The position numbers and the translations under genes are program-made. Below are positions 1 to 64,000 of a stretch of DNA of 64,000 bases, in pieces. Origin of the DNA: Chryseobacterium sp. (GTDB taxonomy: Bacteria; Bacteroidota; Bacteroidia; Flavobacteriales; Weeksellaceae); the NCBI GenBank assembly GCA_031286615.1, contig JAITUA010000013.1, positions 1 through 64,000 of the forward strand. The letters run 5' to 3'. The notes below the pieces were generated by a model, which did no database searches, was not told the origin of the DNA, and worked only from the letters and a program-made list of their open reading frames with translations. Position 1 is the stretch's first letter, and every line of letters begins with the position of its first letter.

Positions 1-4
1 CCCC

Positions 5-118
5 TAGCCCTGATAGAATGGTTACCCCGCAGCTTGGGTTTGAGAGGAAGTGGGCTTGAGCGTGGCAGCGCGCAGGCGCGAGGAGTAGGAATGGATAGCA
101 GGATGAAGCTCCTGAAAA
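5..118. other. GC-rich structured intergenic element
   Basis: This stretch is much richer in GC than its surroundings and has no credible ORF. It starts with CCCTGATAG (8-16) and ends with GGATAGCAGG (93-102) followed by GCTCC (108-112). CCTG and CAGG, and AGC and GCT, can pair as the closing stem of a long hairpin. I recall similar AGCCCTGATAG ... GGATAGCAGG ... GCTCC elements in intergenic DNA of other Bacteroidota, usually with a GC-rich hairpin between the two halves. I cannot tell the strand or function. A run of alternating TA follows at about 132-153. Confidence 0.45.
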
Positions 119-263
119 AAATCGCACTCTACTATATAATATATATATATATGATAAGCGTTGAAAATAACCAGAAGTGGAAAGTTTATTAATGACAAGA
201 ATTTTGAAAACAGCTACTCCTTATACTATAATATAATAGGTAGAGTTAATCCGAATCTCATCA

Positions 264-1310
264 TCAATCAAATAGTCTTAATTGTTGATCACGGGTTCCT
301 GTAAAATTAGCGGTTGAGAGCTTTGGAAATTCTTTACCCTCAAAAAACTTTTTTCTGCCAATCTTAAAAGTGGTATGAATCATCTCAGCGATGTTGCCTT
401 CTCCTTTCTGTCTTTCAAAATATCTTTTATCTCCAAGCTTTCCGCCCCGCATGGAACGGATAAGGTTTAATACTTTCTGTGCTCTGTCCGGAAAATGACT
501 TTCTATCCAATCCACAAAAACAGGTTCAACAGTATCATTTAATCTCACAAGAGTATATCCGAAACCCAAAGCTCCTGCATCGGAAATAGCTTTTAATATA
601 TTGAGCGGCTCATCACTATTGAGTCCGGGAACAATTGGAGCAACCATTACGTGTACAGGAATGTTATTTTGGGAGAGAATTTCTACAGCTTTTAATTTAT
701 TTTTTGCAGAACTCGTCCTTGGTTCCATCTTCCGTCTCAATTCTTCATTGATGGTGGGAATACTTAAAGAAACTGATACCAGATTTTGTTCTGCCATGGG
801 TTTTAAGATATCAAGATCTCTTAAGACCATTGCATTTTTTGTCAGAATATTGACAGGATGTCTGTAATCAAGACATACCTGCAGGAGTTTTCGGGTGATT
901 TCAAATTGTCTTTCAGCAGGCTGATAGCAGTCTGTATTTCCGGATAGTAGAATCGGGGCTGCTTTATACCCTCTTTTTTGAAAAAATTTTTCCAGTAATT
1001 CAGGGGCATTTTTCTTTACCATGATCTTTCTTTCAAAATCAATCCCGGCACTATAGCCCCAGTACTCATGGGTAGGTCTTGCAAAACAGTAAGAACAACC
1101 GTGTTCACATCCCTGATAAGGATTCATAGAATATTCCATCGGAAGATCCTCGCTTTTCACCTGATTAACAATTGTTTTGGGAAAAACTTCAGTGAAGGAG
1201 GTTTTTACTGTTTCGAAATCTTCATCATCAGGTTCATAGGTATATCTGTCGAAACGATTAATAACGTTCCGCTGAGCTCCCTGACCTTTTATGAAATTTT
1301 CGTTTTGCAT
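264..1310 (-). CDS. PA0069-type radical SAM protein (SplB-like)
   Basis: A 348-residue radical SAM protein. Cys68, Cys72 and Cys75 form the CxxxCxxC cluster (CEHGCSYC) that binds the 4Fe-4S centre used to cleave S-adenosylmethionine. The order of motifs (RNxxxRF near the N-terminus, NPYQGCEHGCSYC, then LLSGNTDCYQP and ILTKN) fits the PA0069/SplB-like group related to spore photoproduct lyase. Members of this group outside spore formers have no settled substrate, so repair of DNA or another radical reaction is only inference. The length is normal and the gene looks intact. It stands alone on the reverse strand, and the next gene upstream has its own terminator. Confidence 0.85.
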   Translation of the reverse strand: MQNENFIKGQGAQRNVINRFDRYTYEPDDEDFETVKTSFTEVFPKTIVNQVKSEDLPMEYSMNPYQGCEHGCSYCFARPTHEYWGYSAGIDFERKIMVKKNAPELLEKFFQKRGYKAAPILLSGNTDCYQPAERQFEITRKLLQVCLDYRHPVNILTKNAMVLRDLDILKPMAEQNLVSVSLSIPTINEELRRKMEPRTSSAKNKLKAVEILSQNNIPVHVMVAPIVPGLNSDEPLNILKAISDAGALGFGYTLVRLNDTVEPVFVDWIESHFPDRAQKVLNLIRSMRGGKLGDKRYFERQKGEGNIAEMIHTTFKIGRKKFFEGKEFPKLSTANFTGTRDQQLRLFD

Positions 1311-1371
1311 TCCTGTGTAAAATTAGAATGGAATTTGCATAAAATAATGAGTTTTAACATTAAAGTTTTCC

Positions 1372-1407
1372 ACAAAAAAATCCAACACTTTCAAAAGCGT
1401 TGGATTT
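1372..1407 (-). terminator. Rho-independent terminator of the 64-aa gene
   Basis: AAATCCAAC (1378-1386) pairs with GTTGGATTT (1399-1407), and the inner CTTT/AAAG extends the stem across one mismatch. On the reverse strand it is followed by a run of T. It lies about 25 nt past the stop of the small reverse-strand gene. Confidence 0.65.
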
Positions 1408-1431
1408 AACATAATTAAATATATTTTTTTA

Positions 1432-1626
1432 CTACTTCAGTGCGTAAAATTCCACTCCGTGAGTTTCATCGTCTTGATTCTTTTCATCAAAGTGTCTGTG
1501 ATAGTCCGAATAGGAATCACTATATTTTTTATCTTTTTTAGTCAATATTTTTTTTATGCTGATTAAACTTAATACTGCCAAAAGACCAACTCCTCCTGCC
1601 AGTAAAACTCCAACTTCTTTTTTCAT
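1432..1626 (-). CDS. Small one-TM protein of unknown function
   Basis: A 64-residue protein with a hydrophobic segment at about residues 5-25 (GVLLAGGVGLLAVLSLISI), then a short basic stretch (KKILTKKDKK) and a hydrophilic, acidic tail with His and Tyr. The positive-inside rule would place the tail in the cytoplasm. I do not recognise a family. Its own downstream terminator and an AT-rich upstream region support it as a real gene rather than a chance ORF. Confidence 0.6.
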   Translation of the reverse strand: MKKEVGVLLAGGVGLLAVLSLISIKKILTKKDKKYSDSYSDYHRHFDEKNQDDETHGVEFYALK

Positions 1627-1801
1627 ATTTTCTTTGATTTAATATTGTTACCATTGCAAAAAGCATACCTATTTTATTTTTTTAAACTATAAATTTTGTT
1701 AACATTAAACTTTATTTTTAGGAAAATTACAATCCATTATTTTTATTATATTTAAAAATTGCAATGGTTTAATTATTGTACTTAACAAGAAAAATAATAT
1801 T

Positions 1802-2152
1802 ATGGAAAATCCAGAAAACATTGACAGGATGACAACCTTAAGCGAAGTCATGAGAACGCTTTCTGAAAGAGGAATACAGCGAGAATTCAGGATGAATGAG
1901 AATTGCGAAATGAAGTTTGAAAATTCTGAAAAAGTCTATCAACCTTCAGAATTAGTGATTTTAAAAACATACCGGTTTGAAGGAGACAGCAATCCTGATG
2001 ACAATGCAGTGCTTTATGTAGTAAAAGATGACGCCGGAAATCGTGGAATGATCATAGATTCTTACGGAGCAGACAGTAATTATCCAGGTGAGGAGTTTGA
2101 TAAGTTTCTAAGAGAAATTCCTATATTGGAAAGCGACGAGTTCAATTTTTAA
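1802..2152 (+). CDS. Conserved small protein, function unknown
   Basis: A 116-residue soluble, acidic protein. The N-terminal third is helical in character (MTTLSEVMRTLSERG), followed by beta-rich segments (FRMNENCEMKF, LVILKTYRFEG, AVLYVVKDDAGNRGMIID) and an acidic C-terminus. Similar short proteins in Bacteroidota are often labelled phosphoribosylpyrophosphate synthetase in databases. This protein has no PRPP-binding motif and is far too short for that enzyme, so I treat such a label as an error. The gene is single, transcribed away from the one-TM gene, and followed by 116 bp of intergenic DNA. Confidence 0.65.
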   Translation: MENPENIDRMTTLSEVMRTLSERGIQREFRMNENCEMKFENSEKVYQPSELVILKTYRFEGDSNPDDNAVLYVVKDDAGNRGMIIDSYGADSNYPGEEFDKFLREIPILESDEFNF

Positions 2153-2204
2153 GCTGAACCATTTTATATTAATTCTTTAAACCATTAAGATTGCTCAATT
2201 AAAA

Positions 2205-2240
2205 ATAAAAAAGATCGCTGGTTTTATGCAATCAGCAATC
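2205..2240 (-). terminator. Terminator after the AsmA-like gene
   Basis: On the reverse strand GATTGCTGATT (2240-2230) pairs with AACCAGCGATC (2223-2213) with one mismatch and one G-T pair, then a run of T follows. It lies just past the stop of the AsmA-like gene. Confidence 0.6.
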
Positions 2241-2268
2241 AATAGTTCTGTTTTAATGGTTTAAAGGA

Positions 2269-4920
2269 TTATTCTTCTGAATTTTCTTTTTTCTTGAATA
2301 TATTGTTCAGAAAACCTTTCTTTTCCTTTTTTTCTGCTTCCGGTTTAGGAGCTTCTTTTTTATTTTTGATTTCCTGTTTTATTTCTTTTACAGACTGTTT
2401 CATTTCTTTCACAGAAGAAACTGCTTCTTTTACCGTCTTTTCTGTCTTTTCTACATTTCTGCCAATTAGGGTTTTCTTTAACCCCTGCTCAATTCCTTTC
2501 CAGAAGAGATTAAAGAAAGATTTCGTCGGATCACGTTCTACATTTTCTACGGTAACAGCTTCGGGAAAACTGCCTGAATCTGATTTAAGAAAAACATTGG
2601 CAACAGCTGTAAGAAACCCTTTCTTCTCATGATTGTTCTTATTGAGCACAGCAATTTTCAAGTCTTTATGCTTAAGATTAAAGGTTCCGTGTAATCCGGC
2701 CGGGTTTCCTTTAAAATTAAAAAGCATCTCCTGGATAGTTCCTGCAGTAGCCGTTACGTGAAGATAAGGTCTGATGAATGGGTTGATTCCACTGGCAGGA
2801 AGACTGGTTGTTTTCCCTGCAATTGTAAAATTATCATTGTTATCGGCAACATCAAAGTTCCAGTTTACAGAAAGTGGCGAGAGGTTCATGAATGAACAGT
2901 TGATTTTGATGTCTACTTTTGTAGGTTTTCCTTTTATTTTAGCAGAATTCAGATTTTTGACATTCATATTAAAATTGCTGAATATCAATTTTCCAGGCCC
3001 CATACTTTCCGGAGTATCTTCTTCATAGACTAATACTGAGTTTTTCAGATCAAGATTACTGATCGTCATCGGAATTTTAATAGAACGCAGCATTTTGGAA
3101 TACAATGCTTTTATTTTTGGATCGTCTTTTGGAATTTTACTCCTGAAAATATTAGCATCTGCTGATTGGATTGTGACATGGGAAGCATTCACCATTTTAT
3201 GATGAGAAAATAAATCCCACGTTCCTTCTGCCGAGATTTGCCCGGCTTTTATATCATATAAATCTCTTTCAACGGGTATCATTTTAATAAACTGTGCCCT
3301 CGAAACGAGGGGTTTCATGGCAAAATTATTGATCTGAACTTTATTTTTATTAAGTTTCAGAAGCCCTAAGCTCATATTATAGAACTGTGTTTTGTAAGCA
3401 AAGTTCCGGGTGGTGAGATAATAATCTTTAACCTTAAAGGATAATCCTGGCTGATTTGGCTTGGGTGCTAATTCAATAGCGTTAAGTGTGGCATTCAAAT
3501 CATGAAAAACCAAGGGCTCTTTGCCATTATCATAGGTTATATTTGAATTTTTCAAAGACATTTTCCCTATAACAACAGATTGTATAATTCCTGGGCCCGA
3601 AGTTTTATTTTGCTTCTTCTCCCCTGTTTTGATCGTTCCGTTTACATTGTCTACAAGGATATCTTTGAAATCAAGATTCACTTTTTTATTAAGAAATTCT
3701 AATTTATTAATATTAAAAGCTATGTGGTTTGTCTTTAGAACAGCAGCCGTTTTTCCTGTTGATGGAGTTCCGGCCGTCAGCAGAACATCCATGATTTCTC
3801 CGCTTTTAGGGCTTAATGCAAAACTTCTTATGGAAATATTTTGATGATTGGAATACTGTATATCCTTTCCGGAAAGCAGAAAATCTTTATATCCGATAGG
3901 AATTACCTGTTGTGAGCTTTCTTTATTAAACATCAGTTGGTTGATATTCAAATTAAGATTTCCTACGGACAGGAGCTTATTTCCATCCGGTTTATTGATC
4001 TGAACTATGGCATTATTGAGTTTTATATTTTTTAAATCAACTTCAAAACTGGAATTTTTATTAGTTTTTATTGCTTTTACTCCTGTATTATATACTGTAA
4101 ATACGGGATTTTGAAAGTCAGCATTAGCCAGTGACACTTTATTTTTTGTCAAAACCACATCTTTGAATTCCATTTTTGGAACACTAAATTCAAATAATTG
4201 AGGCTTTTTAGGATAAAACTTTTTAAACTGCGCAAAAGAAAGAAGCGGAGTCAGCCTGAAATTTTCAACTGACATCTGCCCATCACTTGTATTAATCTTA
4301 TTAATGGTAATGGCATATGTTTCATCTGGACGAAAAAAGAACTTCTTCCCTTTAATACTGTATCTGTCAAAAACTACTGGAAGTTTATTTTCAACAGACT
4401 CTTCTGTCATCTGTAAGTTTTCTACAAACAGATCCAGTTGCTGTACAGATAAAAATTTTTGTTTGGTATGTTTAAAAACGGCAATCTTTCCTTCATTGAT
4501 CATGATATTTTCAAATAAAAACGGGCTTCTCTTCTTTCCTGTTTTACGATCAACGGGTTTTGCGAGAATGACATTTAAATTAGGTTTTGCCAACAATAGA
4601 TCCGAGGAGCTTATTCTTTTATTAAAAATGGCATCATAAATTCCAAAACGACTTATTTTCAGGGTATCAATAGTTCCCTGCAAACCAATAACGTCTGTAT
4701 TTTGCGGATCTTTACTGTTAACGGAGATTCCGGAAGCGAAGATATTTCCTGTTCCTAAATCTACATCCAGGGTTTTATAGGAAACTTTATAGTCAGTATT
4801 CTTTTTTATATACTCCGGAAGCTGGGTTTTAAGCCATATATTCAGTCCGAAATTCGCAGCGAGAAGAATTCCTGCCAGGATTCCGAAACTTATCAATAGT
4901 CTTTTAACCCATTTTTTCAT
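2269..4920 (-). CDS. AsmA-like (DUF748-type) envelope protein
   Basis: An 883-residue protein. Residues about 8-30 form one N-terminal membrane anchor (LLISFGILAGILLAANFGL), followed by the LPEYIKKNTDYKVSYKTLDVDLGTGNIFASG opening typical of AsmA/DUF748 repeats and a long periplasmic part made of alternating beta strands. About the last 70 residues are a charged Lys/Glu coiled-coil tail. AsmA-like proteins form long grooved beta structures bridging inner and outer membrane, and several are implicated in lipid transport. That role here is inference from the family. The DUF2797 gene lies 29 bp upstream on the same strand, so the two are probably cotranscribed. Confidence 0.7.
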   Translation of the reverse strand: MKKWVKRLLISFGILAGILLAANFGLNIWLKTQLPEYIKKNTDYKVSYKTLDVDLGTGNIFASGISVNSKDPQNTDVIGLQGTIDTLKISRFGIYDAIFNKRISSSDLLLAKPNLNVILAKPVDRKTGKKRSPFLFENIMINEGKIAVFKHTKQKFLSVQQLDLFVENLQMTEESVENKLPVVFDRYSIKGKKFFFRPDETYAITINKINTSDGQMSVENFRLTPLLSFAQFKKFYPKKPQLFEFSVPKMEFKDVVLTKNKVSLANADFQNPVFTVYNTGVKAIKTNKNSSFEVDLKNIKLNNAIVQINKPDGNKLLSVGNLNLNINQLMFNKESSQQVIPIGYKDFLLSGKDIQYSNHQNISIRSFALSPKSGEIMDVLLTAGTPSTGKTAAVLKTNHIAFNINKLEFLNKKVNLDFKDILVDNVNGTIKTGEKKQNKTSGPGIIQSVVIGKMSLKNSNITYDNGKEPLVFHDLNATLNAIELAPKPNQPGLSFKVKDYYLTTRNFAYKTQFYNMSLGLLKLNKNKVQINNFAMKPLVSRAQFIKMIPVERDLYDIKAGQISAEGTWDLFSHHKMVNASHVTIQSADANIFRSKIPKDDPKIKALYSKMLRSIKIPMTISNLDLKNSVLVYEEDTPESMGPGKLIFSNFNMNVKNLNSAKIKGKPTKVDIKINCSFMNLSPLSVNWNFDVADNNDNFTIAGKTTSLPASGINPFIRPYLHVTATAGTIQEMLFNFKGNPAGLHGTFNLKHKDLKIAVLNKNNHEKKGFLTAVANVFLKSDSGSFPEAVTVENVERDPTKSFFNLFWKGIEQGLKKTLIGRNVEKTEKTVKEAVSSVKEMKQSVKEIKQEIKNKKEAPKPEAEKKEKKGFLNNIFKKKENSEE

Positions 4921-4949
4921 ATTTATGATTTGGTTTTATTTTACATCGA

Positions 4950-5747
4950 TCAATTCTTTATTTCAAGATCGATCACATATCCTTCGTGCCCTCTTACATT
5001 CATGAAATTTCCTCCTTCAAATCCCAGATACTGTCCTTTGATACCAGAAAGCCTTCCGGAAAATTCAGGTTTTTTATCTAATGTAAAAGATGTAACCTTT
5101 TCCGGTTTTTCAAAAGGATAATCGAACATCCATAATTCTTCTCCTTCTCTATAGAATTTCTGAAAATCTTCAGGAAAATATTCTCTGATCTTTTGTCTGA
5201 AATCCGCAAGATCTACTTCTCCTTCAAAATCATCCTGCAGCATTTTTCTCCAATTGGTTTTATCTGCCAAATGCTCTTTCAGAGCTACTTCTATCATTCC
5301 CGCTTCATAACGGTTTTCAGTTCTTGCTATGGGTAATGCAAAAGTCGCACCCTGATCAATCCATCGTGTTGGAATCTGAGTATTTCTCGTTACTCCTACT
5401 TTTACATCTCCTGTATAAGCCAGATATACCGTGTGTGGCTGAAGCTGAATTTGCTTTTCAATCTCAAGATCTCGTTCTGCAACGCCTAAATGTGCTGTAG
5501 AAAGTTCCGGACGGATAATGGTATCACTTGCATAAGGACTTTCAAAAAAGCAGTTTTTGCAGAATCCCATTCTGTAAATAGGTTTATTTTCCCCACAGTT
5601 TACACATTGGAATCCGGTGTGCCTGATACTTACTTCCTTTCCAATCAGCTCATTCATATGGATCAGGTCCCCTGAAAGATTGAGATAGTATTGGATTGGT
5701 TTTGCATCGTAGCTTGTCATCTTTAAAATTTGCCCTTGAAACTGCAT
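4950..5747 (-). CDS. DUF2797 protein with zinc-ribbon motif
   Basis: A 265-residue protein. A CxxC...CxxC pair (CVNCGENKPIYRMGFCKNC) at about residues 48-66 is a likely zinc ribbon. The middle has the DUF2797 segments HTVYLAYTGDVKVGVTR and PTRWIDQGATFA, which recall a GIY-YIG-like fold (VYLAYTG...VGVTR), and the C-terminal domain is strand-rich. The family is common in Bacteroidota and Actinobacteria and has no settled function. It is the likely first gene of a two-gene unit with the AsmA-like gene. Its start lies 90 bp from the start of the divergent epimerase gene. Confidence 0.8.
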   Translation of the reverse strand: MQFQGQILKMTSYDAKPIQYYLNLSGDLIHMNELIGKEVSIRHTGFQCVNCGENKPIYRMGFCKNCFFESPYASDTIIRPELSTAHLGVAERDLEIEKQIQLQPHTVYLAYTGDVKVGVTRNTQIPTRWIDQGATFALPIARTENRYEAGMIEVALKEHLADKTNWRKMLQDDFEGEVDLADFRQKIREYFPEDFQKFYREGEELWMFDYPFEKPEKVTSFTLDKKPEFSGRLSGIKGQYLGFEGGNFMNVRGHEGYVIDLEIKN

Positions 5748-5810
5748 ATTATATTTATATTACTTTTTTAAGTAAATTTAATGATTATATTTTTCAAAAA
5801 GTAAAATTTA

Positions 5811-5818
5811 TATTTTTG
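5811..5818 (+). promoter_or_regulatory. -7 promoter box for the epimerase gene
   Basis: TATTTTTG matches the Bacteroidota -7 consensus TAnnTTTG exactly. It lies 18 nt before the ATG at 5837, leaving a short leader. No good -33 box is visible. Confidence 0.6.
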
Positions 5819-5836
5819 TACTAATAAAAAATACAA

Positions 5837-6865
5837 ATGGTTTATCTTATAACAGGCGGTAGTGGATTCATCGGATCTCATTTAATTGAACGATTATTAA
5901 GAAATGGACATTCTGTCATAAACATTGACAATTTTGATGATTTCTATAACTATCAGGTAAAAATTAAAAATACTTTAGAGTCAATTGGTAAAATTTCGGA
6001 TTTTGAATACTCAGATAAAGAGACTGATATCCGTCAATTGATTTCACTTACTCATTCTGACCAATATTCCCTCTATTGGCAGGATATCCGGGACCAGAAA
6101 GGTCTTGAAAACATCTTTAAAAATCACTCTATCGACATGGTGATTCATCTGGCTGCACTTGCTGGTGTACGCCCTTCCATTGAACGTCCTTTAGAATATG
6201 AAGAAGTCAATGTAAGAGGTACTATGAATCTTTGGGAACTGTGTAAGGATTTTAATATCAAAAAATTTATTTGCGCTTCCTCATCAAGTGTTTATGGGAA
6301 CAATGAAAAGGTCCCTTTTGCAGAAACAGATAATGTGGACAATCCTATATCTCCTTATGCTGCCACCAAAAAAAGTGGTGAAGTCATAGGACATGTTTAC
6401 CACAATCTATACCATATAGATATGATACAGCTTAGGTTCTTCACAGTATATGGACCAAGGCAGAGGCCAGACCTCGCAATACACAAGTTTGTAAAGCTTA
6501 TTTCGGAGGATCAGGAAATTCCTTTTTATGGTGATGGTAATACTGCCAGAGACTATACATATATCGATGACATTATTGACGGGATTACCAAGTCTATCCT
6601 TTATCTGGAAAATAATACCGGAGTTTATGAGATTCTTAATCTCGGAGAAAACCAGGTAATCACTTTATCAGAAATGGTTTCCACTATAGAAATGGCACTT
6701 GGAAAATCTGCCATTAAAAAAATTCTGCCAATGCAGCCTGGAGATGTCACAAAAACCAATGCAGATATTACAAAAGCAAAGGATTTAATAGGGTATAAAC
6801 CGGCCACAGACTTCCAAAATGGCATAAAAAAATTTGTGGAATGGTTTTTGAGAAAACGACATTAA
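5837..6865 (+). CDS. NAD-dependent epimerase, UDP-glucuronate 4-epimerase type
   Basis: A 342-residue extended short-chain dehydrogenase. The Rossmann motif GGSGFIGSH (residues 7-15) binds NAD. The catalytic triad is visible as the Ser of CASSSSVYG plus YAATK, the YxxxK pair. FTVYGPRQRPD and ARDYTYIDDIIDGI are typical of UDP-glucuronate or UDP-glucose 4-epimerases that supply sugars for surface polysaccharides. Exact substrate cannot be read from sequence; UDP-glucuronate is my preferred guess because of the VYGPRQRPDLAIHKF segment. The gene has its own promoter and is not next to other polysaccharide genes. Confidence 0.85.
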   Translation: MVYLITGGSGFIGSHLIERLLRNGHSVINIDNFDDFYNYQVKIKNTLESIGKISDFEYSDKETDIRQLISLTHSDQYSLYWQDIRDQKGLENIFKNHSIDMVIHLAALAGVRPSIERPLEYEEVNVRGTMNLWELCKDFNIKKFICASSSSVYGNNEKVPFAETDNVDNPISPYAATKKSGEVIGHVYHNLYHIDMIQLRFFTVYGPRQRPDLAIHKFVKLISEDQEIPFYGDGNTARDYTYIDDIIDGITKSILYLENNTGVYEILNLGENQVITLSEMVSTIEMALGKSAIKKILPMQPGDVTKTNADITKAKDLIGYKPATDFQNGIKKFVEWFLRKRH

Positions 6866-6976
6866 GTAAATTGCTGACACAGCTGCCATTCAGTTTGTGA
6901 AAGCCATTTATAAGAAAAAATTATAAAAAGAATTGAAAATCAAGTATAAAAAAGTTTATTATACAACCTATTTTTA

Positions 6977-6984
6977 TACTTTTG
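6977..6984 (+). promoter_or_regulatory. -7 promoter box for the DUF2795 gene
   Basis: TACTTTTG is a perfect TAnnTTTG box 17 nt before the ATG at 7002. A TTTA at about 6955-6958 sits near the -33 position. Confidence 0.65.
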
Positions 6985-7001
6985 CAAAAAATTAGAAAAT
7001 T

Positions 7002-7223
7002 ATGTACTGGACATTAGAATTAGCTTCATATTTAAGTGACGCACCTTGGCCAATGACAAAAGCAGAGCTTATTGACTACGCAATCAGAACTGGTGCACCT
7101 ATGGAGGTAGTAGAAAACCTTCAGGCAATCGAAGACGAAGGAGAAATTTATGAATCTATCGAAGAAGTATGGAGCGACTATCCTACTGACGAGGATTTCC
7201 TTTGGAACGAGGACGAATATTAA
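7002..7223 (+). CDS. DUF2795-type small acidic protein
   Basis: A 73-residue, very acidic protein. The core WPMTKAELIDYAIRTGAP ... VVENLQAIEDEGEIYESIEEVW matches the DUF2795 pattern, a small helical fold whose role is unknown. The C-terminus ends in a strongly acidic, Trp-containing tail (DEDFLWNEDEY). A perfect -7 box lies upstream and a clean terminator downstream, so it is a single-gene transcript. Such small abundant genes are found as stand-alone units across Flavobacteriia. Function unknown. Confidence 0.8.
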   Translation: MYWTLELASYLSDAPWPMTKAELIDYAIRTGAPMEVVENLQAIEDEGEIYESIEEVWSDYPTDEDFLWNEDEY

Positions 7224-7232
7224 TAAAGCGAT

Positions 7233-7263
7233 AAGCTTTAGGCTGCGTGCTTAGAGCTTTTTT
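7233..7263 (+). terminator. Terminator of the DUF2795 gene
   Basis: AAGCTTTAGGC (7233-7243) pairs with GCTTAGAGCTT (7249-7259) with two G-T pairs around a 5-nt loop, then T6. It starts 10 nt after the stop codon. The AAGC/TTAA-type words continue to 7345, forming a degenerate repeat before secA. Confidence 0.65.
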
Positions 7264-7350
7264 GCCCTTTTTTATATATTAATTTCACACGATAAGCGTG
7301 TCATTTAAAACGCTTAAAGCATCTTGCATTAAGCATAAAGCAAAAAATTT

Positions 7351-10300
7351 ATGAGTTTTTTAAACAAAGTTCTTAAAGGGTTTTTGGGAGACAAAAAAGC
7401 GCAGGACCTAAAAGAAGTAAAAAAAGTTGTAACAAAAATCAAGGCTGTAGAACCTAACATCCAACAATTGTCGGATGATGGGTTGAGACAAAAAACGGCT
7501 GAGTTTAAAGAGAATATAAAATCTGCAACCAGCAAGATCACAGCTCAAATAGAACAGATAAAAGAGCAGATAAAAAATTCAACCAATGTTGACGAAAAAG
7601 AAGCTCTTTTTTCAAAAATTGAGTCTCTAAAGAAAGAATCATACGAAATTGAAGAGAAAGTTCTTGTTCAGGTTCTTCCCGAAGCTTTTGCATTGATAAA
7701 AGAAACAGCAAGAAGATGGGCACAGAATGGAGAGATCCGTGTAACAGCAAGTGACTGGGACAGAGAACTGGCTGAGGCAGGAAAAGATTTCGTTAGCATT
7801 CAGGGAGACACAGCTGTTTGGAAAAACTCATGGGATGCTGCCGGAACTCCAGTAGTTTGGGATATGGTCCATTATGATGTTCAGTTTATCGGAGGGGTTA
7901 TTCTTCACAGTGGTAAAATTGCCGAGATGGCAACCGGTGAAGGTAAGACTTTGGTAGGAACATTACCTATTTACTTAAATTCACTTCCGGAAAGAGGAGT
8001 ACACGTTGTAACCGTGAACGATTATCTTGCAAAAAGAGACTCGGCATGGATGGGCCCTCTTTATCAGTTCCACGGAATGTCTATCGATTGTATCGATAAC
8101 CACCAGCCGAACTCAGACGGAAGAAGAAAAGCATACAACTCAGATATTACTTACGGAACGAATAACGAATTCGGTTTCGATTACCTGAGAGATAACATGG
8201 TGACTTCACCTTCAGAATTGGTACAAAGAGAATTGAACTTTGCAATTGTGGATGAAGTTGACTCTGTATTGGTAGATGATGCAAGAACGCCATTGATCAT
8301 TTCCGGTCCGGTTCCTCAGGGAGACAGACAGGAATTTGATGTTCTTAAACCTTCTATTGACAGAATTGTTGAAGTACAAAAGAAAACCGTTTCTGCTATT
8401 TTCAACGAAGCGAAAAAATTAATCGCTGCAGGAAATACAAAAGAAGGAGGATTCAAATTACTTCAGGCTTACAGAGGTCTTCCAAAAAACAGACAATTAA
8501 TCAAATTCTTATCGGAAAGCGGAAACAGAGCATTACTTCAGAAAGTTGAAGCGCAATATATGCAGGACAACAACCGTGACATGCCGATCGTAGATAAAGA
8601 CCTTTACTTCGTTATTGAAGAGAAAAACAATCAGGTAGACCTTACAGACAAAGGTGTTGAATACATGTCTCAAGGAAACTCTGATGCAAATTTCTTCGTT
8701 CTTCCTGATATCGGGACTGAAATTGCTGAAGTAGAAGCTAAAAATCTTTCTAAAGAAGAAGAATTTGAAGCTAAAGAAAGACTTTTTGCTGACTTTGCTG
8801 AAAAATCTGAGCGTGTTCACACCATGAGCCAGCTATTGAAAGCTTACACATTATTTGAAAAAGATGATGAGTATGTAGTCATTGACGGTGAAGTAAAAAT
8901 TGTTGATGAGCAGACAGGCCGTATTATGGAGGGACGTCGTTATTCAGACGGTCTTCACCAGGCAATTGAAGCGAAAGAGAGTGTAAAAATTGAGGCAGCG
9001 ACTCAAACTTTTGCAACGATCACGCTTCAGAACTATTTCCGTATGTACAATAAACTTGCGGGGATGACTGGTACAGCTGAAACTGAGGCTGGTGAACTTT
9101 GGGAAATCTACAAACTGGATGTTGTAGTAATTCCAACAAACCGTCCAATTTTAAGAAATGACAAACAAGATTTAGTTTTCAAAACTAACAGAGAGAAATA
9201 TAATGCTGTAATTGAAGAGGTAGAAAAATTAACCGAAGCAAAAAGACCTGTACTTGTAGGAACGACTTCTGTTGAAATTTCCCAATTACTTTCAAAAGCA
9301 CTTCAGTTAAGAAAAATTCCTCACCAGGTACTAAACGCGAAGCTTCACAAGAAAGAAGCAGAGATTGTAGCTGGAGCAGGACAGCCGGGAGTTGTAACGA
9401 TTGCAACGAACATGGCAGGCCGTGGTACGGATATTAAGCTTTCTAAGGAAGTAAAAGATGCTGGAGGTTTAGCTATCATTGGTACTGAGAGACACGATTC
9501 AAGACGTGTTGACAGACAGCTTAGAGGTAGAGCAGGACGTCAGGGAGATCCTGGAAGTTCTCAGTTCTATGTATCTCTTGAAGATAACCTGATGCGTTTA
9601 TTCGGTTCTGAGAGAATTGCTAAAATGATGGACAGAATGGGTCATAAAGAAGGTGAAGTAATTCAGCATTCTATGATCAGTAAGTCTATCGAAAGAGCTC
9701 AGAAAAAAGTAGAAGAAAATAACTTCGGAACAAGAAAGAGACTTCTTGAATATGATGACGTAATGAACAAACAACGTGATGTAATCTACAAAAGAAGAAA
9801 GAATGCTCTATTCGGAGATCACCTGAAGTATGATATCACCAATATGATTTTTGATGTTGCCAATTCTATCGTTGCGAAAGGAAAAGCTACCGGAAATTAT
9901 AAAGATTTTGAATACGAAATCATTAAAACATTTACTATGGAATCTCCGGTTTCCCAAAGTGATTTTAATAACAAAAATGTTCAGGATCTGACGAATATCT
10001 TATTCAACGCAGCTCAGGAAGATTACAGAATGAAATTGAACCTATTAAAAGAAAAATCATTCCCAATCATTGAGAATGTATACCAAAATCAAGGTTCAAT
10101 GTTCAAAATGATCCAGGTTCCTTTCACAGACGGACACAAAACAATGACAATTGTAGCAGATCTTAAAGAAGCTTACGATACTCAGTGTGAAAGTTTAGTA
10201 AACGATTTCGAAAAGAACATTACTTTATCGATCATCGATGAAAACTGGAAACTTCACCTTCGTGAGATGGACGACTTAAGAAGATCTTCACAAGGAGCTG

Positions 10301-10425
10301 TTTACGAACAGAAAGATCCATTGGTAATTTATAAGCAGGAATCTTTCCACTTATTCAGTGAAATGATCGACAAATTGAACAAAGAAATTATTTCTTTCTT
10401 ATATAAAGGAGAAATTCCAGCTTAA
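7351..10425 (+). CDS. secA: Preprotein translocase ATPase SecA
   Basis: A 1024-residue SecA, the ATPase that pushes unfolded proteins through SecYEG. The Walker A motif is MATGEGKT (about residues 193-200) and the Walker B motif is Asp301-Glu302-Val-Asp304. [12 protein letters not shown] and [14 protein letters not shown] in the second motor domain, and the late [12 protein letters not shown] segment of the helical scaffold, are all present. It is longer than the E. coli protein mostly through charged inserts near residues 50-95 and 330-470. It ends at FLYKGEIPA and lacks the C-terminal Cys-rich zinc tail (CxCGSGKKYK) that many SecA proteins use to bind SecB and lipids. The gene is single with its own terminator. 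Confidence 0.97.
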
Positions 10426-10447
10426 GAAAAATTTAATAATATCATCT

Positions 10448-10483
10448 AAAAACCGCTCTGGCATTGACCATAGCGGTTTTTTA
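10448..10483 (+). terminator. secA terminator
   Basis: AACCGCT (10451-10457) pairs with AGCGGTT (10472-10478), followed by a run of T. It lies 25 nt past the secA stop. Confidence 0.8.
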
Positions 10484-10550
10484 TTATTCAGTATATAACA
10501 TTTCATGATAAATATCAACTTTATTATTTATTTAGAACAGTTAAAAATAA

Positions 10551-10558
10551 TATATTTG
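10551..10558 (+). promoter_or_regulatory. Promoter of the iron-uptake cluster
   Basis: TATATTTG is a perfect -7 box 19 nt before the first ATG of the cluster at 10578. TTTAG at 10531-10535 is a weak -33 element. I see no clear Fur box. Confidence 0.65.
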
Positions 10559-10577
10559 CAAAAAATTTGACTGCTTC

Positions 10578-11705
10578 ATGAGGCTAAAAACTGCAAAACG
10601 CTGGTTTAATTGGCATAAATGGACGAGCCTTATCTGTACCGTTTTTCTGCTGTATCTCTGTATAACAGGGCTGCCGTTGATCTTCCATGAAGAAATAGAG
10701 CATCTTTTAGAAGATAATAAAGAGGCTGTAGCTAAGAACACTCAGAAATTAAGCTTGGACAAACTTGCGCAGATAGCCGAGTCAAAATATCCTGGAGAAA
10801 AGGTAAGATATGTTTTCTGGGACGAGAATGAAAAGAATAAAGTTCTTTTTGATGTTGTTGACAAGCCTAATGCCCCTTACGAAAAAAGTAAATATTTAGT
10901 TTTAAACGAATACACCGGAGAGGTTTTGGGAGCCCCAAAAACTGACGGGCTTATGAATATAATCCTCAAGCTTCATACAGATATGTTTCTCGGAATCCCG
11001 GGAAAACTTTTTTTAGGACTGATGGGAATACTTTTCATGATTTCCATTATCTCCGGAATTGTTTTATATGGACCTATCATGAAGAAATACGATTTCGGAA
11101 TGGTTCGTAAAAACAAATCAAAGAGACTTAAATGGCTGGATACTCACAATTTATTAGGAATTGCCATCACGGCATGGATGGTTGTGGTGGGATTTACAGG
11201 AATCATTAATACACTTTCTGATGTCATTGTAGGTCTTTGGCAGCAAGGTCAGCTAGCAGAAATGACAGCTCCTTACAAAAACCAAAAACCATTAACAGGC
11301 AATTTCAGTTCTCTGGAAGATGCTAAAAGGTCTGCAGAGAATACCATAAAAGACATGAAGGTCTCCGTAATTGCTTTTCCCGGGACAGATTTTACCAGTA
11401 AGCACCATTACGCAGTTTTTATGCGTGGCAATACAGAACTGACCTCAAAACTTTTAAAGCCCGTACTCATAGATGCCAAAACAGGAACCGTAACAGATTC
11501 CAGAGATATGCCATGGTATGTGAATGCCCTTTTTATTTCGGAACCTCTTCATTTTGGAAATTACGGAGGAATAATTCTGAAAATTGTATGGACGGTTTTT
11601 GATGTTTTTACCATCCTTGTTCTGATCACAGGTCTTTATTTGTGGATTGCAAGAAGAAAGGCAGAAAAACAGAAATTGAGATTATTAACCCCAAAAGAGA
11701 TTTAA
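10578..11705 (+). CDS. PepSY-associated TM protein 1 (siderophore reductase-like)
   Basis: A 375-residue inner-membrane protein of the PepSY_TM type. Four membrane segments are visible: about residues 17-38, 133-158, 190-212 and 339-363. Conserved His residues lie in FNWHKW, LHTDMF, DTHNLLG and EPLHFGNYGG, a pattern shared with PiuB/FoxB-like proteins that take part in reductive release of iron from siderophores and are thought to bind haem. It leads a seven-gene same-strand cluster with three TonB-dependent receptors, which supports a role in iron uptake. The next ATG begins one base after its stop codon. Confidence 0.85.
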   Translation: MRLKTAKRWFNWHKWTSLICTVFLLYLCITGLPLIFHEEIEHLLEDNKEAVAKNTQKLSLDKLAQIAESKYPGEKVRYVFWDENEKNKVLFDVVDKPNAPYEKSKYLVLNEYTGEVLGAPKTDGLMNIILKLHTDMFLGIPGKLFLGLMGILFMISIISGIVLYGPIMKKYDFGMVRKNKSKRLKWLDTHNLLGIAITAWMVVVGFTGIINTLSDVIVGLWQQGQLAEMTAPYKNQKPLTGNFSSLEDAKRSAENTIKDMKVSVIAFPGTDFTSKHHYAVFMRGNTELTSKLLKPVLIDAKTGTVTDSRDMPWYVNALFISEPLHFGNYGGIILKIVWTVFDVFTILVLITGLYLWIARRKAEKQKLRLLTPKEI

Positions 11706-11706
11706 A

Positions 11707-11871
11707 ATGAAAAGAACATTTTTAAAACTCTGGGGCATGCCCATCCTTTTGGCTCTTTTATCCATATTTGGATTAATTGCAGCTCTTCTTGGTGATGGTA
11801 TATGGGATATATTAGGATGGTTAACGCTTTCTTTCCCATTATTTTTGATTATTAAACACTATTATAAATAA
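11707..11871 (+). CDS. 54-aa membrane protein between PepSY and receptor genes
   Basis: A small ORF of 54 codons starting with ATG one base after the PepSY gene's stop and ending 9 bp before the receptor gene. The protein is hydrophobic with two likely short membrane segments (GMPILLALLSIFGLIAALLG and ILGWLTLSFPLFLII) and a basic end (KHYYK). Tight spacing on both sides is what makes it credible. I know similar two-helix proteins beside PepSY and TonB-receptor genes in related bacteria, but their role is unknown. It may assist the reductase. Confidence 0.75.
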   Translation: MKRTFLKLWGMPILLALLSIFGLIAALLGDGIWDILGWLTLSFPLFLIIKHYYK

Positions 11872-11880
11872 TCCTATCCA

Positions 11881-14088
11881 ATGAAAAAGATAATACTAAG
11901 TGTATCTATACTTTCAAGCGTAGTAGTTCTTGCACAGCAGAAAGATACTCTGAAAACGAAAAGCATTGATGAAGTAATCATCAACACTTATGTGAAAAAA
12001 GACAGTGAATACTCTAACAAAATGCCTTTGAAAGCAATAGAGGATCCACAAGTATATTCTTCCATTGACAAAGGAGTACTGGAAAACCAATTATTATTTA
12101 CTGTGGATGATGCTTTCAGAAATGTAGCGGGTGCACAGAAAATGTGGAGTGCTACAAACAGAGCTGGAGACGGGGGTATCTATATTAATTTAAGAGGTTT
12201 TGTGGCCGGAAACTCTATCAGAAATGGTATGGTGGCACCTATTACTACTTCTATGGATGCCATTAACGTAGAGAGAATTGAAGTTTTAAAAGGACCTTCT
12301 GCAACATTATTCGGAAGTAATGTAACTTCTTACGGAGGTGTTGTGAACAGAGTCACTAAAAAACCTTTTGAAACTTTTGCAGGCGCTGTTTCATTAGCAG
12401 GAGGAAGCTATAATTACTACAGAGTACAGGCAGATGTAAATGCACCTCTTACAAAAGATAAAAAATTATTATTTAGGTTAAATACTGCCTATACAAACCA
12501 GGGGACTTTCCAGAGAACCAACGCAAAGAATTCTTTCTATGCATTCACTCCATCCATTACTTACCGTCCTACAGATAATTTGGAGATCAATGCTGAACTG
12601 GAAATGTTTGAAACAAATTCATATCCTGAAACAGCTTTCTTCTTCTATGTTCCAAGTGCACAGCTTGGCGCAGATAGTATGGACAAACTGGAGAAATTTG
12701 GTTACAACTATAAGCAGTCTTATACAGGAGAAGGTCTTAAGACTATTGGTAGAGCCAGAAACTTCTTTGGACAAGTAAACTATAAGATTAATGAACATAT
12801 CAAATCATCTACGAATGTGAGCACTTCTTATTCTTATTCAGACGGATTTAACCCTTATTTCTATTTTGCTCCGAAAGGCATGGCAACTGGAATTCCTACG
12901 GATACAGAATTGGGAGTTGTAAGAGCTGATCAGTCAACCAAAGACAGCAAAAGAACTTATTTTCAGGTTCAGCAGAACTTTAATTTTGATTTCAATATCG
13001 GAAGCGTAAGAAACAGAACTGTTGCCGGTTTCGATTATATGAGACTTAATGACAACCAATATTTTATGTTCACCAATTTTGACTGGGTTCCTTTCACTGG
13101 TACAGACTATTCTAATATGAACGGACAGACATTGGGCGCTCTATATGACAATCTGAGAAATCAACCTGATTTTGAGAAAAATAATACCTATATAAGTGCT
13201 GGTAAAAAAGATACCTACAGTGGTTATATTTCGAACGTTATTACACCAATAGCTGGTCTTAATATTCTTACTTCATTACGATATGAAACGAATAACTACA
13301 GAGGTGGTCAGGTTGGACAAAATAAAACAGCTGAATACAAGCAGGGAGCATGGTCTCCAAAGTTTGGAGTTGTTTACCAAATTCTTCCTGAGAAATTATC
13401 TGTATTTGGAAATTATCAGAACAGCTTTACTGTAAATGGATATTATACCTCAGACAAGGCAGGAAATGTAACCCTTTCAACTCCTGAAAGAGCCAATCAG
13501 TTTGAAGGTGGTGTCAAAACAAACCTCATCAAAGGAAGAATTACAACAACTTTAAGTTATTATAATATCCAAGTAAAAAATACTCTTCTGAATACCGGTG
13601 AAATGACAGGAACAGGACAGGCTGTACAAAACCAGGCTGGTTTATTAAGAAGCCAGGGAGTAGAATTAGAGGCAAATGCGTATCTGATCAAAGGGTTCTC
13701 TGTAATCGCAGGAGTAAGCTACAACGATATGAAATATACGGAAGCGGATGAAACCGTAATCGGAAGAAGACCCGCTACAGCATCATCTCCATGGCTGGTT
13801 AACTTCAATGCAAGTTACCAATTCCTCGATGGAAAACTAAAAGGTCTTGGGTTTGGAGTTGGAGGAAACTATGCGAGCGATAACAAGATTGTGAACTCTA
13901 CAACCATGGGTACTTTCATCCTTCCAAAATATCTGGTACTGAATGCTAATGCATTTTATGACACAAAAAAATTCAGAATCGGAGTAAAAGTAGACAACTT
14001 TACCAACGAACACTACTGGAGCGGATATACTACAGCCAATGCTCAGGCACTAGCTAATGTATTAGGAAGTTTTACTTATAAATTTTAA
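11881..14088 (+). CDS. TonB-dependent siderophore receptor 1
   Basis: A 735-residue outer-membrane receptor. A signal peptide (about residues 1-18, ending VVLAQ) is followed by a possible TonB box (SIDEVIINTY), the plug domain with GPSATLFGSNVTSYGGVVNRVTKKP-type motif, and a 22-strand barrel ending in a C-terminal Phe (FTYKF). The plug segment and the ferrichrome/ferrioxamine-like layout point to an Fe-siderophore ligand. The exact ligand cannot be told. The N-terminus lacks the carboxypeptidase-regulatory domain of SusC proteins. It is followed 29 bp later by a second receptor, with no hairpin between. Confidence 0.88.
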   Translation: MKKIILSVSILSSVVVLAQQKDTLKTKSIDEVIINTYVKKDSEYSNKMPLKAIEDPQVYSSIDKGVLENQLLFTVDDAFRNVAGAQKMWSATNRAGDGGIYINLRGFVAGNSIRNGMVAPITTSMDAINVERIEVLKGPSATLFGSNVTSYGGVVNRVTKKPFETFAGAVSLAGGSYNYYRVQADVNAPLTKDKKLLFRLNTAYTNQGTFQRTNAKNSFYAFTPSITYRPTDNLEINAELEMFETNSYPETAFFFYVPSAQLGADSMDKLEKFGYNYKQSYTGEGLKTIGRARNFFGQVNYKINEHIKSSTNVSTSYSYSDGFNPYFYFAPKGMATGIPTDTELGVVRADQSTKDSKRTYFQVQQNFNFDFNIGSVRNRTVAGFDYMRLNDNQYFMFTNFDWVPFTGTDYSNMNGQTLGALYDNLRNQPDFEKNNTYISAGKKDTYSGYISNVITPIAGLNILTSLRYETNNYRGGQVGQNKTAEYKQGAWSPKFGVVYQILPEKLSVFGNYQNSFTVNGYYTSDKAGNVTLSTPERANQFEGGVKTNLIKGRITTTLSYYNIQVKNTLLNTGEMTGTGQAVQNQAGLLRSQGVELEANAYLIKGFSVIAGVSYNDMKYTEADETVIGRRPATASSPWLVNFNASYQFLDGKLKGLGFGVGGNYASDNKIVNSTTMGTFILPKYLVLNANAFYDTKKFRIGVKVDNFTNEHYWSGYTTANAQALANVLGSFTYKF

Positions 14089-14117
14089 CTGTTAAAATAA
14101 AATACTCCTCTTAAACA

Positions 14118-16277
14118 ATGAAGAGAATAACAATAGGAGCTGCATTATTAACATCTATGTTAAGTTTTGCACAGGAAAAAAAAGACACCATCAAATCCAA
14201 CGATATTGAAGAAGTAATTGTTAACGGAAGGTATTATCAGAAATATAAACTGAATGAAGTTTCTGGCTCACTAAGAATCCAGACGCCTATTCTTGAACTT
14301 CCACAAAATGTACAGTCTGTAAGTTCGCAGGTTCTTGCTGATCAGATTACATTGAACATGTCTGAAGGAATTGTCCGTAACGTAAGTGGAGCAAGAAAAG
14401 TAGAACACTGGGATAATGTGTATTCTAATGTATTCATGAGAGGAGCCAGTATTGCTACTTTCATGAATGGAATGAACGTATCTTCTACCTGGGGGCCTAT
14501 CAACCCTGATGCGTCTATTATTGACAGAATAGAGTTTGTAAAAGGACCTGCCGGATTCATGGGTTCTATGGGAGATCCTGCCGGGTTTTATAATGTTGTA
14601 ACAAAAAAACCTACCGGAAAATTTGCCAATAGTGTTCGTTTCACTACAGGAAGTTATAATCTTTTCAGAGGAGAAGCAGATCTTGACGGGGTTCTTGTGA
14701 AAGACGGAGTTTTAGATTACCGTATCAATTTGATGGGAAGCTCTAACAATTCATGGGTGGAAAATGATAAAACAAGTAAAATAATTGTTGCTCCATCTAT
14801 TACTTTCAGACCTACAAAGACAACTGTATTTACAGCACAGTACAACTATCAGTACTTAAAATTCAATCAACCGGGAGCTTACCTGATGTCTAACGACGGA
14901 TATGCTTCACTGAATGTACATACCAACTTTAATGATCCCAACTTCAAAAAAACTGAAGTAAAAGATCAAAGTTTATTCTTGAGCTTAGATCAGAAACTCT
15001 TCAAAGATTGGGTTTGGAGTACACAATATGCTTATATGGATCTGAATTATGACGGAGGTTCATGGTGGGGAACTTTTGACCCAGCGAATAAGAATGTTTT
15101 AAACAGAACATTAAGCAACTGGCAGGCAAAAGGGAAAAACCACATTTTCCAGACGTATGTAAGAGGAAAACTTAATACAGGAAATATTATTCATAAAATA
15201 ATTGCAGGGTTTGATTATGGAGACAGAAAGTATAATGCAGACTTTTCATCTTTTGCAGGTGGCCCATTCCCAATTGACATTTATAATGTGAATTATGGTG
15301 TAGACCCTACAAAGCTTCCTTCTTCTGACTTTTATACCTTAAACACCTCTGCCCCATTTTATAACGATCAGGGAGTAAAATATACCTCTTATTACGCTCA
15401 AGATCAGATTGAAATGTTTGATAATAAATTGAGATTAACATTAGCAGGAAGATATACAAGCGGTAAAACCTATTCTGCATATCCTAATCTGAGCCCGGGG
15501 ACACCTATTGTACCTGATACAGCTGGTGAGTTTACACCAAGAGTTGGAGTGAGTTATTCTATTAATGAAAACTTCTCGGCTTATGGGATCTATGACAAAA
15601 CTTTTACACCACAATCCGGAACCGGGATTAACCAAACTAAAATTACAGATCCTTTCAGAGGACAGAATATTGAATTTGGATTGAAAAAAGACTGGTTTGG
15701 AGGAAAATGGAACACTACTTTTGCCGTTTACGAAATCAGAAGACAAAATATTCTTGTAGCAGGAAATGCAAATGAAAACAATGGAGTTGCTTTTCAGGTT
15801 GCTACAGGTGAGCAAAGAGCAAGAGGTTTTGAAACCGATATTAAAGGAGAGATCATTAAAGGGCTGAACCTTATTATCAACTATGCTTACACTGATGCAA
15901 AAACCGTTAAAGACACAGATCCTGCAAGAATTGGAGTTCAGTCTCCCGGAAATGCGAAAAATGTTCAAAATACCTGGATAAACTATAGATTTGAAAATGG
16001 CCTTATAAAAGGTTTCGGAATTTCCGCTGGATATCAGTATCAGGGAGGAAGACAATCCTGGTATGGAGTAACTGCAACAAAAGATCAAAGTCTGCCGGAT
16101 TATTTTGATACCAACTTCGGGGTTTCCTATACTGCTAAAAAATTCGATGTTAACTTTATGTTGAATAACGTTCTTAACAAAAAACTTTATAGCGGATACA
16201 GAGGAGATGGAGGAGAATACGCATGGATCTATAATGCTCCGCGCAACTGGAGAGTATCAGTAGGATATAAATTTTAA
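14118..16277 (+). CDS. TonB-dependent siderophore receptor 2
   Basis: A 719-residue receptor with signal peptide (ending LSFAQ), TonB-box-like DIEEVIVNG, a plug with VKGPAGFMGSMGDPAGFYNVVTKKP features and a barrel ending VSVGYKF. The GDPAGFYN-type plug turn is typical of FhuE/FpvA-like ferri-siderophore receptors. It differs clearly from its upstream neighbour, so the two probably recognise different chelates. A long reverse-strand ORF inside this gene is only a shadow. A terminator-like hairpin follows right after the stop, before the second PepSY gene. Confidence 0.88.
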   Translation: MKRITIGAALLTSMLSFAQEKKDTIKSNDIEEVIVNGRYYQKYKLNEVSGSLRIQTPILELPQNVQSVSSQVLADQITLNMSEGIVRNVSGARKVEHWDNVYSNVFMRGASIATFMNGMNVSSTWGPINPDASIIDRIEFVKGPAGFMGSMGDPAGFYNVVTKKPTGKFANSVRFTTGSYNLFRGEADLDGVLVKDGVLDYRINLMGSSNNSWVENDKTSKIIVAPSITFRPTKTTVFTAQYNYQYLKFNQPGAYLMSNDGYASLNVHTNFNDPNFKKTEVKDQSLFLSLDQKLFKDWVWSTQYAYMDLNYDGGSWWGTFDPANKNVLNRTLSNWQAKGKNHIFQTYVRGKLNTGNIIHKIIAGFDYGDRKYNADFSSFAGGPFPIDIYNVNYGVDPTKLPSSDFYTLNTSAPFYNDQGVKYTSYYAQDQIEMFDNKLRLTLAGRYTSGKTYSAYPNLSPGTPIVPDTAGEFTPRVGVSYSINENFSAYGIYDKTFTPQSGTGINQTKITDPFRGQNIEFGLKKDWFGGKWNTTFAVYEIRRQNILVAGNANENNGVAFQVATGEQRARGFETDIKGEIIKGLNLIINYAYTDAKTVKDTDPARIGVQSPGNAKNVQNTWINYRFENGLIKGFGISAGYQYQGGRQSWYGVTATKDQSLPDYFDTNFGVSYTAKKFDVNFMLNNVLNKKLYSGYRGDGGEYAWIYNAPRNWRVSVGYKF

Positions 16278-16289
16278 AAAAAATCAAAG

Positions 16290-16316
16290 GTTAGCCCCTC
16301 ACGGGGTTAACTTTTT
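16290..16316 (+). terminator. Intra-cluster terminator or attenuator before PepSY 2
   Basis: GTTAGCCCC (16290-16298) pairs with GGGGTTAAC (16303-16311) around a 4-nt loop, then T5. It ends 3 nt before the ATG of the next gene. Being inside a same-strand cluster, it probably lowers read-through from the receptor gene into the reductase-like gene. Confidence 0.65.
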
Positions 16317-16319
16317 GCT

Positions 16320-17519
16320 ATGAAAAAGCATCACCATAAAAAGAAGGTTTCTTCAACAAAAAAATGGTCTGCCAAACTCCATCTGTGGTTTGGTCTGTCT
16401 GTTGGCATCATTGTATTTATAGTCGCTCTTTCGGGGACTTTATATATTTTTAAGGATGAAGTACAAAACAGTCTGCGCAAGGAAGCCATTTATGTAAAAA
16501 CAGAAGATCTCGGAAAAAAGGCACTATCACTTAATTTGCTTCGTGAAAAAGTATCGCTGGAACTTAACGAAAAACATCCGCTAAGTTCAGTAGAAATCCC
16601 TTTAGACAAAAGCAAATCCTACCGTTTTCTTTATTATGAAAAAAGTAAAAAAGGCTGGAATTATTTTCAGCAGGTTCTCATCAACAAACAGGCATATGTA
16701 AATCAGTACACCGGAGAAATCATTGCAGTGTATGATGAAAAATATGATGTATTTAATATTCTGAAGTATCTCCATTGGGGACTTCTGCTCAATTCCGAAT
16801 GGGGACCATTTACTGTAGGCATCCCGACCGTTCTTTTTATTATAATGCTGATTACGGGAATCATCTTATGGTGGCCCAAAAATAAAAATGCCAGAAAAGG
16901 ACGTTTTTGGTTCAATTGGGAAAATGTAAAAAACTGGAAACGTAAAAACTATGACCTTCACAATATATTAGGGTTTTATGCCTCATTCATTGCCTTAATA
17001 ATAAGTGTTACAGGGATCTATTTTGCTTATCCGTATGTGAAAAATACTTTTAACCTCGCCATATCCGGTTATTGGGAGGCGCCAAAAGAAAAAGAAATCA
17101 AGTCTCCGGATTCATTGATGGTAAAAAATGAAGCTGTTTTTGATTTGGCCGCAGCACAGACCGAAAAATTGTATGCAGGCTCATCCAGTTTCAGAATCAA
17201 TTTAAACGGAAAGAATAAGAAAGGTAAAGAACTGAAGAACCTTCCGGTTACCATTTACGGAAAGGACGGAAGATTCAGCGAAAGAAATCTGCTGACATTC
17301 GATAAATACTCAGGAAAACTACTGGCCAACAAACCTCATCAAAAACTGAGCAACGCCGAAAAATATGCCAATGCCAATTATGATATTCATACAGGATCTT
17401 ACTTCGGTCTGTTTGGAAAAATCATCTGGTTTATTGCCGGCCTCACGTGTACATCACTCCCAGTAACCGGGTTTCTGGTTTGGTGGGGAAAAAGAAAGAA
17501 AAAAGGAAAGAAAATATAA
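16320..17519 (+). CDS. PepSY-associated TM protein 2
   Basis: A 399-residue PepSY_TM protein with four membrane segments (about residues 24-46, 160-184, 220-242, 364-388). It starts with a His/Lys-rich leader (MKKHHHKKK) and has LHLWFGL, LHWGLLL, YDLHNILGFYAS and YDIHTGSYFGL, the His-bearing helices expected of this family. The domain layout matches the first PepSY protein, but sequence is closer to the third. Its stop codon shares one base with the start of the third receptor gene (TAATG), so the two are probably translationally coupled. Likely role: release of iron from the ligand taken up by that receptor. Confidence 0.85.
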   Translation: MKKHHHKKKVSSTKKWSAKLHLWFGLSVGIIVFIVALSGTLYIFKDEVQNSLRKEAIYVKTEDLGKKALSLNLLREKVSLELNEKHPLSSVEIPLDKSKSYRFLYYEKSKKGWNYFQQVLINKQAYVNQYTGEIIAVYDEKYDVFNILKYLHWGLLLNSEWGPFTVGIPTVLFIIMLITGIILWWPKNKNARKGRFWFNWENVKNWKRKNYDLHNILGFYASFIALIISVTGIYFAYPYVKNTFNLAISGYWEAPKEKEIKSPDSLMVKNEAVFDLAAAQTEKLYAGSSSFRINLNGKNKKGKELKNLPVTIYGKDGRFSERNLLTFDKYSGKLLANKPHQKLSNAEKYANANYDIHTGSYFGLFGKIIWFIAGLTCTSLPVTGFLVWWGKRKKKGKKI

Positions 17520-19633
17520 TGAAAAAAGCGCTTTTATCAGCTGCCTGCTTAGGAACTACTACCGTTTTTGCTCAGGTAAAAGATACTCTACAAACTAAAA
17601 ATGTGGACGAGGTTGTAATGACTGCCTCCAGAAAAAAGGAAAACATAAAAGAAGTTCCCAGCTCTATCACTGTGGTAGGAGAGAAGCAGATTCAGTCTCA
17701 ATTGACTGTTAATTCTGACATTACGAGCATCCTGCAGTATACAGTTCCCAGTTTAGGAACAAACTCTGGACAGACTTCCAATTCGGGACAGACTTTAAGA
17801 GGGCGCCAGGTTTTGGTTTTGATTGATGGGATTCCGCAGTCTACTCCACTTCGTAACGGAGCAAGAGATTTAAGGACTATTGATCCTTCAGCTATCGAAA
17901 GAATAGAAGTGATCAAAGGAGCTTCTTCCATCTATGGTAACGGAGCAGATGGAGGGATCATCAATTATATTACGAAAAGAAGCAAAACAGATAAAAAAAT
18001 TTCCGGGGTTTCACAGGTTGGTCTTACAGGACAGCCTTACGGAGGAACTTTAGGAGTAAGAGCCAGCCAGCTTTTAACCGGAAAGATCAATAAATTTGAC
18101 TATACCCTTTCATTAGCTTACGAAAGAACGGGATATACAAAAGATGGAGACGGTGTTTTGATAAGTCCTACTTACAGCATCGCCAAGATGGACAATTACA
18201 ACGGATTGCTTAAAATTGGTTATGATATCAACGAGAATCAAAGAATTGAAGCCTCTTATATTGGCTATTCTTCAAGATCAGACCTGAATGTAGGATTAAA
18301 AACAGGAAAATACGGTATCACTCCTACCATTGGTGAAGGAATAGGAAAAGGATTGGAAACAACACCTCAGGGAACCCCGAAAAACCATAACATCAGAGTA
18401 AGCTATGACAATAAGAACCTGTTTGCAGGAACTTCTTTAAATATTAATCTTTATTATCAGGATTTTAAAACCGTTTACGGATATAGTGATACGTTCTTCA
18501 ATGGTGGACAGTCGAATGTTATTTCTCATAAAAAAGGAGCAAGATTCAATTTTGATACTCAGCTTTGGAACTCAGCAAACTCTCAGGGAGAAATCATCTA
18601 CGGAGCGGATATTCTAAATGATGAGACCGTACAGAAGCTGGAAGACGGTCGTTTTTGGACCCCTAATATGAGCATGACCAATATTGCTCCTTTTGTATTG
18701 GCAAAAATTGACCTTTTCAAAAAATTTACTATCAAAGGTGGTCTTCGCTACGAAAATATCAAAGTGAATGTTGATGACTTCAATACACTTTCTACTCTTA
18801 AAAGTGACGGAACTTTCACCAAAAGTATTCCCGTAGCCGGAGGAAAATTAAGCTATAATGCATTGGTAGGAAATATTGGTGTACGTTATAATATTGAACC
18901 TTATATCAACCTTTTCGGAAGCTTTTCTCAAGCCTACTCTATCAATGAATTAGGAAGGATTCTAAGAACCTCAACTTCTGAAACAATCAATAGTCTGGAA
19001 ACTAAACCAATTATCGTTAACAACTATGAATTGGGCGCGACAGGACAGCTTTCCAGCTGGCTTAATTATGAACTGACTTCTTACGTGAGTACTTCCAAAC
19101 TTGGTGCATCATTCGTGCAGAGCCCGGACAGAGCACTGATGATTCAGAGATCTCCTGAAATTGTATACGGTGTTGAAGGTTTCTTACACTTCACTCCTGT
19201 AAAATGGATTCAGTTTGGTGGAAGCTACAGCTGGATGGAAGGAATTACTTCTGTAAAAGATGATGGTGATTATTCAGCAAAAATCAATAACAGCAGAATT
19301 TCTGCTCCTAAAGTCCTGGCTTATGTACAGGCGAGACCTGTTCCGGCTTTATCTGTTGGTCTTGATATGCTTCATTCTTTCCAGCAAAACAGATTCGAAC
19401 CTAATGCTAAAACAGGATTGTATGCTTATGGTGAAGGATATGTTCCAGAATATACTGTCTTTAATTTCAAATCAAGCTACGAAGTGAACAACAACTGGAG
19501 GGTATCATTAGGGGTTGAAAACCTTTTCAACAAAGTATACCAACCTGCCATTTCATGGTGGACAGCAAGAGACAGTGACTTCACGAATGCTCTTGGACTG
19601 AGAGGAACATTCATGATTGAATATAAATTTTAA
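17519..19633 (+). CDS. TonB-dependent receptor 3
   Basis: Starts at the ATG of the TAATG overlap, giving 704 residues. A longer reading frame upstream would run back through the end of the PepSY gene and would bury the signal peptide (ALLSAACLGTTTVFAQ), so I reject it. A TonB-box-like DEVVMTASRK, plug motif VIKGASSIYGNGADGGIINYITKRS-like, and a barrel ending in FMIEYKF are seen. The VVMTASR opening is typical of receptors for catecholate siderophores, haem or vitamin B12. Coupling to a PepSY gene favours an iron chelate. Confidence 0.88.
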   Translation: MKKALLSAACLGTTTVFAQVKDTLQTKNVDEVVMTASRKKENIKEVPSSITVVGEKQIQSQLTVNSDITSILQYTVPSLGTNSGQTSNSGQTLRGRQVLVLIDGIPQSTPLRNGARDLRTIDPSAIERIEVIKGASSIYGNGADGGIINYITKRSKTDKKISGVSQVGLTGQPYGGTLGVRASQLLTGKINKFDYTLSLAYERTGYTKDGDGVLISPTYSIAKMDNYNGLLKIGYDINENQRIEASYIGYSSRSDLNVGLKTGKYGITPTIGEGIGKGLETTPQGTPKNHNIRVSYDNKNLFAGTSLNINLYYQDFKTVYGYSDTFFNGGQSNVISHKKGARFNFDTQLWNSANSQGEIIYGADILNDETVQKLEDGRFWTPNMSMTNIAPFVLAKIDLFKKFTIKGGLRYENIKVNVDDFNTLSTLKSDGTFTKSIPVAGGKLSYNALVGNIGVRYNIEPYINLFGSFSQAYSINELGRILRTSTSETINSLETKPIIVNNYELGATGQLSSWLNYELTSYVSTSKLGASFVQSPDRALMIQRSPEIVYGVEGFLHFTPVKWIQFGGSYSWMEGITSVKDDGDYSAKINNSRISAPKVLAYVQARPVPALSVGLDMLHSFQQNRFEPNAKTGLYAYGEGYVPEYTVFNFKSSYEVNNNWRVSLGVENLFNKVYQPAISWWTARDSDFTNALGLRGTFMIEYKF

Positions 19634-19645
19634 TTAATCCAAATA

Positions 19646-19675
19646 AAAAGTAAAGCATATCTTTGCTTTACTTTT
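19646..19675 (+). terminator. Intra-cluster terminator or attenuator before PepSY 3
   Basis: AAAAGTAAAGCA (19646-19657) pairs perfectly with TGCTTTACTTTT (19664-19675) around a 6-nt loop. It lies 12 nt after the receptor stop and 8 nt before the ATG of the next PepSY gene. This is the same arrangement as at 16290. Confidence 0.65.
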
Positions 19676-19683
19676 AGTTGCAT

Positions 19684-20895
19684 ATGAAGAAAAATCATCA
19701 TCATAAAAAGAAACCGGGATTCTTTAAAAAATGGTCTGCCAAGCTCCACCTTTGGTTCGGATTGGGAATAGGTTTTCTGATCTTTATTATCTCTATCACC
19801 GGAGCATTGTACGTTTTTAAGGATGAAGTTGAAAACATCACCCGAAAAGATGTCATCTACCACCATGAGCAGAATATTGAACAGAAACAGGTGCTTCCTA
19901 TCAGAGTAATGGAAAAAGCTGTTGCAGAACAGGTCAAGGAAAAATATCCTATCCACTGGGTCAATGTTCCTATTGACAAAAAGATGTCCTATATGTTCTT
20001 CTGGTATGAACATAATACGGATGCCTGGAATTATTTTGATGAATTTCCTATCTATAAACAGGCTTATGTAAACCCATACACCGGGAAAGTACTGAGAGTC
20101 TATGATGAAAAAAACGGATTCTTCAATATTGTAAAAATGATCCACTGGAGCTACCTCCTGAAACAGGATTGGGGAACGTATGTCGTAGGAATTCCGGTAA
20201 TCATTTTTATCATTATGCTGATCTCCGGAATTATTCTATGGTGGCCTAAGAATAAAGCAGCAAGAAAACAGCGTTTTGCCTTCAAATGGAAAAATATTAA
20301 AAGCTGGAAAAGAAAGAACTATGACCTTCATAATGTATTAGGTTTTTATGCATCCATTTTTGCTTTGATCTTCTCCATTACAGGACTCTTCTATGCATTT
20401 TTTGTTGTTCAGGCGATGATCTATGTACTATTTTCAGGAGGAGAAACAAAGTACCCGGACTTTTCCCATATCAAGACAAAAGCTCCTGTTGAGCTGAGAA
20501 CAGAAGGCACACTGGATAAAATCATCAATACAGTACAGACAAAATATCCTGATTCTTATGGTTTTGCAATAGATTTAGGACACCCTCACATGGATGACCA
20601 CGAGCATCCTAACTTTGAGGTGTATGTAAAGCATCTTTCTTATTCTTACCATAAAAGCAGCAGTTTAATCTTTGATGAAAATTCAGGGGAATTGCTGCAC
20701 ACTCATGATCCGAAGGACAAAAACTTTGGGGAAAAGGCTGTGAGCGCCAATTATGATATTCACGTAGGAGCTATTTTAGGACTTCCTACCAAGATCATTG
20801 CCTTTATTGTAAGTTTGATCTGCGCCTCTCTTCCGGTTACCGGATTTATGATCTGGTGGGGGAGAAAAAAGAAAAAACCGTTAAAAACAGCTTAA
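19684..20895 (+). CDS. PepSY-associated TM protein 3
   Basis: A 403-residue PepSY_TM protein. I start it at the ATG after the hairpin; an in-frame TTG two codons earlier is less likely. The N-terminus is again His/Lys-rich (MKKNHHHKKK). Four membrane segments and the motifs LHLWFGLG, IHWSYLL, YDLHNVLGFYAS and YDIHVGAILGL mirror PepSY protein 2, so the pair looks like a duplication. An extra His-rich patch (GHPHMDDHEHP) lies in the periplasmic PepSY part and might bind metal. It closes the cluster. Confidence 0.85.
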   Translation: MKKNHHHKKKPGFFKKWSAKLHLWFGLGIGFLIFIISITGALYVFKDEVENITRKDVIYHHEQNIEQKQVLPIRVMEKAVAEQVKEKYPIHWVNVPIDKKMSYMFFWYEHNTDAWNYFDEFPIYKQAYVNPYTGKVLRVYDEKNGFFNIVKMIHWSYLLKQDWGTYVVGIPVIIFIIMLISGIILWWPKNKAARKQRFAFKWKNIKSWKRKNYDLHNVLGFYASIFALIFSITGLFYAFFVVQAMIYVLFSGGETKYPDFSHIKTKAPVELRTEGTLDKIINTVQTKYPDSYGFAIDLGHPHMDDHEHPNFEVYVKHLSYSYHKSSSLIFDENSGELLHTHDPKDKNFGEKAVSANYDIHVGAILGLPTKIIAFIVSLICASLPVTGFMIWWGRKKKKPLKTA

Positions 20896-20974
20896 CATAT
20901 TAAATAAAACCCAGTTAATAATCCATTAATACAATCTTTTTTATAATTTTAGCCCCTAGAATTTAATAATAGAA

Positions 20975-21943
20975 ATGTCATTAATAGATTTATCAAAACA
21001 AGTTGCCCTTGGAGTTGACATCGGCGGAACCAATACTAAATTCGGAATCGTAAACCACCGTGGAGAAGTTCTGGATAAAGGAAACCTGAGAACCGATGCT
21101 TATGACAAAGTTGAGGATTTCATCGATGCTTTATATGAACATGTTCGTCCAATGATGGAAAAATATGGTACTGAAGCACATTTTGACGGAATCGGAGTAG
21201 GAGCTCCCAATGCAAATTACTATAAAGGAACCATAGAATTAGCTCCCAATCTTCCATGGAAAGGGGTAATTCCTTTCGCTGAGCTGATGACGGCAAAATT
21301 CGGACTTCCTTGTACAGTAACCAATGATGCCAATGCTGCGGCCCTTGGAGAAATGCTTTTCGGAGCAGCCAGAGGAATGAAAGATTTCATCATGATTACA
21401 CTGGGAACAGGAGTTGGAAGCGGAATCATTGCTAATGGAAGCTTAATCTACGGACATGACGGGTTTGCCGGAGAATTGGGACACACGATTGTAAAACCAG
21501 GCGGTAGAAAACACTGGAGTACGGGTTCTGAAGGGAGCCTTGAGGCCTATGCTTCTGCTACAGGAATTACCATTACAGCAAAGAAAATGAGAGCTGAGTT
21601 CCCGGAATCTATGCTGAACCAGTATCCTGAAGATGAGATCAATTCTAAAACAGTATACGAGTGTGCGATGAAAGAAGACCCAATAGCTATTGAAGTCTTC
21701 AGATATACAGGTCAGAAACTGGGTGAGGCATTGGCTAATTTTGTAATGTTCTCTTCCCCGGAAGCTATTCTTCTATTTGGTGGAGTGATCAAAGCAGGAG
21801 ATTTTATTTTAAAGCCTGCCAAACTTCATATGGAAAGAAACCTTCTTCCTATCTTTAGAAATAAAGTAAAACTGGTATTCAGTGAGCTTGACGAAGCAGA
21901 TGCTGCCATTCTTGGAGCAAGTGCTTTGGTTTGGGAAAAATAA
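20975..21943 (+). CDS. ROK-family sugar kinase (glucokinase-like)
   Basis: A 322-residue ROK kinase. DIGGTNTKFGI binds ATP phosphates, NDANAAALGE carries the catalytic Asp, LGTGVGSGII is the second phosphate loop and GHDGFAGELGHT the sugar-binding Glu-His segment. In most ROK proteins this His begins a zinc site of the form CxCGxxGCxE. Here the equivalent stretch is KHWSTGSEGSLEAYAS with no Cys, so the zinc site has been lost. Glucose is the likeliest substrate, giving glucose 6-phosphate. It is monocistronic with a strong downstream terminator. An imperfect -7 box (TAATTTTA, 20944-20951) lies upstream. Confidence 0.87.
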   Translation: MSLIDLSKQVALGVDIGGTNTKFGIVNHRGEVLDKGNLRTDAYDKVEDFIDALYEHVRPMMEKYGTEAHFDGIGVGAPNANYYKGTIELAPNLPWKGVIPFAELMTAKFGLPCTVTNDANAAALGEMLFGAARGMKDFIMITLGTGVGSGIIANGSLIYGHDGFAGELGHTIVKPGGRKHWSTGSEGSLEAYASATGITITAKKMRAEFPESMLNQYPEDEINSKTVYECAMKEDPIAIEVFRYTGQKLGEALANFVMFSSPEAILLFGGVIKAGDFILKPAKLHMERNLLPIFRNKVKLVFSELDEADAAILGASALVWEK

Positions 21944-21968
21944 ACTGAACGCTATTTAAATTATATAG

Positions 21969-21995
21969 AGCATCCTTTTTTAGGGTGCTTTTTTT
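21969..21995 (+). terminator. Terminator of the ROK kinase gene
   Basis: AGCATCC (21969-21975) pairs with GGGTGCT (21983-21989), one pair being G-T, and is followed by T7. Confidence 0.8.
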
Positions 21996-21997
21996 GT

Positions 21998-22070
21998 CCA
22001 CAGATTTTCACAGATGATTAATCGCATTTTCTTGTGTTTATTTGTGAAAACATTCGTGTTATTTGTGTTT
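21998..22070. repeat. Degenerate CACAGATTT/ATTTGTG word repeat
   Basis: The 377-bp gap between the ROK gene and msrA holds no gene. Its first part is built from repeated words: CACAGATTTTCACAGAT on one side, then TTGTGTTT, TTTGTGAAA, TTCGTGTT and TTTGTGTTT. I recall such patches as common intergenic filler in flavobacteria; function unknown. Confidence 0.55.
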
Positions 22071-22090
22071 AAAATTCAGCTTAATTGAGA

Positions 22091-22115
22091 TGCTTCGACT
22101 CCGCTCAGCATGACA
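22091..22115. repeat. REP-like element, copy A
   Basis: TGCTTCGACTCCGCTCAGCA followed by TGACA resembles the elements at 55841, 55895 and 56233 (GCTTCGACAAGCTCAGCCTGACA). The common core is GCTTCGAC-N-GCTCAGC-TGACA. These look like dispersed repetitive intergenic elements. Confidence 0.55.
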
Positions 22116-22260
22116 ATGCTAATACTAACTGCTTTACTACTATCTTCGCCATTTACTTTCAATATTTAGTTCTTAACCGTGTTTAAAATCATTTGCAGTA
22201 TCTATCATTGTAATTTGAGTTTATGAGGCTAAAATCATGTTCAAATGAAAAAGTTTTTCA

Positions 22261-22268
22261 TATTTTTG
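22261..22268 (+). promoter_or_regulatory. -7 promoter box for msrA
   Basis: TATTTTTG matches TAnnTTTG exactly and lies 52 nt before the msrA ATG. No clear -33 box. Confidence 0.5.
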
Positions 22269-22320
22269 ATTGGTCTTTTCTGCATCAGGAAAGGATAATA
22301 AAACAATATAATTACCAACA

Positions 22321-22875
22321 ATGGACAACAATAATTTAGAACAGATTACTTTCGGTGGTGGATGTTTCTGGTGTGTGGAAAGCTGTTTCAATATGCTTAA
22401 AGGGGTTAAATCTGCTATTTCAGGGTATTCCGGAGGACATAAAGACAATCCGACATATCAGGAAGTCTGTACAGGAGAAACAGGACATGCAGAAGTAGTA
22501 CAGATCACTTATGATCCGGCGGTTATTTCCTATGAGCAATTGATGGATGTATTTTTCTTCCTTCATGACCCTACCCAATTAAACAGACAGGGAAATGATA
22601 TCGGAACCCAATACCGTTCTGTTATTTACTATAAAGATGCTGCTGAGAAGGCAAAGGCTGAAGAAGCCATCAAAGTATCTCAGGAATCAGGAAGATGGGC
22701 CGGTACTTATGTAACAGAACTTACTCAATTCGATAAATTCTGGGCTGCAGAACAATATCATCAAGGATATTATAATGATAATCCTACACAGCCTTATTGC
22801 AGCGCTGTTGTTGGTCCTAAGATCCAAAAGTTCAAAAAGCATTACGGAGAGCTGGGAATGCTGAACGTGGAATAA
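22321..22875 (+). CDS. msrA: Peptide-methionine (S)-S-oxide reductase MsrA
   Basis: A 184-residue MsrA that reduces the S-form of methionine sulfoxide in proteins. FGGGCFWCVES (residues 11-21) carries the catalytic Cys in the family signature GCFWC. YSGGHKDNPTYQEVCTGETGHAEVVQI, DIGTQYRS and AEQYHQGYY are the other conserved blocks. Near the C-terminus NPTQPYCSAVVGPK holds a Cys that could act in recycling. Length is normal for the cytoplasmic single-domain form, with no signal peptide and no fused MsrB. It stands alone. Confidence 0.95.
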   Translation: MDNNNLEQITFGGGCFWCVESCFNMLKGVKSAISGYSGGHKDNPTYQEVCTGETGHAEVVQITYDPAVISYEQLMDVFFFLHDPTQLNRQGNDIGTQYRSVIYYKDAAEKAKAEEAIKVSQESGRWAGTYVTELTQFDKFWAAEQYHQGYYNDNPTQPYCSAVVGPKIQKFKKHYGELGMLNVE

Positions 22876-22993
22876 AACCTTATATTTTTAAGTTTTGGCT
22901 AAAGCCGGATTGATAATGTATATTGGGTTAAACGGACTAAAGTCTGTTCCTATTGATATCAATTGAATGGCTGCAAACCGATACAAAATAACA

Positions 22994-23020
22994 GAAGCGA
23001 AGAGGAAATCTCTTCGCTTC
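22994..23020. terminator. Perfect hairpin between convergent msrA and susD
   Basis: GAAGCGAAGAG (22994-23004) pairs perfectly with CTCTTCGCTTC (23010-23020) around GAAAT. It lies between two converging genes and probably serves both, although the flanking T runs are short. Confidence 0.6.
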
Positions 23021-23054
23021 TTGTTTACGCAAAAATAATTGTTATATGAAAAAA

Positions 23055-24815
23055 CTAATATCCCGGGTTTTGAGTGAAGTCCTTTGAGGCATCAAGAGTT
23101 GCCTGAGGAATCGGGAAGATTCTTCTGTAAGGCTGAGTAGCTGCTTTTGCAGTTCCCGGCAAATCAAATTTTCCAAACCTGATCATTGCCTTTCTTCTGT
23201 ACATTTCCCAATATAATTCGTATCCTGATTCTTTAAAAAGCGCATTAGCATCCAAAGAAGTAAGTGCAACTCCAGGAGCATTATTCTTTAAAGCATCATT
23301 CGTTCTTGTTGTTCTTAATCTGTTAACATCAGCCAGCGCTCCAGATACGTTTCCGTTTCTGAAAAAGGCTTCTGCTCTCATCATATAGATCGTTCCTAAT
23401 CTGTATAATGGAACATCCATTCCGCTTGTTCCATTGTTTCCGTAACCAGGATCAAATTCAAACTTAAAGTTTCTTACCCCTCTGTTGATCTGAGCCTGTG
23501 TAAATACAGCTTCCGAAGGATTATCAAAATTGAGTTCCGGAGTAAAATCTGCGGCAAGTGTTGTATTTTTTTCGGTGAATAATTTATATACTTTGATTCT
23601 TCCATCCAAAGTCAGGTCAAAGTTACCATTGGCAAGAATTTTAGGTCCATATTGCTGACCAACCTGCAATCCTCTGTTGAAGTGAAACCATGGTTTTCCC
23701 GTTCCTTCCACTTTACTTGTTGACGGTACACTCACATCCGTTCCATCATTTCTGAACCAAGTTCCATCCTCATACTGATAGGTTCTCTGAAAACGAGGAT
23801 CATCATGATTTCCGTTCCATGAATAATAGAATTCCGGTGTAACGCAAGAAGCATTCGTACCTCTGTTATCCGGCGAAGGTTTCTGAATTCTTTCCATAGA
23901 CATATAGGCCAGATCATTGTCCGCATTTCTGTTTGAATTCTTCTTCTGAACAATGGTAAAGATCATTTCCTTACTTGTATCGTTATTGATATCAAAATTG
24001 TGGAAGTAGTTTGATTCTAAGCTAAAAAAGCCTCCATTAATCAACATATCAGAATACTTGATCACCATATCCATATCATTCCCTCCTCCACTTAAAGCCT
24101 GTTCCTTAAAGTTAAAAGTACCTGCCGTCTTGTTCTTTAAAACAGCTCTGTTTAGATACATATCAGCCAATAATGCATACGCTGCCTGTTTTGTAAATCT
24201 TCCTGCGTGTGTGTTCTGGGTTTTAATATCTGCCAGATTTGGAATAAGACCTTCCACTTCAGTAATCAATGCATCAATGGTAGATTCTGCTTTTCTGATC
24301 TGAATGGGTGCATTTAAATTATCCGGGTCTCTGTACGGAGCCTGTCCATACAAATCAATTGTTGTATACGTGTAAAAGGCCAATAACCCTTTGGCTTCAG
24401 CCAAAAATAAAGTTTTGTTATTGATATTACTTTTGTTGATACTCCCTATAGCAAACAAAGATTTCGTAATTCCTGAGTTCAGTTGATTCCAGGTAGTTTT
24501 TACCACATCATTATTCGCATCCCAGGTAAATTCGTGCATCGCTCTCCATTTTCCTCCATCTCCCCAGTCACTTCCTCTTGTTGGCAGGATAGCTTCATCA
24601 GTAGAATATTCCTGTAAAGCAAACACACTTCCATGATCTACAAAAGTTCCGTCACCAAGTTGTCCGTAAGCAGCAGCAAGAGAAGCTTCAGGGTCTGCGT
24701 TTTCAGTTCCCATTACCTCATCAATCACTTTTTCATCCAGATTGGTACATCCCACTAATGAGATCACAGCGATGGACAAAACGATTTTATTTATATTTAA
24801 AAATTTAGATTTCAT
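23055..24815 (-). CDS. SusD/RagB-type nutrient-binding lipoprotein
   Basis: A 586-residue outer-membrane lipoprotein. The signal peptide ends in the lipobox LVGC with Cys23 as lipid anchor. The TPR-like SusD body is seen in LLAFYTYTTIDLYGQAPYRD, AYALLADMYLNRAVLKN and YMMRAEAFFRNGNVSGALADVNRLR, and the C-terminus has the FPIPQATLDASKDFTQNPGY ending typical of the family. SusD proteins form the lid on the SusC barrel and bind glycans or other nutrients. The substrate cannot be read here, since no glycoside hydrolase is adjacent. It follows the susC gene by 18 bp in one transcript. Confidence 0.92.
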   Translation of the reverse strand: MKSKFLNINKIVLSIAVISLVGCTNLDEKVIDEVMGTENADPEASLAAAYGQLGDGTFVDHGSVFALQEYSTDEAILPTRGSDWGDGGKWRAMHEFTWDANNDVVKTTWNQLNSGITKSLFAIGSINKSNINNKTLFLAEAKGLLAFYTYTTIDLYGQAPYRDPDNLNAPIQIRKAESTIDALITEVEGLIPNLADIKTQNTHAGRFTKQAAYALLADMYLNRAVLKNKTAGTFNFKEQALSGGGNDMDMVIKYSDMLINGGFFSLESNYFHNFDINNDTSKEMIFTIVQKKNSNRNADNDLAYMSMERIQKPSPDNRGTNASCVTPEFYYSWNGNHDDPRFQRTYQYEDGTWFRNDGTDVSVPSTSKVEGTGKPWFHFNRGLQVGQQYGPKILANGNFDLTLDGRIKVYKLFTEKNTTLAADFTPELNFDNPSEAVFTQAQINRGVRNFKFEFDPGYGNNGTSGMDVPLYRLGTIYMMRAEAFFRNGNVSGALADVNRLRTTRTNDALKNNAPGVALTSLDANALFKESGYELYWEMYRRKAMIRFGKFDLPGTAKAATQPYRRIFPIPQATLDASKDFTQNPGY

Positions 24816-24833
24816 GATTTCTTTTAACTTAAA

Positions 24834-27800
24834 TTAAAACTTAATAGTAGCTCCCAAAATGAAAGTTTTCGCAGACGGATAAGTTGTGTAATCAATTCCT
24901 AAAGACTGATTTCCCTGCACTTGCTTGTTGGTGTCAACAAGTGGATCGTAACCAGAATAACTGGTAATGGTAAATAGGTTCTGTGCACTTACATACAGAT
25001 TGATACTTTTCAAAAATTTCAATTGATTCATGTCAAAAGTATATCCTAATCTTACATTGCTTAAACGGATAAAGTCTGATTTTTCAAGATATAAAGAAGA
25101 TAACTGCGGCTGATTGGCAAAACTTGCCCCTGACTCATAATATTTCTTCAACACGTTTCTATCTGAAGCTAAGTTGTTAATATTCAAATCCAAAGCTGTA
25201 TTATTCACAAGGTAACCTCCTGTTTGTCCAATGAAAGAGAATGCAAAATCAAACTTCTTGTATTTCATATAAGAATTGATCCCGAAAGTGAAGTTAGGAA
25301 TAGCACCTTCAAAAATCTTTCTGTCATTCGGATCAATCTTTCCGTCTCCGTTCAGATCTTCATATATATATTTTCCATTAGCATCAATTCCTAAGTAATT
25401 GTACATGTAGAAAGATCCTGCTTCATATCCGTTTCTGTAGATATTTGCAGTAACGCCTGAAAGTCCCGGTCCTGAAACTTCACCAGAATTAATTCCTGAA
25501 ACCGGAAGGTCTTTCACCACATTATTTACTGTAGCTCCGTTGATATCAAGATTCCACGTGAAATTTTCGTTTTTAATAATTTCTGAACCTAAAGAGAATT
25601 CAAAACCTTTATTAACGATCTTTCCGTCAGCATTCAGCCAAACAAAATCTGTAGGACTTAATGGAGTAGAAGGAATAAATAATATTGGGTTTTTGGTTGT
25701 CTTATTATAGTATTCTAATGAACCGTATAATTTATTACTGAATAGGCTGAAATCCAAACCAATATTAGTTTGGGCTACCACTTCCCATTTCAGATTAGGA
25801 TTGGGTGTTCTTACCACCTGAACTCCATTGATGAGGTTTAAGTTATCATACAAATAGTATCCTGCATTCTGTGATAACAGATAACTTGCTTTTGTAATTT
25901 TATTGAGAACTTCCTGATTTCCGGTTTCTCCCCAGCTTCCTCTTAGTTTCAGCTCATTGATAAATGAAACATCTTTCAGAAAGTTTTCTTTTGAAATGGT
26001 CCAGCCTGCAGCAACTGATGGGAAATACCCGTATTTATTGTTATCTCCAAAACGTGTGGAACCATCAGCTCTTAACGAAGCGGTTAAGAAATATTTTTTA
26101 TCAAAATTATAATTTACTCTTCCAAAGTAAGACTGCAGTTCATTTTCCTGAGAAGTTCCCGGCTGTGGAATAAATACATCTCCGGAATATCCAGGATTAA
26201 TTTCCGGTGAAATCCCTGCTCCCTGATTAACAAAGTTTCTTACGCCAAGATAAGTGGCAGTAGCTTTAAACTTTTGATAAGAAAAACCTCCTAATACGCT
26301 GAAGTTATGCCTGTTTAAGCTAAGATCATACGTTAAATAATGCTCCAAAAGAATATTATAAGAATCCAGATTGGCCTGTGAATAGATTCCTTTCGGGCTT
26401 CTGTCTGTAATGTTCGGGAACATGGTGGTATTTCTTTCAGATAAACTTCTATCAACCCCTAAATTAAATTTATAATTCAATCCTGGTAAAATTCTCAACG
26501 TTGCTTCTGTATTTCCTAATACTCTGAAAGTATTCGTTTTATCTTCGTAAACGCTCAATAAATAAAGTGGATTATAATGGGCGTTCATATTGAAATTGGT
26601 GTAATTTCCGTTTTGATCGTACACAGAACGCGTAGGATTTGCCATTAAAGCATGGATAATAAGCTGCCCGTCAGATCCCGCATTTCCACCGTTTGGAATC
26701 CCTGTTTCCCTGATATCACTGGCGGTAAGATTTAGTTTTACCTTTAATCTCTTGTTATCAAAGAAAGATTCTTCAGCATTCAAACGGGCGGTTGTTCTTT
26801 TAAAGCTGCTGTTCAGGACAATACCATCCTGATCCATGTGAGAAAGAGATGCAAAATAATTTCCTGTTTCCGTAGCTTTTGAGAATGAAACAGAATGATT
26901 GGATGAAACGGCATTTCTGTAGATTTCGTCCTGCCAGTCTGTATTTCCGCCATGGTCATAAGATTTATCTATTCCTGCAGCTCTGTACTCATCTGCCGTC
27001 ATTAAATCTAATTTTTTAATCACTGAAGAAAATCCTAAATACGTATCATACGTAAACATCGGCTCTCCTTTTTTTCCTCTTTTTGTTGTTACCAAAACCA
27101 CCCCGTTTGACCCTCTCGCTCCATAGATTGCAGCAGCAGAAGCATCTTTTAAAACTGTGATGGATTCAATGTCACTCGTATTCAAAAAGTTAAGTGGATT
27201 CTTTGCGGTTGTATTCCCCAGTCCTACATTCGGGCTTTGCGCACTTACAGGATCATTATTCAAAGGAATTCCGTCTACAACGAATAAAGGTGTACTCCCG
27301 CTTCGGATGGAACCGATACCTCTGATGGAAACATTCACTCCCGCTCCGGGTTCTCCACTCGACTGAACGATACGGACACCTGCTATTTTTCCCTGCATCA
27401 GGTTATCCACAGAAATATTCATTCCTTCTTTGAAATTTTCGGCTTTCAGCTGGCTTACAGCTCCTGTTAAATCGGATTTTTTCTGAGAACCATACCCTAC
27501 CAGAGTTACCTCTTCAATAGAAGTTGAACCTTTTTTGGATTCTAGTTTTATAGAAACTGAAGTACTGGAGATTTTCACCATCTGTTCTCCATATCCTTCA
27601 TAAGAAACGGATAATGTCTGTCCGATTCCGGCCGAAATTGAGAAGTTTCCTGATGCATCGGTAGAAACAGTGTCTCCGGTTTCTACAACAGTGACCTTTG
27701 CGCCTTCTATTGCAGAACCATTCTGATCCGTTACATTTCCGGAAATGGTTTCGTTTACCTGCGAAAACACAGGATAGTTTGAAGTAAATCCTTTAGCATC

Positions 27801-27878
27801 AGCTTGGTGAGCCACCAAAAAAATTAATGCAACCGGGATTAGCTTTTTAAACTTAAAAAAATTAATTTTGTGGTACAT
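24834..27878 (-). CDS. SusC/RagA-type TonB-linked outer-membrane transporter
   Basis: A 1014-residue SusC protein. After an N-terminal signal region (residues about 1-28) comes a carboxypeptidase-regulatory-like domain (ISGNVTDQNGSAIEGAKVTV ... VSYEGY), a plug with EEVTLVGYG as TonB box, GEPGAGVNVSIRGIGSIRSG and VLKDASAAAIYGARGSNGVVLVTTK, and a barrel ending in FILGATIKF. With the SusD partner it imports a nutrient across the outer membrane. The secreted phospholipase-like and phosphatase-like genes lie beyond it, but whether they serve the same substrate is not shown. A long leader with a hairpin precedes it. Confidence 0.93.
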   Translation of the reverse strand: MYHKINFFKFKKLIPVALIFLVAHQADAKGFTSNYPVFSQVNETISGNVTDQNGSAIEGAKVTVVETGDTVSTDASGNFSISAGIGQTLSVSYEGYGEQMVKISSTSVSIKLESKKGSTSIEEVTLVGYGSQKKSDLTGAVSQLKAENFKEGMNISVDNLMQGKIAGVRIVQSSGEPGAGVNVSIRGIGSIRSGSTPLFVVDGIPLNNDPVSAQSPNVGLGNTTAKNPLNFLNTSDIESITVLKDASAAAIYGARGSNGVVLVTTKRGKKGEPMFTYDTYLGFSSVIKKLDLMTADEYRAAGIDKSYDHGGNTDWQDEIYRNAVSSNHSVSFSKATETGNYFASLSHMDQDGIVLNSSFKRTTARLNAEESFFDNKRLKVKLNLTASDIRETGIPNGGNAGSDGQLIIHALMANPTRSVYDQNGNYTNFNMNAHYNPLYLLSVYEDKTNTFRVLGNTEATLRILPGLNYKFNLGVDRSLSERNTTMFPNITDRSPKGIYSQANLDSYNILLEHYLTYDLSLNRHNFSVLGGFSYQKFKATATYLGVRNFVNQGAGISPEINPGYSGDVFIPQPGTSQENELQSYFGRVNYNFDKKYFLTASLRADGSTRFGDNNKYGYFPSVAAGWTISKENFLKDVSFINELKLRGSWGETGNQEVLNKITKASYLLSQNAGYYLYDNLNLINGVQVVRTPNPNLKWEVVAQTNIGLDFSLFSNKLYGSLEYYNKTTKNPILFIPSTPLSPTDFVWLNADGKIVNKGFEFSLGSEIIKNENFTWNLDINGATVNNVVKDLPVSGINSGEVSGPGLSGVTANIYRNGYEAGSFYMYNYLGIDANGKYIYEDLNGDGKIDPNDRKIFEGAIPNFTFGINSYMKYKKFDFAFSFIGQTGGYLVNNTALDLNINNLASDRNVLKKYYESGASFANQPQLSSLYLEKSDFIRLSNVRLGYTFDMNQLKFLKSINLYVSAQNLFTITSYSGYDPLVDTNKQVQGNQSLGIDYTTYPSAKTFILGATIKF

Positions 27879-27919
27879 ATCAATAAGTAAAGTAATTGCA
27901 AGACGTTACATTGCTTATC

Positions 27920-27950
27920 AAAAAGCCGCTGTTGTTCCCGCAACAGTGGT
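27920..27950 (-). promoter_or_regulatory. Terminator-like hairpin in the susC leader
   Basis: On the reverse strand ACCACTGTTG (27950-27941) pairs with CAACAGCGGC (27934-27925), with two G-T type pairs, and is followed by TTTTTG. It sits about 47 nt upstream of the susC start. No reverse-strand gene lies further upstream, so it can only act within the susC leader. A weak -7 candidate (TTACTTTG, reverse of 27989-27996) lies about 40 nt before it. Confidence 0.5.
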
Positions 27951-28053
27951 TTTCTTTTCAGACAACGGTTAGTTTTTATTTCGGCATACAAAGTAAAAGG
28001 ATCTACCACAAATCTGTTTTAACATAATATTATCTTAAAGTCAACAAAATATA

Positions 28054-28074
28054 AATATCTCAATTTGAGATATT
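28054..28074. promoter_or_regulatory. 21-nt palindrome between susC and PI-PLC genes
   Basis: AATATCTCAA (28054-28063) and TTGAGATATT (28065-28074) form a perfect inverted repeat with a 1-nt centre. It lies in the 329-bp gene-free stretch between two divergent genes, so it is a candidate operator for a dimeric regulator. It lacks a loop large enough for a good RNA hairpin. Confidence 0.5.
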
Positions 28075-28181
28075 ATAAACATGCTATATATCAACTGTTT
28101 ATATGCCGCTATTTTTTAGTATTCACAAAATTTTAAAAATTACTTAACATAATATATAAATCATCACCAACAAAGACTCCT

Positions 28182-28189
28182 TAATTTTG
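28182..28189 (+). promoter_or_regulatory. -7 promoter box for the PI-PLC gene
   Basis: TAATTTTG matches TAnnTTTG exactly and lies 18 nt before the ATG at 28208. The in-frame TTG at 28187 is part of this box and therefore not a start codon. Confidence 0.7.
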
Positions 28190-28207
28190 CATGTAAAATG
28201 TATCGAA

Positions 28208-29284
28208 ATGAAAAAGGCGGTTTTTCTTGGCATCTGTTTATCTTCATTCAACCTGTTTTGGTCACAATCTCAGCAACTTGATGAGCTAAAGATCAATGAA
28301 ATTCAGGTAATAGGTTCTCACAATTCTTATAAGAAAGCCATTCTGCCTGAAGTGTACAGTTATTTATCACAAAAGGACACTCAGAAATCTTTGCCGAAAA
28401 TTCAATATGAACACATTCCTATTCCTGAGCAGCTGGATCTTGGACTTAGAAATCTGGAAATAGATGTGTATGCAGACAGCAAGGGAGGAAAATATGCTCA
28501 TCCCAAAATTCTTGACCTTGTAAAGACCAACGAATCTTTTGATCCTGAAGGAAAAATGAAAAAACCGGGTTACAAAATGATTCATATTACAGATATTGAT
28601 TATCAGACATGGTATTATACCCTGGAAGAATGCCTGAAGGATTTGAAGAAGTGGTCTGACAGGCATCCTGATCACGATCCTGCTTTTATAACGCTTGAAC
28701 CCAAAGATGGAAAAGCGAACCAATTCGGGACAGAGCCGGAGCATTATACAAACCAGCTTTTTGATGATCTGGATAATGAACTGAAAAAGTACCTCGGGAA
28801 AGAGAAAATTATTACCCCAGATGATATCAGAGGAACATATAAAACGCTGAACGAAGCTGTTTTAAATAAAAACTGGCCGAAAGTAAAAGACGTAAAAGGA
28901 AAATTCCTTTTTGTAATGGATAATAACGGAGAAAACAGAGACCTGTACGCTAAGGATCATCCTTCATTGAAAGGCAGAATGATTTTCACGAATTCAACAC
29001 CGGGAACTCCTGAATCAGCTGTTCTGTTTATGAATGAACCGAAGAAAGATGATACAATGATCAAAGATCTGGTTAAAAAAGGATATATCATCCGTACCAG
29101 AGCTGATGCAGATACGATGGAAGCAAGAAGCGAGGATTATTCAAGATTTGAAAAGGCGAAAGAAAGCGGAGCGCAGATCATTACAACGGATTATTATTAT
29201 CCCAGCAAATTATTCAAATCCAACTATAAGGTAAGTTTTGACAACAACACCTATGAAAGAAAGAATCCTTTGACAGGAAAGTAG
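28208..29284 (+). CDS. Secreted Ca-dependent PI-PLC-like protein
   Basis: A 358-residue protein of the Ca-dependent phosphoinositide phospholipase C family (PF16670 type). A signal peptide (residues about 1-19, ending LFWSQ) targets it out of the cytoplasm. The catalytic start is VIGSHNSYKK, with the first His; the EIDVY after LGLRNL supplies acidic metal ligands, and FITLEPK and FLFVMDNN follow as the barrel core. The C-terminus ends TDYYYPSKLF as in other members. It should cleave glycerophospho-inositol-type bonds, though the true substrate in this group is not established. I chose the ATG after the promoter box as start. It is monocistronic with a clean terminator. Confidence 0.8.
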   Translation: MKKAVFLGICLSSFNLFWSQSQQLDELKINEIQVIGSHNSYKKAILPEVYSYLSQKDTQKSLPKIQYEHIPIPEQLDLGLRNLEIDVYADSKGGKYAHPKILDLVKTNESFDPEGKMKKPGYKMIHITDIDYQTWYYTLEECLKDLKKWSDRHPDHDPAFITLEPKDGKANQFGTEPEHYTNQLFDDLDNELKKYLGKEKIITPDDIRGTYKTLNEAVLNKNWPKVKDVKGKFLFVMDNNGENRDLYAKDHPSLKGRMIFTNSTPGTPESAVLFMNEPKKDDTMIKDLVKKGYIIRTRADADTMEARSEDYSRFEKAKESGAQIITTDYYYPSKLFKSNYKVSFDNNTYERKNPLTGK

Positions 29285-29315
29285 TCCTGTTTTGCTGTTA
29301 GATTTATAATTGAGG

Positions 29316-29345
29316 AGGCTGCCCATTCAGGCAGCCTTTCTTTTG
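29316..29345 (+). terminator. Terminator of the PI-PLC gene
   Basis: AGGCTGCC (29316-29323) pairs perfectly with GGCAGCCT (29330-29337) around CATTCA, followed by TTTCTTTTG. Confidence 0.85.
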
Positions 29346-29413
29346 TTTAAACAATAATTCTTTTCACAAATATCCCATTAAATACAAACTGAGGGTTTAT
29401 GAAGTATTATAAT

Positions 29414-31204
29414 TTATAGCTTTATTATTTCCTTTTTTTTCAAATCTATTTCAAAATGATCTGCCGGGTCTCCGTGAGAGAGTAATGAAAGGATTTTAAA
29501 AACTGATTGTAACTGCTTAATAAGTAAATCGTCTTTCTGGTCATTTTCCTGATATAGTTTCTCCAATATTTGGTACTGCTCTAGCCTTTCTTTTGGGATA
29601 TCTCTTTTCGCCAGCTCATCTGCAGATTGAAATTTATACAAATCCAGTAGCAAATCATCAAAAGACCATTTTTTAAAAGTTTCGTATTTGATTCTTTTTT
29701 CTTTTAACTGATCTTTATTTTGAATAAGCAACAGGAGGTCTTCTCCATTTAAATTTTTAGTTTTATCAATAAAATCTACTGGCCAGTCATCGGGAATCAT
29801 TCTTAGCCGAATCAATTCTTTTAAATGAAAAAGCATAAAATCATGGTACGATTTTGTTTTTAAAATATCTTTATTCCAAAGTATTTTGGCTGTATCATGC
29901 TGTAAAGCTTCATATTCTTTTTCGTACAAAGGAAATAATTCATCAAATCTGGGAACATCATTTACAACTTCGGTTTGTACCTCCATCCCATCAGGAGATT
30001 CTATGGTCAAAATTTTATAAGCAGGCAAATAAGCCGCCAGTGACGGAACCTGAACATTAACCAAAACATTCTCTCCAAATTTTCTGATTCCTGTATCATT
30101 AAGATGCATATGCCCTGCAAAATGTATCTGTAATCCTGCTTCAGCAAATACTTTTGCCACTGCTTCCTGCGGAACACGTTCCAGCTGCCACTTTTTTTCT
30201 CCCAACAGGTTTTTAATTTCGCTGGTTGCCCCATCATTGAAATCAATCATTGGATAATGGGTAAATGCAATAAGGGTTTTGTTATTTTTCTTTGCTTCAA
30301 CGGCAAGTTTCCTTACCCATTCTATCAAATGCTGCTTGTTGGTAAGTACATTATTATAACCAATGCTTGCTCCTTTATAATTAGATGCATTGCCGGGATT
30401 TCCATTGATGTTTTTGGGAATATAGGTGTTTCCGTCTATGGCAATCATCCATACATCTTTCACTGGTTCAACAACATAACTTAAATCAGGAATAAAAAAA
30501 CCTTTGGCCACTTCATACATTCTTTTGGAATATTCTGCGGTTTCAAGACCTTTTTTGTAAGTATAATTTTTAAAAATATCTTGATCAAAAGGTGTACTCC
30601 AGAATAAATCTTCTCTTTTAGGATAAAATCCAAAATCTTTTAATTCATTCAAAATTTCAAGATATCCGGATTCTGCAATATCTTTTGTAATGATCTTATC
30701 TGCTGATTTTCCGATATTTTCTTTACTATAGATCCCCAGCGGCTCCCCATTTTGTCCAAGGAAGTCATCTTTTCCACCATCATTTCGAAATGGCCCAACA
30801 GGATCATGATTTCCGGTTGTCAGATAAAAATTAATCCCATATTTCTGGTGATACTGTTCTAAAATTGTATGAAGCCCTCGAAGGTTATAAGCCTGTCCAT
30901 CATCAGAAAAATCACCTGGCATGGCTACAATTTTAATTCCTTTGGCAGCAATATCGTCCAAAGCCTTGAGAAAGGCAAAATAGTTTTCATTGAAAATTCT
31001 TGTGGAATGCAGCTGAGAATCCATCGTCCTCAGGATCGTGGATTTTCCCGTTTTAGAGTTCATAATTCCTTTAAAATCATGATCTGAAAAACTTCCATAC
31101 AAATCCTGAAAATGTATGTCAGACAGAAAAGCAATCTGTACAGGTTTCTGCGCCGAAAAAAGGATACTTATAAAAAGTAAAACGGAGACAATTGGTTTAT
31201 TCAT
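29414..31204 (-). CDS. Secreted metallophosphoesterase
   Basis: A 596-residue protein with a signal peptide (about 18 residues, VSVLLFISILFSAQ) and a calcineurin-like phosphoesterase domain. The metal ligands are visible in order: LSDIHFQD (DxH), MPGDFSDDG (GDxxDD), TTGNHDP (GNHD), FTHYPM and FAGHMHLND (GHxH). The last 200 residues are a helical, charged extension without a known domain. Such proteins hydrolyse phosphomono- or diesters in the periplasm. It converges with the PI-PLC-like gene, so both may handle released phospho-compounds, but that link is inference. Confidence 0.85.
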   Translation of the reverse strand: MNKPIVSVLLFISILFSAQKPVQIAFLSDIHFQDLYGSFSDHDFKGIMNSKTGKSTILRTMDSQLHSTRIFNENYFAFLKALDDIAAKGIKIVAMPGDFSDDGQAYNLRGLHTILEQYHQKYGINFYLTTGNHDPVGPFRNDGGKDDFLGQNGEPLGIYSKENIGKSADKIITKDIAESGYLEILNELKDFGFYPKREDLFWSTPFDQDIFKNYTYKKGLETAEYSKRMYEVAKGFFIPDLSYVVEPVKDVWMIAIDGNTYIPKNINGNPGNASNYKGASIGYNNVLTNKQHLIEWVRKLAVEAKKNNKTLIAFTHYPMIDFNDGATSEIKNLLGEKKWQLERVPQEAVAKVFAEAGLQIHFAGHMHLNDTGIRKFGENVLVNVQVPSLAAYLPAYKILTIESPDGMEVQTEVVNDVPRFDELFPLYEKEYEALQHDTAKILWNKDILKTKSYHDFMLFHLKELIRLRMIPDDWPVDFIDKTKNLNGEDLLLLIQNKDQLKEKRIKYETFKKWSFDDLLLDLYKFQSADELAKRDIPKERLEQYQILEKLYQENDQKDDLLIKQLQSVFKILSLLSHGDPADHFEIDLKKKEIIKL

Positions 31205-31280
31205 CTTAAAAAATAAGACGAAATTACAGGAATGGACGAGGAAATGTTTTAATTAAATTTTAAATTATTGTGAAGGAAAT

Positions 31281-32096
31281 TTATTCTTCAAACTCTGCAT
31301 TTTGTCCTGCGTAGTTTTCAAGTATTCTTTCAGAAATGTCTTTTAATGCTTTTTCGTTTTCAGGATGTTTCCCAAAACTTGTAAAGAATTCTACTTGGTT
31401 ATTACTTTTATTATACCAAACTTTCCCCATAGCATTTGTAACAGTAAGAGTATCTGGTCTTGTAATTTTCTTGAAATATTTAAACATATATTCATTCATC
31501 GGAACGACCTCCACTTGAGAGCCTAGAGAACTACTATCAGTTGCCATATATCTATCCTTATCCCAATACATATACGCTTTATCAACAGCAGAAGAACCCA
31601 AGCCCGAAGTAAAACCTATAGATTTTAAATTTTTATTATTAGAAAAAACAACACCTCCTGTAACGAGAAATAAAATAAAGGTCATTTCTAAAATACCTAA
31701 TCCATTTTTTTTCATAAAATCAGGTAATGGCCAAGTTGGAGATACAGTAATAATTATTTGTTGAAATTTATCAGATATATCTTTAAAGCTTAAACCAAAA
31801 GTATTTATTGCATCTTCTCCTTCAAGTCTTACTCGATCACAAAAGTCAATAAAATTATTATATCCTATATACTTACTTAGGCAATCTAAAGCAATATCAT
31901 CAATATTATAATCTTCATTTTCTTGTACTAGACTTGTATAATATCTTGTATATGACCTTTCATCTCTTTTAAAATCATATCGTTCTTCAAAAAGAGAACT
32001 CAAATAACCAGAAACAGAATTTTTACTCCCTCGTGGAAGCTCATTTTTTGCTGTTTCGAATACAGTTTTCATTAAAAATCTTTTCTTCTCGTACAT
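31281..32096 (-). CDS. One-TM protein of unknown function, co-regulated with the island
   Basis: A 271-residue protein (263 if the ATG at 32072 is used). The N-terminal 80 residues are a helical domain (SGYLSSLFEERYDFKRDERSYTRYY ... ALDCLSKYIGYNNFIDF). I recall similar YLS...TYxRYY...LSxYLGYxxFxDF domains at the N-terminus of other Bacteroidota membrane proteins, and they look like a helix-turn-helix-type fold. One membrane segment follows (about residues 150-168, GLGILEMTFILFLVTGGVVF), then a likely periplasmic C-terminus. The architecture suggests signalling across the membrane. The gene points away from the kinase operon, and its promoter carries the same TTACG-N6-CGTAA-type repeat as two other promoters nearby. 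Confidence 0.6.
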   Translation of the reverse strand: MYEKKRFLMKTVFETAKNELPRGSKNSVSGYLSSLFEERYDFKRDERSYTRYYTSLVQENEDYNIDDIALDCLSKYIGYNNFIDFCDRVRLEGEDAINTFGLSFKDISDKFQQIIITVSPTWPLPDFMKKNGLGILEMTFILFLVTGGVVFSNNKNLKSIGFTSGLGSSAVDKAYMYWDKDRYMATDSSSLGSQVEVVPMNEYMFKYFKKITRPDTLTVTNAMGKVWYNKSNNQVEFFTSFGKHPENEKALKDISERILENYAGQNAEFEE

Positions 32097-32124
32097 AATT
32101 TTCAGGTATTAATTATTTGCTGTC

Positions 32125-32168
32125 CAAATTAGACAGAAACAAGACATAAAAATTGCGGTTTTCCGTAA
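32125..32168 (-). promoter_or_regulatory. Operator and promoter of the 271-aa gene (site a)
   Basis: TTGCG-GTTTTC-CGTAA at 32153-32168 is the inverted repeat of the island; read on the reverse strand its core is TTACGGAAAACCG, identical to the site at 35876. On the reverse strand TAATTTG (32131-32125) is a slightly short -7 box whose TA begins 21 nt after the repeat. The expected transcript starts about 23 nt before the ATG at 32096. Confidence 0.6.
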
Positions 32169-32233
32169 AAACCAACAACTTACATCATTTCCATCTGTCA
32201 ATCGTCTGTCTTAATATTCAGGTTTTTCTATCA

Positions 32234-32390
32234 GATATTTGTAAAAGAAATCAGGAACAAAAAATAAAATCTAAAAAAACCTGATTTCAAAAATCGCCAG
32301 ATAAAACGGAGGAAAACTCCGGGTTGGGAAGCAGATGTTTCTCCTCCGTTTTTGAAGGTTCACTTCCCAAAAAATTTAGAAGCGCTTCAA
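32234..32390 (+). ncRNA. Candidate structured RNA upstream of the kinase locus
   Basis: Most of the 373-bp gap lacks a gene but is rich in pairings. GATATTTG (32234-32241) resembles a -7 box. GAAATCAGG (32247-32255) pairs with CCTGATTTC (32280-32288). AACGGAGGA (32305-32313) pairs with TCCTCCGTT (32342-32350), followed by more T, as in a terminator. Inside that loop TTGGGAAG (32324-32331) is complementary to CTTCCCAA (32363-32370), which would make a pseudoknot. CGGAG (32307-32311) can also pair with CTCCG (32317-32321) as a competing hairpin. GAAGCGCTTC (32379-32388) is a perfect palindrome. It could be a small RNA or a leader that switches structure. Confidence 0.45.
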
Positions 32391-32469
32391 TTTTTTAACC
32401 GTATAACACTGTCTGTGATCTGTTTCGCAGGGAAGAATACGAATGCTTTAACAATAAATTTTTTGAACT

Positions 32470-32670
32470 ATGTTAGAAATTATATTAATGCTATTCGGTT
32501 TAGCATTCTCAAACAATACAGCAAATGCAACAACAGCAAATGATAATAACCCAACTACTGAAACAATTCAACCTCAAAGTGGTGCTTCAGATCCTGGAGG
32601 GTCTACAGGAGAAACAGGTGGAAGTGATACAGGAGGAGAAACAGGAACAACGCTTCCTCCTAAAAAATAA
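32470..32670 (+). CDS. 66-aa Gly/Thr/Ser-rich secreted peptide
   Basis: A 66-residue product. A hydrophobic start (MLEIILMLFGLAF) lacking charges other than one Glu is followed by an Asn/Thr/Ala stretch and a repetitive Gly-rich tail (GGSTGETGGSDTGGETG) ending in LPPKK. The hydrophobic start could be a signal peptide with cleavage near ANA-TT. I do not know a family. The gene lies between the structured RNA and its own strong terminator, directly before the sensor kinase gene, which suggests it belongs to the sensing module, for example as an exported peptide or simply as an attenuator leader. Confidence 0.5.
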   Translation: MLEIILMLFGLAFSNNTANATTANDNNPTTETIQPQSGASDPGGSTGETGGSDTGGETGTTLPPKK

Positions 32671-32678
32671 AAATTTTG

Positions 32679-32705
32679 ACCACTCTTTTTAGAGTGGTTT
32701 TTTTT
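32679..32705 (+). terminator. Terminator between the 66-aa gene and the kinase gene
   Basis: ACCACTC (32679-32685) pairs with GAGTGGT (32692-32698), then T8. The kinase ATG follows 12 nt later and I see no -7 box between, so kinase transcription may depend on read-through of this terminator. Confidence 0.75.
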
Positions 32706-32716
32706 ATTTTAGTAAA

Positions 32717-34357
32717 ATGATACGAAATTTATTATTTCCCCTTTTTTCTTTCTGCCTCATTGCTTCATGTAAGGATACACTTGAAATCAATAATAATATA
32801 GTAAAAGCCGATAAATTATATGAAGAAGGTGTTAGCCTTCTTGAAAAAAATGATGTTAAAGCTTATTTAAAACTCCAGGAAGCAATTTCTTACTATAATA
32901 AAGAAAGTGATTTTTCTAATATTTCTAAAAGCTTGATTGTACAAGCAAATGCTCAAAAAAACAGAGGTGATTTTTTAGGTGCAGAATCAACATTAGTAGA
33001 AGCCTTAAAAATGATGAGTGAAAATGATGAAAGTCTTTACTCATTATATGATACTATGGCTACCTTAAAATTAAATCAAAAGCAATATTCACAAGCAATA
33101 GAATGGTATGATAAGGCTCTTTCCGTTAAGATTGAGTCGGGGCAAAAAAGACTCAGCATATTAAATAATAAATCTGTAGCAGAATATAAATTAGGAAAAT
33201 ATAAACTGGCGTTAGATATTTTACAAAAACTTGATTTATCAAAACTTTCAGATTTAAACTTAAAAAATAGAATCAAAGAAAATATTGAATACACAAAATG
33301 GCTAGACAATAATAATTATGAGGCTCAAGCTACTATAGAAAATATATTAAAGCTTAAATTAGAAAATAGTGACCTTTGGGGAGCGAATTCAAGCTATGCA
33401 CATTTGGCAGAAATAAATAAAAAATCTAATCCAGAGAAATCTCTTTATTATGCTAAGAAAATGCTTGATATAGCTCAAATAAACAAAAGTCCTGAAGATA
33501 GACTTGAAGCTCTTGAAAAAATAATTTATGTAGATAAGCCAACAAATACCAATAGTCATTTTATAACATATAAAAACCTGTCTGATAGCATCCAAAATAG
33601 TCGTAGTGATTACACAACTAAATTTGCATTTATAAAATACGAAAACACAAAAGTTAAAGCAGAAAAAGCAGAAAAAGAAAATCAATTATTATGGCTTTCG
33701 TTAGTTTTAGCATTACTTACTGCAATATTTATTGTAGTTGTTATTTTATATAAAAAAAGGCAGAAAAGACTTCAACAAGAAAAAGAGATCGAGGTAAAAA
33801 ACACCCAACTTAAAATGTCGAAAAAAGTTCATGATGTGGTTGCCAATGGGATTTATCAGGTGATGACCAAGATTGAAAACCAAGAAGATTTCGATCGGGA
33901 TAAAGCCCTTGACGAACTGGAATTTGTGTATGAAAAATCAAGGGATATATCCTACGATAAAACGGCGGAAGAAAAAGAGTTCAGTAAGGTAATTTCAGAA
34001 CTTATTGCTTCCTTCACTAATGATACTGTAAAAACTTTTACTGCAGGAAATAGCCCGGGGATTTGGGAAACAATTTCTTCTACAGTAAAAGAGGAAGTTT
34101 ACCAGATGCTTCGCGAACTGATGGTGAATATGAAAAAACACAGCCATGCCAGCCATGTTGCCGTTAAATTTGAAAAAACAAACAACATGGTTGAAATTCA
34201 GTACAAAGACAATGGAATTGGAATTTCAGGAGATCTTGTTTATAAAAATGGCTTACGCAATACGGCATCCCGCATTGAGGCGATTAACGGAACAATTACT
34301 TTTGACACGAAAATTGAAAAAGGGCTGAAAGTAAATCTTTCATTCCCTGTCTCCTAA
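32717..34357 (+). CDS. TPR-containing lipoprotein-type sensor histidine kinase
   Basis: A 546-residue sensor kinase. The N-terminus is a lipoprotein-type signal with lipobox LIASC (Cys18). Residues about 25-290 are helical repeats of the TPR type (YSLYDTMATLKLNQKQYSQAIEWYDKAL, for example), predicted periplasmic. One membrane segment at about 322-345 precedes a coiled stretch and the phospho-acceptor helix KMSKKVHDVVANGI with His372, of the HisKA_3/NarX type. The ATPase part shows an N box around MLRELMVNMKKHSHASHV, the G1 box DNGIGI and a late GLRNTASRIEAINGTI. It is followed 10 bp later by its response regulator. The TPR domain probably senses an envelope protein or peptide. Confidence 0.85.
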   Translation: MIRNLLFPLFSFCLIASCKDTLEINNNIVKADKLYEEGVSLLEKNDVKAYLKLQEAISYYNKESDFSNISKSLIVQANAQKNRGDFLGAESTLVEALKMMSENDESLYSLYDTMATLKLNQKQYSQAIEWYDKALSVKIESGQKRLSILNNKSVAEYKLGKYKLALDILQKLDLSKLSDLNLKNRIKENIEYTKWLDNNNYEAQATIENILKLKLENSDLWGANSSYAHLAEINKKSNPEKSLYYAKKMLDIAQINKSPEDRLEALEKIIYVDKPTNTNSHFITYKNLSDSIQNSRSDYTTKFAFIKYENTKVKAEKAEKENQLLWLSLVLALLTAIFIVVVILYKKRQKRLQQEKEIEVKNTQLKMSKKVHDVVANGIYQVMTKIENQEDFDRDKALDELEFVYEKSRDISYDKTAEEKEFSKVISELIASFTNDTVKTFTAGNSPGIWETISSTVKEEVYQMLRELMVNMKKHSHASHVAVKFEKTNNMVEIQYKDNGIGISGDLVYKNGLRNTASRIEAINGTITFDTKIEKGLKVNLSFPVS

Positions 34358-34367
34358 ACATAGAACC

Positions 34368-35030
34368 ATGTTCAAAAAAGTTTTAATCGTCGAAGATCAG
34401 GAAATAATGAACCAGGGAATCCTGAATACAATAAAAGAATTAGACATCCCTGATTTTGATTATGTAACGTATTGTGATGAGGCTTTAGGCAGAATCAAAA
34501 AAGCTTTAGAAACAGAAAGTCCTTATGAGTTACTTATTGCTGATCTTTCGTTTGCCAAAGATCATATTCCCCAAAAGCTTCAATCCGGACAGGAACTTAT
34601 TCTTGAGGCAAAAAAGATTCAACCGGCTTTAAAAGTAGTTGTATTTTCTGTAGAAAAGAAAGCAAAAGCAATTGATGATCTTTACAAAATCTATCAGGTA
34701 GATGGGTTTGTAAGCAAGGCAAGACGTGACGGGCACGACCTTAAAAGTACAATCTGGAAAATTTTTAATGGAGAAACCGTAATTCCACAAGAAGTTCTCA
34801 ATACGATGCGCCATATTTCTTCTGAGGTTGATACCTATGATATCAAGTTGCTTGATCTGCTCTCCAAAGGTTACAAGCAAAGTGAAATAAGCCTCTACCT
34901 GAAACAGCACAGAATGATGCCATATAGCATCCGATCTATTGAAAAGAGATTGAACGAACTTCGGGATAGCCTCGGTGCAAAAAATAATATTGAAATGATT
35001 GTAATCTGTAAAGATATTGGCCTCATTTGA
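34368..35030 (+). CDS. NarL-like response regulator 1
   Basis: A 220-residue response regulator. The receiver has Glu9-Asp10, phospho-acceptor Asp59 (IADLS), Ser94 in place of Thr (VVFSVE) and Lys117 (GFVSKA). The C-terminal part reads LLDLLSKGYKQSEISLYL and SIRSIEKRLNELRDSLGAKNNIEMIVICKDIGLI, which follows the LuxR/NarL helix-turn-helix but with an insertion (KQHRMMPYS) between its helices. It is the immediate downstream partner of the kinase and a close paralogue of the next gene. No promoter of its own is seen, so it is cotranscribed with the kinase. Confidence 0.85.
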   Translation: MFKKVLIVEDQEIMNQGILNTIKELDIPDFDYVTYCDEALGRIKKALETESPYELLIADLSFAKDHIPQKLQSGQELILEAKKIQPALKVVVFSVEKKAKAIDDLYKIYQVDGFVSKARRDGHDLKSTIWKIFNGETVIPQEVLNTMRHISSEVDTYDIKLLDLLSKGYKQSEISLYLKQHRMMPYSIRSIEKRLNELRDSLGAKNNIEMIVICKDIGLI

Positions 35031-35062
35031 TCTTGTCTGCTGAAAAGATTTTTTTATTCTTT

Positions 35063-35107
35063 TTACGGGATCACGTAATGATGAAAAAATAAATGAATAT
35101 ACTTTTG
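35063..35107 (+). promoter_or_regulatory. Operator and promoter of response regulator 2 (site b)
   Basis: TTACG-GGATCA-CGTAA (35063-35078) is an inverted repeat with a 6-nt centre. Exactly 21 nt later begins TACTTTTG (35100-35107), a perfect -7 box, 37 nt before the ATG at 35145. The repeat thus occupies the -33 region, where an activator would bind. Confidence 0.65.
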
Positions 35108-35144
35108 AGGTCTTAACCTATTTTTAAAATTAAACCGTATAACC

Positions 35145-35810
35145 ATGTTCAAAAAAATTTTAATTGCCGAAGATCATGAAAGCATCAATATTTCCGTTCA
35201 GAAAACCCTTGAAGAGCTGAATATACCCACGGTAGATTATGTATATTACTGTGATGATGCCATAGGGAAAATTCAGAAAGCGTTACGGGAAGAGTATCCT
35301 TATGACCTCTTGATTACAGATCTTTATTATGAGGACGATCATCATGAGCAAAATCTTAAAGACGGAAAAGAACTCATCAGAAAAGCAAAAGAGATACATC
35401 CTAACTTGAAAGTAATAGTGTTTTCGGCCGAACATAAAACGGGAGTCATAGAAAATCTTTTTTCAGATTATCACATTAACGGATATGTCCGTAAAGCCAG
35501 AAACGATTCAAAAGATTTGAAAAAGGCCATTGCTTCCGCATACATCGGCGAAAATCATTTATCTTTTGATCTGAATCAGGATATGAAAAAGTTTAACAGC
35601 TATGAGTTTTCTACTTTTGACATCACCCTTGTCTCCCTTCTTTCTAAAGGAATCTTACAGAAAAACATTCCCTCTCATTTGGAGGAAAGGAATATTAAAC
35701 CCTCCAGCCTGAGCAGCGTTGAGAAAAGATTAAACAGTCTGAAAGAAGACCTTGAAATAAACAGCAATGAGCAGCTGGTAGCCTTCTGCAAGGACATCGG
35801 GATTATATAA
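35145..35810 (+). CDS. NarL-like response regulator 2
   Basis: A 221-residue paralogue of response regulator 1, with Glu9-Asp10, Asp59 (LITDLY), Ser94 (IVFSAE) and Lys117 (GYVRKA). The C-terminal LuxR-like helix-turn-helix has the same insertion (EERNIKPSS) between SKGILQKNIPSHL and LSSVEKRLNSLKEDLEINSNEQLVAFCKDIGII. Unlike its paralogue it has its own promoter with the TTACG-N6-CGTAA repeat, so it is probably induced by the phosphorylated regulator, giving feed-forward or feedback control. No cognate second kinase is near. It ends with a clean terminator. Confidence 0.85.
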   Translation: MFKKILIAEDHESINISVQKTLEELNIPTVDYVYYCDDAIGKIQKALREEYPYDLLITDLYYEDDHHEQNLKDGKELIRKAKEIHPNLKVIVFSAEHKTGVIENLFSDYHINGYVRKARNDSKDLKKAIASAYIGENHLSFDLNQDMKKFNSYEFSTFDITLVSLLSKGILQKNIPSHLEERNIKPSSLSSVEKRLNSLKEDLEINSNEQLVAFCKDIGII

Positions 35811-35833
35811 AATCCAATTCATTTCACTTACAG

Positions 35834-35860
35834 CCTTTCAAATTTTTTGAAAGGTTTTTT
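35834..35860 (+). terminator. Terminator after response regulator 2
   Basis: CCTTTCAA (35834-35841) pairs perfectly with TTGAAAGG (35847-35854), followed by T6. It separates the regulator genes from the ten-gene operon. Confidence 0.85.
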
Positions 35861-35875
35861 TATTTTTTGCCCGTT

Positions 35876-35920
35876 TTACGGAAAACCGTAACGGACAGAA
35901 TTTTAATGCTCATATTTTTG
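35876..35920 (+). promoter_or_regulatory. Operator and promoter of the ten-gene operon (site c)
   Basis: TTACG-GAAAAC-CGTAA (35876-35891) is the best copy of the repeat; its arms extend to TTACGG/CCGTAA. After exactly 21 nt comes TATTTTTG (35913-35920), a perfect -7 box, 23 nt before the ATG at 35943. The spacing is the same as at 35063. Confidence 0.7.
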
Positions 35921-35942
35921 GGATATTAAATAATAACCAATT

Positions 35943-36206
35943 ATGGAATACAAAGTAATACCATTTGTTGCAACTGCCAATCAACAAAACATGAGCTCAA
36001 AAAATATTGCAGAACAATTAGATAATTTAATAAAAGTCCATACCAATGACGGTTGGGAATATATAAGACTGGAAAGCGTATCTACTTATATACAGCCTGT
36101 TGAAGGGTGTTTTGGAAATACGGTCAAACCAGGTTATATGACTTCTTATCAAATGGTTGTTTTCAGTAAAAAAGAAAATGAAAAATCTATTAATCCTTCT
36201 TATTAA
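35943..36206 (+). CDS. DUF4177-type small protein
   Basis: An 87-residue protein. MEYKVIPF at the start, a central DNLIKVHTNDGWEYIRLESV and a final YQMVVFSKK form the three-part DUF4177 pattern, a small alpha/beta fold of unknown role (WEY...V...VF). No signal peptide or membrane segment. It is the first gene of a ten-gene same-strand operon and overlaps the next gene by 29 bp. The operator upstream indicates control by the adjacent two-component system. Confidence 0.7.
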   Translation: MEYKVIPFVATANQQNMSSKNIAEQLDNLIKVHTNDGWEYIRLESVSTYIQPVEGCFGNTVKPGYMTSYQMVVFSKKENEKSINPSY

Positions 36207-36501
36207 AATCTATTGGCTGGTCATTCCTCCATCAAAAAGGAGAAAATGCATTTTCAGAACCAGCTGCTCCAGACACGTCTATGAAAAAACAATACACAAT
36301 GGATTTATTTCAGGATTAAAAGCTTTCAAATATCGTTTTCAAAACTGCAGATCCGGAGCTTATATCATAGAAAATCCTTACGGAGAAATTCAAATCATTT
36401 TACCTAATCAACAAATTCTTAATGAAACAGAAGTTTCAGAGAGATTTATTAAAAATAAAAATAGTAATCATGGGAAAATTCGTAATCACTCAAAGAGTTA
36501 A
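36178..36501 (+). CDS. YidD-like membrane protein insertion factor
   Basis: I start it at the ATG at 36178, giving 107 residues; an upstream TTG-type extension is unlikely. A short hydrophobic N-terminus (LLILLIKIYWLVIPP) precedes CIFRTSCSRHVYEKTIHNG ... GLKAFKYRFQNCRSG. This Cys spacing (CxxxxSCSxxV ... G...GLxxxxxRxxxC) matches YidD, a small peripheral inner-membrane protein that helps YidC/Sec insertion. Normally yidD lies beside rnpA and yidC, so this copy in a stress-type operon is likely a specialised paralogue. It overlaps both neighbours by about 30 bp, a sign of tight coupling. Confidence 0.65.
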   Translation: MKNLLILLIKIYWLVIPPSKRRKCIFRTSCSRHVYEKTIHNGFISGLKAFKYRFQNCRSGAYIIENPYGEIQIILPNQQILNETEVSERFIKNKNSNHGKIRNHSKS

Positions 36502-36808
36502 CAAAGAGTATCAGTTCAATCTGAAAGCCGGAAACGGAGAAATTATTTTAACCAGTGAAGGATATGTCCAAAAGGCATCTTGTAAAAAAGGAATCGAATC
36601 CGTAAAAGTTAATTCTCAGGATCTTTCAAGATACGACAGGAGAGTTACAAAAAACGGAAAAGACTATTTCGTGTTAAAAGCAAAAAATGGTGAAATTATC
36701 GGAAACAGCCAAATGTACAGCACAAAATCCGGAATGGAAAATGGTATCGCTTCCGTAAAATCAAATGCTCCGACAGCAGAAATCATTGATGAAACTTTAA
36801 AAAATTAA
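36470..36808 (+). CDS. YegP-like protein with two DUF1508 repeats
   Basis: Starts at the ATG at 36470 (MGKFVITQR), giving 112 residues. A longer frame upstream runs out of phase through the end of the previous gene. Two DUF1508 repeats are visible: FNLKAGNGEIILTSEGY ... GIESVKVNS and FVLKAKNGEIIGNSQMY ... GIASVKSNA. The fold is a small beta-sheet dimer; E. coli YegP belongs to this family and is of unknown role. The conserved (F)xLKAxNGEII motif is intact in both halves. Operon context is stress- or envelope-related. Confidence 0.85.
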   Translation: MGKFVITQRVNKEYQFNLKAGNGEIILTSEGYVQKASCKKGIESVKVNSQDLSRYDRRVTKNGKDYFVLKAKNGEIIGNSQMYSTKSGMENGIASVKSNAPTAEIIDETLKN

Positions 36809-36813
36809 AAACC

Positions 36814-37884
36814 ATGGATCTTAAAATAAAACTTGAGCAACTGCATCAAAAAATAATAGGCCTTAAAGACCAGATCGGAACAGAAGAAGCTACAAAAAAT
36901 GCCTTTGTAATGCCTTTCATTCAAATTCTGGGCTATGATATTTTCAATCCTACAGAAGTAGTTCCGGAGCATGTTTGTGATATCGGAACAAAAAAAGGGG
37001 AAAAAGTGGATTATGTGATCAAAAATAATGATGAACCCATCTTCATTATTGAATGTAAACACTGGAAAGAAAGTGCCGATGCTCATAATTCGCAGCTTCA
37101 CAGGTATTATCATGTTTCTAAAACGAGATTCGGAGTTTTGACCAATGGGATTGTGTACAACTTCTACACAGATCTTGAAAAACCGAATATTATGGATGAA
37201 AAACCATTCTTCACCATTAATATTGAGGATCTGAAAGATAGTTCTATTAAAATTCTGGAAAGTTTTACCAAGAAAGATTATAACCTGGAAAGCATCCTCG
37301 ATTCTGCAGAAGCGCTAAAATACATCAAAGCCATCAGAAAGGAATTCGAAAAAGAAATCGAAAACCCGTCTGACGAACTGGTAAAACTTCTGGTGGGCCG
37401 CTTCTTTGAAAAGCCTTTAACAGCCAACAGAATGGTTTCCTTCAAAGAATATGCTAAAAAAGCATTGACTACTTCTATTAATGAGTCGATCAGCTTCCGG
37501 TTAAAATCCGCTTTGAGCATCAATGAACAGATAGAAAAAAACGAAGACGATGTGAAATCATCACAGCCCATCGATCAAAATAATGATTCTAAAATTGTAA
37601 CTACGGACGAAGAGCTCGAAGGTTTTCAAATTGTAAAAGCTATTCTGAGGGAGAAAATTCCATCTTCAAGAATTGCTTACAGAGATACTCTTTCCTATTT
37701 CGGGGTGTTGTTGGATGATAACAACAGAAAGCCACTTTGCAGATTGCATTTTAATACAACGAATAAATATCTGGAAACTTTTCACAACGGAAAAGAAGCA
37801 GGAGAAAAGATGTTATTAAATACACTGGATGAGATCTACAATTATAGAAATCAGCTTCATCTGACGCTGGAAAATTATGTATAA
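36814..37884 (+). CDS. Stand-alone HSDR_N nuclease-domain protein
   Basis: A 356-residue protein. The N-terminal 160 residues match the HSDR_N domain, the nuclease part of type I restriction subunits: VDYVIKNNDEPIFIIECKHW supplies the D ... ExK catalytic triad of the PD-(D/E)xK fold, with upstream EEATKNAFVMPFIQILGYDIF. No helicase motifs follow, and no methylase or specificity gene is near, so this is not a restriction system. The C-terminal third (residues about 255-356) looks like a second small domain (FQIVKAILREKIPSSRIAYRDTLSYFGVLL ... PLCRLHF), also common in this family. Role inferred: nucleic acid binding or cleavage, within the island. Confidence 0.75.
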   Translation: MDLKIKLEQLHQKIIGLKDQIGTEEATKNAFVMPFIQILGYDIFNPTEVVPEHVCDIGTKKGEKVDYVIKNNDEPIFIIECKHWKESADAHNSQLHRYYHVSKTRFGVLTNGIVYNFYTDLEKPNIMDEKPFFTINIEDLKDSSIKILESFTKKDYNLESILDSAEALKYIKAIRKEFEKEIENPSDELVKLLVGRFFEKPLTANRMVSFKEYAKKALTTSINESISFRLKSALSINEQIEKNEDDVKSSQPIDQNNDSKIVTTDEELEGFQIVKAILREKIPSSRIAYRDTLSYFGVLLDDNNRKPLCRLHFNTTNKYLETFHNGKEAGEKMLLNTLDEIYNYRNQLHLTLENYV

Positions 37885-37895
37885 AATTAATAGCC

Positions 37896-39167
37896 ATGAA
37901 AACTTTTTTAATCATTCTGAAAATTGTACGATGGATACTCGGTGTTGCATTCCTCCTCACTTCGTTGGGCTTATTAATAGAACAAAGTTTTGGAGCATCA
38001 GCAATACTGATACTATTGACAATTTTCCTGGTCCCGTTAACAGGTGATTATATTGTAAGTAAAATAATAAAGCTCAACCTTGCCGGAAACCATAAAGTCC
38101 TACAATCAATAAACTATTCTGAGCTTCATACTATTTTACCCATCTATCAGCAAAATGTATTGAATCATAAAAAAGCATTAAGTGATAAACAAAAAATAAA
38201 ATTTGGAAGAAAAATTTATTATAATACATTATGTACTGCAATTGCAGATTTTGATCTCAGCCAGAGTGAAATAGTTAAACTCAACGAGATCAAAATATAT
38301 TTCAACTTATCTGATCAGCAAGTACTCTCAGAAAAAAATAGGATCTCAGAAAAAACGGTAAAAAATCTGGTTCAGAAATGTTATGAAGATCGTTTATTGA
38401 CTGATTTAGAAAGTAAACAAATCACAAACATTGCTATCTTTCTTCAATTTCCATTAAATAAAGCTGAAGAGATCAAAAATAAAATTGCTTTTTCATTATT
38501 TAACACAATACTTGAAGAAAAGATATCGGATAATCGTCTTTCTCCAGTAAAAGAAACAGAGTTGAAACAGGCAACCAGAAATCTGAAAATTGACCATCAA
38601 AGCATTAAAGTATTTCTTTCTGACCGAAAAATTAAAAGTTTACAGCATGCCAAGTTATTATGGAATCTTGACCATGGTATTTTTCCGGTTATTCACAATC
38701 CTTCCATAACGTTAGCAAGAGATGAACAATGCTATTTAAACGTTAATGCAACCCTTATTGAAAACAAGCTGGTTCATGCAGGATATTCACGCACAAGTAC
38801 TGGAGTTTCTTTCAGAGTTATGAAAGGAGTAAATGCCAGAATTGGCGGCGGAAGATACCGCCCTGTAAAAGAAAATATAAGAGAGATTCATCCCGGAACT
38901 CTATATCTTACCAACTCAAGAATTGTTTTCAATGCCGGAAGGAAAAGCTTCCAAATTCCTTTCTATAAATTGATTTCACACAACGCAAGAGGAGGAAGTC
39001 TTGAATTAATAATCCAAAATAAAAGCTATTCACTGCGTGTAAATTATAAAGAAGCTGAAATATTTACACTTGCATTATCAAGTTCTCTCCGACAGTATAA
39101 AAATGCCAATGATCATCTAAAAATACAGGCGATGAGAGAAATCTCCATGAATGAAAATTTCATCTGA
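37896..39167 (+). CDS. Two-TM protein with TerB-like repeats and PH-like end
   Basis: A 423-residue protein. Two membrane segments at about residues 4-28 and 33-50 form an N-terminal hairpin. The cytoplasmic part has repeated helical units of TerB flavour (AIADFDLSQSEIVKLNEIKIYFNLS; DRLLTDLESKQITNIAIFLQ; KISDNRLSPVKETELKQATRNLKI). These look like acidic helix-loop-helix turns, as in TerB, where Asp residues bind metal. The last 120 residues read GTLYLTNSRIVFNAGRK-SFQIPFYKLIS, a bacterial PH/GRAM-like fold. I do not know an exact family name. The architecture suits a membrane scaffold. Confidence 0.5.
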   Translation: MKTFLIILKIVRWILGVAFLLTSLGLLIEQSFGASAILILLTIFLVPLTGDYIVSKIIKLNLAGNHKVLQSINYSELHTILPIYQQNVLNHKKALSDKQKIKFGRKIYYNTLCTAIADFDLSQSEIVKLNEIKIYFNLSDQQVLSEKNRISEKTVKNLVQKCYEDRLLTDLESKQITNIAIFLQFPLNKAEEIKNKIAFSLFNTILEEKISDNRLSPVKETELKQATRNLKIDHQSIKVFLSDRKIKSLQHAKLLWNLDHGIFPVIHNPSITLARDEQCYLNVNATLIENKLVHAGYSRTSTGVSFRVMKGVNARIGGGRYRPVKENIREIHPGTLYLTNSRIVFNAGRKSFQIPFYKLISHNARGGSLELIIQNKSYSLRVNYKEAEIFTLALSSSLRQYKNANDHLKIQAMREISMNENFI

Positions 39168-39200
39168 ATACAAAATCAATTAACTATTAATATTCAAGAT

Positions 39201-39725
39201 ATGAAAAAACTAATCCCGTTCATCATACTTACCTTCAGTATATTTATCTTAAATTCCTGTTTTAAAGCCAATGACAACGTAGGACATGGTGGAAGATGTA
39301 CAGGTTCCGCGTATTGTACAGCTTGCTCAAATTGCTCAGGGTGCGGACACTGCAACAGCGGTGGATCCTGTGGTGTTTGCCGTGGAGACTCCTCCGGAAG
39401 AACTTCATCGTCGGGAAAATCTACCAAAAGTAAATCTAAGAAACATCGATCTCCTGATTCTTATAAGTATTCAAAAAATACGCCCAGTAAGCCACCAAAA
39501 GTATTTATTGACAAAGTTAATGTCAATATTAATTCCAATAATAGAAATATTGCAGAAATTAAAACCATAAATATTTTTGAAAAGCCCACATCTAAATCCA
39601 AAATAATAGCAATAGTCCCTAAAGATACTAAACTGATAAAGTTGTCAACAGAAGGATCTTGGTACAAAGTACAGGTTAAATCAAGTGGAAAAGAAGGTTA
39701 TGTTTTTAAAAACGATCTAAAATAA
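39201..39725 (+). CDS. Lipoprotein with Cys/Gly cluster and SH3 domain
   Basis: A 174-residue lipoprotein. The lipobox is ILNSC with Cys20. Residues about 30-60 form an unusual Cys/Gly/Ser-rich cluster with nine Cys (CTACSNCSGC, CNSGGSCGVC), followed by a Ser/Lys-rich linker and a C-terminal bacterial SH3 domain (TINIFEKPTSKSKIIAIVPKDTKLIKLSTEGSWYKVQ). The Cys cluster could bind metal or form disulfides; the SH3 domain likely binds peptidoglycan or a partner. Such proteins exist in related species, but I know of no function. Confidence 0.65.
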   Translation: MKKLIPFIILTFSIFILNSCFKANDNVGHGGRCTGSAYCTACSNCSGCGHCNSGGSCGVCRGDSSGRTSSSGKSTKSKSKKHRSPDSYKYSKNTPSKPPKVFIDKVNVNINSNNRNIAEIKTINIFEKPTSKSKIIAIVPKDTKLIKLSTEGSWYKVQVKSSGKEGYVFKNDLK

Positions 39726-39733
39726 TCAAAAAA

Positions 39734-40135
39734 ATGAAACCATTTCTCACCTTCTGTGCGTTATGTTGTTTTGCTGGTATTTTCAAACTTCCTATAGAAT
39801 ATTATACTTTTCTTAGAATTATTATTTCCATTGGAGCTTTATTGGTTTTATACAATACGCTGAGCTCTAAACAACATTATTTCAGTATACTATTTCTAAT
39901 CATTCTCATTCTTTTCAATCCCGTTTTTCCTTTTTATTTATATAGGAAAAGCATTTGGATCCCGATTGATATCATCACAGGAATTTTATTTCTGCTGATC
40001 AACTTCTTAGAAAGAAAAGAACAAAAAAAGGAAGAAGAAGTTCCTGAAGAAACCACGAAGCAATCTGCTCCCATCCACCAAAGAACTGTTTCAAGAGACA
40101 GAATCATTAATCCTAAAAAACCAAAAGAAGAATAA
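39734..40135 (+). CDS. DUF6804-like small membrane protein
   Basis: A 133-residue protein with three or four membrane segments (about residues 5-20, 22-42, 50-68 and 76-92), including LFNPVFPFYLYRKSIWIPIDIITGILFLL, a segment I associate with the DUF6804 family of small Bacteroidota membrane proteins. A charged Lys/Glu-rich tail follows. Function unknown. It lies 8 bp after the SH3 lipoprotein gene and 5 bp before the TerB-like gene, within the operon. Confidence 0.6.
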   Translation: MKPFLTFCALCCFAGIFKLPIEYYTFLRIIISIGALLVLYNTLSSKQHYFSILFLIILILFNPVFPFYLYRKSIWIPIDIITGILFLLINFLERKEQKKEEEVPEETTKQSAPIHQRTVSRDRIINPKKPKEE

Positions 40136-40140
40136 CCATT

Positions 40141-40548
40141 ATGGAGAACAATCAAATAACTGAAAATCTCAAAGCTCATTTTTTACGACTGTATCAAATG
40201 GCTATCTGTGATGATGATTTCAGTGCACTAGAATTAAAAATGCTCTACAAATGTGCAGAAGAAAGGGGAATTCCATCCAAAAATTTAGATGAAATCCTTT
40301 TAAATCCAATCAATTTAAAATCATTGGTACCACAGACTATTGAGGAGAAAGTAGATTATTTATATGATCTCACCGTAATGATCTGGGCAGATGGAATTGT
40401 TTCTCCAAACGAATATATTGCCATGCAAAAATACGTTCTGATGTTTGGTTTTGTAGAAGAAAATGCACCTTCCATTGTAGATTATCTTATTGAAGCCGTG
40501 AAAATCGGAAAGAATAAAAGCGAAATTTTATATGAATTAAAAAACTAA
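40141..40548 (+). CDS. TerB-like protein
   Basis: A 135-residue all-helical soluble protein. AICDDDFSALELKMLYKCAEERGIP and VMIWADGIVSPNEYIAMQKYVLMFGF are two matching units with an acidic turn (DDDFS and ADGIV) followed by E, the pattern of TerB domains, which bind divalent metal and link to membrane complexes and vWA proteins in Ter stress systems. The name is inferred from pattern, not from a search. Two genes downstream encodes a vWA-like lipoprotein, the classical partner type. Confidence 0.65.
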   Translation: MENNQITENLKAHFLRLYQMAICDDDFSALELKMLYKCAEERGIPSKNLDEILLNPINLKSLVPQTIEEKVDYLYDLTVMIWADGIVSPNEYIAMQKYVLMFGFVEENAPSIVDYLIEAVKIGKNKSEILYELKN

Positions 40549-40554
40549 CTCATC

Positions 40555-41895
40555 ATGGATACCACCAATATAAAAAATTTATTTAAACTCAAATCCGTTC
40601 CGATAGAAACTCAACAGGACACTCTCCCTAAAAACGATATCATTCCAGGTGATGAATCTCTCGAAGAAACCCGAAAAAGGACCTATCATGAATCAGGTTA
40701 CAGAGACAGCTCACGAACTAACGGAAACCACTCTACTCTATCCATCTGCCTGGATGCTGTCTATTCGAAATTTCAGAACGAAGAAAAGGAAATGGTCGAA
40801 AAACAGAAAAATCTGAAAGAATCCTACGTCAACGAACAAAAAAACAGAGAAACTGAAATTAAGGCGCTGACAGTATCACAGGAAACCAAAGAAGAACAAT
40901 TAAAAAATAAAAACGCAGAAGTAGAAAACCATCAGCATACAATTGAAAATTTAAAAGCTGAAATCCTTGATCTACCCAGAAACCCGGAAAAGCACAATAT
41001 AAAAGCAACAAGAGGAGCTTCTGCAAAATTCTGGATCGGGCTTTTTCTTTTGATTCCCATCACTTTATATTTAGGAACATTTTATATCTCAACTTCTTAT
41101 TCAGCTTTTTTCAAAAGTTTTGATGCAAAAAGTACAATTATCCAAAGTGTTTTAGATGCACAGGCTTTCAGTAAAGCGTGGAACGAAGGTGTTATTGAAG
41201 GAGCTTTTGTTACCTTGATTCCGTTTGTATTTCTCGGTTTGGGCTATTTGATTCACATGTTTTGGGAGAATAAAACAAGAGCCAATTATATCAAGTTGGG
41301 ATTATTGTTTATCGTAACATTTATTTTCGACTGTATTTTAGCCTATGAAATTGAATCAAAATTGTATGAACTAAACAAAACTTTTGAATCACCTCCATTT
41401 GATATTAAAATTGCTTTTACAAAAATTCAGTTTTGGGGAATTATTTTCGCGGGATTCATTGTATACATTATTTGGGGATTGGTTTTTGACTTTGTAATGA
41501 AAGAACACCGTGAAAAAGATAAGATTAAAAATGAACAGGAAATCAGACAGAAGAGAATTGAATTCTTTCAGGAAAAGATCAATGTCCTGAAAAAGGAAAT
41601 TGAAGATATTCTAGCCAATATCGGAAGTACAAAAGAATTAATTATCAAAACGCGAGGCAGAATTGAAGAGCTTCAGAATATTATTGACGGTGTGATTATT
41701 CCCACCAAGGATTACAAACTGTATGCTTCAGAATATGTTCAAGGCTGGATCACTTTTATCGGCGAAAAAATCGCAGTATCAAGAACAGAAAAACAAACGA
41801 TTATTGATGACTGCATTGCCACCTACAATACCAATCTGGAAACTGTGGGAGCTAATTCTGACAATCAAAATTTAGTGTATTTATCATCTTTATAA
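40555..41895 (+). CDS. Four-TM coiled-coil protein
   Basis: A 446-residue protein. After a disordered N-terminus comes a coiled coil (about residues 72-145, rich in Glu/Lys), then membrane segments at about 159-179, 217-236, 245-263 and 290-315, then a second coiled coil (about 318-385) and a short mixed end. Both coils face the cytoplasm if the four segments are correct. I do not recognise a family. The layout is that of a membrane scaffold or channel that assembles through its coils. It sits between the TerB-like and vWA-like genes, 6 and 9 bp away. Confidence 0.6.
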   Translation: MDTTNIKNLFKLKSVPIETQQDTLPKNDIIPGDESLEETRKRTYHESGYRDSSRTNGNHSTLSICLDAVYSKFQNEEKEMVEKQKNLKESYVNEQKNRETEIKALTVSQETKEEQLKNKNAEVENHQHTIENLKAEILDLPRNPEKHNIKATRGASAKFWIGLFLLIPITLYLGTFYISTSYSAFFKSFDAKSTIIQSVLDAQAFSKAWNEGVIEGAFVTLIPFVFLGLGYLIHMFWENKTRANYIKLGLLFIVTFIFDCILAYEIESKLYELNKTFESPPFDIKIAFTKIQFWGIIFAGFIVYIIWGLVFDFVMKEHREKDKIKNEQEIRQKRIEFFQEKINVLKKEIEDILANIGSTKELIIKTRGRIEELQNIIDGVIIPTKDYKLYASEYVQGWITFIGEKIAVSRTEKQTIIDDCIATYNTNLETVGANSDNQNLVYLSSL

Positions 41896-41904
41896 AATAA
41901 AATT

Positions 41905-42798
41905 ATGAAAAAGATATTCTATTTATTATTCATTATTTCTTTGGTCTCTTGTTGCAAAGAACAGCCTCCAATACCGTGTACAAATTGTCCATCAGCCGTT
42001 GATTCTAATAATATTAATCTTAGTATTTTAATTGATTTATCAGACAGAATTGATCCTATAACCAATCCAAATCCCACCATGCAGTATTTTCAGCGGGATG
42101 CAGAATATATCAAAGCCATTGAAAAAGGATTTTTAAATCATATTAAATCAAAAAGAATCATCACATACGATGATCAGATGCAAGTTTTCTTCAATCCGGA
42201 GCCTTCAGATCCGAAAATGAATGAGCTTACAAAAGAACTGAAGGTTTCTTTTAATAAAGATATTCCAAAAAGTTATTTTGATTCTGTTGACAAAAAATAT
42301 TCGGAATTACCTCTAAACATTTATCAATCAGCAATAAAAGATGGCAAATATGTAGGGTCAGATATCTGGGAATTCTTCAAAAACAAAGTGAAAGATTATT
42401 GCATAAAAGATGATCGCAGAAATATCCTTTTCATTTTAACCGATGGCTATATGTATCATGAAAATACTACGTTTGCTGAAAAAAAGGAAAATTCATATAA
42501 AACATCCTATTTAACAACCAAGCTTATAAAATCTAATAACCTGACAACATCTGGTTTTAAAGAGGTCATTGAAAAAAATGGATATGGCTTTGTGAAAGCA
42601 AATGAAGATCTGAGTAATCTGGAGGTCATCGTTTTAGGAATCAATCCCGAAAAAGGAAATCCTTTCGAAGAAGCTGTTATTAAAGAATATTGGGAAAATT
42701 GGTTTAAAGAAATGAAAATTAAAAAGTATCAGATTAAATCTGCTGATCTTCCTACTAATCTGGAGCCCATTATCTTAAAAGTTATTTCGGGAAAATAA
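41905..42798 (+). CDS. vWA-like lipoprotein
   Basis: A 297-residue lipoprotein with lipobox LVSC (Cys16), next to a second Cys. The body looks like a von Willebrand A fold: LSILIDLSDRID gives the first metal-site residues (DxSD) and NILFILTDGYM the late Asp, as in MIDAS sites that hold Mg; in the usual motif the fifth residue is Ser, here Asp, so the site is altered. Short periplasmic vWA lipoproteins of this sort act as adaptor or recruitment proteins. It ends the operon and a bidirectional terminator follows. Confidence 0.6.
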   Translation: MKKIFYLLFIISLVSCCKEQPPIPCTNCPSAVDSNNINLSILIDLSDRIDPITNPNPTMQYFQRDAEYIKAIEKGFLNHIKSKRIITYDDQMQVFFNPEPSDPKMNELTKELKVSFNKDIPKSYFDSVDKKYSELPLNIYQSAIKDGKYVGSDIWEFFKNKVKDYCIKDDRRNILFILTDGYMYHENTTFAEKKENSYKTSYLTTKLIKSNNLTTSGFKEVIEKNGYGFVKANEDLSNLEVIVLGINPEKGNPFEEAVIKEYWENWFKEMKIKKYQIKSADLPTNLEPIILKVISGK

Positions 42799-42826
42799 AA
42801 ACACACTTAACATATTTATCTATTAA

Positions 42827-42854
42827 AAAAGCGAAGATAGATTTCTTCGCTTTT
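42827..42854. terminator. Bidirectional terminator after the ten-gene operon
   Basis: AAAAGCGAAGA (42827-42837) pairs perfectly with TCTTCGCTTTT (42844-42854), with T and A runs on both sides. It lies between the converging vWA-like and GNAT genes. Confidence 0.85.
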
Positions 42855-42856
42855 AT

Positions 42857-43306
42857 TTACTTTCTTATCATTTCCGTATGCGGAATATCATCTTCCAGAT
42901 ATTTCTTGCCAGTATCTCTAAATCCGAATCCACTATAGAATCTTAAAAGATAATCCTGTGCGGATATTTTAATCTCAGAAGTATGAAAACGGTTTTCTAT
43001 TGTTTCTACAGCATATTGTATTAACTGTTTTCCCAGACTTTTACCCCTCGCCTGTTCTGTTGTCAAAACTCTGCCGAAGGAAGTTTCATCATATTTTATT
43101 CCTTTATCAAAAACGCGGCAATAAGCAAGCACCTGTCCAGCTTCTTCAGCCCAGATATGAACCGCTTTCTGGTCATAATTATCCAGATCAGGATAAGGAC
43201 AATTCTGTTCAATAACAAAAACGTCAATGCGTGCTTTCAGTACCGAATACAATTCAGGAACCGTGAACTCATCAAACGTTTTGATTTTCCAGACAATATT
43301 ACTCAT
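42857..43306 (-). CDS. ElaA-type GNAT N-acetyltransferase
   Basis: A 149-residue GNAT protein. LYSVLKARIDVFVIEQNCPYPDLDNYD is the ElaA-like N-terminal motif, GRVLTTEQARGKSLGKQLI is the acetyl-CoA-binding (Q/R)xxGxG/A segment (here ARGKSLG) and FYSGFGFRDTGKKYLEDDIPHTEM the C-terminal substrate part. The substrate is unknown. It overlaps the upstream engB gene by 8 bp, so the two are cotranscribed, a link often seen between housekeeping genes in this group without functional meaning. Confidence 0.9.
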   Translation of the reverse strand: MSNIVWKIKTFDEFTVPELYSVLKARIDVFVIEQNCPYPDLDNYDQKAVHIWAEEAGQVLAYCRVFDKGIKYDETSFGRVLTTEQARGKSLGKQLIQYAVETIENRFHTSEIKISAQDYLLRFYSGFGFRDTGKKYLEDDIPHTEMIRK

Positions 43307-43922
43307 CGAAGCTTATATTATTATTGATTAAAAACTCATTGGTCTTTTGAATAAAATTGAGAATGTTATCTCCCCCCTCTTTCTTTTCTGCTGAGGTAAC
43401 ATACAGCTCAGGAAGATCTTCCCATGTTTTATGAAGCTCAGCTTTATAATCTTCAACGTTTTTAACAGCAACGTTCGGTTTTAATTTGTCAGACTTGGTA
43501 AATACAATAGAAAAAGGTATTCCACTTTCACCACACCATTGAATAAATTCCAGATCAATTTTCTGTGGAGTATGTCTTATATCTACCAATACAAAAAGAT
43601 TGACAAGATTTCTTCTGTTCAGAATATAGTTCGTGATCAGCTTTTCAAAATCCTTTCGCTGAACTTTTGAAACCTTTGCATAACCGTAACCCGGTAAATC
43701 GGTAAGGTACCAGTTTTCATTCACTAAAAAATGATTGATCAGCTGGGTTTTTCCTGGAGTTTGTGATGTCTTAGCCAGGTCTTTATGGTTCATCATTGCG
43801 TTGATCAATGATGACTTTCCTACGTTTGATCTTCCGATAAAAGCATATTCAGGAATATTAGGTTCAGGGCATTCCTGCCATTTTCCGCTGCTCTTTACAA
43901 ACTCTGCTGTCTTGATAATCAT
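43299..43922 (-). CDS. engB: Ribosome-biogenesis GTPase EngB (YihA/YsxC)
   Basis: A 207-residue GTPase. I use the ATG at 43922 (MIIKTAEFVKSS), the usual start of this family, not the frame extending ten codons upstream. G1 is GRSNVGKSSL, G2/G3 lie in TPGKTQ and DLPGYGYAKV, G4 is FTKSDK and G5 is VTSAEKKEG. EngB is needed for 50S subunit maturation. Length matches family norms. Confidence 0.95.
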   Translation of the reverse strand: MIIKTAEFVKSSGKWQECPEPNIPEYAFIGRSNVGKSSLINAMMNHKDLAKTSQTPGKTQLINHFLVNENWYLTDLPGYGYAKVSKVQRKDFEKLITNYILNRRNLVNLFVLVDIRHTPQKIDLEFIQWCGESGIPFSIVFTKSDKLKPNVAVKNVEDYKAELHKTWEDLPELYVTSAEKKEGGDNILNFIQKTNEFLINNNISFDE

Positions 43923-43990
43923 TGTTGAATGTATTTTAGAAAAATAAACCATTAAGAAAAGCTCTTAATGGTCATTTTATGATGTATTTA

Positions 43991-44752
43991 TTAAACTTTA
44001 TCTTTTATCCAGTTGTACAGGATTTCATTGAATTCATCCGGTTTCTCCATCATGGCTGCATGGCCGCAATGGTCTATCCAGAATAAATCCGAATTTGGAA
44101 TAAACTTGTGCATATCCTCTGCCACTTCCGGAGGAGTTACATTATCCTGTTTCCCCCAGATCAGACACGTAGGTGTCACAATCTTCGGAAGGTCATTCAG
44201 CATATTGTGTTTGATGGCACTTCTTGCCAGCATTACCGTTTTTATTCCTTTCATTCTATCATTTACCACCGCAAAGACTTCATCTACAAGATCTTCTGTC
44301 GCAATCTTTGGATCATAGAAAACTTCTTCCGTTTTCTTTCTGATATAAGACCGGTCATTTTTCCTTGGAAAGCTGTCCCCGAAAGTTCTTTCATACAATC
44401 CGGAACTTCCTGTAAGCACAAGATTCTTTACCAAATCAGGTCTTGCTAAAGTCAAGATAAGCCCTACATGCCCTCCCATTGAGTTTCCCATAATGGTAAC
44501 CGGACCTGAAATATGACTTTCTATAAACTTGATAATATATTTTGCGATAGTGGTAAGATTCGTATTGAGTACCGGCAGATCATAGATCGGCAACTGAGGA
44601 ACATATACTTTGAAACCTCTTTCCGAAAAAAAATCTACCATTTTATCGAAATTACTCAAACCACCCATTAACCCGTGCAACAGCACTAATGGATGTCCTT
44701 CTCCCGCTTCTACATAGGAATATTTCTTTTCTTTTTTTGTACTAAATATCAT
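43991..44752 (-). CDS. Alpha/beta hydrolase
   Basis: A 253-residue alpha/beta hydrolase, starting at ATG 44752. The longer frame to 44797 is excluded because a -7 box lies inside it. HGLMGG gives the oxyanion hole, GNSMGG carries the nucleophile Ser, GKQDNVTPP the catalytic Asp and DHCGHAAMMEKPDEF the His. The GNSMGGHVGL segment and a cap domain in the middle fit the MhpC-like esterase/hydrolase group. No signal peptide, so it acts in the cytoplasm. Substrate unknown. The gene is divergent from mraZ. Confidence 0.88.
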   Translation of the reverse strand: MIFSTKKEKKYSYVEAGEGHPLVLLHGLMGGLSNFDKMVDFFSERGFKVYVPQLPIYDLPVLNTNLTTIAKYIIKFIESHISGPVTIMGNSMGGHVGLILTLARPDLVKNLVLTGSSGLYERTFGDSFPRKNDRSYIRKKTEEVFYDPKIATEDLVDEVFAVVNDRMKGIKTVMLARSAIKHNMLNDLPKIVTPTCLIWGKQDNVTPPEVAEDMHKFIPNSDLFWIDHCGHAAMMEKPDEFNEILYNWIKDKV

Positions 44753-44774
44753 AAAACGCCTTAATAAAGCCTTG

Positions 44775-44782
44775 CAAAAATA
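44775..44782 (-). promoter_or_regulatory. -7 promoter box for the hydrolase gene
   Basis: The reverse complement of 44775-44782 is TATTTTTG, a perfect -7 box. It lies 22 nt before the start at 44752 and shows that the upstream frame extension is not translated. Confidence 0.7.
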
Positions 44783-44975
44783 CAAATTAAACCTCAAAAA
44801 AATTTTGATTATTCTAATTTAAGATAAAAATAATATAATATTCTCCTTTTTAACTTTTTTTTTCAAACACGCTTTATTATGGGCTAAATAACACTCTCAG
44901 CAACTATCTTCATATCAGTATTTTACATTATTGAAATTCAATCTCTGATAAAACTTATTAACATTGAGTCAAAAA

Positions 44976-45000
44976 GTGGGAAAAAGTGGGAAATTTTGGA
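44976..45000 (+). promoter_or_regulatory. MraZ-box operator upstream of mraZ
   Basis: GTGGG at 44976-44980 and again at 44986-44990, then a degenerate TTGGA at 44996-45000: three boxes with a 10-nt period. MraZ is known to bind repeated GTGGG-type boxes spaced at this period upstream of its own operon. The GTG inside the second box is the apparent start of a longer frame and should be ignored. Confidence 0.8.
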
Positions 45001-45010
45001 AATTATTATA

Positions 45011-45018
45011 TAAATTTG
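45011..45018 (+). promoter_or_regulatory. -7 promoter box of the dcw cluster
   Basis: TAAATTTG is a perfect -7 box ending 6 nt before the mraZ ATG at 45025. Transcription would start at or just before the A of ATG, so the transcript is probably leaderless. The MraZ boxes cover the -33 region of this promoter. Confidence 0.75.
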
Positions 45019-45024
45019 TCCCAA

Positions 45025-45483
45025 ATGAAAAATTTCATTGGGACATATGAGTGCAAAATTGACGACAAAGGCCGCTTAAAAGTTCCTTCATCTTTAATTA
45101 AACAGATGGAAAACTTCGAAGACAAGGCATTTGTAGTCAAGAGATCTGTGTTCCAACCCTGTCTGGAGGTCTATCCTATGAATGCATGGGACAAACTGAT
45201 GGGCAAAATTAATAAACTGAACAGATTCATAAAAAAGAATGCTGATTTCATACGAATGTTTACGGCAGGAGTAAAAACAGTAGAATTGGATAATGCAGGA
45301 AGATTACAGATCTCGAAAGACCTTACTGTATTTGCAAATCTTCAGAAAGATATTGTGATTACCAGTGCAGGAGAACTCTTCGAAATTTGGGACAAAGATG
45401 CCTATGAAAAGGTAATTACCACCAATGAAGCTGATTTTGCAAGCCTTGCCGAAGATGTGATGGGCTCTTTTGACGAAGAATAA
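45025..45483 (+). CDS. mraZ: Transcriptional regulator MraZ
   Basis: A 152-residue MraZ starting at MKNFIGTYECKIDDKGRL. Two AbrB-like swapped-hairpin domains are visible: GTYECKIDDKGRLKVPSSL and KTVELDNAGRLQISKDL. MraZ binds GTGGG boxes upstream of itself and controls division and cell-wall synthesis genes. The start is chosen because the boxes and the -7 lie in the upstream extension. Confidence 0.96.
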   Translation: MKNFIGTYECKIDDKGRLKVPSSLIKQMENFEDKAFVVKRSVFQPCLEVYPMNAWDKLMGKINKLNRFIKKNADFIRMFTAGVKTVELDNAGRLQISKDLTVFANLQKDIVITSAGELFEIWDKDAYEKVITTNEADFASLAEDVMGSFDEE

Positions 45484-45532
45484 TGATAGTAGGTTATTAA
45501 TTAATAGTATTAAATAAAAAACACAATTAAGC

Positions 45533-46426
45533 ATGTATCATAACCCCGTTTTGTTGAAGCAGAGTGTTGATGATTTGGTGACGAATCCTGACGGAATATA
45601 TGTGGACTGCACCTTTGGAGGCGGAGGCCACTCCAGGGAGATTTTGAGCAGACTTTCTGACAAAGGGAGATTGTTCAGTTTTGACCAGGATCTGGATGCA
45701 CTTAAAAATACAATTGATGATCCAAGATTTACATTAGTTAATCAGAATTTCAGATTTCTGGAAAACTCATTACTGATGTACGGAGTTCCTCAGGTAGATG
45801 GTGTTTTGGCTGACCTGGGTGTTTCTTCACACCAGTTTGATGAGGCAGACAGAGGTTTCTCTACAAGAAGCAATGCTCCTTTGGATATGAGGATGAATGT
45901 AATGCAGAACCTTGATGCCAAAAGAGTGATCAATGAATATGAAGAAAGTGAACTTGCAGATCTTTTCTTTCACTATGGAGAATTAAGAGAAGCAAGAAAA
46001 CTGGCGAGAGAAATTGTTCATCACAGAAAAACAAAAAGCATAGATACAACTGAGGATTTGAAAAAGCTTTTCAGCTACATTCCGCCTCATAAGGTCAATA
46101 AATTCTATGCCCAGCTTTTTCAGGCGATAAGAATTGAAGTAAACCAGGAACTTGAAGTATTAAAAGAAATGCTGGTTCAGGCTTACAATGTGTTAAAACC
46201 GGAAGGAAGACTGGTTGTTATTTCTTACCACTCTTTAGAAGACCGCTTGGTAAAAAGATTCCTGAAAAACGGAATGTTCGAAGGAGAACCGGCTAGAGAT
46301 ATCTACGGAAATTATAAAAAGGCATTCGAATTGATAAAGAGTAAAGCAATCATTCCTGATGATCAGGAGATCGAAGAAAACTCAAGAGCAAGAAGTGCCA
46401 AAATGAGAACAGGAATAAAAGTATAA
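45533..46426 (+). CDS. rsmH: 16S rRNA m4C1402 methyltransferase RsmH
   Basis: A 297-residue methyltransferase. DCTFGGGGHSREIL is the S-adenosylmethionine-binding start, VDGVLADLGVSSHQFDEADRGFS and PLDMRMN are signatures of the family, and VVISYHSLEDRLVKRF carries the catalytic-region motif. It methylates N4 of C1402 of 16S rRNA. Second gene of the dcw cluster, 49 bp after mraZ. Confidence 0.97.
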   Translation: MYHNPVLLKQSVDDLVTNPDGIYVDCTFGGGGHSREILSRLSDKGRLFSFDQDLDALKNTIDDPRFTLVNQNFRFLENSLLMYGVPQVDGVLADLGVSSHQFDEADRGFSTRSNAPLDMRMNVMQNLDAKRVINEYEESELADLFFHYGELREARKLAREIVHHRKTKSIDTTEDLKKLFSYIPPHKVNKFYAQLFQAIRIEVNQELEVLKEMLVQAYNVLKPEGRLVVISYHSLEDRLVKRFLKNGMFEGEPARDIYGNYKKAFELIKSKAIIPDDQEIEENSRARSAKMRTGIKV

Positions 46427-46524
46427 ATGTGAATAAGTGAATCGTCAATGGTGAATCATTTAACAAAATAAAATTGACCATTGACCCAAAGTAAATTCAC
46501 TGCAAAGCAAATTGACATAATAAA
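46427..46524. repeat. Short-word repeat in the rsmH-ftsL spacer
   Basis: The spacer is built from words GTGAATAAGTGAATCG, GGTGAATCA and ATTGACCATTGAC. GTCAATGGT (46444-46452) is the inverse of ACCATTGAC (46477-46485). Degenerate words of this type are frequent between flavobacterial genes. Confidence 0.55.
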
Positions 46525-46890
46525 TTGGCAAAAAGAACAACAAATCGCCCCCAGAAAAGACTCACTTTTATAGATATTATAAAAGGAAACTTTCTGAATC
46601 GTGATGAGATCAAAATACATTACAAGTATTTTCTCCTGTTGTTTATACTAATGATGGCCATGATTTATACCAACCATCTCGTCAATAAAAAAATTAAAAT
46701 TGTAAACGCCTTAAAGGAGGAAACAGAAGAATACAAATCAAGAAACGCTTACGCCCAGAGTAAGCTGATCAAAGTAAAAATGGAATCAGAGCTGGGGAAA
46801 GAGGTCGCCCGGGATTCATTAATGACCCTGGAAAACCACCCTCATAAATTGCTAATAAAACTGGACAGTACAGATGCAAAAGCAAAATGA
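46525..46890 (+). CDS. ftsL: FtsL-like division protein
   Basis: A 121-residue bitopic membrane protein translated from TTG. Cytoplasmic, basic N-terminus (AKRTTNRPQKR), one membrane segment at about residues 36-52 (FLLLFILMMAMIYTNHL) and a periplasmic coiled coil. FtsL of Bacteroidota is diverged, so the name rests on position (between rsmH and ftsI) and layout. It overlaps ftsI by 17 bp. The TTG start is chosen because no ATG lies in a better place. Confidence 0.75.
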   Translation: MAKRTTNRPQKRLTFIDIIKGNFLNRDEIKIHYKYFLLLFILMMAMIYTNHLVNKKIKIVNALKEETEEYKSRNAYAQSKLIKVKMESELGKEVARDSLMTLENHPHKLLIKLDSTDAKAK

Positions 46891-48865
46891 ATACGACAAT
46901 AAACGTAAGAAAACGTTACGATGGGGCTACCTCTTTGCAGTGGTAGCTTTGTGCGTGTTTGTAATGTTCTTGGCAAGAATTGTTATTCTTCAGAATACCA
47001 ATGTTCAGGAAATTAAAGACGATTACATTAATAAAAACTATCGTGAAGCCACTTTAAAGGCTGCCCGCGGAAATCTTTTTGCATCTGACGGCTCTATTCT
47101 CGCAACCACAGTGATGCGATATGATATCTATCTTGACTTCAAAACGATGAAAGATACAGTGTACTCCAACAACATCGGAGCGCTTACAGATTCATTGAGC
47201 AAAATGTTCGGTAAATCCAGAGGAGAATTCAGACAGAAATTTGACGAGCAGAAGAAAAAGAAAAACCAATACTACACGTTGGTAAAAGGTCTTGATTTCG
47301 ACCAATACGACAGAATCAGGAAGTTCCCTATCTTCAAAAAAGGGAAAAATAAAGGAGGTTTTATTGTTGACCGAAATTACAAAAGAGAATTGGCTACTTC
47401 GGAAATCGGAGGCGGAACCATCGGTATGGACAACGGTGAACTTAAATCCGGACTGGAAGGTGCTTTCTCGAAATATCTGACAGGAACTGACGGAAAAAGG
47501 CTTGAGCAAAGAATCAATTCTTCTCAATGGAAACCTATCGACTTCTGGAAAGTACAGGAACCTGTAGACGGAGAAGATGTATACACCACCTTAGACCTTA
47601 GAATTCAGGACATTGCACACTCCGCTCTGGAGAAGCAGCTGATCCATTTTGAAGCAAAACACGGAACCGTGATTGTAATGGAAGTTGAGACCGGAAAAGT
47701 ACGTGCTCTTGTCAACCTAAGAAGAACAGAATCAGGAGATTACGAAGACTCTTACAACTATGCCCTGAAAGATAATATTGAGCCGGGCTCCACTTTTAAA
47801 ACCATTTCGCTTCTGGCGGCAATGGATGACGGTTTCATTGATGAAAATACAACTGTAAACGTAGGAAACGGTGTCTGGACTTACGCAAAACAAAGAATTT
47901 CAGACGGGCACGGCGGAGGAACGTATGATATCAGTGATGTTTTAGCTAAATCCAGTAATGTGGGAACTGCAAAACTTATCACAAAATATTACGCAGAAAA
48001 GCCTCAGATATTCCTTGACCACCTGAAGCGATGGAAACTGTTCGATAAAATGGATATAGAACTTCCGGGAATCACAAAACCGAAGATTGTAACTCCACAA
48101 AATAAAAGATGGAATGCTGCAACGCTGGCATCTATTTCTTACGGATACTCTTCCAACGTTAACCTTTTACAACTGACAACTTTCTACAACGGAGTTGCCA
48201 ACGGAGGTAAAATGCTTAAGCCGTTATTCATCGATAAAATCATGAAAGACGGAAAAGTAATGTACAATGCCAAGCCTGAAGTAATGGTGAATAAAATGGC
48301 ATCGGAAAAGGCTATTAAAATGATGACCAGTGCTTTAACCAAAGCCGTAGAAAAAGGAACAGGACGAAGCATCTTTACTCCTAACCTTAAAATGGCAGGT
48401 AAAACCGGAACAGCTAGGTTTGAATACTGGCTGCCTGGTCCTATGAAATACAGAGCATCATTCGCTGGGTTTTATCCGGCAGACGCACCAAAATATACCT
48501 GCTATGTAATGATCAGCGAACCCAATACATCAATAGGATTTTATGGAGGACCCGTTTCAGCACCTGTGTTTAAGGAAATTGCAGGAAAAACATTCCTGAA
48601 AACACCTCAGAATATTGAAAAAGAAATGCTTGTAGACAAAAAGGTAAACCTGAGTAAAATGGTTGAGCCTAATGTAAAAGTAGCAGTCAATGATAAGCAA
48701 ATGCCAAATGTCGTAGGATTAATCGGTAAAAACGTAATCCCGCAATTGGAAAACTTAGGATATCGTGTCGACTATAAAGGAGTAGGAAGAATTAAAGAAC
48801 AATTCCCATTAGAAGGCACAACGATCAGTAAAAACCAGAGAATTTATTTGTCTCTGCAGAATTAA
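46874..48865 (+). CDS. ftsI: Division transpeptidase FtsI (PBP3-like) with PASTA domain
   Basis: A 663-residue penicillin-binding protein. An N-terminal membrane anchor (WGYLFAVVALCVFVMFLARIV) precedes the dimerisation domain and the transpeptidase. The active sites are EPGSTFKT (SxxK), KSSNVGTAK (SxN) and AGKTGTARF (KTG). The last 65 residues form a PASTA domain (MPNVVGLIGKNVIPQLENLGYRV). It crosslinks septal peptidoglycan. A PASTA domain on FtsI is unusual for most Gram-negatives and regular for Bacteroidota. Confidence 0.95.
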   Translation: MQKQNEYDNKRKKTLRWGYLFAVVALCVFVMFLARIVILQNTNVQEIKDDYINKNYREATLKAARGNLFASDGSILATTVMRYDIYLDFKTMKDTVYSNNIGALTDSLSKMFGKSRGEFRQKFDEQKKKKNQYYTLVKGLDFDQYDRIRKFPIFKKGKNKGGFIVDRNYKRELATSEIGGGTIGMDNGELKSGLEGAFSKYLTGTDGKRLEQRINSSQWKPIDFWKVQEPVDGEDVYTTLDLRIQDIAHSALEKQLIHFEAKHGTVIVMEVETGKVRALVNLRRTESGDYEDSYNYALKDNIEPGSTFKTISLLAAMDDGFIDENTTVNVGNGVWTYAKQRISDGHGGGTYDISDVLAKSSNVGTAKLITKYYAEKPQIFLDHLKRWKLFDKMDIELPGITKPKIVTPQNKRWNAATLASISYGYSSNVNLLQLTTFYNGVANGGKMLKPLFIDKIMKDGKVMYNAKPEVMVNKMASEKAIKMMTSALTKAVEKGTGRSIFTPNLKMAGKTGTARFEYWLPGPMKYRASFAGFYPADAPKYTCYVMISEPNTSIGFYGGPVSAPVFKEIAGKTFLKTPQNIEKEMLVDKKVNLSKMVEPNVKVAVNDKQMPNVVGLIGKNVIPQLENLGYRVDYKGVGRIKEQFPLEGTTISKNQRIYLSLQN

Positions 48866-48921
48866 ACAAAGTCCCGCAAGGACAATTTAAAACAAAATAG
48901 GGCAAAGCCTTATTGATAAAA

Positions 48922-50382
48922 ATGATTATAACAGAATTAGTAAACAGAATCCCAGTACTGGAAATTCACGGTGATAACAACCGTGAGGTTACGGAATTGG
49001 TGATCGACAGCAGAAAAGTTACAGAAAACTCTCTTTACATTGCAATGAGAGGAACAGTAGTGGATGGACATTCATTCATTGCGTCTGCTATTGAAAAAGG
49101 TGCTGCAGCAATCGTTTGCGAAGAACTTCCGGAAACATTGGTAGAAAATGTAACCTATGTTCAGGTGAAAGATTCTTCTAAAGTGTTGGGCCATCTTGCT
49201 TCCAATTTCTACGGGAACCCTTCTCAGAAATTAAAGCTGATAGGAGTTACGGGAACTAATGGAAAAACATCTGTTTCTACCCTTCTTTTTGATGTGTTCA
49301 AAAACCTGGGCTATGAATCTGCATTGCTTTCCACTGTTGAAATCAGAATCGGTGAAGAGATTATTCCTGCTACCCATACCACTCCTGACGTCATTACAAT
49401 CAACAGGATTTTGGCGGAAGCAGTAGAAAAAGGATGCGAATTTGCTTTCATGGAAGTAAGCTCACATGGCATTGCTCAAAACAGAATTGAAGGATTACAC
49501 TTCAAAATAGCAGGTTTTACCAACCTTACTCATGATCATTTAGATTACCATAAAACCTTTGAAGAATATTTAAAAACAAAAAAAAGATTCTTTGACGGAT
49601 TAGAAGATACAGCTATTGCTATCACCAATGTAGATGATAAAAATGGTAATGTCATGCTTCAGAACACTAAGGCCAAAAAGAAGTCTTATGCTTTGAAAAC
49701 CATGGCAGATTATCACGGAAAGCTCTTAGAAGTAGATTTCAACGGAATGCTGTTGAACTTCAACGGAAAAGAATTCTGGACGACACTTACCGGAAAATTT
49801 AATGTATACAACTTGCTGCTTGTATTCGGAATTGCTGAAGAACTTGGTTTTGAGCAGGACGAAATTCTTCAGGCAGTCAGCAAACTAAAAAGAGTTTCCG
49901 GAAGGTTTGAAACATTCAAATCTGATGGTGGAATTTTCTTTATCGTAGATTATGCGCACACTCCGGATGCATTGGAAAACATTCTGGACAGCATCAACGA
50001 TATCAGAACCAAAAACGAAAGATTAATCACCGTATTCGGTTGCGGAGGAGACAGAGACCACTCCAAAAGACCTGAAATGGGAAATATTGCCACTAAAAAA
50101 TCAACACTGGCAATCATCACTTCAGATAATCCGAGAACAGAAGATCCTGTGCAGATCATCAAAGAAATTGAAGCAGGCGTTGAACCTCAAAACTTCAGCA
50201 AATACACTTCAATTCCGGACAGAAGAGAAGCCATAAAGATGGCGATAAAATTTGCAGAACCTAAAGATATTGTTTTGGTTGCCGGAAAAGGCCACGAAAC
50301 CTATCAGGAGATAAATGGTGTAAAACATCATTTTGATGACAAAGAAGTAATTAATGAGCTTTGGAAATTAATGTCTAAATAG
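48922..50382 (+). CDS. murE: UDP-MurNAc-tripeptide synthetase MurE
   Basis: A 486-residue Mur ligase from ATG 48922; an in-frame TTG three codons upstream is ignored. GVTGTNGKTSV is the ATP loop, FMEVSSHG and THDHLDYHKT the central motifs, YAHTPDAL the third, and TSDNPRTEDP is the DNPR motif, which selects meso-diaminopimelate as the added amino acid. So the peptidoglycan should be DAP-type. Confidence 0.97.
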   Translation: MIITELVNRIPVLEIHGDNNREVTELVIDSRKVTENSLYIAMRGTVVDGHSFIASAIEKGAAAIVCEELPETLVENVTYVQVKDSSKVLGHLASNFYGNPSQKLKLIGVTGTNGKTSVSTLLFDVFKNLGYESALLSTVEIRIGEEIIPATHTTPDVITINRILAEAVEKGCEFAFMEVSSHGIAQNRIEGLHFKIAGFTNLTHDHLDYHKTFEEYLKTKKRFFDGLEDTAIAITNVDDKNGNVMLQNTKAKKKSYALKTMADYHGKLLEVDFNGMLLNFNGKEFWTTLTGKFNVYNLLLVFGIAEELGFEQDEILQAVSKLKRVSGRFETFKSDGGIFFIVDYAHTPDALENILDSINDIRTKNERLITVFGCGGDRDHSKRPEMGNIATKKSTLAIITSDNPRTEDPVQIIKEIEAGVEPQNFSKYTSIPDRREAIKMAIKFAEPKDIVLVAGKGHETYQEINGVKHHFDDKEVINELWKLMSK

Positions 50383-50400
50383 ACTGAAAGATTAAACTCA

Positions 50401-50734
50401 TTTAACGATTTAAAAAGTTTATGAGTTTCTTCAAAATCCAAGCTTTGAAAAAGAATTTGAATTTAATAACCAGATAAAAGAGCGAGTTTTTCAATTAGTA
50501 ACAATATTGCGGAAGGCTCAGAATATAATAACAACAGACAATTTATTAGCTATTTAAAAATTGCAAAAGGCAGCTGTGCAGAAGTAAAAAGTATGCTGAT
50601 TGTAAGTAAAAGATTAAAAATTAGGAGACGAAAATAAAGCTGAAGAAATCATCACCCTTTCAAGAGAGGTCTCTTCAAACATATCAAACTTTATTAAGTA
50701 TTTAAATGAAAATATTGAGAAACCCAATTTTTAA
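50401..50734 (+). pseudogene. Decayed four-helix-bundle (S23-like) gene
   Basis: The murE-mraY spacer of 396 bp encodes a broken four-helix-bundle protein of the 23S rRNA intervening-sequence (S23) type. Pieces read VYEFLQNPSFEKEF (from 50417), SNNIAEGSEYNNNRQF, YLKIAKGSCAEVKSML and LGDENKAEEIITLSR to the stop at 50734. Two one-base deletions in A and T runs, near 50476-50480 and 50620-50622, shift the frame; adding one base at each restores one continuous protein (QIKRASFSISNNIAEG, LKILGDENKAEE). The start is missing or shortened. The gene is an insertion inside the cell-wall cluster. Confidence 0.75.
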
Positions 50735-50778
50735 ATCTTTAAATAAATTAAATTTTTAAATAATAAAAAAACAGAAAC

Positions 50779-52020
50779 ATGCTATACTATCTATACGAAT
50801 ATCTAACCAACCATGGAATTCACATTCCGGGATTAGGATTGTTGAAATACATTTCCTTCCGTGCCGGAATGGCTGTACTATTCTCTCTGATTATTGCTCT
50901 TGTCTACGGGAAAAGAGTAATCAATTACCTGAGAACAAAACAAATGGGAGAATTGGTACGTGATCTTGGATTAGATGGTCAAAAACAAAAAGAAGGTACT
51001 CCTACCATGGGAGGACTTATCATCATTTTGGCAACCATCATTCCCGTATTGCTGTTTACAAGAATTACCAATGTGTATATTGTTTTGTTGCTGGTTTCAA
51101 TGTTTTGGATGGGAGCTATTGGTTTCCTTGATGATTATTTAAAGAAAATCAAAAAAAATAAAGACGGATTAAGTGGTAAATTCAAAATTGTAGGCCAGGT
51201 CGGATTAGGTCTAATTGTCGGAATTACAATGTATTTCCACCCGGACATTACTGTTAAAAGAAAATATGCAGATGCTAAAGTAGTCAACAGAAACAATGTA
51301 GAGCAGAATTTCATGCCAACAGAAAAAATTACTGTTTCTACCGTTCCTTTTGCAAAAAATAATGAGTTTGATTATAGCGGAATTTTATTTTGGATGAATG
51401 ACAAAGATGCCCATGAGTGGGCATGGATTGTCTTTATTCCTATTGTGATCTTCATTGTAACAGCAGTTTCAAACGGAGCCAATATTACAGACGGAATAGA
51501 CGGTCTTGCAGCAGGAACCAGCGCTATTATACTGCTATCTCTGGCGCTCTTCGCTTACCTTTCCGGGAATATCATCTTTGCAGATTATCTCAATATCATG
51601 TTCCTTCCGAATATGGGAGAAACCACCATTTTTGCTGTAGCAATGGTAGGTGCAGTAATTGGATTCTTCTGGTACAATACCTATCCTGCACAGGTTTTTA
51701 TGGGAGATACAGGAAGTTTGATGCTGGGAGGAGTAATTGCCGTTTTAGCCATTATTTTAAGAAAAGAATTATTGATTCCTGTATTATGCGGAATCTTCTT
51801 AATTGAAAACCTGTCTGTAATGCTTCAGGTAGTTGTTTTCAAATACAGAAAAAGAAAATACGGGCTGGAATATGCCCAAAACAATAGACTGTTCAAAATG
51901 TCACCATTACACCACCATTATCAGAAAGAAGGGTTTCACGAAAGTAAAATCGTGAACAGAATGATTATCATCGGTGTAATATTGGCTATTGTATGTCTGA
52001 TCACATTAAAAATGAGATAA
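50779..52020 (+). CDS. mraY: Phospho-MurNAc-pentapeptide transferase MraY
   Basis: A 413-residue, ten-TM enzyme that makes lipid [16 protein letters not shown] (DDxxK), [18 protein letters not shown] and the His loop [11 protein letters not shown] are present. It is about 50 residues longer than the E. coli form because of an extracytoplasmic insert (about residues 155-215, between the third and fourth conserved loops), usual in Bacteroidota. Confidence 0.97.
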
Positions 52021-52081
52021 AAATTAAAAGCTGTAGCAATAAGCTTAACGCTTAAAGCCTATAGCATAAAGCTTTTATAAT
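52021..52081. repeat. AAGC/TTAA word repeat in the mraY-murD spacer
   Basis: The spacer consists of AAGCTT-, GCTTAACGCTTAAAGCC- and AGCATAAAGCTT-type words, similar to the secA leader (7290-7345) and the ftsZ-yqeY spacer. Confidence 0.5.
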
Positions 52082-53407
52082 ATGAAAATAGTTGTTTTAG
52101 GAGGTGGAGAAAGCGGATGCGGCGCTGCTTATTTGGCTAAAAAGAAAGGTCTGGAAGTATTTCTTTCAGATAAAGGAGCCATTAAGGATAACTATAAGCA
52201 GTTTCTTACCGATAATGAAATTGAATTTGAAGAAGGAAATCACGATGAAGAAAGGATTTTAAATGCTGACTGGATCGTAAAAAGTCCGGGAATTCCGAAA
52301 AAAGCGGAGATCATTAACAAAATTCATGATAAAGGAATCAGACTTTCCTCCGAAATTGAATTTGCTTCTGAATTTACAGATGCAAAGATCATCGCCATTA
52401 CCGGAAGCAACGGAAAAACAACCACTACTTCCCTGATCTATTATATCCTGAAAAATGACGGATTGAATGTAGGTTTGGGTGGAAATATCGGCTATAGCTT
52501 TGCCAAGCAGGTAGCAGACGAAAACCATGAGTATTATGTATTGGAGGTAAGCTCTTTCCAATTGGATGATATTCAGAATTTCAGACCTTATATTTCTTTG
52601 CTGTTGAATCTGTCTAAAGATCACCTGGATCAGTACAACTACAACTATGAAGAATATGCTCTGGCAAAATTCAGAATCACTGAAAACCAGGAAAATGATA
52701 ATTTCTTTATCTATAACAAGGATGATGAAATGAGCAAAAACCTTCTTGAAAAGCTTGAAATTAAAGCTAAAATGGTTCCTTTCTCAACAAAAGAGAAACT
52801 GCCAGAAGGAGGTTTTGTGAATGAAGATGAGATTGTGGTAAAGATGAAAGACGAATTCTCAATGAAAGTTGAGGAATTGTCTCTATTGGGAAATCACAAC
52901 GTAGCCAATAGCTTGGCAGCATCTATTGCCGGTAAGATATTAAAAATCAACAATGAAAGCATCAGACATTCACTGATGACATTCCAGGCTGTAGAACACA
53001 GATTGGAATTGGTGACTGAAATTGACAGTGTAAAATACATCAATGACAGTAAGGCAACCAACGTGAACGCCACTTACTATGCTTTGGAAAGTATGAAAAC
53101 ACCAACCGTATGGATTGTTGGTGGATTAGATAAAGGAAATGACTATACCGAAATTGAAGATTTAGTCAAAAGAAAAGTAAAGGCAATTGTTTGTCTTGGA
53201 ATTGACAACAAGAAGATTATAGATTTCTTTAAAGATAAAAAAGAGGTTATTTATGATACTTCAAGCATGGAAGAAGCCGTGAGAATTTCAAAATCACTGG
53301 CTAAAAAAGGTGATACTGTTTTACTATCTCCATGCTGTGCAAGCTTTGACTTGTTCAAAAGCTATGAAGACAGAGGACGTCAGTTTAAAGAGCAGGTATT
53401 AAAATAA
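52082..53407 (+). CDS. murD: UDP-MurNAc-Ala-D-Glu ligase MurD
   Basis: A 441-residue Mur ligase adding D-glutamate. VVLGGGESGCGAA is the nucleotide-binding N-terminus, KSPGIPK the substrate loop, ITGSNGKTTT the ATP loop, LEVSSFQLDD and LNLSKDHLDQY the central motifs, and YINDSKATN the end-domain signature. Normal length. Confidence 0.97.
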   Translation: MKIVVLGGGESGCGAAYLAKKKGLEVFLSDKGAIKDNYKQFLTDNEIEFEEGNHDEERILNADWIVKSPGIPKKAEIINKIHDKGIRLSSEIEFASEFTDAKIIAITGSNGKTTTTSLIYYILKNDGLNVGLGGNIGYSFAKQVADENHEYYVLEVSSFQLDDIQNFRPYISLLLNLSKDHLDQYNYNYEEYALAKFRITENQENDNFFIYNKDDEMSKNLLEKLEIKAKMVPFSTKEKLPEGGFVNEDEIVVKMKDEFSMKVEELSLLGNHNVANSLAASIAGKILKINNESIRHSLMTFQAVEHRLELVTEIDSVKYINDSKATNVNATYYALESMKTPTVWIVGGLDKGNDYTEIEDLVKRKVKAIVCLGIDNKKIIDFFKDKKEVIYDTSSMEEAVRISKSLAKKGDTVLLSPCCASFDLFKSYEDRGRQFKEQVLK

Positions 53408-53456
53408 AAGTAAAAAGTATGAATGTATTAGCGTATTAATGACCATCAACTTCATC

Positions 53457-53486
53457 AATACATTTTACATCAGTACATGAATACAA
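53457..53486 (+). repeat. 30-nt repeat, copy 1 (murD-ftsW spacer)
   Basis: AATACATTTTACATCAGTAC followed by ATGAATACAA. It matches the copy at 57760-57789 in 28 of 30 bases, same orientation, in another spacer of the same cluster. Confidence 0.75.
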
Positions 53487-53490
53487 TACT

Positions 53491-54729
53491 ATGGACGAAC
53501 AGAACACAGAAAACAGATTTGAATTTCTAAAGGGCGATAAAGTACTTTGGATGGTCATCCTTGTGATCTCCATCTTCTCTATTTTCCCGGTATACTCTGC
53601 AAGTTCAAATCTCGAATACATTGTCAATAACGGGACCACAACAGGTCACGTTATCAAACATATGTTCTTTGTAGTCTTAGGATTAGCCATTATGAGACTG
53701 GTAGGAACCATAAAATATGAATACATCGGAAAGCTCAGCAGTATCCTGCTAGGCCTTATGATTGTTCTGTTGGTTGTCACCATGTTTACCGGACAAACCA
53801 TTGACGGAGCCAGTGCTTCCAGATGGCTGAAAATCCCGGGAACACCGATTTCCTTCCAGCCTTCATCATTTGCTTTTTTAATGTTAATCATCTACCTGTG
53901 CAGATATTTAACCAAAAAGATCACAAGAGAAAGGCTTCCTATAGAGAATATCATGTATATTTTCGGACCAATCCTGCTTGTTTTCGTGTTGGTAGCAAAG
54001 GATAATGGTTCCACGGCATTAATGATTTTAATGGTTTCCGTAGTGGTTCTTGTCATAGGGCAACTTCACTGGAAATACATTGCAGGATTTATATCAGCAT
54101 CATTTGTAGCCATTGTATTATTTTTATTAATAGCTCTGAATACAAACATGATCGGCGGAAACCGTGTTCACACATGGATGAGCCGTGTAGAAACATTTAC
54201 CTCTAGTAAAGCAAAATCTGCCGATGTAGATGACGAGAGTGTAAAAGCGAAAAACTATCAGGTAATGCAGGCCAAAGCAGCCATCGTACACGGTGGAATC
54301 ACCGGGATGGGACCAGGAAAAAGTGCATTGAAACAAATGCTGCCACAATCTGCCTCCGACTTTATTTTCGCAGTTATTGTAGAAGAATACGGAGTGATAG
54401 GAGCTGCTTTTCTGATCAGTTTATACCTGATTATGATGATCAGAATCGTGATGATTGCCAGTAAGATGCCCGCATTTTTCGGATCTCTGCTCGTGCTCAG
54501 TCTCGGAGTGATGATTTTCATTCAGCTTTCGGTAAACATAGCCGTTGCTGTAAATCTGATCCCCGTAACAGGACAGCCGCTGCCTTTGATCAGTTATGGA
54601 GGAACCTCAATGCTGGTGACCTATTTACAATTAGGCATTATTTTAAATATAAGCTCAAGAATTCAGATTTATGATGAAGAAGGAATGGGGAAAAAACAAA
54701 GTATAGCAGAAATAAACGATATCGCTTAA
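53491..54729 (+). CDS. ftsW: Septal peptidoglycan polymerase FtsW
   Basis: A 412-residue SEDS protein with about ten membrane segments. GASASRWLKIPG, FQPSSFAFL, AKDNGSTALMIL and the ending TGQPLPLISYGGTSML are family hallmarks. FtsW polymerises lipid II together with FtsI. It is separated from murG by one base. Confidence 0.96.
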   Translation: MDEQNTENRFEFLKGDKVLWMVILVISIFSIFPVYSASSNLEYIVNNGTTTGHVIKHMFFVVLGLAIMRLVGTIKYEYIGKLSSILLGLMIVLLVVTMFTGQTIDGASASRWLKIPGTPISFQPSSFAFLMLIIYLCRYLTKKITRERLPIENIMYIFGPILLVFVLVAKDNGSTALMILMVSVVVLVIGQLHWKYIAGFISASFVAIVLFLLIALNTNMIGGNRVHTWMSRVETFTSSKAKSADVDDESVKAKNYQVMQAKAAIVHGGITGMGPGKSALKQMLPQSASDFIFAVIVEEYGVIGAAFLISLYLIMMIRIVMIASKMPAFFGSLLVLSLGVMIFIQLSVNIAVAVNLIPVTGQPLPLISYGGTSMLVTYLQLGIILNISSRIQIYDEEGMGKKQSIAEINDIA

Positions 54730-54730
54730 A

Positions 54731-55831
54731 ATGGACAAAAAATTAAAAATAGTATTATCCGGCGGAGGAACAGGAGGACATATCTTCCCGGCTATCGCCA
54801 TTGCTGATGAAATCAGAAAGAGATTTCCTGAAGCAGAATTTTTGTTCATTGGCGCCAACGGGAAAATGGAAATGGAAAAAGTTCCTCAGGCAGGTTATAA
54901 AATTGAAGGAATTGATATCGCAGGAATAGACAGAGGAAACCTGTTATCCAACCTTGGACTGCCTTTCAAGATTCTGAAGAGCTTATCAAAATCTAAAAGG
55001 ATTATCAAAAATTTCGCTCCGGACTTTGCTGTAGGAACAGGAGGTTTTGCCAGCGGACCCGCTCTTTATGAAGCCAGCAAAATGGGAATTCCTATTTTCA
55101 TACAGGAGCAAAATGCCCATGCAGGAGTAACTAATAAAATTTTAAGCAAGAAAGCTAAAGCCGTTTTTACAGCCTATCCAAAAGTAGATGGATTTCCGGC
55201 AGAGAAAATAAAATTCCTGGGAAATCCGATCCGTTCAACTATTATTTCAGGAATGCAGGAAACTGCTCAGGCAAAAGAAAAAATGAGATTGAATAAAGAT
55301 AAACTTACGATTCTTTCTGTAGGGGGTTCTTTAGGTTCCAGAACATTGAATAATGCATGGAAATCTCATTTAAAACAAATTGTAGATAAAGATTATCAGC
55401 TGATCTGGCAGACAGGAAAGCTTGATTATAAAGATATTATAAACGAAACAAAAGATACAGCCACCGGAAATATTCGGATCCTTGAATTCATCAAAGACAT
55501 GGAACTGGCTTACTCTGCAGCTGATATTATCGTTTCGAGAGCCGGAGCTATTGCCATTTCAGAGTTGGCTGTAGCACAAAAACCGGTCCTTTTGGTTCCT
55601 TTCCCTTTTGCAGCGGAGGATCATCAAACAAAAAATGCCATGAATCTGGTTGAAAAAAATGCAGCAAGAATGGTAAAAGACTCTGAAATGCAGGAAAAAT
55701 TCTGGAATACATTATCAGAAATCTGCGAAAATGAAAGTGTAAGAAAAGAAATGTCCGACAATCTTAAATATTTTGCCAAACCAAATGCCGCAAAAGAGAT
55801 TGTAGACGAGATTTTCAAAGTAATAAAATAA
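54731..55831 (+). CDS. murG: Lipid II synthase MurG
   Basis: A 366-residue GT28 glycosyltransferase transferring GlcNAc to lipid I. SGGGTGGHIFPAIAIA is the N-terminal glycine-rich loop, FIQEQNAHAG the acceptor site, and SRAGAIAISELAVAQKPVLLVPFPFAAEDHQ the UDP-GlcNAc site. Confidence 0.97.
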   Translation: MDKKLKIVLSGGGTGGHIFPAIAIADEIRKRFPEAEFLFIGANGKMEMEKVPQAGYKIEGIDIAGIDRGNLLSNLGLPFKILKSLSKSKRIIKNFAPDFAVGTGGFASGPALYEASKMGIPIFIQEQNAHAGVTNKILSKKAKAVFTAYPKVDGFPAEKIKFLGNPIRSTIISGMQETAQAKEKMRLNKDKLTILSVGGSLGSRTLNNAWKSHLKQIVDKDYQLIWQTGKLDYKDIINETKDTATGNIRILEFIKDMELAYSAADIIVSRAGAIAISELAVAQKPVLLVPFPFAAEDHQTKNAMNLVEKNAARMVKDSEMQEKFWNTLSEICENESVRKEMSDNLKYFAKPNAAKEIVDEIFKVIK

Positions 55832-55840
55832 TTAGGTAAA

Positions 55841-55917
55841 GCTTCAACAAGCTCAGCCTGAAACAAATAAAATAAAACAGTTAGTATTAGATCTGTCACC
55901 CTGAGCATGTCGAAGGG
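55841..55917. repeat. REP-like inverted pair, copies B and C
   Basis: GCTTCAACAAGCTCAGCCTGA (55841-55861) and the opposite-facing GTCACCCTGAGCATGTCGAAGGG-type copy (55895-55917) can pair into a long hairpin across 33 nt. They share the core GCTCAG/CTGAGC and TTCAACA/TGTCGAA with copies A and D. Confidence 0.65.
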
Positions 55918-55935
55918 CCAGTAAGCAAACACAAA

Positions 55936-56230
55936 ATGAAAATATATTATGTATACATTGTAAAATGTTCCGATAATTCTTACTATACAGGTTTTACCAA
56001 TGATATGGAAAGAAGAATTAATGAACATAATAACGGATTAAATCCTGAAAAGTTACACGTATACGAGAAAACCTGTTGAACTTGTTTTCTATCATGAATT
56101 TAATGATGTTACTCAAGCCATAACCTTTGAAAAACAAATTAAAGGTTGGAGTAGAAAAAAGAAGGAAGCAATAATAAATGATAACTGGGATTTATTACCA
56201 ATGTTATCAAGAAATAGGATGAAAGATTAG
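55936..56230 (+). pseudogene. Frameshifted GIY-YIG endonuclease gene
   Basis: ATG 55936 begins MKIYYVYIVKCSDNSYYTGFTNDMERRINEHNNG, the GIY-YIG (here VYIV...YYTG) fold of UvrC-like small nucleases. After NPE the frame is lost because of one extra A in GAAAAG (56047-56052); in the +1 frame the protein continues SYTYTRKPVELVFYHEF ... FEKQIKGWSRKKKEAII to a TAG at 56230. One A removed restores a protein of about 97 residues. It lies in the murG-murC spacer, between REP-like elements, with the usual dispersed-gene pattern of such small nucleases in flavobacteria. Confidence 0.8.
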
Positions 56231-56232
56231 GA

Positions 56233-56259
56233 GGCTTCGACAAGCTCAGCCTGACACCG
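56233..56259. repeat. REP-like element, copy D
   Basis: GGCTTCGACAAGCTCAGCCT followed by GACACCG begins 2 nt after the GIY-YIG stop. It faces the same way as copy B. Confidence 0.6.
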
Positions 56260-56372
56260 TTAAAATTTAATTTATTAACGAGTCATTGATATTAGTTGAT
56301 TAAAGCCTTATAATATAAAATATTAGTAATAAAACTCTGACCTGGCTCAAGAGTTTAAAGATTAAAATATAA

Positions 56373-57731
56373 ATGAACATTTTACAAACATATCAGACTT
56401 TTTACTTCGTTGGAATCGGAGGTATCGGAATGAGTGCATTAGCACGCTATTTCAATGCATCCGGAAAAAAAGTATTGGGTTACGACAAAACCAATACAAA
56501 ATTGACTCAGAATCTGATGAACGAAGGAATTGATATTGTTTTTGAAGACCTTATTGATGAAAGGATAACTTCTCTCCAGAAAGAAGACACATTGGTTATC
56601 TATACTCCAGCTATCAAAACGCTTGGAATATTGGATTATTTCAATGAAAATCAGTTTGAAGTGTTGAAACGAGCTAAAGTTTTAGGATTAATTACTGAAA
56701 ATACAGATTGTATTGCTGTAGCAGGAACTCATGGAAAGACAACAACATCTACCCTTGTGGCTCATTTATGCAAAGAAGCTGATCTGCCTTTTTCATGTTT
56801 TTTAGGAGGAATTTCCGAAAACTTTAAATCCAACTTTCTGTACAACGGTTCTACTTATTCTGTAGTAGAGGCGGATGAATATGACAGAAGCTTCCTGAAC
56901 CTTTCTCCGGACTGGGCAGTGGTAACTTCTACAGATGCAGACCACCTGGATATTTATGGAGATAAGAGTCATATAGAAGAAGGATTCAGGCAGTTTGCAG
57001 CTTTAGTACCTCAAGACCAACAGCTTTTTGTAAGAAAAGGTCTGGAAATTGGTAGAGGACACCAAACCTATGCAGTAAATGAACCTGCAGACTACTATTC
57101 TGACAACCTGCGTATGGAGCATGATAAAATTTATTTTGACTTCCATACTCCTACCGAAACAATAAAAGATTTCGTTTGGGAAATTCCAGGAATCCATAAT
57201 GTGGAAAATGCTACTGTAGCATTGGCTATTCTGCATAATTTAGGCGCAGATTTTGATACGCTGAAAAAGGCAATTGCCAATTTTAAAGGAATTAAAAGAA
57301 GATACACAAAACATATTTATCAAAATGGTAAAATTTACATTGATGATTATGCCCACCATCCTACAGAAATCAATGCTGTAATGGGCTCTATCAAAACATT
57401 TTATCCTGATAAAAAACTATTGGTAGCCTTCCAGCCACACCTTTTTAGCAGAACCAGAGATTTTGCGGACGGGTTTGCAGAAAGTTTAAGCAAAGCTGAT
57501 GAACTTATTTTGCTTGATATCTATCCTGCAAGAGAACTTCAGGAGAACTTTGAAGGAATCACTTCAAGCTGGCTGCTGGACAAAGTAACATTAGATAAAA
57601 AAGAAGTATCGACATTATCCGATGCTTTTGAAAAAATAAAAGAAAAAGATTTTGATATCCTCCTAACTGTAGGTGCAGGAAATATAGACACCCTGTATGA
57701 CCCTATCTGTGAATGGATAAATAAATTGTAA
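56373..57731 (+). CDS. murC: UDP-MurNAc-alanine ligase MurC
   Basis: A 452-residue Mur ligase adding L-alanine. FVGIGGIGMSALARY, VIYTPAIK, AGTHGKTTTSTLVA, VVEADEYDRSFL, TDADHLDIYGD and YIDDYAHHPTEI are in order. It completes the set of Mur ligases here except MurF, which lies outside this window. Confidence 0.97.
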   Translation: MNILQTYQTFYFVGIGGIGMSALARYFNASGKKVLGYDKTNTKLTQNLMNEGIDIVFEDLIDERITSLQKEDTLVIYTPAIKTLGILDYFNENQFEVLKRAKVLGLITENTDCIAVAGTHGKTTTSTLVAHLCKEADLPFSCFLGGISENFKSNFLYNGSTYSVVEADEYDRSFLNLSPDWAVVTSTDADHLDIYGDKSHIEEGFRQFAALVPQDQQLFVRKGLEIGRGHQTYAVNEPADYYSDNLRMEHDKIYFDFHTPTETIKDFVWEIPGIHNVENATVALAILHNLGADFDTLKKAIANFKGIKRRYTKHIYQNGKIYIDDYAHHPTEINAVMGSIKTFYPDKKLLVAFQPHLFSRTRDFADGFAESLSKADELILLDIYPARELQENFEGITSSWLLDKVTLDKKEVSTLSDAFEKIKEKDFDILLTVGAGNIDTLYDPICEWINKL

Positions 57732-57759
57732 AGAGTAATAATGTATTTAAGTATTCATG

Positions 57760-57789
57760 AATACATTTTACATAAATACATGAATACAA
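57760..57789 (+). repeat. 30-nt repeat, copy 2 (murC-ftsQ spacer)
   Basis: AATACATTTTACATAAATAC followed by ATGAATACAA, differing from copy 1 (53457) at two positions. CATGAATACA occurs again just before it, so the spacer also contains a partial tandem copy. Confidence 0.75.
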
Positions 57790-57796
57790 AAAATGT

Positions 57797-58762
57797 ATGA
57801 AAAATAAATACAGAATATTAAAAATTGCTGTCACTGTAATCATCCTTGGATTGTTACTGAGTTTCTCGTTGAAGAGATTCAGCCACCAACAGATTACAGA
57901 CAATAAGATTTCTGTAAAAATGAGTGAAAAAACACCGGTTTATTTTGTTGATGAAAAAGATATCAGGGAGATTGTAAAAAAAGAAAACCCTTCCGGAAAA
58001 GTAGGTGATCTTAATATCCCTTCCTTAGAAAAAAGAATCAATGCACTTCCGGCGGTTGATAGTGCCAATGTCTATCTGAACCTGAATGGAAAACTGAATC
58101 TGGATATTAAGCAGAGAGTACCTGTTTTCAGGCTTAATAAAGATGGAAAAGACTTTTATGTAGATGAAAAGGGGATTGAATTTCCAATTTCAAGAACATA
58201 TTCTCACCCATGTATGCTGGTAACCGGAAATGTACAGCCGGATGAATATGAAAAACTGGCAGAGCTGGTAGGAAAGATAGATAAAGATGATTTCAGCAAG
58301 AAATATTTTATCGGGATTTCGAAGAGCAAAGACAGCTACAATCTTCTGACAAGTGAAGGAAATTACAGGGTAGAAATTGGAGATCTGGATAATATTGATT
58401 TTAAAGTAAAAGGATTTAAAACCTTTGTGGAAAAATATCTTGTATACCAAGATCCACAGAAGTACAGCATGGTTTCTGTAAAATACCAGAATCAGATTGT
58501 TACCACTTTAAACCCTTATTTTAAAGAAAACGACAGTATTTTAAAAGCTGGAAAACTGGAACTGGCAAAAGCTCCTACTCCAATGGCTGCAGCAAAGAAG
58601 ACAGAGACCAAGCCAAAGATAGCGGAAGCAAAAAAAACAGACTCCACACCTGTAAAACCAAAAGAGAGTACGAAAACACATACAAAAGAAGCGAAAAAAA
58701 CAGAGAAAAAATCGACCGCTAAAGCCTTGTCCAAGCCAAAGACAAAAGTAAAAATAGAATAA
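57797..58762 (+). CDS. ftsQ: Division protein FtsQ with basic periplasmic tail
   Basis: A 321-residue bitopic protein. The membrane segment is at about residues 9-26; a POTRA-type domain (ISVKMSEKTPVYFVDEKDIREIV ... INALPAVDSANVYLNLNGKL) and the beta domain follow. The last 65 residues are a low-complexity, Lys/Thr/Ala/Pro-rich tail (AKKTETKPKIAEAKKTD and similar), which is periplasmic by topology. Position between murC and ftsA supports the name. Confidence 0.88.
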   Translation: MKNKYRILKIAVTVIILGLLLSFSLKRFSHQQITDNKISVKMSEKTPVYFVDEKDIREIVKKENPSGKVGDLNIPSLEKRINALPAVDSANVYLNLNGKLNLDIKQRVPVFRLNKDGKDFYVDEKGIEFPISRTYSHPCMLVTGNVQPDEYEKLAELVGKIDKDDFSKKYFIGISKSKDSYNLLTSEGNYRVEIGDLDNIDFKVKGFKTFVEKYLVYQDPQKYSMVSVKYQNQIVTTLNPYFKENDSILKAGKLELAKAPTPMAAAKKTETKPKIAEAKKTDSTPVKPKESTKTHTKEAKKTEKKSTAKALSKPKTKVKIE

Positions 58763-58848
58763 GTCCTTCCGGGACATTCAATACACAAATAGGAGATCAT
58801 CCTTAGAGAAAAAAAGGAAAAAGTAGAAAAAATCAAATCGATATAAAA

Positions 58849-60234
58849 ATGGAAAATCAAGAGTATTCAGTAGGTCTGGACATCGGGACAACAAAGATAG
58901 TCGCGATTGTCGGAAGAAGGAATGCACACGGGAAAATAGAAGTTCTCGGTGTAGGAAAAGCTAAAAGTCTTGGTGTTCATAAAGGTATTGTGAATAATAT
59001 TTCACAGACTATTAATTCAATCAAGGCTGCAGTATCCGAAGCACAATCCAGTGCTGGCGTTCCTATCCGCAAAGTTACGGTAGGTATTGCAGGAAAACAC
59101 ATCCGTTCTCTGCAGCACTCCGATTATATTATGCGTGAACATCCTGATAAATTTATTACAGACGATGACATTGAAGCATTAAAAGATCAGGTGAAAAAGC
59201 TGGTGATGCTTCCTGGAGAAGAAATTATCCACGTACTTCCTCAAGAATATAAGGTGGATTCCGAGGGTGAGATTCAGGAGCCTGTCGGGATGCATGGAAA
59301 GCGTTTAGAAGCCAACTTCCACGTTGTAGTAGGCCAAATGGGCAGCATCAGAAATATTGCAAGATGCGTTCGTGAAGCCGGATTAGAAATGGAAGCTCTT
59401 ACTTTAGAACCATTGGCATCTTCAGAAGCTGTTCTTACAAAAGAAGAAAAAGAAGCCGGTGTTGCCATTGTTGACATTGGTGGTGGTACAACAGACATTG
59501 CGATATTTAAAGATAATATCATCCGTCATACCTGTGTGATTCCATATGGAGGCGGAATTATTACCGAAGATATCAAAGAAGGCTGTTCCATTATAGAGAA
59601 ACATGCAGAACAACTTAAAGTAAAATTTGGTTCGGCTGTTCCCGAATTAGAAAAAGACAGTACTTTTGTAACCATTCCGGGGCTTCACGGCAGACCGGAC
59701 AAAGAAATTTCTTTAAAAACTTTAGCACAGATCATCAATGCAAGAGTAGAAGAAGTTTTGGAAATGGTCAATACAGAACTGAAAGCTTATGGCGCTTTTG
59801 AACAAAAGAAAAAGCTTATTGCCGGAATCGTTCTTACAGGCGGTGGTTCAAACTTAAAACATCTTCGTCAGCTGGCCAATTATACCACAGGTTTTGACAG
59901 CAGAATCGGTTTTGCGAATGAATATATTGCCAACGATAAAAATCAGTACCTGAAAGGCCCTGAATTTGCTACGTCTATCGGATTACTGATGGAGAGTTTA
60001 AAGATCAGAGACAAAAAGCAGAATGCTGACGAAATCATAGAAGTTGTTGCAGAACAGCCAAAGCAGGAAACCGCTTCGGCACAGACAGAAACTGTTCAGC
60101 CGGTTCAGCAGGCAGCACCTGTTCAGGAACAGCAGTCTTTTGAGAATGAAAGACAGGAGAACAGAAAGGCGAAATTGACCTTCGGGCAGTCGCTTATGGA
60201 AAAAGTAAAAAAATTCTTTGAAGAAGTAGAGTAA
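58849..60234 (+). CDS. ftsA: Division ATPase FtsA
   Basis: A 461-residue actin-like protein. YSVGLDIGTTKIVAIVG is the phosphate-1 motif, VDIGGGTTDIAIF the phosphate-2 motif and IVLTGGGSNLKHL the adenosine motif. A Gln/Pro/Ala-rich linker (about residues 405-435) leads to the amphipathic membrane-targeting end LMEKVKKFFEEVE. FtsA anchors FtsZ to the membrane. Confidence 0.97.
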   Translation: MENQEYSVGLDIGTTKIVAIVGRRNAHGKIEVLGVGKAKSLGVHKGIVNNISQTINSIKAAVSEAQSSAGVPIRKVTVGIAGKHIRSLQHSDYIMREHPDKFITDDDIEALKDQVKKLVMLPGEEIIHVLPQEYKVDSEGEIQEPVGMHGKRLEANFHVVVGQMGSIRNIARCVREAGLEMEALTLEPLASSEAVLTKEEKEAGVAIVDIGGGTTDIAIFKDNIIRHTCVIPYGGGIITEDIKEGCSIIEKHAEQLKVKFGSAVPELEKDSTFVTIPGLHGRPDKEISLKTLAQIINARVEEVLEMVNTELKAYGAFEQKKKLIAGIVLTGGGSNLKHLRQLANYTTGFDSRIGFANEYIANDKNQYLKGPEFATSIGLLMESLKIRDKKQNADEIIEVVAEQPKQETASAQTETVQPVQQAAPVQEQQSFENERQENRKAKLTFGQSLMEKVKKFFEEVE

Positions 60235-60325
60235 ATTATAAATGATGAATGATAAGCGATAAACGATCTTTTCCTTATCAATTATCATTGATCAATTATC
60301 AATTATAATTATTAAAAGTATAGTT
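60235..60325. repeat. ATCAATTATCA word repeat in the ftsA-ftsZ spacer
   Basis: Words such as ATGATGAATGATAAGCGATA, TTATCAATTATCATTGATCA and ATTATCAATTATAATT fill the spacer. No gene. Confidence 0.5.
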
Positions 60326-62239
60326 ATGGAAAATATAGGTACACAAGGATTTTCATTTGATTTGCCAAAAGGAAATTCATCCATCATAAAAGTAATCGGT
60401 GTAGGGGGCGGTGGAAACAACGCTCTGAAGCACATGTACGAGAAAGGAATTCACGGAGTTGATTTCGTGATTTGTAATACAGACGCTCAAACCTTAGATA
60501 ATAACCCTGTTGCGAATAAAGTTCAATTAGGAACCACAATCACAGAAGGTCTTGGAGCGGGTGCAGACCCTGAGGTTGGAGAAAAATCAGCAATCGAAAG
60601 TATTGAAGATATTAAAGCTGCTATGGGACAAAACACCAAAATGGTGTTTATCACTGCCGGAATGGGTGGTGGTACCGGTACCGGAGCCGCTCCTGTCATT
60701 GCTAAAGTAGCAAAAGACATGGGAATTCTAACAGTAGGTATTGTTACTGTGCCTTTCAGTTTTGAAGGTAAAAGAAGACTAGATCAGGCTGAAAACGGTC
60801 TTGATAAACTAAAAAATAATGTTGATTCATTAATTGTAATCAACAATGATAAATTAAGACAGCAGTTCGGAAACCTTGGGTTTAAGCAGGGATTCTCAAA
60901 AGCCGATGAAGTTTTAGCCAATGCTGCCAAAGGAATGGCGGAAGTTATTACAGGTTACTTTGATGTAAACATTGACTTTAGAGATGCTAAATCTGTACTT
61001 CAGAATTCAGGTACCGCTTTGATGTCTACTGGAACTGCTTCAGGTGAAAATAAAGCAGAAGAAGCTGTAAGAAAAGCCCTTGATTCTCCGTTATTGAATG
61101 ATAATAAGATTACAGGTGCCAAAAACGTTCTGTTATTGATCAGAAGTGGTGCTGAAGAGGTAACCATGGATGAGATTGGTATCATCATGGATCACATTCA
61201 GAAAGAAGCCGGAAACACTGCAGATATTATCTTCGGGGTAGGTGCTGATGAAGAATTGGGAGATGCAGTAAGCGTTCTTGTTATCGCAACAGGATTCTCT
61301 AATGAGAACAAGAAATTTGCAGGACCTACAGAGAAAATCAGAATCAGTCTTAACGACAGCTTTGATGCTCCGAAAAACTCACCTTTCAAAACAAGAGAGG
61401 AAAGAGAATCTGCGCCTGATACAACTTATGATTCCAGCAGAGCCAATCATTTCAGATTAGATGATGAAGACCACAGTACACAGTTCAAGGTTACATCTAT
61501 TGAAAAAAAAATGATTCTTGAAGAAGAACCGGTGAAACCTGAAATTAAATTCTCTGATAAAGAGGAAGATATTATCAATACTCCTGAACAGGCGTGGAAA
61601 AATGAAGAAGAAGTTGAGCAGGAATACAGCTTATTCTCTATTGATGAAGAAAATGAAGATCCAAATGATCTGGAAATTCAGTCTTTCTCATTTGACTTCG
61701 AAAATAAAAAAGAAGAGCCACAGTCGGGAAATACTTTCAACAGTTCTTTTGCAGAAGAAAAACCTGTTGAATTCAGTTTCTTTGTAAACGAACCTGTCAG
61801 AAATGAGCCTAATACTGATTTCGGACAGCCAAAAGCAGAATTCAACACACCAGGCAATGCTGCTGTAGCGGAACCTGCTCAGAAGATTGAAACTTTCTAC
61901 CAGAAACAGGAGGAGCCAAAAGTTGAAACAAGAACTTCTTTTGAGAACAAAACAGAAATTGAAACTCCGAAAACGGAAGAATCAGAATTCACTTTTGTGA
62001 ATAAAACGATAGACCAGGAAAGAGTGATTGAAAGAAGAAATAAATTGAAAGAATTCAACTCGCGCTACCAAAGCTTTGACAGCACGAGTGAATTTGAATC
62101 TATTCCTGCTTTCAAAAGAAAAAATATTTCGATTGACGGAACTAATGCTTCAGATCAGAACATCAACACGTATCTGTCTGACAACAATGGCTCTATGCAG
62201 ATCAGAGAAAACAGATTTTTAAATAAAGACGTAGATTAA
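60326..62239 (+). CDS. ftsZ: Division tubulin FtsZ with long C-terminal part
   Basis: A 637-residue FtsZ, compared with about 383 in E. coli. GVGGGGNNAL, MGGGTGTGAAPVIA (tubulin signature) and NVDSLIVINNDKL place the GTPase in residues 15-330. The linker is about 250 residues of acidic, disordered sequence. FESIPAFKRKNISI near residue 590 looks like the conserved C-terminal peptide that binds FtsA, but it is followed by another 35 residues ending FLNKDVD, so the peptide is internal. Confidence 0.96.
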   Translation: MENIGTQGFSFDLPKGNSSIIKVIGVGGGGNNALKHMYEKGIHGVDFVICNTDAQTLDNNPVANKVQLGTTITEGLGAGADPEVGEKSAIESIEDIKAAMGQNTKMVFITAGMGGGTGTGAAPVIAKVAKDMGILTVGIVTVPFSFEGKRRLDQAENGLDKLKNNVDSLIVINNDKLRQQFGNLGFKQGFSKADEVLANAAKGMAEVITGYFDVNIDFRDAKSVLQNSGTALMSTGTASGENKAEEAVRKALDSPLLNDNKITGAKNVLLLIRSGAEEVTMDEIGIIMDHIQKEAGNTADIIFGVGADEELGDAVSVLVIATGFSNENKKFAGPTEKIRISLNDSFDAPKNSPFKTREERESAPDTTYDSSRANHFRLDDEDHSTQFKVTSIEKKMILEEEPVKPEIKFSDKEEDIINTPEQAWKNEEEVEQEYSLFSIDEENEDPNDLEIQSFSFDFENKKEEPQSGNTFNSSFAEEKPVEFSFFVNEPVRNEPNTDFGQPKAEFNTPGNAAVAEPAQKIETFYQKQEEPKVETRTSFENKTEIETPKTEESEFTFVNKTIDQERVIERRNKLKEFNSRYQSFDSTSEFESIPAFKRKNISIDGTNASDQNINTYLSDNNGSMQIRENRFLNKDVD

Positions 62240-62328
62240 ACGCTATAAGCAGTATGCAGTAAGCTATAGGCTATTCCAGCCTAATCAAAAGGCTTACTGC
62301 TTACTGCCTAAAGCTTAAAGCCCAAACC
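62240..62328. repeat. Word repeat and inverted repeat before yqeY
   Basis: The spacer is built of AAGC/GCTTA words. GCAGTAAGC (62257-62265) is the inverse of GCTTACTGC (62291-62299). Similar word sets lie before secA and murD. Confidence 0.5.
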
Positions 62329-62775
62329 ATGAGTTTAGAAAATATAATAAGCGAAGCTATAAAAACAGCCATGAGAGAAAAAGACAGAGTAGCTCTGGAC
62401 TCTCTCCGTGCTGTAAAATCTCAGATTCTTCTTTTACAAACAGAAGCAAGAGGTGCTGAAGTTTCTGCAGAGCAGGAAATTGCTATTCTGCAGAGAATGA
62501 TCAAGCAGCGTAAAGATTCTTTTGAGCAGTTTTCTGCTCAGGGAAGACAGGACCTTGCAGAAGTAGAAGAAGCTCAAATGAAAGTAATTGAGAAGTTTTT
62601 ACCTAAACAACTTTCTGCTGAAGGACTTGAAACAGAAATTAAAAATATTATTTCTGAAACCGGAGCTGAATCTATCAAAGATTTAGGGAAGGTAATGGGA
62701 GCAGCATCAAAAGCATTAGCCGGAAAATCAGACGGAAAAAGTATTTCCGAGATGGCTAAAAAGCTTCTGTCATAG
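62329..62775 (+). CDS. GatB/YqeY-domain protein
   Basis: A 148-residue helical protein: KEDRVALDSLRAVKS-type start (here REKDRVALDSLRAVKSQ), a coiled middle, and the GatB-tail-like end ESIKDLGKVMGAASKALAGKSDGKSISEMAKKLL. The family resembles the tail of the GatB amidotransferase, which binds tRNA, and its true role is unknown. It lies downstream of ftsZ in the same direction, as in many Bacteroidota. Confidence 0.9.
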   Translation: MSLENIISEAIKTAMREKDRVALDSLRAVKSQILLLQTEARGAEVSAEQEIAILQRMIKQRKDSFEQFSAQGRQDLAEVEEAQMKVIEKFLPKQLSAEGLETEIKNIISETGAESIKDLGKVMGAASKALAGKSDGKSISEMAKKLLS

Positions 62776-62880
62776 TTGAAAGCTAACCGTTGACGGCAGA
62801 TCCATAACCCTTCAACTTATTTTCTATCAACTATCTATTTACATTAGGATATACAACCTTTGCATATCGATTTGATTAAA

Positions 62881-62910
62881 GAAGCCCGGAACTCTTCAGT
62901 TCCGGGCTTC
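62881..62910 (+). terminator. Terminator at the end of the dcw cluster
   Basis: GAAGCCCGGAACT (62881-62893) pairs perfectly over 13 bp with AGTTCCGGGCTTC (62898-62910), followed by ACTTTCTTT. It lies 106 nt past the yqeY-like stop. Confidence 0.75.
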
Positions 62911-62994
62911 ACTTTCTTTGGATATTAAAGTTTGTTAATCAGTTTGATTCTAAACTGGTAAAAAGAATTAAGATACTACCATATTTCATAGGGT

Positions 62995-63037
62995 ATTTAA
63001 GTGATTGATTGCTTGAGGGAAAGACTTAAATGTTTTT
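62995..63037 (+). other. Terminator-like hairpin in the gap before the bacilliredoxin gene
   Basis: ATTTAAGT (62995-63002) pairs with ACTTAAAT (63024-63031) across a 21-nt loop, then T6. It is downstream of the cluster terminator and upstream of the next promoter, with no gene between. It might end a small RNA starting in 62911-62990. The rest of the 459-bp gap holds nothing I can name. Confidence 0.35.
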
Positions 63038-63183
63038 TCATGGTCGTTTGTTTTTCAGAATCATTTCAAAATTAATAATAATTTTCTATTATTCCTAGTC
63101 TTAATTCACATTTTTTTGAATATTATTACAATATTAATATTTGATTAATTTTATATGACTAATCAATTGATAGTTTTTATATA

Positions 63184-63214
63184 TTGAACAAACGCAAAGA
63201 AATGCGTAACTTTG
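63184..63214 (+). promoter_or_regulatory. Promoter of the bacilliredoxin gene
   Basis: TTG at 63184-63186 as -33 core, 20 nt spacer, then TAACTTTG (63207-63214), a perfect -7 box. It ends 20 nt before the ATG at 63235. The frame upstream of that ATG overlaps the promoter and is not coding. Confidence 0.75.
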
Positions 63215-63234
63215 TACAGATAAAAACAAAATAT

Positions 63235-63645
63235 ATGTATCCAACAGATTTAGTAATGCCTATGAAGGCAGAGCTTACAGATAAAGGTTTCCAGGATTTA
63301 ACAACTCCAACTCAGGTAGAAGATGCGTTGAAGCAGTCAGGAACTACATTATTGGTAATTAACTCCGTATGTGGTTGTGCTGCAGGAGCTGCAAGACCAG
63401 GAGTTGTATACTCTTTGACTGGAGATAAGAAACCTGATCATTTAACAACTGTATTTGCAGGATTTGATACTGAGGCTGTAGCAGAAGCAAGAAAACACCT
63501 TGCTCCATTCCCTCCAAGTTCTCCATGTGTAGCACTTTTCAAAGATGGTGAATTGGTTCACATGTTAGAAAGACACCACATTGAAGGGAACCCTGCAGGT
63601 GCTATCGCAGCAAACCTTCAGGCTGCATATGACGAGTATTGCTAA
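63235..63645 (+). CDS. BrxA/BrxB-type bacilliredoxin
   Basis: A 136-residue protein of the YphP/YqiW family, starting MYPTDLVMPMKAEL. NSVCGCAAGAARPGV is the CGC active site with a Cys pair. Family members in Bacillus remove bacillithiol from proteins. Whether this organism makes bacillithiol cannot be seen here. PFPPSSPCVALFKDGELVHMLERHHIEG is the conserved end block. Confidence 0.9.
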   Translation: MYPTDLVMPMKAELTDKGFQDLTTPTQVEDALKQSGTTLLVINSVCGCAAGAARPGVVYSLTGDKKPDHLTTVFAGFDTEAVAEARKHLAPFPPSSPCVALFKDGELVHMLERHHIEGNPAGAIAANLQAAYDEYC

Positions 63646-63665
63646 GAAACAATAATCTACATATC

Positions 63666-63697
63666 AAACCGTTACATATTTTGTAACGGTTTTTTTA
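63666..63697 (+). terminator. Terminator of the bacilliredoxin gene
   Basis: AAACCGTTACA (63666-63676) pairs perfectly with TGTAACGGTTT (63682-63692) around a 5-nt loop, followed by more T. Confidence 0.85.
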
Positions 63698-63737
63698 TTT
63701 AATCTTGTAAAAAATTCTCAGAAAATTCAAATATCAT

Positions 63738-63745
63738 TATATTTG
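63738..63745 (+). promoter_or_regulatory. -7 promoter box for the GH3-family gene
   Basis: TATATTTG matches TAnnTTTG exactly and ends 5 nt before the ATG at 63751, so this transcript too would be nearly or fully leaderless. No -33 box is seen at the usual distance. Confidence 0.6.
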
Positions 63746-63750
63746 TTGGA

Positions 63751-64000
63751 ATGGCAACCAAAGCACTTTTCAATACCGTCGTCAACTGGTTCATCCGTCA
63801 AAGGATAGATCAGATACAGAATTTCATGGATCATCCCATTGAGACTCAGAAAGGTATACTCTTTTCTCAGCTGTTCCATGCAGAAGATACAGAATACGGT
63901 AAATTATACGGATTCAACTCTATATCAAGTTATCAGGATTTTAAAAACAAAGTTCCGATCGTTACCTACGAAGAAATGGAACCTTATATTGAAAAAGCAA
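63751..64000 (+). CDS. GH3-family protein, 5' part only
   Basis: The first 83 codons of a gene that runs off the window. MATKALFNTVVNWFIRQRIDQIQ ... PIETQKGILFSQLFHAEDTEYGKLYGFNSISSYQDFKNKVPIVTYEEMEPYIEKA is the N-terminus of the GH3 (auxin-responsive-like) acyl-adenylate family, with the typical KVPIVTYEEMEPYI block. Bacterial members presumably link acids to amino compounds through an adenylate; substrates are unknown. The ATP site lies beyond the end. Confidence 0.85.
   Translation, partial: MATKALFNTVVNWFIRQRIDQIQNFMDHPIETQKGILFSQLFHAEDTEYGKLYGFNSISSYQDFKNKVPIVTYEEMEPYIEKA

Follow-up and report, generated by a model that had tools for sequence, protein, structure and literature searches.

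A putative DNA switch in front of unrelated phage-defence systems in Chryseobacterium

A two-component locus and its boxes

The window, a stretch of 64,000 nucleotides from a Chryseobacterium sp. contig (JAITUA010000013.1), carries a sensor kinase gene, two response regulator (RR) genes, a ten-gene cargo operon and a divergent gene for a 271-aa protein, D271 (Table 1). The kinase has TPR repeats and a HATPase_c domain (Pfam, E 8.1e-08 for HATPase_c), and its N-terminus appears lipoprotein-like with one transmembrane helix, both judged by eye and not with a predictor. The D271 model consists of a helical N-terminal domain, a low-confidence middle containing a probable membrane helix, and an alpha/beta C-terminal domain. 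The products of the cargo operon are DUF4177-like, YidD, DUF1508, HSDR_N, a 423-aa protein, SH3_3, DUF6804, a 135-aa protein, a 446-aa membrane protein and a 297-aa lipoprotein-like protein; the DUF4177-like match lies below the Pfam cut-off and the 135-aa protein is TerB-like by eye.

Table 1. Genes and predicted promoter sites of the locus
Feature	Position	Strand	Box and -7 box	Description
D271 (271-aa gene)	31281..32096	-		divergent neighbour of kinase
Site a	32124..32168	-	box 32168-32153, -7 box 32131-32124; TTACGGAAAACCGCAA-21-TAATTTGG	predicted promoter of divergent 271-aa gene
66-aa ORF	32470..32670	+		hydrophobic N-terminus, Gly/Pro-rich tail; directly 5' of kinase; candidate signal peptide
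Sensor kinase	32717..34357	+		TPR repeats, HATPase_c (Pfam)
Site d	34260..34304	+	ATACGGCATCCCGCAT-21-TACTTTTG	within kinase gene, just before RR1; predicted RR1 promoter
RR1	34368..35030	+		receiver + DUF5932 (Pfam, alignments)
Site b	35063..35107	+	box 35063-35078, -7 box 35100-35107; TTACGGGATCACGTAA-21-TACTTTTG	predicted RR2 promoter; orthologous sites in relatives
RR2	35145..35810	+		NarL-family fold; proposed activator
Site c	35876..35920	+	box 35876-35891, -7 box 35913-35920; TTACGGAAAACCGTAA-21-TATTTTTG	predicted downstream-operon promoter; orthologous sites in relatives
Cargo operon, ten genes	35943..42798	+		products listed in text

Both regulators match Response_reg, RR2 above the Pfam cut-off and RR1 below it. 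Alignments of the receiver show conservation of the acidic pair, the phospho-acceptor Asp, the Ser/Thr and the Lys, with D10, D59, S94 and K117 invariant. Neither protein has a Pfam match to GerE; the C-terminal domain corresponds to DUF5932 in RR1 and to nothing in Pfam in RR2. The RR2 model (pLDDT 87.7) ends in four C-terminal helices, and its nearest solved structures include RcsB, VraR, LiaR and EvgA, with near whole-length matches to RcsB, spr1814, EvgA and LiaR. The preliminary description of this DNA had called the regulators NarL-like, and for RR2 the model fold, the structure matches and the invariant receiver residues place it in the NarL family. As modelled, it would share with the NarL/FixJ regulators RcsB, VraR, LiaR and EvgA a receiver joined to a four-helix C-terminal DNA-binding domain and the use of palindromic sites, while differing in a C-terminal domain that falls outside Pfam's usual HTH families and in a site sequence of its own.

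The pattern TTRCG-N6-CGYAA occurs three times in the window against 0.07 expected, and none of 100 shuffles reached three. These are the palindromes of sites a, b and c, which the preliminary description had already located and which a pattern scan recovered where it had put them, each exactly 21 nt from the TA of the -7 box as it had claimed. One correction applies to site a, whose -7 box is not TAnnTTTG, the TTTG sitting one base too close. A box is found at the place equivalent to site a in many relatives.

Site d is a fourth member, absent from that description. Across 59 loci, the synonymous codons under this site are frozen: Thr is encoded by ACG in 49/49 cases (12% background), Arg by CGT or CGC in 59/59 (22% background) and Asp by GAC in 51/54 (33% background). 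Thus, the DNA itself is under selection. With sites d and b, boxes precede both RR genes, an arrangement that would fit the autoregulation by the NarL-like regulators that the preliminary description had proposed.

Conservation of the box and its spacing

In the source genome there are 15 palindromes, compared to 6 matches for the reversed pattern. For 12 of the 15, one orientation places a TA at exactly 21 nt, and the TAnnTTTG is complete for 6, so that the case named earlier as damaging, many genome-wide matches lacking the 21-nt spacing, did not arise (only 3/15 lack a TA at 21). Throughout the genus, the exact box followed at 21 nt by TAnnTTTG gave 195 matches, in 66 of 70 genomes, while the reversed-pattern control of box plus TAnnTTTG gave a single match in 117 genomes. 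When the gap was left free between 8 and 38 nt, 138 of 168 matches in 45 compared genomes fell at 21; the reversed control for this search had 10 matches in all 71 genomes of that scan. We also examined 80 RR loci, which contain 136 palindromes versus 1 for the control. A palindrome lies near the RR in 67 of the 80, and TAnnTTTG is found at 21 nt in 92/95 cases. The 21-nt spacing is fixed across hundreds of promoters. A reading confined to the window was dropped after the source-genome and genus-wide scans.

In a Flavobacterium transcription start site (TSS) map, TAnnTTTG occupies -12 to -5 (PMC9723704). By this published Flavobacterium position, the box would span -49 to -34 with its centre at -41.5. 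After collapsing at 75% identity, 168 promoters were left, and these have no conserved TTTG between the box and the -7 box. A centre at -41.5 is the class II activator position known from CRP-like promoters. The earlier proposal that the repeat covers the -33 region instead of a -33 box agrees with both this position and the lack of a separate -33 motif in the collapsed set, and we infer that the box replaces the -33 element at a class II activator-type promoter. The likeness to class II CRP-like promoters would lie in a dimer site at a fixed distance abutting the -35/-33 region; the promoters differ in their Bacteroidota TAnnTTTG -7 box and in having no recognisable -33 element.

To a large extent the box and the RR occur in the same genomes. 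Among 247 genomes of the class, a stricter exact box was found in 7 of 9 RR genomes and in 0 of 238 others (Fisher 3.5e-12, with related genomes not independent), and the reversed control of this box had no match in the class-wide scan. The two are unlinked in one genome (G209). This shared occurrence across the class supports the pairing of regulator and box. The exact box is absent from G060 and G071, both of which have the RR, and is present in G054 (RR gene interrupted; 4 exact boxes) and in G039 (RR not found, 87% complete; 2 exact boxes). Variant boxes accompany diverged RRs, reading TTACGT at 3/3 sites in G011 and TTATGG in G060 and at L198. The shift in G011 is suggestive only, because equally diverged RRs (G007, G025, G064, G065) keep TTACGG. 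The sensor-regulator pair encoded beside the box probably works it.

Genes behind unlinked boxes

Systems identified by PADLOC behind unlinked boxes are Shango, Wadjet JetABCD, Gabija, type II MTases, type III R-M, Hachiman HamAB, CBASS cyclase-HORMA-TRIP13, PDC-M62 and PDC-S71. With a threshold of 1e-20, matches were obtained for at least 25 of 79 box-target proteins, compared to 1 of 108 controls (Fisher 6e-10, with proteins sharing an operon not independent); the control count is one because all 24 matching families fall on one protein. The lower bound reflects that 46 of the 79 were scanned one by one and the other 33 only jointly, with 25 of 211 matched families listed. Counted by groups, the enrichment is weaker, at 13/42 target groups versus 1/20 control regions (p = 0.025). 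The target sites were hand-picked among the matches listed, leaving out RR-adjacent sites and several duplicate-orthologue or short-contig sites, and 16 of 80 have no same-strand gene within 450 nt.

The box precedes 24 of the 35 Shango copies in the genus, the other 11 having none in the 4.5-5.3 kb examined upstream. For Gabija, the 13 strongest GajB matches were examined over the same upstream length; two follow a box and the remaining 11 have none. A box in front of every defence system was therefore rejected on these counts. PADLOC at 1e-5 matched none of four proteins of the window's cargo operon, none of the scanned genes of L217, L218, L222, L223, L239, L256, L275, L277, L281, L285 and L290, and not the 461-aa PIN_8 protein of L018; scanned genes of L229 and L282 gave weak matches only. 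By our reading, small membrane proteins, lipoproteins and DUF4236-like or Ter-like genes account for many of the box targets.

A common promoter precedes several unrelated defence systems, as identified by PADLOC with controls, and this suggests that they are regulated in common. Judged from sequence, the box would be one DNA switch across Chryseobacterium and some relatives, placed before many unrelated phage-defence systems, so that a large part of the immune arsenal of these bacteria may be switched on in concert.

A proposed regulon, its alternatives and related systems

We consider it likely that the TPR sensor kinase and the NarL-type regulators control a defence and mobile-element regulon in Bacteroidota through the box. 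TTACGG-N4-CCGTAA is the sequence to which the locus's own NarL-family response regulators are predicted to bind. The kinase, with its lipoprotein-like N-terminus, TPR repeats and single transmembrane helix, would phosphorylate the regulators, and a phosphorylated dimer would bind the 16-bp palindrome centred at -41.5, adjoining RNA polymerase. There it would stand in for the -33 element and give class II activation at a TAnnTTTG promoter. Through sites d and b the regulator would drive its own expression, through site a that of the divergent 271-aa gene and through site c that of the adjacent cargo operon; many unlinked genes that acquired the promoter, prominently anti-phage systems and prophage genes, would join the regulon.

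Alternatively, the box might be bound by D271 as a ToxR-like, membrane-anchored regulator, the two-component pair being just one of its targets. D271 co-occurs with the RR as well (75 of 80 loci), which we count against our explanation. However, its structural likeness stays within the range of common arrangements; Foldseek with the D271 model returned nothing at E <= 0.001 and fold searches nothing strong. D271 identity between loci runs from 26 to 93%, yet the box is constant. At L117 and L122 the RR and box occur together with no D271 homologue detected in the stretch, the genome of L117 (G086) having one elsewhere (L118). A 16-bp 7-2-7 palindrome at -41.5 also suits a NarL dimer, and binding by D271 is in our judgement improbable. 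Somewhat less so, though still unlikely, is a repressor site or a dual regulator of a general envelope or stress response, with defence genes merely among the responders. The frequent small membrane, lipoprotein, DUF4236-like and Ter-like targets would suit such a response, as would the 29 of 42 groups without a strong PADLOC match among the matches listed (13 scanned singly in part, 16 only in the joint scan with 25 of 211 families listed). The position of the box at -41.5 and the lack of a visible -33 element, together an activator's layout, stand against it, as does the PADLOC enrichment given above. Shango, Wadjet, CBASS, Hachiman and type III R-M are published as defence systems, which counts further against it.

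Shared ancestry or chance, the sites having arisen by copying of a mobile promoter or repeat and having no regulator in common, would account for the many orthologous sites and for the viral contigs that also carry box sites. Yet 168 promoters survive the 75% collapse, and beyond the two boxes (box and -7) no single base rises above 0.71 at any position; the frozen codons of site d and the near-zero reversed controls likewise oppose copying or chance. We rejected it as the main account on the site d codons, the collapsed promoters and the class-wide scan, and hold it to be very improbable.

BrxR, CapW and C proteins control transcription of defence genes, each encoded in and serving one system, whereas in the present case a single pair on the chromosome appears to act for many unlinked systems. 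The Gac/Rsm pathway works through small RNAs and RsmA, a repressor of translation. The present RR would instead apparently act on each promoter itself, and further differences are the type of kinase and the phylum, here Bacteroidota. Gac/Rsm of Pseudomonas is nevertheless the nearest precedent, a two-component regulon of many unrelated, species-variable anti-phage systems including Shango in P. fluorescens (PMC11888443); the likeness lies in a two-component system paired with many such systems, Shango among them. The Discussion of that paper leaves coordination of many defence systems outside Pseudomonas as an open question and states that such pathways in other phyla 'may well await discovery' (PMC11888443). 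A literature search, mostly outside subscription journals, found no paper recognisable as concerning this box or regulon. The present analysis supplies a candidate regulator, a 16-bp box at fixed position and hundreds of promoters. The box may also serve as a handle for unknown defence genes, making the uncharacterised operons behind it candidates.

More tentatively, and in our view rather doubtful as a whole, the regulon could answer a danger alarm. The TPR domain, lying outside the cytoplasm, would detect the 66-aa peptide, or a relative from lysing kin, and this would lead to direct class II activation of a large defence regulon; defence systems would join by acquiring the box, and prophages would have acquired it to read the alarm to their own advantage. 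An ORF of the 66-aa pattern is present in 58 of the 80 RR loci.

Box, spacing and promoter layout

The preliminary description had placed TTACG-N6-CGTAA in three promoters of the window, each copy exactly 21 nt before the -7 box. A pattern search recovered all three palindromes at their reported positions with a TA 21 nt downstream of each; the -7 box of site a, ahead of the divergent 271-aa gene, proved imperfect (TAATTTGG). It is similar to the SM5 type of the Flavobacterium transcription start site map (PMC9723704), in which the distance between TA and TTG is one base shorter, and three related loci (L127, L132, L135) carry a similarly short -7 box ahead of the homologue of this gene. The 4.88-Mb own genome (the window being C16:1-64000) contained 15 palindromes versus 6 for the reversed pattern; TA follows at a distance of exactly 21 nt, in one orientation, for 12 of the 15, and the full TAnnTTTG for 6. 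The composite of box and -7 box, at up to 3 mismatches, gave 31 matches versus 5 for the control. In the same genome, a weaker box (L043, C10:133400) precedes a gene that we read as an SbcD-like nuclease.

The exact composite was found in 69 of 117 genomes (reversed control, one match over all 117); within the genus, 195 matches fell in 66 of 70 genomes. When any gap from 8 to 38 nt was allowed, 45 compared genomes yielded 168 matches, with 138 at 21 nt in the same genomes, versus 10 control matches over all 71 genomes; other gaps were mostly 20, 22 or 23 among the matches listed. A response regulator (RR) alignment scan of named genomes supplied the best 80 of 460 confirmed relatives as loci, 74 from Chryseobacterium, with Epilithonimonas, Pedobacter and Parapedobacter also represented. 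These 80 loci held 136 palindromes versus 1 for the control: 75 had at least one, in 67 a palindrome lay between -900 and +400 nt relative to the RR stop, and where TAnnTTTG occurred at 8-38 nt it stood at 21 in 92 of 95 cases. Six genomes reached through the Pedobacter, Parapedobacter and Epilithonimonas loci gave 8 of 9 free-gap matches at 21 (control, 4). The shared box and its fixed spacing are real. To the extent that sequence alone can probe it, the proposed autoregulated regulon of three promoters holds, and it understates the scope.

In the Flavobacterium map (PMC9723704), TAnnTTTG spans -12 to -5; therefore the box spans -49 to -34, centred at -41.5, in Flavobacterium numbering. No -33-like box stands out across 168 collapsed promoters, which were picked by the box and TA..TT at 21, so that those positions are fixed by choice. 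This bears out the earlier proposal that the repeat covers the -33 region in place of a -33 box, and the predicted arrangement is a class II layout.

The site within the kinase gene

Perfect 6+6 palindromes standing 21 nt ahead of TAnnTTTG were counted in the same best 80 of 460 loci. The half-site was TTACGG in 80 cases; a second form, ATACGG, was unexpected and accounted for 46. In the loci viewed individually, the ATACGG site is located some 110 nt upstream of the RR; its counterpart in the window falls within the kinase's ATP-binding C-terminus, before RR1. Codons were tallied in the 59 of 80 loci where a protein motif located the stretch, the other 21 being left out. Asn was always AAT (59/59; background 0.66), Thr ACG (49/49; 0.12), Arg CGT or CGC (59/59; 0.22) and Phe TTT (59/59; 0.77), and Asp was GAC in 51 of 54 (0.33). 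Ala in place of Thr was GCG (5/5) and Val was GTG (3/3), the remaining 2 being single-codon Met. Flanking codons vary. Binomial values overstate this evidence because the loci are related. A promoter for the RR accounts for the frozen codons; conservation of the protein does not.

A short ORF directly precedes the kinase (window 32470-32670; 58 of the best 80 of 460 loci); its hydrophobic start is conserved and its tail is rich in Gly and Pro. Locus L131 (G054) has several ORFs of this type. The product of the short ORF is a candidate for the signal that the TPR sensor detects.

Candidate proteins for binding the box

We searched a class-wide sample of 247 genomes, including the own genome and one congener, for the RR (E <= 1e-30) and the stricter exact box. 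The RR was found in 9 genomes, and the 7 genomes with the box all belong to these 9 (control 0; Fisher 3.5e-12). The box is not linked to the RR in G209, which is from another family; the exact box is absent from G071 and G248, although both have the RR. Two genus genomes at 99% completeness (G029, G031) lack both. Four genus genomes depart from this pattern: G060 (RR present; TTATGG variants in place of an exact box), G063 (75% complete; RR in pieces, no box), G054 (RR interrupted, 4 boxes kept) and G039 (87% complete; no RR found, 2 boxes). A transposase-like ORF lies near the interrupted gene of G054 (L131, about 7781-9774).

The three exact-pattern sites of G011, whose RR is 58% identical, are all TTACGT-N4-ACGTAA, a form otherwise rare; the RRs of G007, G025, G064 and G065 are about as diverged, yet TTACGG is retained. 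TTATGG-type variants or half-variants at 21-nt spacing (L128 of G060, L198, L118, L121) hint that some RRs may have shifted specificity. RR2 folds as a NarL-family regulator, as had been suggested. The main rival as box binder is the divergent 271-aa protein. We infer that the RR binds the box, with phosphorylation, activation and a signal.

Genes behind unlinked boxes

Among 80 unlinked sites fetched from the matches listed, 64 are followed on the same strand by a gene no more than 450 nt away; these fall into 42 homology groups. PADLOC named 13 of these groups and 24 of the 64 sites.

Systems found behind unlinked boxes
System	Location	Assignment
Shango SngABC	10 sites	PADLOC on one, others by homology
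Wadjet JetABCD	behind box	PADLOC
Gabija GajAB	L272, L289	PADLOC
DUF4297-HerA, then GajA- and GajB-like genes	2 sites	PADLOC on one
GajA-like gene	contig end	PADLOC
Type II methyltransferases	L231, L233	PADLOC
Type III R-M	2 sites	PADLOC on one
Hachiman HamAB	behind box	PADLOC
CBASS cyclase-HORMA-TRIP13	behind box	PADLOC
PDC-M62	behind box	PADLOC
PDC-S71	behind box	PADLOC

At 1e-20, PADLOC matched at least 25 of 79 target proteins (100 aa or longer, from the first three genes per group) versus 1 of 108 control proteins, which came from 20 regions at a distance of 100 kb (Fisher 6e-10); for groups versus control regions the figures were 13/42 and 1/20 (p = 0.025). Across 118 genus genomes, 24 of 35 Shango copies had a box upstream, 13 by position in exact scans and 11 of the 22 others at <=1 mismatch. 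Among the 13 strongest GajB matches, only 2 were boxed; the boxed Gabija of L289 is not one of these 13. Two genes of the own genome follow boxes with imperfect -7 boxes: one is PD-T4-1-like, the other PD-Lambda-1-like and split over two ORFs (L026, 7397-9058). A Parapedobacter box (L211) precedes a gene that we read as Cas6-like. About 3 kb downstream of a boxed RR locus in G113 is a 1527-aa ORF read as Cas9 (L119, 12706-17289). The cargo behind site c (window 35943-42798) varies between species while its flanks are conserved, making this a site of gene exchange linked to the regulator.

A search of titles and abstract starts, with most subscription journals outside its scope, found no work on the box. 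The closest known counterpart is the Gac/Rsm pathway of Pseudomonas. Its regulon includes phage-defence systems, Shango among them (PMC11888443), and the authors of that paper anticipate similar pathways in other phyla.

Additionally, the stricter exact promoter occurred in 70 viral-contig stretches (L389-L458; reversed pattern 0); therefore mobile elements carry the same box. Some of these boxes lie in predicted promoters of small phage genes, and four (L403, L412, L422, L441) in predicted promoters of what we read as apparent head-gene clusters.
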